The translations under genes and the position numbers were made by a program. Source: Branchiostoma floridae (lineage: Eukaryota; Chordata; Leptocardii; Amphioxiformes; Branchiostomatidae). From it: DNA of 64,000 nucleotides. The notes beneath the pieces were generated by a model that saw nothing but the letters and a program-made list of their open reading frames with translations, searched no databases and was not told the DNA's origin. Numbering within the stretch: position 1 is the first letter of the stretch; every line of letters begins with the position of its first letter. This document shows positions 1-64,000 of the stretch, in pieces. The stretch lies in assembly GCF_000003815.2 (NCBI RefSeq), contig NC_049979.1:6354196-6418195 (forward strand). The letters are read 5' to 3'.

Positions 1-1613
1 ACACTTATCCAATTTGAATGGGATTAGGGTGAAATGACTATCATTTCCCCAGCTGAACCATGCTCATCATGATACTAGTCATCATATGCTGGGATGTTTC
101 CCAATTGCAGTGTTGCAGCTACAGAACATATCACAGGTAGTCATCTCCTGCTTCATAATTGAGTCAATTCCTTTGGCCTACCAACATGACCAAATGGGCT
201 GCAATCAGTCCATAGAAATAGGTACCATCTATGAAAGTCTGCACTTGCCTAAAGCAGTTAATTTTGCTATTTCCACCTCTACTGTAGTTGATACAATTTC
301 TGTGTGACATATAAAGCTTAATGGTTTTGAACCTTTTCTTTCGCAACATGAAACCCATTAGCATGTCCAAATGTTAGCAAAAAAGGAATTTTCAGTTTGC
401 CAAGAAGAGTCCTGGTCAAAACCAATGCACCAGAACTGATTTGTTAAAATCAGTTGCATATATTGCTGAGTAAAGTTTTAAGAAACTGAAGGCTATTACA
501 CTTAATTAACATATCCTTGACACAAGAGACTAGGGTTGATGTCATGTTAAGTAAATTCTAATTATGCTTACAGTATAACAGTAATGCGTAAATGCGTACT
601 TATATTGCTCGCGAAGCAATGGCAGAAAAATATAGTACTCCTTCTTCTTGTTCTTTTCATCCTGACGGACGTTCAGTTCCGCTGGGCTCTGCTGTGTGCA
701 ACTAGTCCGGCTCTGCTCTTAGCCTGCTTTAATCAAGCTTCTAGCAGCCTTACGCTAGTCAGGCCCACAAACATGGCTGCCTAGCAGTGTCAGGTAATTG
801 CCTAACTAATGGTTCTGTCTTCACAGCCTCCAAGTTGACTTATGAGCCCATTATCTCCAATGGCTGGCAAGACAGTTGACTGAGTTGTCTTGTCAGTGGC
901 AGTCAGGGTCAAGAAAGCGATAACGGCGAGGGTGACATATCACCTCTGTACAGGTGAAATCTCACTGGTAGACTCTGAGGTAAATTACTGATAAAGGACC
1001 AGACAAAATGGAAGTATTACAAAATGTGACAATATAGCAGAATATGCAATGCCATGTAGTCTGGATACCTGTATCAAGAGCAAAATAGTTCTATACTCTG
1101 GAATACATGCATATGCAAGGAAGGGAAGGTCTTATCTGATCTAACTAATTCTAAGCCGTCATTGTGGGCCCATTAAGAAAAAAAAGCATGTTACGGCACA
1201 TACCAGTTATCCCGCCATACCCAACCATTTTCATCTTACCTTATTTGTTATGTCACAAGTAAGATATTGAACATTGGATCTTTCAAAAATTGTCCAAAGG
1301 AAGGGAGAATGAAACCATGTTTTGAAAGCTAGTCAACAAAATTTTCTACCAAATATAAAATACAATATGGCCAATAGATGTAGATCTTGGCTTTTAAAAG
1401 CTACCAGGCAATACAACTGTACTACAGCCTTATAATTGACAGAGCAAAGTTGGTCTCTGCACAATACATGCAGGACAATACAAAACATGAAAAAGCCTCA
1501 GTTCATCCTCTGACTCTGAGAAAGCCTAATTGACTGCATAGGTCAAAATATAAAAATTCTGATAACAAAAGGTTCCAATGGTCCTGTATGAATTGGTGGA
1601 CTGCCCTACTCAC
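1..1613. other. Dicer intron, no exon recognised
   Basis: This stretch lies downstream (on the minus strand) of the Dicer exon that ends at 1614. I looked for the next Dicer helicase segment in minus-strand frames and did not find it, so the next exon is probably beyond the left edge. The short open frames here have no coding character. Confidence 0.5.
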
Positions 1614-2573
1614 CATTGTTGACAAGGAAGAAAGTCCTCTTCCCCCCATCACTAAGGGCTGCCCTAGTCTGGCTGCTGAGCTCTTTGATCAACATGACGG
1701 CCACAAATGTCTTCCCCGAGCCTGTCCCCAGACACACTATGGTGTTCTTTTCCAGGGCTGCATCTAAGAGCTCCATCTGAGGAAATAGGACAGAAACAGT
1801 AAGGAAAGCTGCTCCTCATTCCTCATTTTGGATTTCTTTCACAGGACACTGATCATGTTTAAATGGTCACCTCTCCACCCTTCATCAATCATCTTAAACA
1901 GGGCCAGTGTCAGAGTCCAGGGAATTTTTCTGTCCTAGCCTCTGATACATGTTAGGTCTCCTAGGAGATCAAGTCTGGTTTCATCTTACTAAAAATCTAT
2001 GAAGGAAATTCAATCAGGAAATTCAAGATATGTAGAAAGCCATTTTCAGAGGAAGCCAATGTTAAAGTGTTGCAAATGCGCCAGGGCAGTTTGGGATGTT
2101 CAAAGAAAACAAAATAAGGAGCCAGGTGACAGTTATCATGCACATATTTTCCAAAATTGTCAAGACTCAGCCTTTTAATTTTTTTATGGTCACCTTGCCT
2201 ACTTTGTTTCTCTGGATAAATCCCAGCCTCCCGTGACATTTTTAAAAAAGTAGTCATCTTTAATTGAATAGAAGTTTATTTGCAAGTTCATGCCTGAGGG
2301 CTAATTGCAAGTGCATGGTACAAATATAGGAGATATACATGTGACAATGAACAGTAACTTATAAACAATATTTTACTCTAATACTAGTTTTGGCTATTTC
2401 TAAACAGGTTCATCTCTAATTTCTTGCCCTCCTGACCTGGTAGAGCCTTGGTGTGAAGATGGACAGGTGCTGAGGTTCCCTCTGCAGGTGACATGTCTGC
2501 GGCTGGCTGGTGTGCTGGGCTGGGGCGGGGGCCATGGAGGCAGGGAGGCCCGCCCCCTCCCCTCCTCCTCCTT
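1614..2573 (-). CDS. DICER1: Dicer ribonuclease, N-terminal exons (partial)
   Basis: These are the first two coding exons of Dicer, the RNase III enzyme that cuts pre-miRNA and long dsRNA. Exon 1 runs 2573-2437 with the start codon at 2535-2533. It encodes 33 residues, beginning [10 protein letters not shown] and ending IFTPRLYQ, and stops at a GTCAGG donor. Exon 2 (1776-1614, acceptor TTCCTCAG, donor GTGAGT) joins in phase 0 and encodes [20 protein letters not shown] followed by [14 protein letters not shown]. The junction matches the vertebrate Dicer N-terminus, where a TPRKYQ segment leads into the helicase. GTGSGKT is Walker A of the DExD/H helicase domain. Exon 2 ends in phase 1 with FFLVNN, where vertebrates have FLVNSA. 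A second upstream ATG lies in another frame and does not reach the helicase frame. The acceptor at 2574-2575 implies at least one 5' non-coding exon further right, which I could not place. The PAZ, RNase III and dsRBD regions are outside the window. Confidence 0.9.
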
Positions 2574-5500
2574 CTGTCAGATTATCTGACATGGTTTATA
2601 GGCTCACCTTGTCTAGTCTGGAAGGAAAGGGAAGAAAAGGATCTCATCAAAGTTGGTAACACATCTGTTGCGATATAAATTTCATACACAGCAACACAGT
2701 GATTTCACGTCTGGGTGTTGCTTTGGCATGATAATTTTGTAAAACCTTTACAACCATTGGCTGAGTGGTATTTCTGGTTCATAGGATGGATTAGAATTGT
2801 ATCAGGAAACATTACACGCAGCATACCAACCACCAAAATTAGTTGATGACCATGACACAAATCTGATTAAAGAAACAAACTGACACTGATCACAAAATCT
2901 GATGTGCGAGGCAGTACAATCATGATAATTCCCAAGCATTTACATGTTCATAAAATGATATCAACATGAACAGTTAATGGTAACAGGAATCCCTGAAAGG
3001 CCACAAGCTGGAACTTTTGTCTAGACCTATATCAATGCCTGACTGACTGTCAGACAGTACATGTTATCTCCTGTAGACCAACTTCCAGGACAGCCAATCT
3101 ACAAAATAAATGGTCTGCATTGTCAAGTCTGGCGTCCTCCTGTCATGGCAGAGATTAACACTGGCCCAGTGACATTTTAGGGGCACAGTGTGGTGGGCAT
3201 CAAGCTGCCCTGGGGCACCCGACTGTTGTTAAGGCCACAGGATGACAGTAAACTAAAGGATTTAGCCTCAGAGTCAGACACCAGACAGACATTGGGTAGA
3301 TTCCCATTAATTTCCATCGATTTTTGCACATCGTATACATTGAAATGAATTCAGGTTGTGTCCTCAGACACTATTCAAGGAAAAAGACAGAAACAGTTTG
3401 AAAAGTACATATTGTGTGTGTATTACAGAACATAGGTGTACAGTTTGAATATATTTTTTGTATACTGAATTCATTTTTGGTATAATATCATATTCTTATG
3501 GAGATAAATATCATCATTGCTACATGTACCATCAACCAGTATCCAAATGTATGTTCTAGCTTTAGCATGTTAATACAACTAGAAACAAATGCCTTTTATG
3601 ATATTCCCATAGATTGTACTTGCAAATTGAAAGGGTTACGTAAGTCTTCTCTGGACCATTTTTACATGCAGAGGATAGTGAGGAATAGAAACAGTACCGC
3701 TGAAAAATAGATATTCTCAAAATGTAAGGATTCAATTCTGAACATGTGTGAAAAAAAGCCAGCTGATCATCACAATTACATATTGTGATGGGATAGAGTC
3801 TCAAAAATGTGACAAATAACACATTGTAATTGTATAGGCTAACAAGATGTTTTTTTTACATTTGGTTTTTTTAGACCAAAGAGCCAATGTCCAGTGTTCC
3901 ACTCTCCATGGACTGTAAATAGGAGACTATTTAGGCCACTTACTAACTACCTTTCTCATATTTTCTGTCCTTTGATACTTTTCATCATGTTTCTTTCTTT
4001 GCAGCCATCTTCTGGTTGGTAACTCTGTATATCTGAGTCTGTAAATCATCAGAAAGTCTGACCAGCACCATCCAACACAGCTGACCATGGGGGCATGGCC
4101 AGCAGGGAATAGCTATCAGTTACAAATGAGAGGTCATCTGTCTTGTCTGGAAATGGTGACAGCTGACCAGCCCACCTCATCAGGCCTCACTAATCTAATA
4201 CTGCCAGTACTTTGATATCTGCCTGCCTTCCAGGCAAAAAGAAAAGGAAAGGCAAGTAAGAAAGATTTATACATGCAGGGCTGTCTCCAGCGTTAACTTT
4301 AACCTTTTTTACGTCCAAACAATGTTGTTGCTCTTTTCTTGTTAAATATGTCATTATCACACTCAGTGAGTCACTCACTCACCATCCGAATAAGGTCATG
4401 AAAATAGACTTTTAACAGTTTCATGTCATGAAGTTAAGATTTTTGGGATGGATGGGGTAATATTATTTTCGGTCCCAACAAGAAAAATTTCAGTCCTGGG
4501 ACGGAGGGACAGTTCATGGAGGTAGTCCTGAACACATGTAAGACTTCACAAAGTCACATTGCTTCTACATTCTATAAGAACAGAGGGTCATTGTATGTAG
4601 TTAAAAAAGTACTGCTACTAAGTTGTTAAGAGCACAATTGTTGTACACCTGCCACAAAAGAAAAACTGGAATCAAGAACCTGTTTTCAAGAAATATCAGG
4701 AACAGGTTGACACAATGTTGATCAAGAGAAAAAGCCATTCTTAATATAAGCACATTATTTTACAGTGTACAGAGTATCCTATTGTAAAATCAACAGAAAA
4801 TTCTGCAATTTTCTCTGTGTCAGGTTACCTGGACAAGCTGATCATAGCCAGCTTACCTGCTCACAATTGCTAGGCAAACATCTATATCTGGAGCAGACAC
4901 ACATGTACTATAGTTTACAGCCACCCGTATCTGCACACAAGGCCTTTTGTACCGAGTATTCTTCTCCATGCCAAAGCGTCTGGTCAAATTATCTCATGAT
5001 ATCACCTTGCCCTGGCACATCAGCACTATTGCTCCTGTTGTCAGTGCCAGATAAGCATGTCTGTCAAACAAACATGCAACTAAATATGACACACCCAAAC
5101 CAAATGGCATGAAATGAGGAGACTCACATCAAAAGGTAACAGCCACCCTCCTGTCCAAACATGTCAGGTGAATATGTGCCTCATTCTAATTGAATAATGC
5201 CCCAAGGTGTATCAGGTGGCAAACTAACACCATGTACTTCACAGCTCTAATGTGATTTCATTGCAGAATAATTCTGTCTTTGTTATTCAGAGAAACACAG
5301 AAAATGAACAGACTGAATGTTAACTGCAGTTACCAGTTACCAAATGGATACAGGTGATATTTTGACATGACTGCTTTTATTTTCTTGATTTATGCTACTA
5401 ACACTTAAACCTGAATCAGATGCATGATAAAATTGAAAATGAGAACTTTAAAATGTCAGTATGTACTATAATGCACCCACGTCTATGTAAGAATGTGATT

Positions 5501-8500
5501 GGCCGCCGTATGGCTAACCCGGACAAATTAATATAGAAGAGAATTTTCAATACAGTCCAGACTGTATATGGACTGGTTCAGAAAATTAGTAGTAAGACTA
5601 TCCACGCAAATATGGTTATGTCCAAGATATGCTCCACTTGTTCTGCTGGATGGCAACTTGATAATGTGAAATACGTACGCATACATGGCTTTATAATCAC
5701 CCTCGTAAGTGACTATAGTTTAGCTATTGCTAAGCTACAACCCAGACAGGCAGCTCATGTACATATTTGCCTACAGGTGTTGTGTCTGGCGCCTGAGCAT
5801 TAACCACACCTTGAGACTTAACAATGCAACGAACCTACAATTAGGCAAGACAAGTGGACAAGATCACAGCACTGCAGGACTCGATCGAAATGGAACTGTT
5901 TGTTTGAGAAAGAATGAAGGAAAATAAAAAACAAAAAAGCTGAGCATGTACCGAGGACATACAATATAACAATCGATCTATTTTCAAACGTTGCCGTCTA
6001 AATTTCTCTTTGAACTAATAGCTACTATTACTAACAGTAACAGCTCCTGTCGATACACATTGTCAGGGGCAAGTATCATTATCACAAGCAAGTCTCAGAG
6101 AAAAAGGCACTGTTATACAAACCTCATGGAGATCCTTAGCTCAAGTTTCGACACTGTAAGCGTGGCGTTCAGCACAAAAATGCAAATCACGTTCACTCAT
6201 GCCCAGAGGTAATAAGGGTATGAAAGTAACCCCGCCACACCAACATGAACATCAGAGAACAAACTCAAACTAGATGGTTGACTCAACACAAGGCCTATTC
6301 ACCCAAACCTGTGGTGTGAGACGTACACACACTTGCGGTAAGAACAAGACGTAAACGAACATACCAAAATATGCCGGCAGAGCTACACCACCACGTGACC
6401 TGCGATGACCTTTGACCTATAGCGTGGTGACAGACAAACAGCCTTGCCACCGCCATTGTTGTACGTTCAAGGTCACTCTTCTGTGTATATTCTCAACGTA
6501 CAAAGAACGACACACATGGTGATAATGAAGTTCACAAAGAATACTCCTTGCACTACAACCTTTTTATATCAAGTTACCTTCAATACTTCTATACTTTCTA
6601 TAACTACCTTACTAGCACTCTTATCTGATCTGATCCAAAAATCAAAATTGCAAAGTTATGAGTTATATGTACTGAATGCTATAACTAATGCTATACAGTA
6701 AAGTTATATACACTGTTATCTGAACGTGCATGTAGACAGAAGTTCTCAGAACATGAAAGTTATGAAATAAACATCTGACGGCAGATGCTTTGCAATTTAT
6801 GTATCACTGAGTTATACCTTTCATTTTCTTAAATTCATTTGTTGGACAATTTTTCACTAAGTCAGCATGGGTACTGTTCCTACACAGAAATATTCTAACT
6901 TTATCAAGAAATAATTCTACAAACTGTACAAACCAAAAACAGAAGCAATGCACATGGCTGTGGACAGTATCCCTCTACTATTTTCATCTCTGCCCACTTT
7001 ACTTTTCTGGCATGTATTATATCTTTGGGGTGTCTGTCAAGTCTGGCTACACATAGCAATAAATAACATGTGTTCAAGTAAAACCAAAAAGTCACCTTTA
7101 CCTGTAGAGGTGTAGGACTGGTTCAAGGAATATAAAATCATTCTTGGGGGAAAAATACACAGATGACATGTATAATGCCGGCCATACCTGTATGCTCTTC
7201 ATTTTCATGGAACAAATTAACAGTTGTCAATTTTAGTACAGCTACTACAAGGAGTATAAATATCTCAAACCTACAGCTTGTTTTTCAGGTAATTCATCTA
7301 AAAATCAAACCCACACATAGGCTGGAAAAAGATTGTCAATACCATCCATGGTACAAAAAAGTCTTACCCTAATGATGGATGATTCCTGGTGTATGTGGAG
7401 ACTGTCAGTCTACAACTTTTACAGACAAGCCCAAGAGATAAACCCGAACCTCATGAGAACAACTCATTTGAAACTGGGTGGGCCAAAGATATATCGGAAA
7501 GGGAGATTCTCTAAGCCCTATCTAAGCCCAGACTCGATGCCTACCTCCCTGCTCCCTTTCATAACATATGTACAGCAGGTGGGGATATCATCATCAGTTT
7601 GTGAAAGATTTATTTTGGGAAGCAGATGTCAAGTGCAGCTATTCTCCTTTTGCTCATTTTTATAGCACTGGATGGCAACAATAGAACGACACACCTAAAC
7701 AGCTTGTCTTGAAAACAGAAAATTGCGATCTAAAATATCCAAATATCAAATGATTTATATTTTCATAATAATATCCATGCTGCTTAGAATTGCCATACCT
7801 ACAAATGCACACACCTGTATTCTGGTGGTTTGCGATCTTGCTGACAAACCTGGTCCCTATGAAACAAAAATCTATACCTGCGTTTAACCTTATACCAAAT
7901 CATAAAAATTAGAATTTAGGCAATATCAATCAGATAGTTTTAAAGTGATTTCTTTCATCTATACAAATCTATACAGATACAAACTGCAGAGATATGCCAT
8001 ACTGACAAGTCTACACATATAAGTTTAACACATAAGTTTCCTCCTGGAAGTAATTTGACAAAGGTTAAAAAGCAACCTTACTCATACAACCTTGTACTGC
8101 ATAAACACATATTGCACAAACAAACAACATTCAAATCTAACTTTCGGTAGGACTTCTATGAAAATGATAAGACAAGGCTGAAGCACTTGCCATCTAAAGT
8201 AAAACAACTTCTATGAAAATGATAAGACAAAGCTGAAGCACTTGCCATCTAAAGCAAAACAAGAGTAGTGGTGAGTTCCACCTCTAGCATAATGCAGAGC
8301 CAAAACAGGCTTATCCCTCTGTGGTCAGGTTCCAGCCACAAGTATGTGCTAACAATCTCCTTTCACACTAGTCAGTAACCCAGGCCCCTTATATGTGTAT
8401 ACCTAACTGGGCATGTGGTAACTTCCAACAACAATCCACAATTACAAGTTATATGAAACAATAGCATAATGTATATGATACAGGAATAATTGGCCGGAAA

Positions 8501-10761
8501 AGTTAGTGACCCATGCTGGACATTCTTCATTTGCAAACATGTCACACAAGAACCCTTTTCAACTTTTATCTCGCTACCAAACCCTTGCCAGAAGCTAAAT
8601 TTGATCTAGTTCACCAAAGAACAATGTCTCTACATTACTGGATCTACAGATTGGTTAGACATACAACATACTTTGCGTTCATGGGGTAGCCTTTCAAAGG
8701 AGGTCTCTCCTTTCCACCTTGATCACCACAAACCAAGTTCTATTCGCCACATGCCATTGAATGTCGTACGGAAAGACCTGTGTTAATATTTTCTCCTCAG
8801 ACTCCATACATTTCAACAGAAAGTACCTGACAGCTCTGCACCAGCAAATATTGATGTATACAGTTGGTAACGAAACCGAGGATAAATGTTGCCATTTACA
8901 GCTGCCTGGCTGCGTGGAGGCTCTTGAACCTGGCTCCTTTCACTATCTCGCTTCTACACGGCTCCATTTTGAGATTCATATAAGTCTCATCGAAAAATGG
9001 CTGCTGAAGCCTACTATGGCATGATGGGATAGCTGTAGATATGGCGTTGACAAAACATGAGCTGCGCAACTCCTTCTACTTCCTTGGGATTGCGCAGAAG
9101 CTGACAAGGAAAGCGACGACACAGGAAGAAAGGGCCTGCCAGCACATGACATGAAACTGAACAATGTACTTTACATTCTGTTTCAACTATCGAGTGCTTG
9201 TGCAGTCATACTCATGGCACAGATCAGAGGCCATGTCTCACTGAGATCTAGCTCAAGCCAGACAGCCAAAAGACACATCTTAAAAATTACGAGCATCACG
9301 TACGTGACTTTGGCACTAATGTTGTACCTGTGTCACTATACAACTGTTTTTCTAAAGTTGAAGAACAGGTAGAGACAGGACTAGAATTACTAATTTTCGC
9401 GCACCATGTATAAGAATACGGCCACTGGCAAGAATGCCACGAAGTCCCCTCCTGGCTAAACAAGCTCTCTCTTGCAGCTGCAAATGTGAACCTTGGAGAG
9501 CCAGGGCCTTCTCCATGACATACGCATGTGATAGCACCCTTTACCTTGGCTGAAAATCCTGTTCCTGCATCACCCGTAGCCAACCAGCAAAATGGCTTCC
9601 ACCCCACCAAACAACGTCCATGAATGGGGAATTTCAATATCAGTTGATCTTTACCAGGCACAGGGTCGGCTACAAGCAGGGTGGACGTGACCTCATTTGC
9701 TATGGGGACCCAGTTGCCTTTCACATGGATCTGTTTACTCAAAGCTGTATCCATTAACGTGGGCAATACTCCACAGCAACTGAAAAGATTTCCACGTATT
9801 GTCTAAGAATTTCCGAGCGAGGTTTGCTGGACATACGAGGCATTTTACCATTGACCCCGCTGGAAGTTTGCAGGCATAGGCCGTCCCCGTGTATTACCTA
9901 GTACTAAATGGCTTCACCAGACAACTGTGCAAAACAATGTAGGAGGTCAGAGGAAAGCCGTGTGTTAGGGCACCAGACAGGCTCCCTGCAAAGTACCATG
10001 TTAAACTTGCACTTGGATGGAACCTGACAGGGCTGTATACGCTACCTCCTTCAGTCCATGCAAGGATCCCAAACAAAATTTAAAAACCATGATTCTGAAT
10101 CAGAACAAGCCATCGTACTTGGGAAAGTTTACCGTCTATGAAGCAGTTATCTGTCAAGTTTATATCTGCTGTCAACAAAACTGTCTGCCTTTTAAAGGTT
10201 TTCAAAAGACATTTTCCACATATACCGAGTATAACGACATGCGCCACAAGGCAGTTCAGATTTAAAATAACCGTCCTCCCATACATACCTTTCTGGCAGC
10301 TATCCCAACTGTCGCCTCCAAAACCTGGACAATACCTGCCCTATACGATAAGTTTAAAACTGAATACCTGTAACGTTACTGTACAATGACTTTAAAACCA
10401 AACTCCAATCCAAATTCGAAATTATTCGTCTCCTTCGAAACAAGACATGAACACAGCCTGTTTTCAGCCGCCGGCAACTCGTAGGAACCTTATGTTTGCA
10501 TGTGACGTCACCGCTTTTCAAAATTTTGAAGTAAACTCAACCAGTTGAACTACCGTTCATTCCACATCTAACGCAAGTCATTTCTCTTCCAACTGCTGAT
10601 GTTGGCAACAATACCTCTAAACCAAGTTGGTTTTTAGTCACTTTCTGGATACCGTTAACGTTTGAACTCATCATTCACAGTGCAATGTCTGATTGGTAAA
10701 CAAAAACAAGTTTTCCATTTCTGGTCAAAACCTATGTTACCCTTGACCGCTATTCCCACTG
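2574..10761. other. Non-coding region upstream of Dicer
   Basis: About 8 kb without a recognisable protein exon. It should include the 5' non-coding exon(s) and promoter of Dicer. An E-box palindrome CACGTG lies near 6391 in a GC-richer patch and is only a weak promoter hint. Apart from the 55-bp tandem duplication listed separately I see no clear repeat family here. Short open frames look random. Confidence 0.5.
8152..8261. repeat. 55-bp tandem duplication, two copies
   Basis: Two adjacent copies of a 55-bp unit starting ACTTCTATGAAAATGATAAG, at 8152 and 8207, differ at only about two positions. The near identity suggests a recent duplication. Confidence 0.9.
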
Positions 10762-12482
10762 GGGTTTGATGAAAGAGCTGGGCTGTCTACCTGGGCTGTC
10801 TACCTGGGCTGTCTACCTGGCCTGGCTATCACGTCAGGCTACTCAGATCCCCCCATTCAAAGCCTCATCATATGGCACTCAGCTGATTGACAGGCATAGT
10901 AATTGCTAATCTCCAACCTGCCAGTGACCTGAGGCTGGCCTGTCCATGTACACCACTGGCTGGGCCCTTCGGGAATGTGTCTGGGAGGCATTCCTTGCAG
11001 GAACACAAGTACCAGCACTGTGTGTAGTAATAATTATGGGGATGTGTCCTAGATCTTAATTTTGAAGCTGTTTAGTCTTGCATTGCAGGACTACATGTAT
11101 TCCTAAAAGCTGTTAGTCAGGACTATTCCTAAAATGAAGTATTTGCAAAGTAACAAATGACTCTGATTTCACATGTTATATAAAACCTAGTCTAGAAGAT
11201 ACTCCTTTATCATTCTATTTTGCAAAAAGATTTTATAACGGTAAGGTTTTCTTGTTATTTTGGCAAGATGGCATCACTAGTATATGTACTAGATTGGTCT
11301 GAAAATTGCAAGCTAGTAATTACTTAGTATTTTGTTTGTTCATATATGCCCCTGTGGTGAAATCTTGCCTGGCCAATCTTCTCGGACTCCTACCTTGTTG
11401 TGTTGTGTAAATGTTTGACCTAGAAAACAGAGGTCCTGGGTTCATATCCTTTGACATGTCACAAAAGCTGTGCTGGTGATACAGGACTTTCCCCACTCCA
11501 TCCAATTGTACAAGGGAGTTGGAGAGATTATTGGCAGTGGAAGGAGAGGATTGGGCTCTGTCCTGGACACAAAAATTGTCCAGTGGATAACAATCTAAAA
11601 GGCTATGTGACTACCGACAGGGTCCTCCCCAGAGGATGTAACAAGGGCGGCCCTCCATTATGTTCCTGGCCCAGCACCACTATAACGTTACTACTTTTAA
11701 CGTTACTAAATTTAGTGTGTTTCTTCCTATTTTCCTGGTTGGGTTTGCTAAAATTCATGACAATTCACAGATTGTTGTGCCAAGCGGTGTCACTTTTCCA
11801 ATCAGCATTGGCTGCAAAAACTTGTGAATGGGCGATGATCAAAACAATAGTTTTAACTATTGTTAAAGGAATTGCTATTATTCTCGGAGAACTTGACACA
11901 TTCTGTCATTGCAAAATGATCCCATTTTCATAAAAACACTTAAACATCGCAAACGTGTTTACTTCACAATCTTTACACTTTACAATCTCAACTTGTCAGA
12001 AAATAAGATTAGGTTTTCCAAAAAATAGTCATCTTACCGTCAGGTCATTTTTGCCAGTCTCTCCACTTATATACTAAAAATTATGGGGAGAAACCTGACC
12101 GAGAGTATACACGAGAGTGTATATGTCAATATGGCATACTAGTATAGAGATCAAGGAGGTACATGTAATTATACCCCCCTTGGTCAGTACAACTTTAGCT
12201 TTACAGTGATTTATGCTCGTCTTTCTTGTTGTGCGAGCTGATATTTTCTGTCCTACAAGACACATTCCCGAAGGGCCCAGCCAGTGGTCATGGCAGATGG
12301 ACAGGCCAGCCTCAGGTCACTGGCAGGATGGAGATTAGCAATTACTATGCCTGTCAATCAGCTGAGTCCCATATGATGGGGCTATAAATGGGGGGATCTG
12401 AGTAGCCTGACGTGATAGCCAGGCCAGGTAGACAGCCCAGGTAGACAGCCCAGGTAGACAGCCCAGCTCTTTCATCGAACCC
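10762..12482. mobile_element. Mutator-like / foldback DNA transposon, non-autonomous
   Basis: Long terminal inverted repeats occupy 10762-10982 and 12258-12482. They start GGGTT(T/C)GATGAAAGAGCTGG and align over about 220 bp at roughly 90% identity by eye. Both ends are flanked by the same 9 bp, TTCCCACTG (10753-10761 and 12483-12491), which is a target site duplication. Long termini of this size with 9-bp duplications are typical of Mutator-like and foldback elements. Each terminus holds three tandem copies of a 13-bp unit (GGGCTGTCTACCT), as foldback elements often do. The interior encodes no recognisable transposase, so the element would need a partner for movement. A 480-bp MITE sits inside it. 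Confidence 0.85.
11618..12097. mobile_element. MITE with CAGGGTTCTCCCC ends, copy A (nested)
   Basis: The ends read CAGGGTCCTCCCCAGA and TATGGGGAGAAACCTG in inverted orientation. They are flanked by an exact 5-bp duplication ACCGA (11613-11617 and 12098-12102). The interior is homologous to the copy at 29817-30203 but about 90 bp longer. It lies inside the Mutator-like element and so inserted later. An open frame of 160 codons here (11451-11933) spans the element boundary and is therefore not a gene. Confidence 0.85.
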
Positions 12483-12491
12483 TTCCCACTG

Positions 12492-13462
12492 CACCACTTT
12501 GGTATTATGTACACACATCACATTCACCAAAACACTGAAACTGTGTCACAACAACAAAACCTCAAGTCTGCATGGCAGGCAATCGTAACGGCGAGCACTG
12601 TACATCAGGGGGTATTAGATATTTACGAGGTCGTTTGTACTTGCCATCCTGAATTATTCTTGTTACTGCAAAAGTTTACGAGGGTGCATGTGATTGTGTG
12701 CGTGTGTGTTGGTGTTTTGTGATGTCTGGGAGGTGTCTAGACAGAGCGCCATACATTACACACACATGCACGTCGGTGATACCGGGCCACTACTTAGTAC
12801 TAGTACAAACATCCCTGCCGCTCCACCCACACCGTCAGCAGACTGCTTACCGATTCTAGCTTTGGATGGCGGCGGTGGCACCATGGTTTGTAGAATGAGG
12901 TAGACAGTTTCGTGCCGACGGGACGGGACAAAGTCAACCCATCATCTTGACCCGAACACACCTCGGCCGCTAAGACGGCTGAAACCCCTAGCCACTAGCT
13001 CAACTTCTGTTCCTTCGGGCTTGCTGGAGGTGGTGGGCGTTTCAGTGGGTATCTAGTTTCTGACTCACACCTGAAATTTGCTTTCAGAAGACCGAGTAAC
13101 TTCAATAGCACCAAAATGAACTACTAAATGTAAATAATATGATGAAGGTTCTATGCAAATGGCGTTATGTTTTATTCCATTTATTATAAAGACAAATATA
13201 TATTCTATGGAATAAAATGTAACCTCCATACATACCCTCATTATGGAATGCCCAATGACAACATGTTATGCGGTTTGTGATTGGTGAACTTTTGTCACCC
13301 ATTGACCAATCAGCTTTCTTGAGACAGTATAGTGAGACCTCTGGCGAAGGGGATGCTGGGAGTTGAACAGCTGATTTCTCATGCTCAGTGAGATCAAGGA
13401 CTTGGTCAGATGTAGGTTCCATTCCAAAAGAGGAGTTGAAGTAGTAGAGTTGGAGCACAGGG
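12492..13462. promoter_or_regulatory. Upstream region of ALKBH6
   Basis: About 970 bp between the foldback element and the ALKBH6 start codon. The part around 12830-13030 is richer in GC and CpG than its surroundings and includes GATGGCGGCGGTGG near 12868. It is a plausible promoter or 5' UTR region, but I cannot place a transcription start. Confidence 0.35.
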
Positions 13463-23311
<9,849 letters not shown>

Positions 23312-23674
23312 CAGGAGAGGGCAGCTTTGGAAGAGGAGGAGGTAACATCAACTCTCATAGTCATAATTCCACAGGATGCCATAATACCGCCACACGAGGA
23401 AAAACATGAATTCAGTGTGATTAAAAGAGATGTACCGATGCAACAGCAGTATTCCTGTATATGCTTCAGATATTTAGGCGCTCAGGACAAAATTTGAGAA
23501 GACCTTTATAACAATGCTTTTGTTGTGGTGGTATTGTGGCACCCATGGAATTATGAGAGTCGATGTTACGGGCTAAAGTTTGTCCATACATGTGCAATGT
23601 TCTTTAAAATGTTTGATAGTCTGTGTACATGAGCTTCTATGTTTTATATTCATATAAATTGGAACGTCTCCAAA

Positions 23675-23680
23675 AATAAA
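23675..23680 (+). terminator. Poly(A) signal of ALKBH6
   Basis: AATAAA lies 364 nt after the ALKBH6 stop codon. A second AATAAA occurs near 23949. Confidence 0.6.
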
Positions 23681-23699
23681 CTGGATCCATTCAAGATTT

Positions 23700-25130
23700 A
23701 ATAACAGCAAGGAGCTTTCATCAAAGGAGCTTTCATCAAAGCGCCTTGGTAGCAGATCCCATGGATTGCCCCAGAGGACATTTCCCAGCTTATCTCAGTA
23801 TATAAAGAAGAAACTCACATGTGGTGATTGAGAAAAATTTTATTATTTGTACTATTATTTATGGTTCTTGTAGCAATTTATCTCTTGAAATATCTTGGCT
23901 GCATGTACAATATATATATGTACCATCCAGTTGTACTTTTTAGAAACAAATAAATACAAAATGATCAAGTGCATGATTGTATACTTGTGGCTGATGTTTA
24001 GTATTCCTAGGAACTAATGTGCCTTCAGTCTACCTTCTACTACTAAGCTTATACAGTTTCTCATCATGCTGTATCTAAAAATCTCACTGTCATACATTAA
24101 GGAAACTCAAACAAAATATGAATTTTGCAACAATCTCTGTGGAGTAATAACATACATTTGTGTATATTGTGCTGTCTTCCTTCAGAGATTATAATACTTA
24201 TTCATCAGAGGTTATCTCGCAAAGTAAAGAAGAAAACTTAAAATGTACAATATGTTTTGTCAACCGCTGTTACAGAAGTGACTACTTTTCAAGAGTGTAT
24301 GCTAGTAGTACAAACAGTTTTGTATCACTTGACAGTGTAAAGTGTGATATAACTTTTTGCTGGGAAACTCCCATTCAAGTGTTGGTCCCAAGTCATGGCT
24401 GTGTGATGTAGTTGTTGCAGCTCCCATGTCACCAGCTTTGCAATGAAACATTATCCAATCCATCTAGATTTTCAGCTGGGTTCCCTCTGCAGTGGACAGA
24501 AAAAGAGAACAGTGGGACCATGTTTCCAGAACACAAGACAAATTATTTATAGTTGTAGTTCTGTAACACCTGAGGAGGCCAGGTCTTCCCAGCATAAAGT
24601 TGAGGGGTCAGTTGTGTCAGCTCAAGCACAATAAGGCATCAGGGTAAGGTTGCCTGAGTAGCTGTAGTGGCTCTGGCCATGTCAATTACCTTCTTTAGCT
24701 ACTGGACTTTCAAAGGAAATCCAGGAACCTCATGTTCTAGAGTTGGCCTGCAGAATGCAGCAAACATCAAACACAGTTCAACAGCTACCTCCTGTTTTGA
24801 ATATCCATTACCTCTCATTGTTTTACATTTACTGTCCTACAATATAAAAATTCAAATGAGGTACATATTCTGCCCTGCAAAACTATTCAAACTAAGTTGG
24901 AACTGTGCAACAGAGCACATTCTAGAACTATCAGCTCTACAAAACGCCCCCCAAATATGCATCCAGAGAATTGTCAAAAAAGAAAAGAAAATGTTCTAGA
25001 ACTAAGCTACAGGTACAAAGAGACTGATGCTAGCATTGCCAAAGGAAAAGGACGCAATCAAGAAAGGACTTTCCCATCCAACACCATAAAGAAGAAATAG
25101 AAATAGAACCCTGAAGTCTGATGTCCTTAC
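23700..25130. other. Region between ALKBH6 and the unidentified minus-strand gene
   Basis: About 1.4 kb. Further exons or the 3' end of the minus-strand gene at 25131-26278 should lie here. A weak minus-strand candidate starts after CTGTCCACTGCAG near 24495 and reads only seven codons before a stop in the matching phase, so I do not call it. I see nothing else. Confidence 0.4.
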
Positions 25131-26278
25131 GTTTCTCTGGAAAGTGTCTGCGTTCTCGGTGGGTTGGGGCATTGACCATGAAGGTGCATCTAGGCTCAGA
25201 CTCCTCGTTCCTGTTAGGGCTGTAGAATAGGGACAAAGTGAACATTTTAGGATTGTTATTGTCTGGTGATTTAAAAAATTACAATGGAATTAGATAATAA
25301 AGCATAATTTAGATGCAGATGATGCATTCAATTGATTTTGAGAATTTCATGATGATAACGTTATATATACGGGCTTTCTTTATTAAAAGATGCCACAAGT
25401 TTGAGATTCCATATTCGTGGCATGTTCCAGCTAAATGTAGTCATCTACATCGCGTGCTGCTCCTTGGATACAATGTGTGTAGTAATAATCATAATCATAA
25501 TCATCTGGTGTATTTTGCCAGCCAGTAGGAATAACATCAACTTTATTATTCCTTTGTTAAAAAATGATGATTTATTGTGGCCAGGGAGATGGAAACATTT
25601 TAACTGATAAAAATTCGTCTCATTGTTCTTGTATGCCCCTGGTGAGTGCTTTGCATTTCGTGGCAACAAGCTCACTTTGGTCTTTGCCGTAGTTTTATCG
25701 GTTTGTTTTGCACATGTAACGTTAGCGGCAAACACGTAAACATAACGACGGCATCAAGCGGAGCTCTCTTCCCGTGAACATAATTTGCCTAGCCGCCACC
25801 GGGCCTTTCTATCGGGTATGGATCGTGTGATTCGGGAAAAATTATAATAGTGGGCCAAAAGGAGTGAATAACTGGCCAGTACGCAGGGAAATAACATTCC
25901 CCCTGTAGTCGCGAGCCATACCCACTTGCCGACTATTATTAAACTCCGCTGGCAACAGTTATCTGTCTGTTGTCCAATTTCTATTTCCACCAGCTCAGCG
26001 TCCTAGGCCTGGTGTGGTAGAGACTATCGTTAACCGACTAAATAACTGACTAACTTATGTAGTTCATGCATGATTTCTGTCTTCAAAAGCACTGGCGCAT
26101 TGGAAACGGCTGATACATGTCTGTTGTTATGCGTAACGCGTTACCTGAAAACATCGCTCCTGAAGGCCTGCTGTGCATGTTTCCTCTCCGGGCGACACCA
26201 AATCCGCAGAGCGTTGGAATCCACCGTGCACCAGGACTCCCTCTGCTCCCCGAGCTGCCGAAGCTGTTCTTGGTCCAT
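25131..26278 (-). CDS. Unidentified gene, two 5' coding exons (possible ciliary protein)
   Basis: Exon 1 (26278-26145) starts with an ATG and encodes MDQEQLRQLGEQRESWCTVD, then SNALRIWCRPERKHAQQAFR and SDVF, up to a GTAACG donor in phase 2. Exon 2 (25219-25131) has acceptor TATTCTACAG and donor GTAAGG. It continues in the right phase with PNRNEESEPRCTFMVNAPTH and RERRHFPEK and ends in phase 1. Codon choice, charge pattern and matching splice phases support a real gene. I do not recognise the family. If exon 2 is not spliced at its end, the frame reads on about 34 codons to a stop. The upstream X-box suggests expression in ciliated cells, which is an inference only. Confidence 0.65.
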
Positions 26279-26392
26279 TTGGAAATCTCGGAAGTTAAGC
26301 TAGGCTTGACACAGCTGTGTTACAGTACTGCACGTGAAGTATGAATGGGGATCGTGTCGCCCAGCTGGGATTGTTTACATGTCTCAATGGCC

Positions 26393-26406
26393 GTCGCTAT
26401 GGAGAC
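26393..26406. promoter_or_regulatory. X-box-like RFX site
   Basis: GTCGCTATGGAGAC fits the RFX consensus RYYNYY-N(1-3)-RRNRAC at every defined position. It lies about 115 bp upstream of the start codon of the minus-strand gene, the usual distance for ciliary gene promoters. Confidence 0.5.
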
Positions 26407-28224
26407 ACAGGCTTGCTTTGTCAATGGCGACGCTTAGCGACTTTTAGTAGTACTGCACCCAGGCGTTTACACATTTGACTAAAACAGTCATGTAACGTTA
26501 AAGTTAATATCCTTATAAGCCGGTAATCTGTAGAGAGGTTATAGCCACGGATAGTTTTGTTTGCGTTGCACAGACTAACAGTAACAGTAGTAAATCAGGG
26601 AGGCTATTTCCCTTTTTTATTTATACAATTGTATAACATAAACCTAACTTAATGCCCAGTGTTCTCTTTTATGACACTTTAGTGTGATACAAAGATGCAT
26701 TGTTTATGTGGCATGTTTTCCCTTATCCTTTCTTTGATTTCAATCGAACGCGTTGATTCATTTAAGAATTGCAAAATAATCATCAACTTCGGTTTGGCTA
26801 GGACACATCAAGGAGGTTGAAAGAGGGGACACATACATGATCAGCCAATGTTGCCCAACTAGTCACAGTAAGTGGGTAGCTGTCATCAATTAGCTAACCT
26901 TTGGAGAAAATAGATTCAATAGGTTACACAATCAATAGGTTAATAGGCTTAAAAGAACATTCATATATTTTTCAGACATCTGTATTTGATTAAAAAGTAC
27001 TCCACCTATCTATGTGTTGGTGTTTTTTTTTCTGTAACTTTTTTTTCCCTATCTTTTCTAAACAGACCTTTGTAGTACAGACAACACAACTAATGTCTTG
27101 AATGGAGATGCGCAGTCATCATTAAACTACAGCATGATTTGTTTATTCGTTAGCATAAATGACAAGATAGTCAAGTCCATATGGTAGAGAGTAAAACAAA
27201 AACACTGTCTTGTAATAAGTTCTGATACATTCACCAATGTTTTTTGGCTTGCTAGTATTTTGAACTACACACAAACTAAAGGCTAAAATTAATTAATTCA
27301 TCAAGGAGAAAAAAAATTGAAGCATCCAACTAGGGCATGTGTAACAGAGCAACCAAAGGTGGTCTAACTTGTTGGACTTATGTGACTGTCTTTTTCCTGG
27401 GATTTAATCAAGGATATTTACACAGCACCATACATAACAGAAAGGCAAGTCTGCCACCCATCTGTTTTTGTCATCTGTAAGTGACCTGTATCTTAGACTG
27501 AGTAGACTGTGAGTAGACTGCAATGTACATAAATTTTCCAAATCACAAGTGTGAGTTCATTTTTACACTTATTTGCAATGACACATGAAGATATAAAACT
27601 AAGAAATGTTATTCAGACTTGGATGCAGCCACATTTGACTTCTGTCAGAGTCAACTGTATAATAAAGAGTTACTGCTAGGATCCCTGAGGTTCACAATAT
27701 AGCACTAAGTTACAAACTCATATGGTATCATAGTCACAATTCAATTGCATACTGGGATACGAACTTTAGCTGAAAATGACTAGAATACACCTCTTATGCA
27801 GGTATTTCACTGGGGCATGCCTGATGGTCACTGTTTGCTAATGTCATTTGCCAATTGGTTGTGACCTGGTTGCCAATGGATGACAATTTGTTGCCAGCAC
27901 TCCCATTCTCTTAAATTTAAAAAAAAAAAATTATTCTAAGTTAAAATGTGGTAAAATGCAGACAATGGGCACAAATGAAATGCCAAAATAGGGGCCAATA
28001 GGCACCAATGGATGCAGACAAGATGCTAACAGGCACCATAATTTTGCAAAATATAATGCCAGTTTCAAGGTTTGTGTGAACATTTCATGAGAAGCTCAAA
28101 TCGGCATGTGGGCCGCTTTCCCTTACTTACCGGTATATGAAGGAAGAGGGGTCAAACAAGGGTATAACAAAAGTTTTTCAATCACAACACCTCTCTTTCT
28201 GATGCATTGTCTTTTGATTCAATG
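26407..28224. other. Intergenic region, nothing recognised
   Basis: AT-rich sequence between the unidentified gene and Gemin8. A motif CAAGGAGGTTGAAAG near 26807 also occurs in the palindrome at 28225. No exon or full repeat boundary could be supported. Confidence 0.4.
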
Positions 28225-28253
28225 CAAGGAGGTTGAAAGTTTCAACCTCCTTG
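28225..28253. repeat. Perfect palindrome, 14-bp arms
   Basis: CAAGGAGGTTGAAA and its exact reverse complement are separated by one base. The same motif recurs near 26807, and a related AGGAGGTTAAAAACCTCCT occurs near 13650. It looks like the abutting termini of a small DNA element. Confidence 0.6.
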
Positions 28254-28429
28254 TTCAGTGGTAACACTACAATTTTTAATAAGATGTCATTGTGACCGCA
28301 AGGGAAAATTTTCCGAAAGGGAAAAAACTTCCCAAAGTCTTCACAATTTCTTGTTGCCAACAGGCACTGTCCAGTGATGTACCCTGTGTTGAACTTACCT
28401 TAGAGCAGAGGCGTTTCAGTAGGTTAAAG

Positions 28430-28642
28430 GAGTTCAAAGGACTGATTCTGAAGAAGGACTGATTTTAATCTAGTGAACTTTCCCATAGTTGAGAACTTAT
28501 GTTGTATCATGCATTGTTGTTATTTTGTGACCATGTATATGCTATTTATGTCGGAGTGAAGTTTGATGTACCAGGGTCTCCTGAAAATCAGGGCGCCCGC
28601 CCTGAGTGAGCACACCTGGCTAAATAAATAAATGAATGAATG
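28430..28642 (+). mobile_element. 3' tail of a CR1/L2-like LINE
   Basis: A stem-loop-like GGGCGCCCGCCC segment is followed by AAATAAATAAATGAATGAATG, the kind of short-repeat 3' terminus typical of CR1/L2-group elements. No coding part remains. Confidence 0.4.
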
Positions 28643-28795
28643 TTACTGCAAGATTGTCTACAGGCCTGTTACCTGGGATGGGTAAAAATCGATTTGGATG
28701 TGTTATGGCCAATGTTGCCTTTACAAACATTTGTAACAGTTGTAACAGGTACAAATGTTAGTATTCAAAAAGTAGCAGAAAAGGAAAACTTGACT

Positions 28796-30854
28796 CTACA
28801 GTTTGAGTGGGATAGTTGGCCATAGTTTGGGTTGTTTGAGGTCACAGCAGGCATCAAACGCCATCTGTATGGCAGTCTCCAGACCATGGATGACTGGTGC
28901 CCGTATGCCATACAACCGCTTCATCTCTGCTTTACGCTGCTGACCTGGGACAGGAGATTGAAAAGACTAACATCTTAGAATATATTCTATACATTCAGGT
29001 AGATAAAACATCAACAAGTACAACTTACTACAAGCCATAATTAGATTGTGATGAACTTATAGCACTGGTACTCGCATACTCATAATAAGTATCAATATGA
29101 AACAAAACACAGATGTGTTTAAGTATAACACACTGCATAAAGGAGATATGCTTAAGGCCATAAACATAAAGCAGATGTTCAAAAATTACTGTGTGCCTGT
29201 TGTACACCACAGAACAGATTTTAAAGGTCATTTTAAGTTAACTGACCTGGCTGTTGAGCTGGAGCCTCAGTTGTAGTCCTGCCAAACTTCGGCAATCCCA
29301 GCTTGTCAGCCTCAATATAATCCTCCTCCATAGCAGCCTGCCTGGCAGCCTCCTCCCTCTGTCTCCTCCTCTCCTCGCGATGTCTGGCTGTCACTGCCAT
29401 GAACTCTCGGAACTCGGGAGAAATCTCCGGGACTTCACTGTTCCCTGTGTCACTGGTGGTGTCCATCGTGTCCGTATCACTGTGCTTTGCCACATTCTTC
29501 CTGTTACGCTTCTTTTTGTGTTTCTTACGTTTAGTCCTTTTACGCCGTTTCGCATTTGAGCTCAGACTGTCTTTCGAAGCACTTCTTCTGTCCCACGAGT
29601 GACGCCTCCTTCTGTAATGATTGGTCCTTGCTTCACATGGTTCCATTGGAGCATATCCTGAAACAGTGAAACTGTGATGTTATCAAAAAGACAAGAATAG
29701 CATGGTACATACCAATTTCACCATGATGATCCTATAACAGGTACACAAATCCATTCTATTTTCTCAACATAAGTTATTGCAAGCATATAGTCATTGTGCA
29801 ACCAAGCAAATATATGCAGGGTTCTCCCCAGAGAGTGGAATAAGGGAGGCCCTCCACTATACTCTCAGCCAGCTCCACTATACTATTTTTCAAATTTAGT
29901 GTGTTTCTTCCCTATTTTCTTTGTTAGTTTTGCTAAAATTAATGACAATTCACAGATTTTTGTACCAAGTGGCATCACTTTTCCAGTCAGCATTGTCTGC
30001 AAAAACTTGTGAATGAGCAATGATCAAAACAATAGTAGTTTTGCCACTTCACAACAAAGGAATAACAACAGTATATTATACTTGTAGTATTTGACACCCT
30101 CTGTCATTGCAAAATGAAGCCATTTTCATGAAAGTGCAGCGCGTTGGTGCGGGTTATTTTTGCCAGCCCCTCCACTATACTAAAAAATTCTGGGGAGAAC
30201 CCTGATATGTGTAGTACTGAAGGGAAAGACTAATTTGATTGATTGTTGACACCTGTTGAGAACTGTTACATGTACCAATGATACAGCAATTTGTAATGAA
30301 TGAAGTTCAACTGCTACCAGTTTCTTCAAACCCTTGACCAGATTTTGGTACCCAGCAAAGTTTGACAGTGGCATGAGTGGCTGATACTGTAAATGCTATA
30401 AGTTCACAGGGATTTAATTTCGTGGTAGCGGGTAAAAGAGCATTTCATGGTGGTTTTAAAATTGTGGCAGCACTATGCACTAAGTTCGTGATGAAGTGGC
30501 CACCGCTAAAACTGCAAACATTAAACCACCACGCAAGTTTCTGCATTTACAGTATCATGAAGTCTCACCATTTTGCATGACATGTTGCCACACTGCCTGG
30601 ACCTGTGCTGGTGCCTTCCTGTGCTGCTGGTACCAGCCCATCATGCTGTGCCAGTGCTGCCAGTACTTGTCATATCTGGGGTTATAGTGCCAGTGTTCCT
30701 CCCAGCTCCCCTGCATGGTGGGACCACCGTTATCCTCCGACACACTGTCGTCTACAGTACTGGGTTCCTCGGACAAGTTTTCTACCTCTTCAGCAGAGTC
30801 TTCTTCCTCTGAATTGTCTGCCGTCTCCTCTCCTGGTAGGTTCAGTTCCGCCAT
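28796..30854 (-). CDS. GEMIN8: Gem-associated protein 8
   Basis: Complete gene in three exons: 30854-30569, 29657-29247 and 28944-28796. Phases agree and the product has 281 residues. Gemin8 is a subunit of the SMN complex, which assembles Sm rings on spliceosomal snRNAs. Residues about 58-77 read [20 protein letters not shown], matching human HPVYARYWQHYHQAMAW. Residues about 176-194 are [19 protein letters not shown], the family signature. The C-terminus has EAPAQQPG, then [21 protein letters not shown] and the stop. A very basic run ([18 protein letters not shown], about 132-149) and an acidic N-terminus (about 1-45) replace the less charged regions of human Gemin8 and explain the extra length (human 242). 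The start codon lies in AAACATGGCGG. The large first intron contains two MITEs. Confidence 0.93.
29817..30203. mobile_element. MITE with CAGGGTTCTCCCC ends, copy B
   Basis: Inverted ends CAGGGTTCTCCCCAGA and TTCTGGGGAGAACCCTG are flanked by an exact 5-bp duplication ATATG (29812-29816 and 30204-30208). The body aligns with the nested copy at 11618-12097. It lies in Gemin8 intron 1. Confidence 0.88.
30387..30552. mobile_element. MITE with CTGTAAATG ends, copy 3
   Basis: CTGTAAATGC and GCATTTACAG inverted ends are flanked by TA on both sides. The interior shares GGGATTTAATTTCG and GTAGCGGGTAAA with the other copies. The element begins 16 nt inside the 5' splice site of Gemin8 intron 1. Confidence 0.8.
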
Positions 30855-31871
30855 GTTTTACAGACAGGATGACCTGGCCTGGTCAGCTGCTTTGAGCTAC
30901 TCCTAGACTGGACAGCAGGTCACCCATACATCATGCTGGTGTGCAGTTGTTTGAGGGATGTTTCTGTAAGGCCTAATAAACAGAAGCAGTCACAGATTAT
31001 TACATCTATCTAAGATCCAGAGGGTTAGATCACGCAGCGAATTTTTTTTCTTCTCAAAACTCCTCAAAGCGCCCCCCTCCCCTCCACGTCCCCAATGGCT
31101 TTAAAGGCTCTAACATAATAAGATATGCATGTATTATCATGCAATACAGTAAGAGATGTCCTTTCGGTAAGTTTATGCCCGTTTAGGACGGTAAAAGAAT
31201 CAGAGAGTACGTACAAACCTCAAGAATACCCTGGCTTTCAAAGTTTTCCGTGCGTCCAGTAGCCGTCTGAAATCGTTTGGGGTCATCAGGGGAGCTTACT
31301 TTGCTACAAAGGGGTGAAAAGGAATTTTATATTCTCGTGATATTCATGTCAGTGGGATAAATTGAATAATATAAGAATACTTTGGACATAAAAAGTTCCT
31401 GTTTTATATTTATTAGGTAAATTTGTTTCTGTTTTTTGTTTTGAATCATAAAGCTTTTTTTGTGTGTGTGTGGTGTTAACAATAGATTCATCTTATAACC
31501 TTTAACCTTTGATCCGTCTTTTCTTGTCCTGACAGGACCTCACCAAGGAGTGCCCGTTTACAGTAAGTTTGCAACATTTCTTCGGCGTTAAACTTCCTTC
31601 ATGTGATTGGGATCTGTTAAAGGGAATGTTTTCTGCGATTTTTGGATAATCGAGGCAGGTCATCGTGCATGCACTGGACTGCAGACTGATATAAACCGAG
31701 GGTCAACGAACGTTACAGAGCTTTGCAGCACCCGTCACAGTAGCACTCGAATCTATTTTTGTCCAAAAATATTTGACACTCAAACAAATGCCCTGTGCCA
31801 TAGCATAGGGTGCTGTTTTTGCATGATGTACACTAAATACTGATCACCAGTACATTTGTATCTTGTTACAG
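30855..31871. promoter_or_regulatory. Shared upstream region of Gemin8 and the Kelch gene
   Basis: The two start codons are 1034 bp apart and point away from each other, so a common or bidirectional promoter is possible. A C-rich stretch with CCCCCCTCCCCTCCACG lies at about 31070-31090. I see no TATA box or clear initiator. Confidence 0.4.
31536..31562 (+). other. Candidate 27-nt 5' UTR exon of the Kelch gene
   Basis: A 27-nt segment sits between a good acceptor (TTCTTGTCCTGACAG) and a perfect donor (GTAAGT). If joined to the coding exon at 31872 it reaches an in-frame TGA before the start codon, so it would be untranslated. Confidence 0.35.
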
Positions 31872-31888
31872 GAGCGACATTGACGAAA

Positions 31889-34800
31889 ATGGACCCAATG
31901 GCTGAGTTCTCCAGTGAACCTGTACGGGAATTCTGTACCAGTGACCACCCTGGAAGTATGTTGCAGAACCTAAAGGAGCTGAGAGACACTGGCACCCTTT
32001 GTGATATTACACTGGTATGGCAACCTGTATATTTATTGGGTGTCATTGCTATGCAGCGTCACACAGTGCAGATCCAATAAGCTTGTTCACCATTATGGGC
32101 GTATGACGAGATGACGTCATACGGGGGAATTGTGGGCAAACCACGCGATGAACACCGCGAGATCTTGCGAGAACCAGAGTAAGAACTCCAGATCTCGAAC
32201 GAACTAAGAGAAACAGGACGTCCCTGAACCAGCTCTTCACCCATCACCGTCTCCTTCGCGCCATTTTGAACAACCGCCGAACATCTTGTGGGATGATCCA
32301 ATAAGCTTGTTCACCATTCCAGTGCGCAGAAACATTAGCTTGGTATCCAGTCGTATTATAGCCCGTAGGTCTCTTCTGTGAAGTATTTGCGGAGAGGACG
32401 GAAGAGACTCAGGAGCTATAATACAGCTGGATACCTGGCTACAGTGTTATGTGGGTAATATGTCAAAGGTGAAGGCCAGTGACTTGTAAAGAGTTCTTGT
32501 CTTGACCATTGTTACAACTTGCATAACAATGCCCCTAACAGTTAAATCTATGTTTTCATTATGTCTCAGGAGCCTTCAACTTTGGCATATTACCTGCAAT
32601 TCATATCCCTGCATGTGCACACTCAGAATAGTGAATGACCTTTTGCATCTGTATACTAATCTGTGCAAGGTTACATTTTCTCCAATGCAATCAAAGAAAA
32701 TACTTGGGGATTATATCAGCTGATTGTTACGCCATATGAATCAGTCCTGTTTGGGAACTAGTGGAGCCAGAGCACTGATGTTGACAATGTCGTGTGATAT
32801 CAGGGTCAAATCGGTGGACTGGGTGGAGAAAGTTTATTTATTTTATTTATTGGTTTGGCTGTTCAGAACACACAGCCAGGTCTGCCCAACTAGCCTGTGG
32901 CTATTACAAAGGGCTAGACCTGCTGACAAAATCAGAGACAATACATATGGAATTGGACAGAATACTTACAAGATACGAGTTATATGGAATTCATTGGTGT
33001 TCCAACCACAAAATATGATGGTTAAAGTTTCCAGCTTGTGTTTGTGTTTTCTAGGTTGTGGGAAGTAGAGAGATATTTGCCCACCGAGCAGTGCTGGCTG
33101 CAGGCAGCCGTTACTTTGCCTCCATCTACCGCAGTGACTACACAGAGACGCATGCCAGCAGGATTGAGCTGGGGTCCCTGGACGCTGGGGGAGTTGAGAC
33201 CGTAGTTCAGTACATTTATACAGGTTAACACTGTACATTACTTAGTCTTAGGCCTAGGAAAAAATGTTGTGTTTCCTGTTTCCATATCTACCCTATGAAA
33301 AACCTGCCGGCCCTGGACTTTTTTTTGAGTGGGCAGTGGAGTCACATAGCTTCCAGTTAGAATTTTTATTCAGCCTGCTTCCAATTGAAGTAAAAACACT
33401 GCTTGTCCTATCTATTGAAAGATGCACAACATTCAAGTTTGACATTGAAAGGCACTTAGTGCTCTCATGCATTTCAGTTTACTTTGTTCAACTGTATTGC
33501 AATATGTCACACTAGAGTTTTGGCCAGCCTAAAAAAAATTACAAGAAAAAAAGATGATCCCTACCTACCAACCTTAGTTTTTTCAGGACTGCAACAGGAA
33601 ACACAACACTTTTTCCTAGGCCTTACCACTTAAGACCTAGCTATAGATGCAGTCAAGCTTAGGACATAATCAGTACATTTTGAGACCTATTATTTTCCAA
33701 CTAACTACTCTAGTTATTTCAAGTACACTAGTATTTAGACACTCAGACTTGACCAAAATTGCCTTGCATTTTATTCAGCTATGCACGGGATTCCATTGCT
33801 TGCAATCATGAATCCACATTTTTTAAAATGTGCTTTATTAGACTTTAACTGTACCCATACAAATGCTAAAATTGACTGATAAGATAGGTCTTTGTAAGGC
33901 TGACTATGGAATAGGGAATCCTTGCCAATTTCCAACAACAAAGAGTAAGATATATTTTCAAAATAGTGCTCTTTCCTCCCCCATTCTGCCTTCAAAACTA
34001 TAACATGTGTGTTGTCATTGTGACAGGTGTCATCAAACTGACACTGGGGAATGTTCACGTGGTTCTGGCAGCAGCCACACACCTGGATGTGCTCCATCTG
34101 AAGGACTACTGCCAACAGTTCCTATCTGACAACATCAGTTTGGGCACATGTCTCAGTGTGTGGGCAGTGGCTGACTTATATGATATGGATGAGCTCAAGG
34201 TTCAGGCCCTCAAGTTTATTCTGGACAACTTTACCAAGATTATAACGATGGAAGATGTTCTGGAGCTTCCCATGGAGCGTCTTCTTGAGCTGCTGCTCAA
34301 AGACGAACTGTTTGTGGACAAGGAGGAGGCCCTGTTTGAGCTGGTTGTGAAGTGGACAAAGTATGACGTTGTAAATCGTAGGGCCACGTTTCCAAAACTC
34401 CTGGCCTCTTTACGTATTCCACTGATGGAACTGGAATACGTCATCAACAACATGAAGTCAGAGCCATTACTGAACGAGTTCCCTGAGTGCCTGTCTCTCA
34501 CTGATGAAGCAGTCTCATACTTGATGAGACCTCAGTTGTCAGACTTACCTCCAACAGGTCTCAACACAAGACCTCGACTAGGTACTCTCAAGGATGTCAT
34601 TGTGGTCTGTGGTGGGCAGTCAGAGGCTGTGCTTGAGGATGGCAGCAGGTGGACCATTGCAAATGTGCCGGCCTTGGCGTATGTCATCGATGAAGACCGA
34701 TGGGTTGATCTGAAGGGAAGCCCCCCACGAAACCCAGTTGAAATGTTTAACCTTTCAGACACCGTCTATGTCGCTAGCAGAGGAAATCATGACTTGAGGG

Positions 34801-35537
34801 ACACCTCCACTCATAGGTACCGGTTCTTCTGTTACAACACAAAGATGGAGTATGGCGCTCGATGGGTGCTGCCCCAGGGGATGGAGCTGGAGCTACCTGG
34901 TGTCATGTCCAATATGATGCGAGGTGGCGTGCTGACTGCAGTCACACCACAGGCAATGTTCCTGCTTGATACTTTAGGATGGAACTCAGCCACCAGGTCA
35001 CACCTCAGACTAATGTTTTGCTTTGACACAATCACCAAAAGATGGCAGCAACTGTCTAACCTACCGGATGACTTGATTGTTGGGTATTTGAAACCACTTG
35101 TCATTACGGTGGGAGAAGATCTGTACATTCTTAATGGCACCACTGTATTCAAATACAACCAGAGCCTGGGCTGGACACGTGACTCATTTTACTCTCTTCC
35201 TTGGCACGATGAAGTGACAGTACTTCAGACATGGCTGAAGGCAAATTACAGTGGTCAACACTACGGCACCCTCCCAGAGTCATCAGGAGACCTGATGGAC
35301 ATCACTGCACGGATACGTCGAGGATTTCCGGAGCCCAAACTGGAAGGGTGTTCTGTGTGTGTCTACAAGAAGGATATCTATGTTATTGGTGGGCTCAAGG
35401 ACTATTTTATGGTGGACACGGTGTACAAGTATGACTGTAAGGAGCAGCAATGGCACAAGCTGTGTAAACTGCCCACTCCACGCTCCTGTGCCATGTGTTG
35501 CTATGCAAAGTTGCCATACAAAGCCGTCATGCACTGA
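31889..35537 (+). CDS. BTB-BACK-Kelch (kelch-like) protein
   Basis: Complete in three coding exons: 31889-32014 (exon begins at acceptor 31872), 33055-33223 and 34027-35537. Phases are 0 then 1 and the product has 601 residues. The BTB domain is at about 30-130, with DTGTLCDITLVVGSREIFAH followed by RAVLAAGSRYF and the end motif VVQYIYTG. The BACK domain (about 135-235) contains LSVWAVADLYDMDELK and FVDKEEALFELVVKW. The Kelch region (about 285-595) is divergent but ends with a clear blade, CSVCVYKKDIYVIGGLKDYF to YDCKEQQWHKLCKLPTPRSC. Such proteins are usually substrate adaptors for Cullin-3 ubiquitin ligases. That role is inferred from architecture, and I cannot assign one vertebrate KLHL number. 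An L1-type element begins in its 3' UTR. Confidence 0.93.
32071..32318. mobile_element. 200-bp insertion between 24-bp direct repeats
   Basis: The 24 bp at 32071-32094, starting GATCCAATAAGCTTGTTC, recur exactly at 32295-32318. The 200 bp between them differ in base composition from the surroundings. On the minus strand they contain TTCAAAATGGCGCG, reminiscent of a retrotransposon 5' leader. No poly(A) or inverted ends are visible. It lies in Kelch intron 1. Confidence 0.55.
32336..32441. mobile_element. Short MITE, 106 bp
   Basis: Inverted termini of about 27 bp share GGTATCCAG and GTATTATAGC. They leave only about 50 bp of loop, so the element is almost a hairpin. It lies in Kelch intron 1. 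Confidence 0.7.
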
Positions 35538-36061
35538 CCATTTTAGAAGCCCTTTGAGACTCTGAGACAGCTGAGAACTGTAGTGACACAACACAATTGC
35601 AGACTTACTGTTGTTGAAGACCTTGTTTTTAAATTAGAAGGTTGGTCAAACTGGTGTTTTTTTTTTTTTTTTTTTTTTTTTTAACTTTTTTTTATTTTTT
35701 TTTTTATTATTTTTTTTTATTGTCAATGATGAATAATAATACAGAACAACGCAGAGCCTCCATCCCTTACATATCAAGACATTATGTACATATCATGTAG
35801 CTGTTATTATGTCATTATACTCGTTATCATTTTAGTTATCAAATCATCACATCGTATCAGTTTACCATAATATTATGTGTAACACATTATATCATATATG
35901 TAACACATTATATCATATCATTATCATAGTTTACCTCATATGTGAAAATTGGGTCATTTATACATGTCAACATTTCAAACAATTATTATAACATTATCAT
36001 CATTTTAGCATTATTATGTAAATACATCGTACCATCTTATCATATTATTATTGTAACAAAA

Positions 36062-39000
36062 TCAAATTAAACACAAGGTTCCCCACTTACCCCGATGCTT
36101 CTCCAGCTTTCCTCTCCGAGATGCAATAAGACGTTCCGTTTTTTCAAAAGTAGATATCAGTTTTTTAAAGGCCTGGAAGTTTATTGTTTTTAAACGTCTA
36201 CACCTGAAAATGAAAACTTTGCCTAACAAAATAATTAAATTTTTTAGGGGGGGCGTATCTTGACATGTATCTCCAAATATGATTATAAAGGGGTTAAGGT
36301 TACAGTCTATAGAAGTTTGTACTTGTAGCCAACTCTCTACCTCATTCCAAAAAGGTACTACGTGTGGACACTCCCAGAAAACATGAATATAGGATTCTAC
36401 ATCATCGTGACAGAAAGAACAGGAGCTAGAATCTACCAATTTCCATATATGTAAAATTCTGTTACAAGGTAAAAATTTGTTGATTAAACGATATTGAAAA
36501 TATCTAGTACCGGGATCAATAGTGCATCTATATAAATTTGTAAATACTTCCCGCCATGGTATATCTTTATCGAAATAATAAAACCAAGAAAGTCTAGTAT
36601 TATGTGCAACACTGACCTCGTTCATGGACGTAAGAAAGTAGATATACATGCTTTTGTTGATCTTTATGTTTCGTAACCATTTATAATTTTTTTGAAAGGG
36701 TAGGCACACAAGGTCTTTCCGCTTCTCAGTGCTAAGTATTTTTTTCCATTTACCGGGAATAGCTGAAATAAGTTGTAGATATCTATGTTGGTCACAAGCA
36801 TTTGGGTAGTTTATACTGAACTCATCATAAGACATAAAATTACCATTCGGGGATAGCAAGTCATTTATGAAATAGATATTTCTATTCAGAAAAGAAGTCA
36901 TACAAACAGTTTTACCATCAATGATAATATTAGAGTTTAAACAAATTACTTGCTGTCGTATATTTGCCGGCGTCGTGGGCTCTACTTGCTTAAATTTGAA
37001 CCAGGCCATAAACACTTCAGAAAAAAATCCTTTTAAACAAAGGTTTTTCCCCGAAGACAGCTGGTAAAAGGGAAATAAACTATGACTAAGTTGAGGGTGG
37101 AAGACTGTTACCCAAGAGGAGAACCACTCGGGATGAGAATAAAGTTTAGGCACCCATGAAGCTTTTATAGAAGTGTTGAATGCACGTAAGTTTTTTAAAT
37201 TAAGTCCTCCGTTTTCAAATTCATTGTATAATACCTTCCGTGCAACTCGTTCCGGACCGTCGTCCCAAATAAAAGAAAATATCTTCTTTTCATATTCTTT
37301 GAAAAAGGAATCGTTAGGGGATGGTAACACTTGAAATAAATTCGTAAACTGGGGAACCACCAAGGTGTTAATAATAACAATTTTACCATACAGGGACAAA
37401 TATTTATTCTTCATAGGGCGTAATAATCTATCTAGTCTTTCCATACGGGGTTCGAAATTAACGTTTGTGATTAAGTTTAAATCAACAGGGATATTGATGC
37501 CTAGAAGGTCGACATCCCCGTCAACCCACTGTATCGGTAGATGGGTGGGCAAACGAAAATTAGATAACTTCAAGGGGCCTAATCGTAATATTTTGCATTT
37601 ATCTACATTTAAAGAAAGACCTGAGATATTGGAAAAACGCTCTAAATCAGACAACAAGGCATAAAATGACTCTAACTTTGGTTCGAACGGAAAATTTGAA
37701 TCGTCGGCATATTGTGATATCTTTGTAGTCTTTTCGTATATCCTTAACCCCCGTATGGAATGATTAGACCTGATCTTAATAGCAAGCACCTCCACCGCCA
37801 CGAGAAAAAGATAAGGGGACAATGGACATCCCTGGCGAACTCCGCGATATAAATTGAAGGGGTCTGAAATGTAACCATTGTTTATAACGCAACTCGCTGT
37901 TTTTTTATATAAAACCTTTACCCATTTAATTAGTTGTGGACCAAAGTTAAAGAATTCTAAACATTTAAACATGAAATCCCACCTCAACGAATCGAATGCT
38001 TTCTTGAAATCAGCTACAAATATTAACCCAGGTTTGTTCTCTTGATCGTAATGCTCTATTGTATCTAATAATCTTCTAATGTTGTCGCCTATATACCTAT
38101 CCTTAATAAACCCAGTCTGATCCTCTCCAATTATGTCCGTGATTACATGTTTGATTCTAAGAGATATGCATTTTGAAAGTATTCTCGTGTCACAACCTAA
38201 AAGGGTAAGCGGGCGCCAATTTCCCATGGCGGTTGGGTCCTTGTCTATGCCTTTACTGTCTTTTTTGAGTAGCAATGAAATCAATCCTTTTCTTTGAGTT
38301 TCTGACAGATATCCATTAACAAACGAATAATTAAAACAAGTTAACATAGGCTTTTTAAAGACATCAAAAAAATTCTTATAAACTTCTACAGGTATACCGT
38401 CAAGCCCTGGTGATTTCCCAGCCTGAAATGAATATATTGCATTTTTCAATTCTTCTTCACTTACTAGACCTTCACAAAGTTGCTGTTGCTCATCTGATAA
38501 ACGTTTATCGTAGTCCTCGGGGAAAAAACCATCACAATTTACATCAGAAAGAGGCATTGGAATATCTTCAAAAGAGTAAAGTGCAGAATAAAAATTAACC
38601 TGATCAGAAAGAATGTCTTTTGGGTTACATGTTACCTCACCCGAGGGCCTTTTGAGTCGTTGTATATTTTTTCTTGTATAATTACGGTGGATTAGATTTA
38701 TAAAATATTTGGTGCACCTTTCCCCCAGCTCCATCCAACGTGATTTAGACCTTAACAAGATACCATTCAGACGTTCATTATATAAAGATTCTAATAACTT
38801 TTGTTTATGATTTAATTCTTCTAGTTGGGCGGGTGGGGGAGAGGCGGCACTATCAATTTGACTCTGCAACATATTAATTTCGTCAATAAGTTCTTTTTCT
38901 TTCATCAGGTATTGTTTCTTTCTCCAGCTACTAAATTTAATACAGTGACCACGAAAAAAGCACTTCGCCGCATCCCAAACAACTTGAGGATTTGCGGTGT

Positions 39001-39838
39001 TGACATTATTTTCGAAAAATTCTGACATAATTTGTTTGGTCTGTACAAGAAAAAGTTTGTCATCAAGAAGGGATTGATTAAATTGCCAGTAGCCAGGCCC
39101 TCGCGGAAAGTCCGCCGTAACAAAAGACAAGGTGATTAGATTGTGATCTGATCTTAATTTGTCTGCAATAGAACACTTATTAACTCTGTTTAATAATGAA
39201 AAGGATATCAGAAAATAATCTAGTCTACTAGCATAGAGCCCCCGACGCCACGTATATCGAACAACATTAGGGTTTCTAAAACGCCACACATCATACAAGT
39301 CGAATTTTCCTTTTAGCTCCGAAATAGCTTCTAGTGCGTTAGGGTGATAATTTCGAAGTCGAGCACCTGATCTATCCATGGCTGAATTCTGCACTGTATT
39401 AAAATCTCCCACCACAACTAAATGTTCATTACTAATCTCAAGAGTATCTATAGCTTCTTCTAATTCCTTAAAAAAGGACGGACAGTCATCATTTGGAGCA
39501 TATAAGTTCGCAAGACAAAAATGTAAATTGTCTACCTCGATGTCTAACACAATCCACCGTCCACTTTCATCCGTTTTAACCTGATGAACCTGAACGCTGG
39601 CGCTACTCTTTATCAAAATAGCTACCCCTCTTTGATTTGAAGTACCATGGGAGAAGTATATTTGTCCACCCCATTCGTTCTGCCATCTTTTTTCATCTCT
39701 TACAGTTGTATGTGTTTCTTGTAGACAATATAAGTGGTAAGGTTTGTCTTTTAACCAGGTAAATAGTCCCATTCGCTTATGGAAATCCCCCAGCCCATTA
39801 CAATTGTAACTAGAAATTCGACACTCTACCTTAGACAT
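36062..39838 (-). CDS. L1-type ORF2: endonuclease and reverse transcriptase
   Basis: 1258 residues, uninterrupted. The N-terminal apurinic-type endonuclease (about 1-235) shows SYNCNGL, the catalytic glutamate in LQETHT, VVGDFN and the terminal SDHN. The reverse transcriptase (about 450-730) shows GKSPGLDGIP, FVADFKKAFDSLRWDF, GVRQGCPLSPYLF and the catalytic QYADD at 709-713. A C-terminal zinc-knuckle-like CSFCHDDVESYIHVFWECPH follows at about 1160-1185. Domain order and length fit the L1/Tx1 group. All catalytic residues I can check are present, so the protein may be active. Confidence 0.95.
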   Translation of the reverse strand: MSKVECRISSYNCNGLGDFHKRMGLFTWLKDKPYHLYCLQETHTTVRDEKRWQNEWGGQIYFSHGTSNQRGVAILIKSSASVQVHQVKTDESGRWIVLDIEVDNLHFCLANLYAPNDDCPSFFKELEEAIDTLEISNEHLVVVGDFNTVQNSAMDRSGARLRNYHPNALEAISELKGKFDLYDVWRFRNPNVVRYTWRRGLYASRLDYFLISFSLLNRVNKCSIADKLRSDHNLITLSFVTADFPRGPGYWQFNQSLLDDKLFLVQTKQIMSEFFENNVNTANPQVVWDAAKCFFRGHCIKFSSWRKKQYLMKEKELIDEINMLQSQIDSAASPPPAQLEELNHKQKLLESLYNERLNGILLRSKSRWMELGERCTKYFINLIHRNYTRKNIQRLKRPSGEVTCNPKDILSDQVNFYSALYSFEDIPMPLSDVNCDGFFPEDYDKRLSDEQQQLCEGLVSEEELKNAIYSFQAGKSPGLDGIPVEVYKNFFDVFKKPMLTCFNYSFVNGYLSETQRKGLISLLLKKDSKGIDKDPTAMGNWRPLTLLGCDTRILSKCISLRIKHVITDIIGEDQTGFIKDRYIGDNIRRLLDTIEHYDQENKPGLIFVADFKKAFDSLRWDFMFKCLEFFNFGPQLIKWVKVLYKKTASCVINNGYISDPFNLYRGVRQGCPLSPYLFLVAVEVLAIKIRSNHSIRGLRIYEKTTKISQYADDSNFPFEPKLESFYALLSDLERFSNISGLSLNVDKCKILRLGPLKLSNFRLPTHLPIQWVDGDVDLLGINIPVDLNLITNVNFEPRMERLDRLLRPMKNKYLSLYGKIVIINTLVVPQFTNLFQVLPSPNDSFFKEYEKKIFSFIWDDGPERVARKVLYNEFENGGLNLKNLRAFNTSIKASWVPKLYSHPEWFSSWVTVFHPQLSHSLFPFYQLSSGKNLCLKGFFSEVFMAWFKFKQVEPTTPANIRQQVICLNSNIIIDGKTVCMTSFLNRNIYFINDLLSPNGNFMSYDEFSINYPNACDQHRYLQLISAIPGKWKKILSTEKRKDLVCLPFQKNYKWLRNIKINKSMYIYFLTSMNEVSVAHNTRLSWFYYFDKDIPWREVFTNLYRCTIDPGTRYFQYRLINKFLPCNRILHIWKLVDSSSCSFCHDDVESYIHVFWECPHVVPFWNEVESWLQVQTSIDCNLNPFIIIFGDTCQDTPPLKNLIILLGKVFIFRCRRLKTINFQAFKKLISTFEKTERLIASRRGKLEKHRGKWGTLCLI

Positions 39839-40711
39839 ATTCTCTGGGAGTTTAAACGTCTCGGAGAGGAAGCTTGGGTCAGGTCATCGGGGCACAGGAT
39901 TCTCTCTGGTGATACTGCTGGTACATAACTATAAGTAAAATAAACTAGGGGAACCGTCAAACATAAACATAAAATGGTAAAGCATAATTGAATCAGAATA
40001 TAAATAATGATAACAAAATAACGGAACAATTCGTACCATAATTCAAGTGAACTCAAATGCAAACTAAGAAATACGTAAACATAAGTAGTGCATCGGTGTT
40101 TACCAAATGATAGTTCCATAAAGTATGTAATCAGATTGACAAAATGATACGCAACATAATTTTCTGTTACAAAACATAAACTAATTGTGAACAGAAAGTA
40201 ATCAAACTGATCAAATAAGTAAGTCATATCCTTCCTATTGAAACTTAAATCAAAGACTGAGTTCACGTCATATTTCGTCTTAATAACAATTTCTGTGGCT
40301 GAATCTTTGCATGATTTAATGGAGGCTCTGTGACAATAAAAACAACACAAAAAATAACAAAGAACAACAAGTTTCCTTGGCTGACCCATTTGCCATAAAG
40401 AGGACAGCGCTACCCTAGGCTTACATGTTAACTGAACAAGTCAATCGATAGTAAGTAGAAGATCCATGTTTCAAATGATTTCTTTAATTCACAATATATA
40501 GATGAACTTGATAGGATGGGAATGTATCGCATGTAAAACAGTCAGCCGCTTCTACATCACAACAGAGTCCAACAGGGGAAGAATCCATCTCATTAGCATA
40601 ACAAAGCTAGAAACTCGTGTTTTAAACAGGTGAGGATTCTTCCCGTGGAGATCGAGAAAGACTTGTGGATTTCGTAAAACGGCAATTTGACAAAAAAAGT
40701 CAATAACAAAC

Positions 40712-41518
40712 TTAAGTGAGTTCTTCGACAGAATCGATACTTTTGGTAGTTTTATCAGCCAAAGTTACCATGATTCTACAGTTGGCATCCACCCATGCGT
40801 CCTTGATACGACCATTCTTCTTGGCAGTAAACGCCGCTGAGAAGATCGTCATATTCTCTCTGGTAAGATCAGCTAAGACCAGGAGGGGCCTGTCGTGTTC
40901 ATCCCGTTTACCCTTGAGTTTACTCCGTGCGCGAAACACGCGGTTCCGGTCCTGCCAGGATACAAACTTGACTAGCATCAGCCGCGAAGCGTTCTCCTTC
41001 CTAGTGCCGACTCGGTGCGCTCGGTCGATGCACTGTGGTTGTAAATCCAGGCCCAGTTTCACTCTGCAGAAAGTCACTACCTTGTGTACACACATCTCTC
41101 CCGTTTCCTTGTCGACCTCAGGAATGCCACGAATGCGCAGACTATTTCTGCGGGAGTACTGCTCCAAAGCGTTAATTGAGTTACTCACGGCCTTTGATGG
41201 GAGGGGGGTAGTCTCCATGTTCTGAATTTTACCTTCCACGGTCTCCATTCTCCTTTCCAACTCCCCCTGGCGTTGAAACATCCGTTCTAAATCTTGGCGC
41301 AAAGACTGTACGTCCCTCGCAGTTGCCATGTCTTTGAGTTTTTCATGGACGGGTTGTAGTGCAGCTTCTATGGTGACTTTTATCTCGCCCAACATTGAAT
41401 TTCCTGCCATTGTGCGCTCACCGGTTAAATGTCCAGAACTTTCCAAGTCGTCGCTTCCAGAACGTCTTTGACGCTTCTTAGACCGTGTTCTAACCATTAA
41501 CCATCCGTCTGTAGACAT
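40712..41518 (-). CDS. L1-type ORF1: RNA-binding chaperone-like protein
   Basis: 268 residues. A basic N-terminus (VRTRSKKRQRR) is followed by a heptad-like helical region (about 45-115). Next comes an RRM-like domain with YSRRNSLRIRGIPE and IDRAHRVG, and a basic C-terminal domain. This is the L1 ORF1p (Transposase_22) layout, an RNA-binding trimer that packages the element's RNA. The frame is intact and starts 95 nt from the element's 5' end. Confidence 0.9.
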   Translation of the reverse strand: MSTDGWLMVRTRSKKRQRRSGSDDLESSGHLTGERTMAGNSMLGEIKVTIEAALQPVHEKLKDMATARDVQSLRQDLERMFQRQGELERRMETVEGKIQNMETTPLPSKAVSNSINALEQYSRRNSLRIRGIPEVDKETGEMCVHKVVTFCRVKLGLDLQPQCIDRAHRVGTRKENASRLMLVKFVSWQDRNRVFRARSKLKGKRDEHDRPLLVLADLTRENMTIFSAAFTAKKNGRIKDAWVDANCRIMVTLADKTTKSIDSVEELT

Positions 41519-41595
41519 TCAATGCGTCGATAAGCGTTAATAACGGATCAGTAAGCGATAGGGTCGGAGCACTGAAAACTCGCTACTGCACCCCG

Positions 41596-41607
41596 GCCGC
41601 CATCTTG
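41596..41607 (-). promoter_or_regulatory. YY1-like site at the 5' end of the L1-type element
   Basis: CAAGATGGCGGC on the minus strand starts 7 nt from the element's first base. It matches the YY1 core AAGATGGC(G/C)GC. Mammalian L1 carries the same motif in nearly the same place, where YY1 sets the transcription start. Confidence 0.6.
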
Positions 41608-42013
41608 AAAAACCAAACTGGTGTTAAAGTGGTGCTCCCGTAATTTGTAAGTTATAACCTCCTTGGGTGGATGTAATTATGATTATGTTAAAAGGTATGT
41701 TAGGGATGTGACAAGTCCAGTACTGTGTGTAATTAGTTTTGTATCCTAGAGTTTGAGATCGTGTGACATTTTGATAATAGTATAAGGGGAGACTGGGAGA
41801 GTGAATGTAAAATGATCTATACTCTAGGTTCTGCATGGACATGATATTGAGTAAAAAAAACACACACACACATTCATACACACATGGACACATACATTCA
41901 CACAAAGTTTCACAAACACACATACCAGTGGTTGGCAATGATAACAAAGTACATCTATTTTCTGGAAGAGTTCATTGTTTTCATGCAATTTTGTAACCAG
42001 ATGTTGTTGGCAA

Positions 42014-42019
42014 AATAAA
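42014..42019 (+). terminator. Candidate poly(A) signal of the Kelch gene
   Basis: The first clear AATAAA on the plus strand after the Kelch stop outside the retrotransposon. None occurs in the 109 nt between the stop and the insertion, so the original 3' UTR was probably split by the element. Confidence 0.4.
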
Positions 42020-42243
42020 TTTTTAGCCATGAGCAAACTATTTATTATCAAATGTATTTCAAGATGCATAGATAAGGAAACACACTATATGTTACATTTT
42101 TTATCATCAAATTTGTGTATTTCAAGATTGTCAATCGCATGGCCAATACCGGCAGTGATGAATTTAGGAAACAAGAAACTGAGCATGTATCATCATTGTA
42201 CAGTTATCTTTATAGCTTACAACTGACATGCCTAGATGGTTTA

Positions 42244-42461
42244 TAACTTTGGTTCACCTTTATCCGAGGGTAACCTATATTCGTTGTTTGTACAAAAAAC
42301 GTATTTAGGGATATAAAGTCGACGGACGGTGGTTCAAACTCAGAACATGTTAAAAATATTGCAAATCTAAAACCACTGTCAGCAGACTTAATATTCCTAA
42401 ATGTGTTGTTTTAAAGACAACGGATAAAGGTCACCCCACAGATAAAGGTGACCTAGCACTA
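42244..42461. mobile_element. TAAC-TAGTTCACC MITE, copy 1
   Basis: The left end reads AACTTTGGTTCACCTTTATCC and the right end GGATAAAGGTGACCTAGC in inverted form, with inner CCTATATTCGTTG and ACAACGGATAAAGG blocks. It shares ends and interior with copies at 49337-49552 and 52626-52859. Confidence 0.7.
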
Positions 42462-42675
42462 CAGATTATATAAAATTACAGTAAGAATATGTGCAATGTA
42501 TTTTAACACTTAACAGCTATACAACTGAGCATGTGCCACAGGATATTTCACAGGCTCTACACTTGTGGCAACTTAATCAAGTTTAGATATTCACATGTTT
42601 TGTAATGGTCCAATAATATTCCTCATGGTATCCCCCCCATTACATGACTTAAAATCAATGATCTTTTAAATGTAC

Positions 42676-44780
42676 TTAAGGCACGGTTTAAGGTCTTCAA
42701 CTCCCTTAGGAAGCAAGGTAAAACTGTGGAAGCAATGGTCGCAAAAACTGCCTACAATGAAGCCAAACGCCTTGCTAAGCACGCTGTCTGGCTGGCCAAA
42801 TCTGCAGCAGAGAAAGAGACTTTTGCTGTCATCAATCCTCAAGGTGCAGATGTGTACCGCATAGCCAAACAGATGGAGCGTTCCAACCAGGACGTTGTAG
42901 GCGAAATGTGCGTTCGGAACGATGCAGGTGAACTCTCCCTCAACGACGAGGATAAGATGAAGGCCTGGGTCGAACACTACAACAGGCTCTTGAACGTGGA
43001 GTTTGACTGGCCAATGGATGAGCTTCCAGAGGCTGCTCCAGTTGTAGGACCTGCTCCACCAGTCACTACTGAGATGATCAGCAAGGCACTGAGTAAGATG
43101 AGGTTTGGAAAAGCTGTGGGCCCTTCTGGCATCAACGCTGAGATGCTAAAGGCAGCTGGCGAGGAGGGCATCGAGTTGACTAGACAACTGACTGAAGCGG
43201 TCTTCAGGAACGGAACTGTGCCGGTTGAGTGGGAGAAGAGCATCATTCTCAGTCTCTACAAGGGGAAAGGCGAAGCTCTAGACCGAGGCAACTACAGAGG
43301 CCTCAAGCTCACCGACCATGTCATGAAGTTACTGGAGCGTGTGCTGGACTCAGCTATTCGTAAGATGGTCAACATCGACGACCTTCAGTTTGCCTTTGTG
43401 CCTGGCAGAGGCACCACCGATGCCATCTTCATTGTGCGCCAGCTGCAAGAGAAGTTCATAGCCGCAAACAAACCTCTGTACTTCGCCTTTGTCGATCTGG
43501 AGAAGGCCTTCGATCGAGTTCCCAGAAGGGTGCTGTGGTGGGCACTGAGAAGTCTTGGTGTTGAGGAGTGGGCCGTGAGGGTGATCCAGGCCATGTACGC
43601 AAATGCCAGGAGCCGTGTGCGAGTGAACGGACAGTACAGCGAGGAGTTCGGCGTTGGTGTTGGCGTTCACCAGGGATCTGTCCTCAGTCCCCTGCTGTTC
43701 ATCCTCGTTTTGGAAGCTCTGTCTCGTGAATTCCGCACTGGAGTCCCCTGGGAGCTCCTGTACGCAGACGACCTGGTGATCATCGCAGACACCCTGGAAG
43801 AATGCATCGCTAGACTGAAGGCATGGAAGTCGGGCATGGAACGCAAAGGCCTGCGGGTTAACATGGGGAAGACAAAGATCATGATTTCTGGTCAAGGACT
43901 GAACAAACTGAAGGAAACTGGATCTTTCCCGTGTGCTGTATGCCGTTCTGGGGTGGGTGCTAACTCCATCCAGTGTACAGTTTGTAACTTCTGGGTCCAC
44001 AAGAGATGCTGTGGCATAAGAGGGAGTCTGCTAGCTGTTCAGAACTACACATGTCCGAGGTGTCGAGGGGAAGCTAGGCCACTGGATGGCCGCCCTACAA
44101 CACAAGTCACTGTGGATGAAGTGGTCCTGGACGTGGAAGCCAGCTTCTGTTACCTTGGGGACATGCTCTGTGCTGGTGGCGGATGTGAGCTTGCAGTCAC
44201 CACCAGATCCTGCGTTGCCTGGGGTAAATTCAAGAAGCTCTTGCCCATCCTTACTTCCAGGCACCTACCCTTTAAAACCCGTGGCAAGGTGTTTGACTCC
44301 TGTGTACGTGCGGCCATGCTTCATGGGAGTGAAACCTGGGCACCTACCACCTCGGATCTACAGCGGTTGCGCCGCAATGACCGTGCCATGATCAGATGGA
44401 TTTGTGGCGTCAAACCCCGGGATGAGACCCCTTCATCTAGCTTACTTGATAAACTTGGTATTCTGGACATCATCTCAGTGCTGCAGTCCCGCCGTCTTAG
44501 ATGGTTTGGGCATGTTGAAAGATCTAGTGACTGCATTAATAAGATCACCAAACTGAAAGTATCGGGCAACAGAGGTCGTGGTAGACCTAGGAAAACCTGG
44601 AGGGACTGTGTCAGCAGGGACTTGAAGGAGTGCGGTCTGACAGGGGTCGACCCACTGGACAGAGCCAAATGGAAGCGGAGTGTGAAGACTGGCCGACTGC
44701 TGCCTACCCCTGCATCAGGGAACCCAGCAGCAGTATAATCTAACCATGGATAGAAGAAAAGAAGAAGAACCCTGAGGTAC
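42676..44780 (+). mobile_element. 5'-truncated non-LTR retrotransposon
   Basis: Homology to non-LTR elements begins abruptly with ARFKVFNSLRKQGKT and runs through a complete reverse transcriptase frame. It ends in a short GAAGAAAAGAAGAAGAA tail rather than poly(A), as in RTE/Ingi-like groups. The endonuclease is missing, so this is a dead-on-arrival copy. No target duplication is obvious. Confidence 0.8.
42726..44738 (+). CDS. Reverse transcriptase with internal PHD-like zinc finger (5'-truncated)
   Basis: 670 codons without interruption. The frame is open back to 42648 with no ATG at its head, because the element lost its 5' part. Reverse transcriptase motifs present are GKAVGPSGINAEMLK, LYKGKGEALDRGNYRGL, VPGRGTTDAI, FVDLEKAFDRVP (aspartate at 257), HQGSVLSPLLF and the catalytic YADD at 346-349. 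Residues 403-446 hold CAVCRSGVGANSIQC, then VCNFWVHKRC and CPRC, a Cys4-His-Cys3 arrangement like a PHD finger, inserted in the thumb region. The C-terminus (RRLRWFGHVERS, RGRGRPRKTWRDC) is typical of RTE-related elements. Long antisense frames at 43350-44000 and 44321-44782 are shadows. Confidence 0.9.
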   Translation: MEAMVAKTAYNEAKRLAKHAVWLAKSAAEKETFAVINPQGADVYRIAKQMERSNQDVVGEMCVRNDAGELSLNDEDKMKAWVEHYNRLLNVEFDWPMDELPEAAPVVGPAPPVTTEMISKALSKMRFGKAVGPSGINAEMLKAAGEEGIELTRQLTEAVFRNGTVPVEWEKSIILSLYKGKGEALDRGNYRGLKLTDHVMKLLERVLDSAIRKMVNIDDLQFAFVPGRGTTDAIFIVRQLQEKFIAANKPLYFAFVDLEKAFDRVPRRVLWWALRSLGVEEWAVRVIQAMYANARSRVRVNGQYSEEFGVGVGVHQGSVLSPLLFILVLEALSREFRTGVPWELLYADDLVIIADTLEECIARLKAWKSGMERKGLRVNMGKTKIMISGQGLNKLKETGSFPCAVCRSGVGANSIQCTVCNFWVHKRCCGIRGSLLAVQNYTCPRCRGEARPLDGRPTTQVTVDEVVLDVEASFCYLGDMLCAGGGCELAVTTRSCVAWGKFKKLLPILTSRHLPFKTRGKVFDSCVRAAMLHGSETWAPTTSDLQRLRRNDRAMIRWICGVKPRDETPSSSLLDKLGILDIISVLQSRRLRWFGHVERSSDCINKITKLKVSGNRGRGRPRKTWRDCVSRDLKECGLTGVDPLDRAKWKRSVKTGRLLPTPASGNPAAV

Positions 44781-45191
44781 ATCCTTAGCCTATAATATAT
44801 AACGTTACCCTATACATGTAGCTACTTACTGAAGTTACTGATATTATTCCTTGAAAAAGTCCAAAACAACTCTACCGACCTAGAGACAACATTACCATCC
44901 TACCATTTATCTTCCAAATTTACAACAGATAAGAAGAAATCCTTATGCAAGAATGTTGCCTGTTCTTGGCAAGCAAGGATTGTGTGTCAGGTTTACCACC
45001 AAAGCACTGGTGAATCATACAGAATCCTTCCCCCCCTTCCAGTTACAATAATTTTAGACCAATGATGTAAGTAAGAAAGTATCAATTCACAGCTCACTGG
45101 CCTACGTTCTTCTGCTAGCTGCCCCAGACTGGGAATGGAAGGGAGTACAGACAAACACAATCCTGGCCATATCCACATCCATTCTGAGACA
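44781..45191. other. Tail-to-tail gap
   Basis: About 410 bp between the truncated retrotransposon and the last perlecan-like exon. It would hold the 3' UTR of the latter if its frame ends at 45192. I see no AATAAA on the minus strand here. Confidence 0.35.
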
Positions 45192-45380
45192 TCACTCATT
45201 TGGCTTGACGTCCACAACTGCCTGCTGGTCCCCAGTTCCAAGTGGGTTGACAGCAGTGCACACGTAGGTGGCCGCATCAGCGTCCTCTAGTGGGTCAATA
45301 ACCAGCAGGGAGTCCTTGGTCCCGCTTCTCACATGGGCGCGTGGTGGGAGAGGCTGTCCGTCCTTCCGGCCCCAGAACAA
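45192..45380 (-). CDS. Perlecan-like exon: second half of Ig domain
   Basis: The exon follows acceptor GTTGGTTCAG. It encodes [20 protein letters not shown] through [12 protein letters not shown] to KPNE and then TGA. A GTGATG just inside the end could act as a weak donor (exon end 45196), in which case the protein continues. Confidence 0.75.
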   Translation of the reverse strand: MFWGRKDGQPLPPRAHVRSGTKDSLLVIDPLEDADAATYVCTAVNPLGTGDQQAVVDVKPNE

Positions 45381-48300
45381 CTGAACCAACAAGTTGATAA
45401 CATTAACAGTGAAGTCTGACCTAGCTTTGGAAAGCTGAATCTAATGGATGTACGGCATTGTAATTGCATGCACCATATATATATTATTATCAAACTGGCT
45501 TTAGTCTATACTAAGATTGCAAAGTCTATGCATGATCCCAGAAGAATTTCAGATTAGTCTCTGCTCTCTTTGATCTATCCTAGTATCAAGCGATACTACT
45601 ATCATTAATAGTAATAGACTACTCTTGTAAGAACATCATTCAACTAATTATTACGCACAATGTATATGCCATCTTATGTGACATTGTCTTGTACCATTGT
45701 TATGTAATGTTATTTGTAGACCTATGCAATCAGCTTGTGCTGCCTATAGGTCTGTGTAATGTACTATTACATTTTGAATAAATAGAATAAAATAACAAAT
45801 GACTAATTCTTAAGTAACCCCACCTTAACAGGCCTGGCCCCGCTGACATCGCAGCTGAGAGTGACAGATGTCCCGGGTTCTGAGCTGAGTGCCGAGGGTG
45901 AGATTCTCACGGTGGGGGCACCAACTGGAGTATATAGAGGGAGGACAGACAGAAGACACAAGACAGAAGAAGAAATCACAGTGGTTAGTATGATGTGTAT
46001 TGATGTAAATGGATTTATCCATGATTAGCATATGAACAGCACCTTATTGCATAGATGTGTTTGATTCAAGATGTGCCACTGATGAGCAATGAGACCTTTC
46101 AAAGGAACTCACAGATCTGAACACAATACAGTCATTGTATTAACTTATTAGAATCAAGCATCTTGGAAGGGCATATTAGAGTTTTTTTTTTACTAAGCTG
46201 TGACCACCACCTCATCATAGCTGCTTTGCTGAACTGAATAACATTTTACAAAACAGCACGCTGGCGAGTAGCATTGAGGTGGGCATTTACTTTACGTTTG
46301 AACTTCTGTAAGTCTCTAGTATTTACAATGAAAGCCTCCTGGAGTAATGTGCTGCACATGGGTAGGTGAAGGGTCTGCAGCTGCTCTACTTAGTTGTCAC
46401 CATTAAGGTGAACATGTAGAAAAGAAGGCCATACAGCACTTGGTCATGTTTTCAAGACAGCACATCCTAAGGCATCTACATGGAAATGTTTGCAGGAGGA
46501 ATGGCAATGGATGAGAATTGAGGAGGATGCATGGAAGAAGTCAGAAGACAGGTCTGGGGGGATTTTTTTGAGGTGAGGAAGGAAACTCAAATCATTAAAG
46601 CTGGTTCGGTCTTTCTGGGCAGCTGTTGGGAAAGACGTAGCAATTTACGTAGTGATGGCCCTGAGCAGGAGTACCATGCATGGTGGTACCATCAGGATGA
46701 AAATCACCATATCATGTTGGCAGAGTTAGATCCAGTGTGAACTGATCAAGGCCTTTCTGAACCTGGGCAAGCTTATCTAGTCAGAGCCTGTCATAAAGCC
46801 TGACTGCCAAGGTATTTATGTATTTAGATATAACCCCAGCAGGTCTCTTATCTTATACCCTTTCACACCCAGTTTGAAGTCGACATACCAATCACTAGGC
46901 CTGTGTAAAGTATACATGTAAGACAATGTCTGTTTTGTTACCAAGTACACCCTGTACACCCAAGTACATCTGTGTTTAATTTTTTTAGGATTAGGAATCC
47001 CCAGAATAAGTAATTGTAACAGAAAGTAAAACGTTGACACAAACTTCTAGCTCACCCCTTTTATTTCAAAATAAACTGTAAGAATGTTATCATTCTCACC
47101 AAATCATTCTCACCAATTCCTTACAATGTTTTAAGTTTGGCTAAAAGGCTAGGGCTAATAAGGCATTTCTACAGTAGCAAAGGTGAGAAAAAGAAAGGTC
47201 ACTTTTACTGTACATAACTATCAGAAATTGAACTCATCATTTATGAGTGCAGAAAATCATCACAGTAAAATTGATCATATGCAGATCCTGCAATCAGGTA
47301 GTCATTCAAACAAATGCAATGCAACATCCCTTTTGGCCAAAGGACAACATAATACACGGTCCACCGATAGGGTAAAATCACCAATATAAATACACATCTC
47401 TTTCTACAGAACAGGGAAAGTCGTAATCATGGCATTGCAATTTTTTTCATCATCTATCATCTAAAACGAACTTAACTATTATTGTATCCAATTCCGTTTT
47501 GTGACAAGCTTCAAAACAACAATTTTTGTACAACCTTAAAAATGTGAGTAGAGTCAATTCCAAGTCACCGAGATGGTTTTGAAATAATATTTGTAATAAG
47601 TTTGAACTATTTTGAGTAAAAGAACATTTCAGTCACTTAAGTTCGAAATTGTTCAAACATTTCAAAATGAAACTTTAAACATGTTTGAACCTTTTTATAT
47701 TTGTTGGAACATTTGGGAAAGTAATGATATAATTATCTCTTTATTTAGAACAATTTTCAAACATCTATGTGTTTTTGTTATTGTTCCAACATGTTCCAAC
47801 ATTTTTTGTCATTTTTTCCCTCCATAAAAACTTTTATTGCCCCCATAAACAAAGCTGCTAAGCTTGGTCCTTTGTTTGGCTCTTGTATTTTTAGATTTTC
47901 ACTGGTGAGTCTTTTGTGAGAAGGTGGCAGACAGACATAATTTCCTGCACTTGGCAGGGATGTGTGAATTGCCCTCTTCCCAGCCCACTGACCCAGTTTC
48001 ATCATATTGTTTCTATGTTCGAACATGTGATCACAAATGATGCATCTACGTTGGAACAGTTTAGAAACTAACGGAAATAATGTATTTGATGTTAGAATTC
48101 TTTCTAACATGCTTGAATACTATAGAAATATTTAGAACGTCACATAGATGTTATAAATAGTTCTAAACAGTTACTTATCACAGTTAGATTGTCACAAAGA
48201 TTTCCAAAATGTTAGAACAAAAGGCAAGAAACACCCTCTCGGTAATATGGAATTGACTCTACCATCAAACATTATTGATGGTACACTGAACAGTCTGGGG

Positions 48301-51300
48301 TTCAGTTGGAGATTTTTCATAACATATTCAACTTTTTTTCATGCATTTTCTTTCGAGGTGATTGATAAATCCTGCTACACGTATCCTATATTGGATTTCC
48401 CTGCATGTTTGTCTAACCTGCACTTAACTGCTAGAGGGAAAGGTAACTATACACGTAGTCCTACAACTACCAAATCATAGCAAACCATAAAACACATTGA
48501 TAAATAGACCATTACACACATCCTTCCCCAATCTAACAACCTTCCCTCTCACCCCCTAAAACACTAAAGCTGCATTTATAGACAAGCTGACTACATGGTT
48601 GCCCCGTAGCTGTGCACCCCTGCTCCCTGGTGTCACTCCTCTGGGGTCACCTGGCTAGATGGTGGACAGGTGAGCGTCTGTGGTCCGTCCCACTAAATGG
48701 CTGTCGGACAGACCAGGAAGGAAACTTGTTACTTCTGATGGAGGCCCGCTTTGGACTACCATGTCTCTTTGGAGCATCTTTCTGTATTTTTCTTTAAGGT
48801 CAAACAGCCAGATCTCTTTGAAACCAGATTTTCTTCAGTTGCCTTTTGTGCTGCCATTTATTTTATATTGATATTCCCATAACTTTGGGGGCCATTCATG
48901 AAATTTCATTGCACCCAAGACCTGAAATATTTATTTACATGACACTTTGAAGAAATCATATTTTAAATGTTCTGTAGCTTAGGCTTTCATTTATAGCATT
49001 CTTACATTACTTGGGATAGTAAGATCTTTTACAAGGTCTGTATTTACATACTTTTGCTTCCCAATTCTTTATTCAATCTTCATGTCTTTACCTTATTCCA
49101 GAAATTATAGAAAAAGAAAGAGTAATAAGTAGACTGTCCAGCATTATCACCATACAGGTACTTTAATCCATTAACAGCTTACCTGGATTTTTCTTGCATG
49201 TCTGGCCTTGGATTCTTGGGTTGCCGATATATCCTGGAGCACATCTGTAGAAAAAAGGGCATAGACTATGAACAGACTACCAAACTTGGACAATTGAACA
49301 TGATAAACAATTACTTCTCATTTCAACACATACATGTAACTCTAGTTCGGCTTTATACGCCAGGTAACCTTTATCCGTTGTGTTTGAGAACAGGGGTACC
49401 AAGTTAACTAACAGTTCATGGTTTCAAATTATAATATATTCCCAATATGGCAGTTTCAAAAACCTCCTTCTGTCAACGTGGTATCCCTAAAATCCATGTT
49501 TTAGAAAACAACGGATACACGTTACCCTGCGGATAAAGGTGAACTAGCGTTAGGTCCAGCATCATGGGAAGTTAACAACCCTGGTGTAAAGGCTGTGTTG
49601 AAAATGGAGTGTACTTACGTTCCACAGTCCCTGCCCATGTAGCCTGCTGGACAAGCTGTGCAGGTGGGTTTGCCATCAACATCCAGCACGCATGTGGGGG
49701 AGAACCTGCCAGGCAACAACAAAGTGCCTTTAGTTAGTACACCATTGACTCATAAGACTCTAGTAAAGTGGGTTGGAGTCACAGAATCTGCTGAAGTTTT
49801 AGAGCTCAGCTTTCTAGCTGAGTGTCATGTAATGTTATCACATCATGGTACTTCAAAGTCATTTCTTAACATGTTTGCATTAGTATATAAAGGATGATGC
49901 AAAAACTGGAAATTTGACACTGTGCTATGGGGTTTCTGTACAGACGTTGCTGTTGCCATCATGCTCTTGTCGCATACACCTATTTACTAGTGCTTTTTCA
50001 GAAGGAACTGCTTGATTAGTTCTTGTCAATGCATGCGTAAGTATGATCTAAGTGTACAATTTCACAGACATCACAATTCTAAAGCTTACTGATTGGATGG
50101 AATGGCCAGGGGGCATGGGCACCGCTTGCAGTCCCTGTAGGTACCAGATGTGGCATCTCCATAGAAACCAGGCGAGCACTGCTCACAGAACTGGCCTACG
50201 GTGTTGTGGAGACAGTTCTGGGGAGGATAGGAGTAAAAGATGTCTGTCAGTTACTTCCAGTTTCACTTCATATTGTATGTAATATCCAACAGATGTTGGA
50301 GAATCACATGTAGTACTTATGGTAGACTTCAGTGGACCATGATTAAGCAAAGAGTCATACATTTAATATATATTAGATCAATTCAGTAACCAGTAAAGAA
50401 TATAATTGAGTCATCACCTATATTCTGTGGCCCTAATGTCTGGAGGAACAACCTACAAATGTACCACCACATACACTTATGGCTCCAAATCTGACCTGCT
50501 TTAAGAGACTTTTGAAGTAAAAAAATTGACCAAAACGAATGGACACAGACTATGAATGCTGAGCTTTCGCTCTACTAATGTTTTGCACCACGTATATGTA
50601 GTGATGTATCTTGATAGATTTATTATAGTCTGTGTAACGCAAACTCCGCTATCCGGAACTGGTAGGCTCCTCCCGGCAATGAAGGACTGGCCTAAGAAGC
50701 GTGATTAAATCAGGCTAGATTTATTAGGACTCGATGTAATCTGTACCTCTGTTATATTCTTATCTGACCCTCTCTGTTATATTCTTATCTGACCCTTCCC
50801 TCTTCCCTCATGACCTCAATGAAAATCGGCCTGCAGGCCCATTTGAGCTTCTCATTAATAAATAAATGTTCAAACAAACAAACCTGACATCTGCCATTGG
50901 GGCATGTTGATGAGTGGCCGTTGCACATGGGGCAAGCAGAAGGCTCGTGGCGCTTGCAGTCCTGGGCCGTTCCCTTGGTGGCATCACCAGTGTAGCCAGG
51001 ACGGCACACCTCACAGTGGGGGCCTTCTGTGTTGTGATTACAGTTCTAGGAAGGGAGGGAAAAGAAATGCGGTGCACTGCTTTACAAAACCGAAATCGTG
51101 TTCAGTCGATATTGTGACATTTAAGTAAAGACAACTGCCAGTTTTTAAGAAATGTGGAGGTTCCTCCATAGGATACCTTCACATGCTTGAAAGCAAAGAC
51201 AGAACAATAATTCCAAACTATTTGCAGTTGAAAAGTACCCTGTGATGTCACAATGTCACTATTTGATGACCTACCAGACACTGTCCTTTGCTGTCACAGG

Positions 51301-54300
51301 TCGAGGAATGGCCGTTACATTCACACGGTTTTGTCCCTGGTTTGTCAGTGGGCTTTACCACTGGCTTATCAGTAGGCTTAGCCTCTGGTTTGTCAGTGGG
51401 CTTAACCTCTGGTTTAGCAGTCGGCTGTTTTGTCTCCGTAACCTTAGGTTTGCAGTCATTTGGTGTTCCCTTCTTAGCGTCTCCAATGTAGCCAGGGGCG
51501 CAACGTTCACAGTTAGGGCCCTCTGTAAAATGCTTGCAGTCCTGGAGAGCACAGTGGAATATAGCATAGCAGAAAAGCATTTTAAACTCTACAACTTAAA
51601 AGTCAACAGCTGATTTAAGTAAGCGGTCAAAGCTGAACAGCATTCACTATTGAGCATTGTGCCTGACATGACATATAAGTTAGATGGCAGTCAAATGGTA
51701 TTTTCATGGACTCTACTTGTAATTCTTGCATAGGAGAGAAAGACATGCGTTTAAAAGCTTCTTGAATGATGAACGTGATATCATGCATTGCAAGCCCGCA
51801 TTTCCAGAGAATAGCAAGACACAATTACAGATGTTAAGATACTAAAGAGAGTATCATAGAAAGTGTAAGATGTGCTGCTTTGCTGTCACAGGTGTCTATC
51901 TGTGGTGCTGAAGGTCAGTAGGGGGTGCAGAGATATTTCACTTTCATTCAATATTGAGTCCTACACCTGTATGGCCTCTGTTGTACAGTTCATGCATCCA
52001 CAATTGTTCTAGTATAAAAGGTCAATAAATCCAAGCTTCCCAAATCCGTATACACAGTCTACTTCCTGTAAGTCCTATTTTACGGCTTCTAGACTAATCT
52101 CCGAGCAGATCCTACGTTAGCATAAGATAGTATCAAAAGGTGGCAGAGGAGTGAAGTGGCTTAGGAGTGTGTTTCGCTACTGTCCGTGACCAGAACAAGT
52201 CCCAGTTGGAAGTTAGCACCAAACAGGAAGGAGGGCAATTAGTCTTATGCCATTGTAGGATCTGCTTGGAGATTATTCTAGACCACAGCAGCTGCTGTTA
52301 ACTGCTGATCTATGTTAGTTGTTATCTCCTCACCAGACATTTGCCAGAATTGTCACAGAGGTCAGAGTGGCCATTGCAGAAGCATGCTGGGATAGGTTTG
52401 CAGTCTAAAAAGGTTCCCTGGGTGGCGTCTCCTCGGTAACCCGGCTTGCACTTCTGACACTTGGCCCCCTCCGTGTTATGTTTGCAGTTCTGTGCGAGGA
52501 ATGTTGGCAGTTAGCAGGATTTAAATTAGCCATATATGTTTGTTTCCTTAAGGCAGCAGAGCATTACTACCAGCGATACAGTGCTAATACCATACACACG
52601 TAGCTTGCAGGTCTATTCATAGATGTAACATTAGTTCACCTTCATCCACGGGGTGACCTATATTCGTCGATTATAGGTATATATCGTGGGATAGAGATAT
52701 CTAGGGATGTCAATTTGACCGACAGTGGTTTCCAATTGCGATGTTTTCAAAAGAGATTGCACTTTGAAACCACCGTCCGATGACTTGATATTCCTAAATA
52801 ACCTGTATTTGAAAATGGCGGACATAGGTTACCCCGTGGATAAAGGTGAACTATCGTTATGGTTCCCACTCATGTAACCAACTGACTGTGTCGAAAGATA
52901 CATCTGAATGCACATACCGGTAAGTATTAGCTTTAGAAATTATCATCATCCTTACCAAACATTTGCCTTCACCATCACACTGAGTGGCGTGACCATTACA
53001 GTCACATGACACCCTAGGCTTGCAGGCATCGGCTGTGGCCAGCTTAGCATTACCAGAGAAGCCAGGTCTACAGCGCTCGCAGTTCCGCCCTTCCGTGTTG
53101 TGCTCACAGTTCTGTACACAAGAGAAATGTACAGTCAGATGAAAATGCATTCTAATAGATTCCAAATTTATATTGTAGGAGGCAGTTTGATGGTCACAGG
53201 ATGCCACTTTGAAATCTACAGACTTGACAGATGTGGAATGTTGATTGAATGATGAGACTGAGTGCAAGTTTCAGCTTGTTTCCCACTTTCTGCTAGGTGA
53301 AGTGGGCAGACAAAAATCATGTTACCAGGAATGGCAGGTCTTTGTATTGGAGTATTGCAACCTTGATGATGATGATCTTCATGATAGATGATATCTGGCA
53401 ATGTATTATACAATGTAGACTGCCACCAGTTGTCCCACCTTCAGATGATAAGAGAAGATGTGGTTCTCCATTTGAAAGGAAATTGAAAGGAAATTGTAAG
53501 TGCATACAGTGCAACAGAATGTTAGAAAGTGTGCTATAGAGATGGGGGCCTTGTGCTTGAATGATATTGTGTGCTCCATGTTATAGAAAAGTGCATCTAT
53601 TAGGGACAGACCAGGAAAAATCACAGTGGGAGTTGCAAATGTTGGTAAAGTTATAACTTTTTGTTAAGTTTTCCAAAATTATTTTTCTTCTAATGTTCAT
53701 ATGATTTCTTGCAACTGCCCATAGATGATTTTTCGTTGCCCATTCCGATGGTGCTGTGCTTGAGAACATTGTCAAGTGATAATTAAAGTGATATGAAAAA
53801 TAAGGTCAGTATAAAATCATGCTGCTGTCTCCTAACCAAGCAGTTTCCATCCTTGTCACAAGTTGTTGAATGCCCGTTACAGTTGCAGGGTTTGGGCTGG
53901 GATATGGGTTTGCAGGCATCCTTTTGTCCACTGGTGGCATCCCCAACAAATCCAGCCTGGCATCTCTCACACTGGGGGCCTTCGGTGTTGTCCTCACAGT
54001 TCTGTTTTGGGCAGGGCCAACAAGATGTAAAAATCACTCACCAAAAAACACTGAGATTCATCATTGATAATATCAGTAAACGTGTAGAATGTTCCTAAAT
54101 TAAATCTGTTGCACCATTCCTGGTTTTCATGGGAGCAGAGTTTCTTGCCAGGAACATAAAACAAAAACAGGCCTCCTGTCCAATTTAAAAATAGATTGGT
54201 TAACAAAGATGTGTCGCATCGATGGCATACACAGACCTGCAAGAGAACAAAATTCAACTTAAAGTTTGTCAATCGTAGGAGAGAATGTGTCAAAGGGTTT

Positions 54301-57300
54301 GAGTTAAAGACCATAAGGCACAAATGAACGACCACCTAGTCTTGTGTTCAATGTTAAACTTCCAGGATTGTTGGTGGTGACTTGACTTCAGGATATAAAG
54401 ATGACAAAACAATCAGGATCAGTTAGAAAAACAATAGCAGATATCATGAGCACATAGCAAACTTTGATGTGTAATAGAAATATTGTGCACGTGAAAATCT
54501 GTACATTGAATTCTATACATCAACTACTATTACATAAAGGATATGATCCTACACTAAGACATCCTAGCAGCTAAATGTATGCTATAACTGCACCTGGAAC
54601 TAGTCATGAAAAGTTACGAAGAACCCAGGAGATACACGATTGTTGAGAATTTCTTACCAGGCAGAAACCGTTCTCATCACACCTGTCAGCGTGGTTGTGA
54701 CACTGGCACTGCGGCCGTGTAGGGCTGACTGGTCGACAGTCCTTGCGCGTACCCCCCTTGGCATCACCTATATAACCAGGCTTGCAGTTCTCGCAGTTTT
54801 CGCCATATGTGTTGTGTTGGCAGTTCTAATATAGAGATATCAGTTTATGCTTTATTGAAAAAACATCTCTTTGTTATGAAAACAGATCATCTTTTGAGAT
54901 TTTAAGGAATCATCAGATTTCCACAGCAAGGATTAAAGGTGATAATACATCTACTGGATATATAATCTGAACTACAACAAAATATAGGAGTGTGCAGTTA
55001 TGTCAGAATTACTAGGACCTCTGTGCTAAAACAAAAAAGACTTGGCAAGGGGCCAGACATATATGTAGCAGAAGACCTGTTAACAAACTGAACTTAAAAT
55101 GAGACATGGGCCCTACGACAAGACAAAACTACCAACAGATTAACAGACTTGGGCCCTAAAACAGGACTACAGTCATTGGAAAAATACTGATACAAAACAA
55201 AACAAAAAAACAGATCAGTGGATTACTGACAGTTTATAAAGCTCTATAAGTCTACTGTGCCCCAGGCTCCTCTTATATCTTCAGTTGGTTTTAGAAATTA
55301 TGCCTCAAGAACTACAATGCAAAATAATCCCGACCAACACATGCATCTCCTGACTTAGACATGACCAACACAAGGTGCATACACGACTGTCATGTGAGTA
55401 ACAAATGACAATGATTATGGACAACATTCCACCACAAGATGACAAGACAAGAGAGGGCCACAGTACTCCATTAGGGGGTGAACATACATGTGGACATTGA
55501 GTTAAGTCACTGTAATATCCGCAAACGTACAGGACAAACACAGATGTGTACTGCCTTACCAGGCACCTCCCGTACTGATCACACAGGCTGGAATGCCCAT
55601 TGCAGATACACATGCGACAGTCGTTATTAGTGCCTCGTCGAGCATCACCAAAAAAGCCTGGCTGACACTGCTCACAGCGATCACCCATGGTGTTATGTTG
55701 GCAGTTCTGTAGAGAAACCAGAATCCTTTCCTACATGTATGTACTAGACAGCAGGCGACCCGGGACATGCAGTGCTCAAACTAAAGCTTGGGGTGAGAGC
55801 AAAGACAGTGCAGCTTGTTCCTAACCCATGCCTAATCATACCAGTGACAGCACTTAACACTAGCAGTGAATCAAACAGTACTGCTAAGTGAGTGGGATGA
55901 CTCTAACCTACACCAGCGGGTGCATGTGAGCAAGAAGCTGAAGGTAGTTTGCAGTGTGAGTTCAGGGGAAAGCCCTGGCAGTTTCACCTTACTGACTAAA
56001 GACAATAGTGAGTGTTCACTAGCTACTGTATCAAGTTGTACAAAAAGAAGAGGGAAAAGTGCTATTGTGCTGTTTTGAATTTACCAAGCATCTCCCATAT
56101 TGATCACAATCATCAGAGTGCCCGTTGCACTGGCAAACCAGGGTCCTCCTGCAGTCATACGGCGTGCCAAGGCGAGCATCCCCAACAGTTCCAGGCACAC
56201 ACTGTTCACAGTTGTCACCCATAGTGTTGTGCCGACAGTTCTATTTGTCAGAACAACAGGATAGTCTTGTAAGTACAACAGGGTGTCCATATGATCTCCA
56301 TAGCAATGTTTTGGCTGTATCGCTCCCAACGGCCCATTGGGTTGGTAGAAACACAATGAATGGTATCCAACGTCTGGATCCGGCAGTAACACACAAATTT
56401 GGATAAATGAGCGTGATTATGATTAATCAACCTAAAATTTAAGTCTTTGTCCTGTCATGGATTTTGTTATAATCAAATACATTACAAACTTCATAATTCA
56501 AAAGTTTTAACCAACAGTTTGAGGAAGTTTGACAAGGATTGACTGGTGTCTCTCAAAAGCAGGTGGACCAAATATTTTCCCGCAAGTACCTGAGCATGTG
56601 AATGTGTGCCAGATGTTACCCAGGAGACTGCTGTCCCTCAGAAGCACAAATCTTCCTTACGTAATTGGTAAAAGTAGCCACAGCTTATAAAACAGACCCC
56701 TATGTCAGGATCTCACTGATCAGAGTGCCCAAAACAGACACAGGGCCTCTTGGACACTGCCCTGGGCCAACAGTGACCAGTTGTTCCATACCTTGGGTCT
56801 CCAACATACCCTGGCTTAGGACATACACTTTGGGACCTTCTGTATTATGATCTGAAATTAAAACTCAATGGTTACTTTCTGGAGAAGAGCTTGCAGTTGT
56901 CCCAATGCTGCTGGCACAGATGGATTATGGCACTCTCCTTGGTGCTGAAAGTTGTGTAGTGGCTACCATGCATTCCAACAGGAGAAATCATACATGTGGT
57001 TTGAAACTGGTCTTTTGAAGTAACGTTAGGTCAATATTTGAACATCTACCTTTGCTGTGGTTTGAAACTAGTCTTTTGAAGAAGGACAATATTGGAATAT
57101 CTACCTTTGCTGTGATGGTTACAAAATGTCCTGACTTACCAAACATTTACCCTGACTGTCACACTGATCAGAATGGCCGTTGCAGTTGCACTGTGGTGCC
57201 TGTGGCTGACAAGCATCTGGGGTTCCCCTGCGAGCATCTCCAGTGTAGCCTGGCTGGCAGAATTCACACTGTGTGCCGATAGTATTGTGCTGGCAGTTCT

Positions 57301-60300
57301 ACACATGAAAGGGAACAATAAAGCAAGCAAGCAGTTTATTATGCAAGTTAAAAAAAAGCTCTTAAAAATACTGCATTTAATCAAGCATGTGTATGTTTCA
57401 TCTAAACATTGAAAAAAGCATAGAATAGAGTGGTGGCTAATACGTGGGGGATATCTTATAGAGAGATTTGAATCAGATTTAATCAAAACAAAATCGTAAT
57501 ACCGGTAATCTACATGTACTCATATGGTCTACTGATAACCAGTTTAGACAACTTGCTGATTTGGCAGAATGACAGCATCATATCTGGTTCCTATAATTAT
57601 GTATGCTGAAACAGTTAAAGCAGAATCAGTACAAGGAGAGCAAAAAAACAATAACAAAATATAGCCAAAAAAAATTATATGTGGCTGAAGCAAATACAGG
57701 GTGCACTTGACAAGGACCAAGCAACAGGAACACTGCCAGAGATAGAAACCTTGTTGACATCAAGCAAAGAGTTGCACAGTTTGCTCAAATCAGCTCTTCT
57801 CATGAGCTGACAAGAAGATAAAACAAAACTACATCAACAGACATGGCTTGCTCTGTTGTGTGAATACTGTAGGTATCTTTGGAAAAAGAATACAGACCTT
57901 TGAAAGCAAAATAGATGAATAGAAAACAAGAGGTCAAATCAAAAGAGAGAAAGGTTAACAGGAAAGTAACTAATTGATTTCAGAAAGCCAAAACAGCACA
58001 TCACGATGTCCAAAAACTGCCCGAAAATGGCAAAGTAACCAAGAAATGACAGCACAAAGACAAGACAGCTGGTCTGTAAGATTCTCTGAGCTGCTTTCTC
58101 ACCAAGCAGCTTCCCCTTGCATTGCACTGGTCGGAGTGGCCATGACAGTTGCAGGGCAGCTTCACAGGCTGGCAGTCCGTAGGTGTTCCAACTAATGGGT
58201 TGCCTGTGAACCCTGGGCGGCACAGCTCGCAGTTCCTTCCCATTGTGTTATGCTGACAATTCTACAGGCAGTGCAGGAGGCAGTGTTTTATTACTCATTA
58301 CAAAACAACTATGTAAAAGGAGGAACGGACAAAAACAGTGGCTTTGTGCCAGTACGCATAGATTTCGGCTAAAGACATCCGAAAGCCATATAAAATTCAG
58401 CGTGCCGCGTTCAGCGTTCAGACTCCCTGCTCACCACGCAGATGCCCTGGATGTCACACAAGTTGGAGTGGCCATTACATCTGCAAGAAGGTCTGCGTGG
58501 AGGTTTGCAGTCATTTGGAGTCCCTCTGGTGGGATCACCTGCTAAACCTGGCAAACACTGCTCACACTGGGGACCCATGGTGTTATGCTGACAGTTCTGT
58601 AGAATGTTACATAATAGCAGAAAGTCTTGGGTTTTAGTCTTAACAACTACTGAAGTAAAAAACATATTGCTATTACATGATTATAGTTAGTTGCTGGAAA
58701 CTGTGTCACCAGGAGGTCAAGTGATATCAATTGACTTCCCTATACAATCTGCATCCATTAAGATACAGCGTGATGATCTTTAGAATGTGAAATGTAGTGT
58801 GGTATGACTTGGTTACAGCACATAACATTGGTAGATAGTTCCAAACTTTTTCATTTTTTATAACTATCAAAGAAGTGGCCATTTTGCTTCATGAAGCTGA
58901 GTTCTGGATTGTCTCCATGACAGACAGTCCAGCAGCACAGTTGTTATCTCATTGATACCTTTATCACCAACAAGCAAGCCACAACCCACAGTAGTACATC
59001 CTTGCTTTACTTGCTTGAAAACCTAACACTGTATCAGAAATATTGTACAGTCTGGTCAGCACTCAAGTATAGGTAATAAATGTGCAAGCATATGATTTGT
59101 GGTTGTTGTTGCTTATCATATCATATTGTACAATGGGATTAAAAACAGTGTTGTTGGTGGTGGCAGTGGGAAAAGAACAATGATGTCAGGTGTAAGATAG
59201 AATACCATTTCCATCAGAAGAGAGCAAGCCAGGCCAGTATCAGTATTTGTGCTATCATTTGTTGCCAAAGGGCAAAGAAGGAACTGTTTTTTGTTGTCAA
59301 TGGCTATTCATGGTCTAATTGGTAGTTCTGGATTGTCTCTACCACAGACAAGCAGCATAGTTATCATCTTATTTGATACTTTTATCACCAACACTCGAAG
59401 CCACAGCAGTACATCCTTGCTTTACTCGCTTAGGGCAGAGAGGGAACTGTTTTTAGTTGTCAATGGCTATTCGTGGCCTAATTGGTTTTACCACCTTAAC
59501 TAGGTACCATTATGTCTCACAGCTGTCACAGGTAATGACTGGTTCATATAATCTATTAATTGATGTTTGTTTTAACATGGAACCAAATATAATGTCTGCT
59601 AGATTATAGACTCTGGGAGCATTATTAGTCTTCTAATCACAGAGACATCATGACATGGACGGTGTACACACAATGTAGTTGTGTATGGAAGGAAATGGTC
59701 GTACCAAGCAGCGTCCATTCTCATCACACTGATCTGAATGACCATAGCAGTTGCATGGACGAGGCTGTACAACGTTGCTGAGCCTGCACGCATCTGCAGT
59801 GCCTGCCCGAGCATCTCCTTCATAGCCTTGTGCGCAGTTCTCACACCGGTCTCCATAAGTGTTGTGCTGGCAGTTCTGCATGGGTTATGCAAGGGGTGGG
59901 GTGCACAAACCAGTTTGCTATGATCACATGTTTGACAAATGCTTAGCATTGACATGAAACAGTTGTATGCTTTATCAGCAGCAAACTTTCAAGGTTCTTA
60001 AAGGATGGGTATCAGCATTAGTGATGACCCATGTTGATGATGATTTCCAAATGTGCAAGCATGAGCTGTGGCTACAAGGTTACATTGAATGTAATGGTGA
60101 TGAACAAAGGGATTTTGACCTTCAAAAGCAGGAGACTGGGTGCAATGATAAATTCACAAGGTAGTCAAGGATTCAGGCAACCACAGGGACAGGATAGTGG
60201 CAATGTTATCAAAACCTTGGGGACATTGGGCTCAGATACATTGGTTGAGGAAAACAATCTGAGACGGAGTGAATAATGACCATGAAGTGACAGAGGAAAG

Positions 60301-63300
60301 GAGGCTGCGCTTACTGCAGGTACAATCTTGGCAGAAAGAAAAGGCAGGGCTAACAGCCTTGATGGGAATGAGGATCAGAATACTGTATACAGTTCTGATG
60401 TGGAAGAAAGATATGTAGAAACAGCTTGGGGAGAAAGAGGAAGAGTTTAAGGAGGGAGGGTGAAATGAATAGGGAATGCTCATTATAATGAGAAAGAAGT
60501 TAAGGGATACATTCAGTGAAAGGTGACAAATGTATCCAAACACAGAATAATTCATTTTGAAATTATAAGTACCTCAGTGAGCATCCACTTTCTCTGAAAT
60601 GGCTCTCTTCACAGAATACATCAACATTGGAAATCAATGCACCAAGCAAACAGAAAAGCTTGATGGTAACACTAACAGTAAAATTAAACCCATAAGTGCC
60701 ACAAAATTGTATCCCCACACTGCAGTAATTCAGCTGATGACAGACGGGCCATCTGCAAGTGAAACACTTGATCATGACCCAGTCTACAACATAGTCTGCC
60801 CAACATCTCTGACTTTGAAAATGATGACCAACATTGACTCCACTTTGTATCATAAGCAGAAAGTGTAGCACTGGTGAGAGTGGCTCCCTCCAACCAAAAT
60901 CAAGTGTTGCCTAAATAGCAAAAAATCAGTACTCCTGGTGGTGTGATGAATCCAGCCGTTGACCTTTTTTCCCTGAAAACCAAGGGGTAGGCAATGTGGA
61001 TGTCTACAGCATGCTACTGATGCCATTGTAACATCATGTAAAAATTTTAAAAAGTTAAAATGCTGAAAGAAGAATTATGGTTAGATTTAGTACATTTCAG
61101 ATGTATTCTGATGATATCCGGGGAACACAGCTGAAGTTCTGGCTTCAGATGTCCGCATTTGCCACTTGCAGTTATAGTCAAGGTTGGAGCAAAGAAATGA
61201 AAGCCCTTCCGATCCTTACAATATGCACCACTATTAAAATCAATGCTGTTATGAATGTGTAAAATGGCACCTTTGTGATTAAGTATTAACCTGGAACACT
61301 AATCGTTACATTTCTAGGGTAAAGTACAATCTCAGGTATAAGTATATTTCTCCTGGATGTGAAATAATACAGAGATAAAGATGTAAGTTATGCTGACAAT
61401 AACACATACAAAGTCACCTACCCCACTACAGGTCACTTACATGTAGTCATCGGTGAATGCCAAACAATGAATATGAATCTTAATAGTATTAAAATGACGA
61501 TTGAATGTGTGTGGAAATGTGACACCTTAGCTATAACAGAATGAAATAGAATGAAAGTGCAATGATAGTGCACTGTGCTTCTCACCAGACATCTTCCCTC
61601 ATCGTCACACTGATCAGAGTGTCCGTGGCAATTACACCTGGGCTGCGGGTCTGAGGCCAGGCATCCAGCCCCGCTGTAGGGGTTACCGCGGAAACCAGGC
61701 TGGCACTGTTCACACCGGAAGCCCATAGTGTTGTGCTGGCAGTTCTGGAATAAGTGCATGGTGTTCTGTTGTTCAGCAATCTGGTTCTTGGAGATGGTTA
61801 CTTATGGCAAGGTAGACCAATGTCTAGAAATTTACTGTCATCTTGTTTTAAAATGGCATACTCTGTTTAAAAAGAAAAGGGCCACACAAAGACAGTTTTT
61901 TATTGTCTTTGGACTGTGCATATGACCATCCAAGAATCAGGTTCTTGTTAGCTTGCCGTGAAGAACTCGCAGATCAGATCATGCAGAGTATGTAAGATAT
62001 GGAGACAGACTCCTCATGCCTACATGTTCCTTTATGCTGAAGTGATATTTTAGGATAGCTCTGGAAATCATGTTATTTTCTTTCAAATTGCATTCTGCCT
62101 CCATATTTGAACTTTCAATGTCAGGGCTGATTAGAACAGGGTGTTATATCTTGCCCATGACACTGTTTAGGGTTATTGTTAATGTTTATGCTGACAAGCA
62201 TATGGTATTGGATGGGGAGGAGGGAAGTCTACAACATCTGCATAATGATTAAATTTTGCCAAATGGACAAAACGTAAGGACAAATGATCAGCAAACGTCT
62301 GTGATCTGATTGTAGATACAACTGAGGTTATGGCATTCTCTACTGCTGTCACCATGAAGTAAAATAGCTGTCATTTATTTTGGTTTTACGATATATAGTA
62401 CTGCTGTGGTGGCCCCACAGGTTCCACCAACAACAGAGTCTAGCAGCATCTAATGAATATTACATTGAGAGTATAGCAGAGTTAGGTCAGATGTTCTTTC
62501 TCAAAAATCAGTTACACTGCAGACATACATGTATGTCCAATTAGCTTAAGACAAGCAGCTGTTGACATTATCCAGCACAAAATGTACTTCCACCATGAAA
62601 TAAACTTGACCAAAGTCTACAGCCTCAGTAGAAAGTAGTCAGTTAAGATCATGAATTGTGAACAAAAGTAAATGATAGAAAGATTGGTTTGTAATGGCAT
62701 GATTGTGCTTTTTATTAAGCAAAATAACTTCTTAAATTTTGCTGACTCGTTGCTAAGAAAAAATGTATAATAGTCCACAATTAATGATTGATTGCTGAAA
62801 AAAGGAAACTTAAACATTCAGTTCTTAGGGTTGCACAGAAACTACAGTACTGGAGATTCTCCATGTGGGCTTTGGTAAGGGCTCTGGTGAGAGGTTATGA
62901 GTAAATAAGAGGGAAGAGAGGGTTACAGACATTAGACCTGGGGAGAACATTTGCATGATGAGGGAAGTTTCTATCAATAAGAGGAGGCAAGGTTAGAGAT
63001 TACATTGAAATCAATAGGAAAAAGTTGGAACTTCTGCCAACTCCCTTCTGAACTACTACCACTATTACTACTACTACTAATGATAATAATACTGTATTTA
63101 CAGCTTATGTCTTTTAGCATACAGCTACTTTCTGTACTTTTAAGGAATACAGTGGAAGCCGCTTAATTGCACACCCAATTTGCCAGCGAATCCCGTGCAA
63201 TTATCCGGCGTGTGCGATAATGCGAAGTTACCGCACAGCCACGGGATTTTGGGATCCCGTGCAATTGACCGAAGTGTGCGTTTATCCGACGTGCAATTAA

Positions 63301-64000
63301 CTGGCTTCCACTGTACTATACTGTATGAGTGTCTGTGTTTGCTAGGTTTGCTTTTGCTGTTGTTGTGTTTGTTTCGACCAGCAGTTTCAAAAGTGATTTG
63401 AATGAAATCATTACATGACCCATGCATGTGTACTTACGATACATCTCCCAAAAGCATCACACTGTTCTGAATGTCCGTTGCAGTCACATCGAGAGGGTTG
63501 AACTTGACGGGGCTGGCAGTCATTGGGTGTGCCCCTCCTGGCATCTCCATAGAAACCAGGGCGGCATTCTTCACACTCAAAACCAATGGTGTTGTGCTGG
63601 CAATTCTGAAAATCAAAAGCGCACTCAATTCAAAGCATTACCAGGACACAGACAGTAAAGAAAGCTTATACCCCAGATTTAAGATGACAAGGCTCAAATG
63701 CAGCATTGTCCTATGCAGGGACATCCAACGGCGCTAGCAAACCGCCTCTTGTCTGTACTCTGCTATCTCAACCATCATGATCAGTTCCTGACCACCCTGC
63801 TTATAAATATTAATGAGTTTACCCGCAGCCTTTGCGAGATCCCTTTTAAAAACTGAAAGGTCTATTCTCTGATTGGCCGACAGCTGGTTTGTGGCAACAC
63901 CCACAGGAACTGATCGTGATGGTTGAGATAGCAGAGTACAGACAAGAGGCGGTTTTCCTAGTGCTATTCAGGATGTCTCTGCGAAGGAGAATGAAACGTG
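45192..64000 (-). CDS. Perlecan-like (HSPG2-like) matrix proteoglycan, partial
   Basis: Nineteen exons are recognisable, listed one by one below. From the right edge, 14 exons each encode one laminin-type EGF (LE) repeat with eight cysteines. Each runs from NCQHNT to GRCL, and all exons are phase 0 at both ends. Three smaller exons follow with a split LE block ([19 protein letters not shown] and CAPGYIGNP), which closely matches the end of perlecan domain III. Two exons then form an I-set Ig domain (cysteine in VTLSCDV, tryptophan in LFWGRKDG, and DAATYVCTA), as at the start of perlecan domain IV. Perlecan is a secreted basement-membrane proteoglycan. I see no laminin IV domain between the LE repeats, unlike vertebrate perlecan. 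The last exon reaches a TGA at 45192-45194. Whether the protein really ends there is uncertain. A laminin subunit was considered, but the split LE block and the Ig domain argue against it. Confidence 0.8.
45540..45800 (+). mobile_element. LINE 3' tail
   Basis: A stem GCCTATAGG is followed by CATTTTGAATAAATAGAATA, resembling the 3' end of a CR1-like element. No coding part remains and the left boundary is not clear. Confidence 0.3.
45824..45924 (-). CDS. Perlecan-like exon: first half of Ig domain
   Basis: The exon lies between acceptor TATACTCCAG and donor GTGGGG. It encodes [20 protein letters not shown] and [13 protein letters not shown]. It starts with two bases completing a valine codon and ends in phase 0. 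Confidence 0.85.
45925..49182 (-). other. Intron of the perlecan-like gene
   Basis: A 3.3-kb intron. It holds the LINE relic at 46185-46480 and otherwise AT-rich sequence, with many GGAACAT/GTTCCAAC and GTTTGAAC-like words around 47600-48200. No exon was found. Confidence 0.5.
46185..46480 (-). mobile_element. LINE relic, 3' end of the reverse transcriptase frame
   Basis: On the minus strand the frame [20 protein letters not shown] followed by [14 protein letters not shown] resembles the usual last residues of CR1-type reverse transcriptases. A stop, a short 3' UTR and a run of nine A follow. It is heavily truncated. Confidence 0.3.
49183..49244 (-). CDS. Perlecan-like exon: end of split LE block
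   Basis: 62 nt encoding [20 protein letters not shown]. Acceptor TTTCTACAG and donor GTAAGC. The phase continues from the exon at 49619-49705. Confidence 0.88.
49337..49552. mobile_element. TAAC-TAGTTCACC MITE, copy 2
   Basis: The ends TAACTCTAGTTCGGC and GGTGAACTAGCGTTA are inverted. Inner GGTAACCTTTATCCGTTG and CAACGGATACACGTTACC match the other copies. It is in the intron between two split-LE exons. Confidence 0.75.
49619..49705 (-). CDS. Perlecan-like exon: middle of split LE block
   Basis: 87 nt encoding [20 protein letters not shown] and GYMGRDCG. Human perlecan has FSDTCFLDTDGQATCDACAP at this point, so the match is close. Donor GTAAGT. Confidence 0.92.
50090..50217 (-). CDS. Perlecan-like exon: start of split LE block
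   Basis: 128 nt encoding [20 protein letters not shown] and [20 protein letters not shown]. This exon ends in phase 2, so it breaks the 0-0 pattern of the exons before it. Donor GTAAGC. Confidence 0.92.
50641..50883 (+). mobile_element. LINE 3' tail abutting an exon
   Basis: The plus-strand sequence CGGCCTGCAGGCC, then TTAATAAATAAATG and (CAAA)n, has the form of a CR1/L2-like 3' end. It includes a 25-bp tandem pair (TCTGTTATATTCTTATCTGA) at about 50748-50797. Its terminal CAAACAAACAAAC stops exactly at the 3' border of the LE exon at 50884. The left limit is approximate. Confidence 0.55.
50884..51045 (-). CDS. Perlecan-like LE exon 14
   Basis: 54 residues, [20 protein letters not shown] through [14 protein letters not shown], eight cysteines. 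The last residue is Gln where the other repeats have Leu, Ile or Val. The donor is GTTTGT, inside the LINE tail. Confidence 0.9.
51275..51541 (-). CDS. Perlecan-like LE exon 13, with Lys-Pro-Thr insert
   Basis: 89 residues, the longest LE exon. It begins [20 protein letters not shown]. Between the fourth and fifth cysteines it carries a low-complexity insert built from three 8-residue units KPTDKPxx (about 51326-51406). Donor GTAGGT. Confidence 0.9.
52334..52489 (-). CDS. Perlecan-like LE exon 12
   Basis: 52 residues, [20 protein letters not shown] through [15 protein letters not shown]. Eight cysteines, phase 0-0, donor GTGAGG. Confidence 0.92.
52626..52859. mobile_element. TAAC-TAGTTCACC MITE, copy 3
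   Basis: The ends TAACATTAGTTCACC and GGTGAACTATCGTTA are inverted. It is the clearest copy, with matching inner blocks GGGGTGACCTATATTCGTC and GACATAGGTTACCCCG. Confidence 0.8.
52956..53111 (-). CDS. Perlecan-like LE exon 11
   Basis: 52 residues, [20 protein letters not shown] through [15 protein letters not shown]. Eight cysteines, donor GTAAGG. Confidence 0.92.
53837..54001 (-). CDS. Perlecan-like LE exon 10
   Basis: 55 residues, [20 protein letters not shown] through [15 protein letters not shown]. Donor GTTAGG is weaker than its neighbours. Its acceptor is only 40 nt from the donor of the candidate exon at 54042. Confidence 0.92.
54042..54236 (-). CDS. Candidate non-LE exon in the perlecan-like gene
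   Basis: 65 codons open in phase 0 between a strong acceptor (TTTTGTTCTCTTGCAG) and a strong donor (GTGAGT). The sequence begins [20 protein letters not shown] and ends NDESQCFL, and it has six cysteines. It ends like an LE repeat (CFL for CLV-type ends) but is otherwise unlike any domain I know. The next acceptor is 40 nt away, which is very short for splicing, so it may be alternative, mutually exclusive with exon 10, or spurious. Confidence 0.4.
54658..54825 (-). CDS. Perlecan-like LE exon 9
   Basis: 56 residues, [20 protein letters not shown] through [15 protein letters not shown]. The usual CNGH is CHNH here. Donor GTAAGA. Confidence 0.92.
54826..55559 (-). other. Intron of the perlecan-like gene
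   Basis: 730 nt between LE exons 8 and 9. AT-rich, with no repeat boundaries and no relic exon recognised. Confidence 0.5.
55560..55706 (-). CDS. Perlecan-like LE exon 8
   Basis: 49 residues, the shortest repeat: [20 protein letters not shown] through [15 protein letters not shown]. Donor GTAAGG. Confidence 0.93.
56085..56240 (-). CDS. Perlecan-like LE exon 7
   Basis: 52 residues, [20 protein letters not shown] through [15 protein letters not shown]. Its second half resembles exon 8 closely (CDQYGRCL in both), suggesting a local duplication. Donor GTAAAT. Confidence 0.93.
56689..56851 (-). pseudogene. Decayed LE exon
   Basis: The minus strand reads HNTEGPK in one frame, then [20 protein letters not shown] in another, and later CVCFGHSDQ followed by TGA where a cysteine is expected. 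The start lacks the NC codons next to a TTTCAG acceptor. The former donor reads ATAAGC instead of GTAAG. It therefore has a frameshift, a stop and a broken splice site. It sits where one more LE exon would be expected. Confidence 0.8.
57140..57298 (-). CDS. Perlecan-like LE exon 6
   Basis: 53 residues, [20 protein letters not shown] through [15 protein letters not shown]. Donor GTAAGT. Confidence 0.93.
57299..58102 (-). other. Intron of the perlecan-like gene
   Basis: 800 nt between LE exons 5 and 6. AT-rich, no exon or repeat boundary recognised. Confidence 0.5.
58103..58261 (-). CDS. Perlecan-like LE exon 5
   Basis: 53 residues, [20 protein letters not shown] through [15 protein letters not shown]. 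Donor GTGAGA. Confidence 0.93.
58435..58596 (-). CDS. Perlecan-like LE exon 4
   Basis: 54 residues, [20 protein letters not shown] through [15 protein letters not shown]. Donor GTGAGC. The intron to exon 5 is only 173 nt. Confidence 0.93.
58900..59490. repeat. Diverged direct duplication in an intron
   Basis: Blocks containing TTCTGGATTGTCTC and AGTACATCCTTGCTTTACT occur near 58911-59011 and again near 59327-59430. A block GGAACTGTTTTTNGTTGTCAATGGCTATTC occurs near 59279 and 59443. The pattern fits serial duplication of one unit. Confidence 0.65.
59705..59875 (-). CDS. Perlecan-like LE exon 3
   Basis: 57 residues, [20 protein letters not shown] through [15 protein letters not shown]. Donor GTACGA. 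Confidence 0.93.
59876..61585 (-). other. Intron of the perlecan-like gene
   Basis: 1.7 kb between LE exons 2 and 3. I found no repeat boundary and no exon or relic exon. Confidence 0.5.
61586..61744 (-). CDS. Perlecan-like LE exon 2
   Basis: 53 residues, [20 protein letters not shown] through [15 protein letters not shown]. Donor GTGAGA. Confidence 0.93.
61745..63437 (-). other. Intron of the perlecan-like gene
   Basis: 1.7 kb between LE exons 1 and 2. Contains the TA-flanked MITE at 63151-63313 and nothing else recognised. Confidence 0.5.
63151..63313. mobile_element. Tc1/mariner (pogo/Tigger-like) MITE
   Basis: Ends CAGTGGAAGCC and GGCTTCCACTG are inverted and flanked by TA on both sides. 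The interior repeats the GTGCAATTA/TAATTGCAC and ATCCGGCGTGTGCG words typical of such elements. Confidence 0.8.
63438..63605 (-). CDS. Perlecan-like LE exon 1 (first in window)
   Basis: 56 residues, [20 protein letters not shown] through [15 protein letters not shown]. Donor GTAAGT. Its acceptor means that at least one more exon lies to the right of the window. Confidence 0.93.
63715..63982. mobile_element. MITE with 76-79 bp inverted ends
   Basis: The arms at 63715-63790 and 63904-63982 share AAACCGCCTCTTGTCTGTAC and TCTGCTATCTCAACCATC in inverted form. The loop is 113 bp. No target duplication could be fixed, so the family is open. Confidence 0.8.

Follow-up and report, generated by a model that had tools for sequence, protein, structure and literature searches.

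Laminin-type EGF exons of the window

The minus-strand gene of the window (the whole 64-kb stretch of DNA analysed here) contains a row of laminin-type EGF (LE) exons, 14 of which end in phase 0 before a GT. LE exon 14 (50884-51045, minus strand, 162 nt, phase 0) ends AGATGTCAG, encoding R-C-Q, and the gene-strand sequence across its end reads AGATGTCAG/GTTTGTTTGTTTGAACATTT, where the slash marks the exon-intron border. The final CAG of the exon is followed on the minus strand by the intron start GTTTGTTTGTTTG. The predicted 5' splice site, CAG/GTTTGT (50878-50886, minus strand), has its exon part at 50884-50886 and its intron part at 50878-50883. Downstream lie intron 14 (50218-50883, minus strand, 666 nt), about the first quarter of which is occupied by a LINE, and LE exon 15 (50090-50217, minus strand), which has the acceptor CCCCAG/AACTGT and, as read from the sequence, an inferred donor CA/GTAAGC. 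The neighbouring sibling, LE exon 13 (51275-51541, minus strand), has the usual donor CTG/GTAGGT.

The placement of the exon 14 border at 50884 in the original prediction proved correct. In a first test, the 13 other same-phase exons were found to end at the identical position of the domain, G-x-C-[L/I/V]/GT. In a second, the joining of exon 14 to exon 15 (acceptor edge 50217) gave an uninterrupted laminin EGF domain, which matched EGF_LMN_ATRN in Pfam with an E of 4.6e-13. In a third, exon 14 by itself matched EGF_LMN_ATRN (E 1.5e-8). Alternative GTs located 4 and 8 bases further in the tail shift the frame and meet stops, which also argues for the earlier border. A junction 12 bases further keeps the frame open, but no GT is present there, and the Pfam scores were lower than at 50884 for both EGF_laminin (22.0 vs. 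29.4 bits) and EGF_LMN_ATRN (44.4 vs. 49.5 bits).

The introns of the 13 siblings start with GTAA, GTGA, GTAC, GTAG, or GTTA, and GTTTGT is exclusive to exon 14. The last exon residue is also changed, as had been noticed earlier, and is Gln in exon 14 instead of the Leu (11 of 13), Ile (1 of 13), or Val (1 of 13) of the siblings.

Two repeats were observed in this part of the gene. A tandem repeat with a 24-nt period (51337-51426) lies within LE exon 13 and codes for a PT-like stretch between two EGF parts. Intron 14 contains a perfect 11-nt inverted repeat, ACACAGACTAT and ATAGTCTGTGT, at 50543-50553 and 50625-50635, and TAGTCTGTGCAACGCAAAC at 26548-26577 (minus strand) is related to it. No RNA families were found in 50200-51100 at E up to 1.

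LINE fragment at the donor of exon 14

The plus strand of the window contains the LINE 3' tail (CAAA)3C at 50871-50883, which reads GTTTGTTTGTTTG on the gene strand. The tail sequence, CAAACAAACAAAC, has this single plus-strand occurrence in the 64-kb window, and its reverse complement is absent from the window. The adjoining base, 50884, is the final base of exon 14, and the earlier claim that the LINE tail ends exactly at the exon border was thus confirmed. The tail terminates a 5'-truncated LINE 3' fragment (50716-50883, plus strand, approximately 168 nt) that is antisense to the gene. Its homology to several genome copies extends to 152-155 nt before the tail, and one single alignment extends further, to 348 nt before it; the left edge of the fragment is accurate to a few bases only. 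An exact 25-nt tandem duplication (50747-50796, plus strand) lies inside the fragment and is absent from five long aligned copies.

A second, diverged copy of the LINE tail is present at 28070-28169 (minus strand), with a local score of 35, compared to at most 22 in 500 dinucleotide shuffles. Searches for the tail yielded none in viral contigs and 19 matches in prokaryote contigs, which, over 25 bases of flank on each side, showed no relationship outside the pattern itself. A search of papers for the tail sequence strings returned one match, which was unrelated.

The window harbors other elements. A LINE-like ORF of 1273 aa (36062-41518, minus strand) encodes endonuclease, RT, and zf-RVT domains (Pfam), is preceded by a 268-aa ORF, and has an A-rich tail; this element, which we take to be L1/Tx1-like, is different from the LINE at exon 14. 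Another RT ORF, of 696 aa (42648-44738, plus strand), contains a PHD finger after the RT (Pfam 7e-6). Two arrays of the 13-nt unit CTGGGCTGTCTAC, each with approximately 3.9 copies (10778-10828 and 12416-12466), are inverted and located 1.6 kb apart, and are perhaps the ends of a DNA element.

LINE family across the genome

The window's own assembly (G000, 513 Mb, 431 contigs) was searched, and 40 of 2124 first-look candidates were scored. At least 44 matches were listed, and 40 of these, including the window itself, cover the tail region. Most of the 40 listed matches stop at query base 283-284, corresponding to window positions 50882-50883, and a few continue one to seven bases past the exon border. 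When the 39 other listed copies were fetched and lined up, the length of (CAAA)n was found to vary and the flanks were unrelated; the border in the window is therefore a real retroposon end. These observations also bear on the possibility that the donor expanded into the GTTTG run as a simple repeat, with no LINE involved. Short tetranucleotide runs can arise spontaneously, but up to 155 nt before the run are common to other genome copies, in which the homology does not continue past the tail, and the run is the sole one of such length in 64 kb. A simple-repeat origin is therefore extremely improbable, and is refuted by the shared end of homology, the variable (CAAA)n, and the unrelated flanks.

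The 5' truncation points of the family varied, with edges located 32 to 467 nt before the tail in the 86 copies whose 5' edge was supported by three partner alignments. The longest word common to both flanks, counted without a shuffled control, was at most 6 nt in 79 of these 86 copies and at least 7 nt in the other 7, and reached 17 nt in L038. In other copies, the four-base repeat of the tail can break off at any phase. Two copies (L060 and L037) contained a common open frame, recognised by eye, that resembles the C-terminal part of a CR1/L2-type reverse transcriptase and ends 253 and 235 nt before the tail, respectively. Judged from its sequence, the window element is a non-LTR retrotransposon (LINE) that appears CR1/L2-like, the clade being suggested by resemblance. 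The flanks of 70 copies showed an excess of A at positions 2 to 4, and no clear insertion target motif was found among the copies' flanks. AG preceded an in-phase tail in 7 of 31 cases, and in 4 of 28 (P 0.10) when the window and two copies from an AG-requiring pattern were removed; this AG signal was not counted as evidence.

Several copies were observed near apparent exons. The sense copies L086, L117, L121, and L075 end approximately 18-28 nt upstream of apparent exon acceptors in their 3' flanks, and tails may therefore be common near exons on the acceptor side too. Antisense copies were located approximately 14 nt (L046) and 27 nt (L096) inside an intron, each behind an apparent coding exon in the 3' flank with its own donor (CAAG/GTCAGT and CAG/GTAATT, respectively). 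A 5'-truncated copy (L085) lies within an exon-like unit, and an uninterrupted second unit further along the same locus represents an empty site, without a clear target duplication.

Coding exons with an antisense tail at the donor

Nine coding exons, including that of the window, have an antisense LINE tail 0-4 bases into the intron. This count was judged by eye and covers 109 distinct copies and 19 donor-pattern places. The 109 copies consist of the window, 39 found by similarity, 2 retrieved with a pattern that requires CCT after the tail, and 67 retrieved with two exact patterns (36 and 75 places, of which 30 and 50 were examined; 13 of those 80 repeat the similarity sample). Exon-abutting tails were called on the basis of an open frame and, in most cases, also an acceptor, which gave three loci among the 39 (L044, L049, and L063) and two among the 67 (L077 and L131), plus the window. 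The donor pattern, AGGT followed by a tail within six bases, occurred at 19 places, 7 already sampled and 12 new. Five of the 19 are clear coding exons (L063, L131, L150, L152, and L159, the last three from the new loci), five represent a single repeated stretch (L153-L156 and L161), and nine are unclear or non-coding (L031, L034, L067, L068, L081, L151, L157, L158, and L160). The copies of the repeated stretch have in common an odd tail, GTTTGTTGTTTG, beside AG; four also have a long non-coding flank in common, of which the fifth has only the last bases, and they are probably copies of one insertion that spread with its surroundings.

The exons identified by sequence include parts of DMAP1 (E 3e-20), NDUFA4 (E 2e-5), the SID1 transmembrane family (E 0.005), a protocadherin-like protein (protocadherin-15, E 3e-7), and a BTB/BACK (KLHL-like) protein (BACK, E 6e-7), with L150 and L159 identified through PDB sequences. 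The peptides of L044, L049, L150, and L159, as well as a 24-residue peptide of L077, were not recognised by Pfam, and a 31-residue L077 peptide matched Cadherin at 4.6e-6, just below the curated cut-off. The calls for L044 and L049 were based on frame, acceptor, and following exon, and that for L131 on an open frame and the junction only, with an exon-scan score of -1.0. The acceptor of the L159 exon is atypical and A-rich. A further locus, L134, with AGG/GTTTG behind an open frame, was excluded from the exon set as unclear.

The following exon was found in frame behind the LINE in NDUFA4 (FYSPNIDYKKL, approximately 960 nt on) and in the cadherin (VEDINDSAPYF, approximately 335 nt on); their introns are therefore longer than the LINE. 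This has consequences for the idea that the LINE made the intron itself, in the manner of an introner, as might be suspected from a tail that supplies the donor and from the recurrence of LINE-tail donors in several genes. The position of intron 14 is common to 13 other LE exons, its 666 nt far exceed the approximately 168 nt of the LINE, and the introns of L063 and L077 are likewise far longer than the LINE, all of which makes such an origin very improbable.

The recurrence of LINE tails at donors is directly visible in these nine exons, and their enrichment there is likely. An exon score above 10 was obtained for 4 of 106 junctions (the window and the two CCT-pattern copies being left out) compared to 24 of 5743 pseudo-junctions (P about 0.001). 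The score was designed with the cases already known; the pseudo-junctions, in which tails were moved along flanks, came from longer-flank loci and overlap, and neighbouring ones are not independent. The excess was weak among the 67 copies not chosen by similarity, where one was above the score threshold (P 0.24), and two when the eye-judged L131, with its score of -1.0, was added (P 0.03); counting back the 13 copies common to both samples gave 2 of 80. The recurrence may reflect either a preference of the LINE for donors or mere survival of the insertions there.

Displaced donors and the origin of GTTTGT

The far end of the LINE was aligned with five long copies at five loci, including the window. 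A donor-like site was present directly behind the LINE 5' end at two of the five, L077 and L049. In L077, the LINE ends with CAAATC and is followed by A-GTAACTG, which gives an empty site of GAG/GTAACTG, the present donor being GAG/GTTTGT. In L049, the LINE ends with CATTT, AGGTAGGTCTG comes next, and the displaced donor-like site is AGGTAGGT; taken with the present CAG/GTATGT, this fits a duplication of five bases (AGGTA) flanking the LINE and gives an empty site of CAG/GTAGGT. With old donors visible behind the LINE at these two loci, donor replacement by this LINE family does happen. In L063, the joined flanks give AAG/GTGATAG with no duplication, and the GTG of the donor was kept from the target. 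The far-end reading of L044 is uncertain. Neither a target duplication nor a displaced old donor was found in the window intron, where either the old donor was lost or the left edge of the LINE is misplaced. Taken together, the joined sequences indicate that the LINE family inserts into 5' splice sites and that its tail provides the positions after GT, GTA, or GTG.

The original prediction that the GTTTGT donor was made of retrotransposon sequence held in part. The assignment of intron bases +3 to +6 (TTGT) to the LINE tail is supported by the sequence comparison, but that of the GT at +1/+2 is not, as these two bases could be tail or a remnant of the old target donor. The GT may survive from the old donor, given that L063 and L049 keep a GTG and a GTA that are readable as target. 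An argument from register was dropped as proof: in eight of the nine exons (all except L063), the four-base repeat of the tail and the exon border share one register, which first suggested that the GT was always tail, but L049 can be read equally well with a target-derived GTA.

A related alternative holds that the old donor was already GTTTG and served as a primer annealing site for (CAAA)n RNA, in which case the LINE would lie a few bases into the intron and would have supplied no functional donor. A tail and a GTTTG target are indistinguishable by sequence, parts of the L063 (GTG) and L049 (GTA) donors belong to the target by the joined-flank reading, and the free phase of the tails in other copies is also compatible with it. 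On the other hand, a GTTT start was found in 0 of 13 sibling donors, and the displaced site of L077 is GTAACTG, and therefore GTTTGT at that locus is not ancestral beyond GT. On balance, a pre-existing GTTTG is unlikely.

Exon end and U1 pairing

The pairing of CAG/GTTTGTTT with the U1 5' end was -7.5 kcal/mol, compared to -4.5 kcal/mol with an exon end of CTG or TTG; the final CAG thus provides 3 kcal/mol more U1 pairing than CTG. The range in the 13 siblings was -4.1 to -9.1 kcal/mol. At the two loci with a displaced site, pairing was weaker for the new donor than for the displaced one (-8.3 vs. -11.8 in L049 and -6.1 vs. -6.6 in L077). An AG exon end was present in 9 of 9 donor-abutting exons compared to 0 of 13 sibling LE exons; three of the nine came from a pattern that requires AG, and six (the window, L044, L049, L063, L077, and L131) were found without asking for it. 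The suggestion that CAG compensates for a weak donor is sound in energetic terms, and the AG ends are in agreement with it. A strong exon end that makes up for GTTTGT would fit whether it arose after the insertion or was required for the insertion to survive.

These values are also relevant to whether the donor of exon 14 is dead and the arrangement functionless, with either exon skipping or gene decay. GTTTGT is a weak hexamer, and exon 14 lacks one codon relative to its 13 siblings (C-P-N-G vs. C-x-x-x-G). Nevertheless, neither the reading frame nor the cysteines are disrupted in exons 14 and 15, which form a full LE domain, and with CAG the U1 pairing falls within the sibling range. We consider loss of function quite improbable.

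Proposed history of the exon 14 donor

Starting from the observed tail, exon border, frame, and family, and from the sister cases, two of which retain a displaced donor-like site, we consider it likely that a truncated LINE landed antisense at the existing donor of exon 14 and that its tail now forms most of the donor. A 5'-truncated non-LTR retrotransposon copy would have inserted antisense into an existing laminin-EGF intron, either exactly at the exon border or no more than about two bases from it. We infer that target-primed reverse transcription, the usual LINE mechanism, would have started at the 3' end of the exon, which would explain why the (CAAA)n tail, read as GTTTGTTTG on the gene strand, abuts the exon. 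Because the tail reads GTTTGTTTG, the intron would still be defined by a GT donor at the same place and in the same frame, a donor presumably used in vivo. Positions +3 to +6 would come from the LINE tail and +1/+2 from the tail or the old donor remnant, with the CAG exon end, acquired before or after the insertion, offsetting the weak GTTTGT. The same event at eight or more other exons suggests that the antisense tail may act as a ready-made donor, letting insertions at 5' splice sites survive.

Comparison with known systems

CR1/L2-type non-LTR retrotransposons have short tandem-repeat, microsatellite-like tails, are heavily truncated at the 5' end, and seem to cause little target duplication. 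The window LINE family resembles them in its heavy 5' truncation and its microsatellite-like tail, and may also have a low level of target duplication.

New exons and introns are known to arise from mobile elements, but donor replacement by a LINE tail seems little described, and a limited search of the open-access literature found no case in which the donor of an existing coding exon was replaced by a LINE repeat tail. The arrangement offers a specific explanation of how an insertion expected to break a gene can be tolerated, and eight further loci, two of them with a displaced donor visible, are available for testing donor replacement. A broader generalization is more tentative: the antisense tail, as a run of ready-made 5' splice sites (one GTTTGT per four bases), might allow the LINE to hit existing donors recurrently, with gene-breaking insertions removed by splicing at the site where they land. 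In that case, LINE tails would regularly renew donors in the course of 5' splice-site evolution, perhaps with the help of an insertion bias toward the donor regions of transcribed genes.

In the available text of PMC7951965, TE exonization and TE-derived splice sites in disease are described for Alu, MIR, L1, and L2 3' ends (DBASS). The window is similar in that LINE sequence, as with the L2 3' ends, is predicted to give a 5' splice site. The cases in that portion of the source concern aberrant or cryptic sites and pseudoexons, whereas here a host exon lies at its usual place and only the donor would be LINE-made. In TE exonization, the mature mRNA includes TE sequence; exon 14 codes for laminin EGF, and most of the 40 listed matches stop at or just before its border.

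Introners, in the available text of PMC9860276, carry or borrow splice sites while making new introns, and some families carry one site and co-opt the other. The LINE in the window resembles them, as far as that text goes, in that a splice site is supplied by a mobile element, which would itself be spliced out. In contrast to the introners described there, which make new introns, the intron here pre-existed and is much longer than the element: its position is common to 13 sibling exons, and the LINE takes up approximately a quarter of it. Taken from the sequence, exon and intron both appear to be old in the window, and the donor alone seems to have been exchanged.
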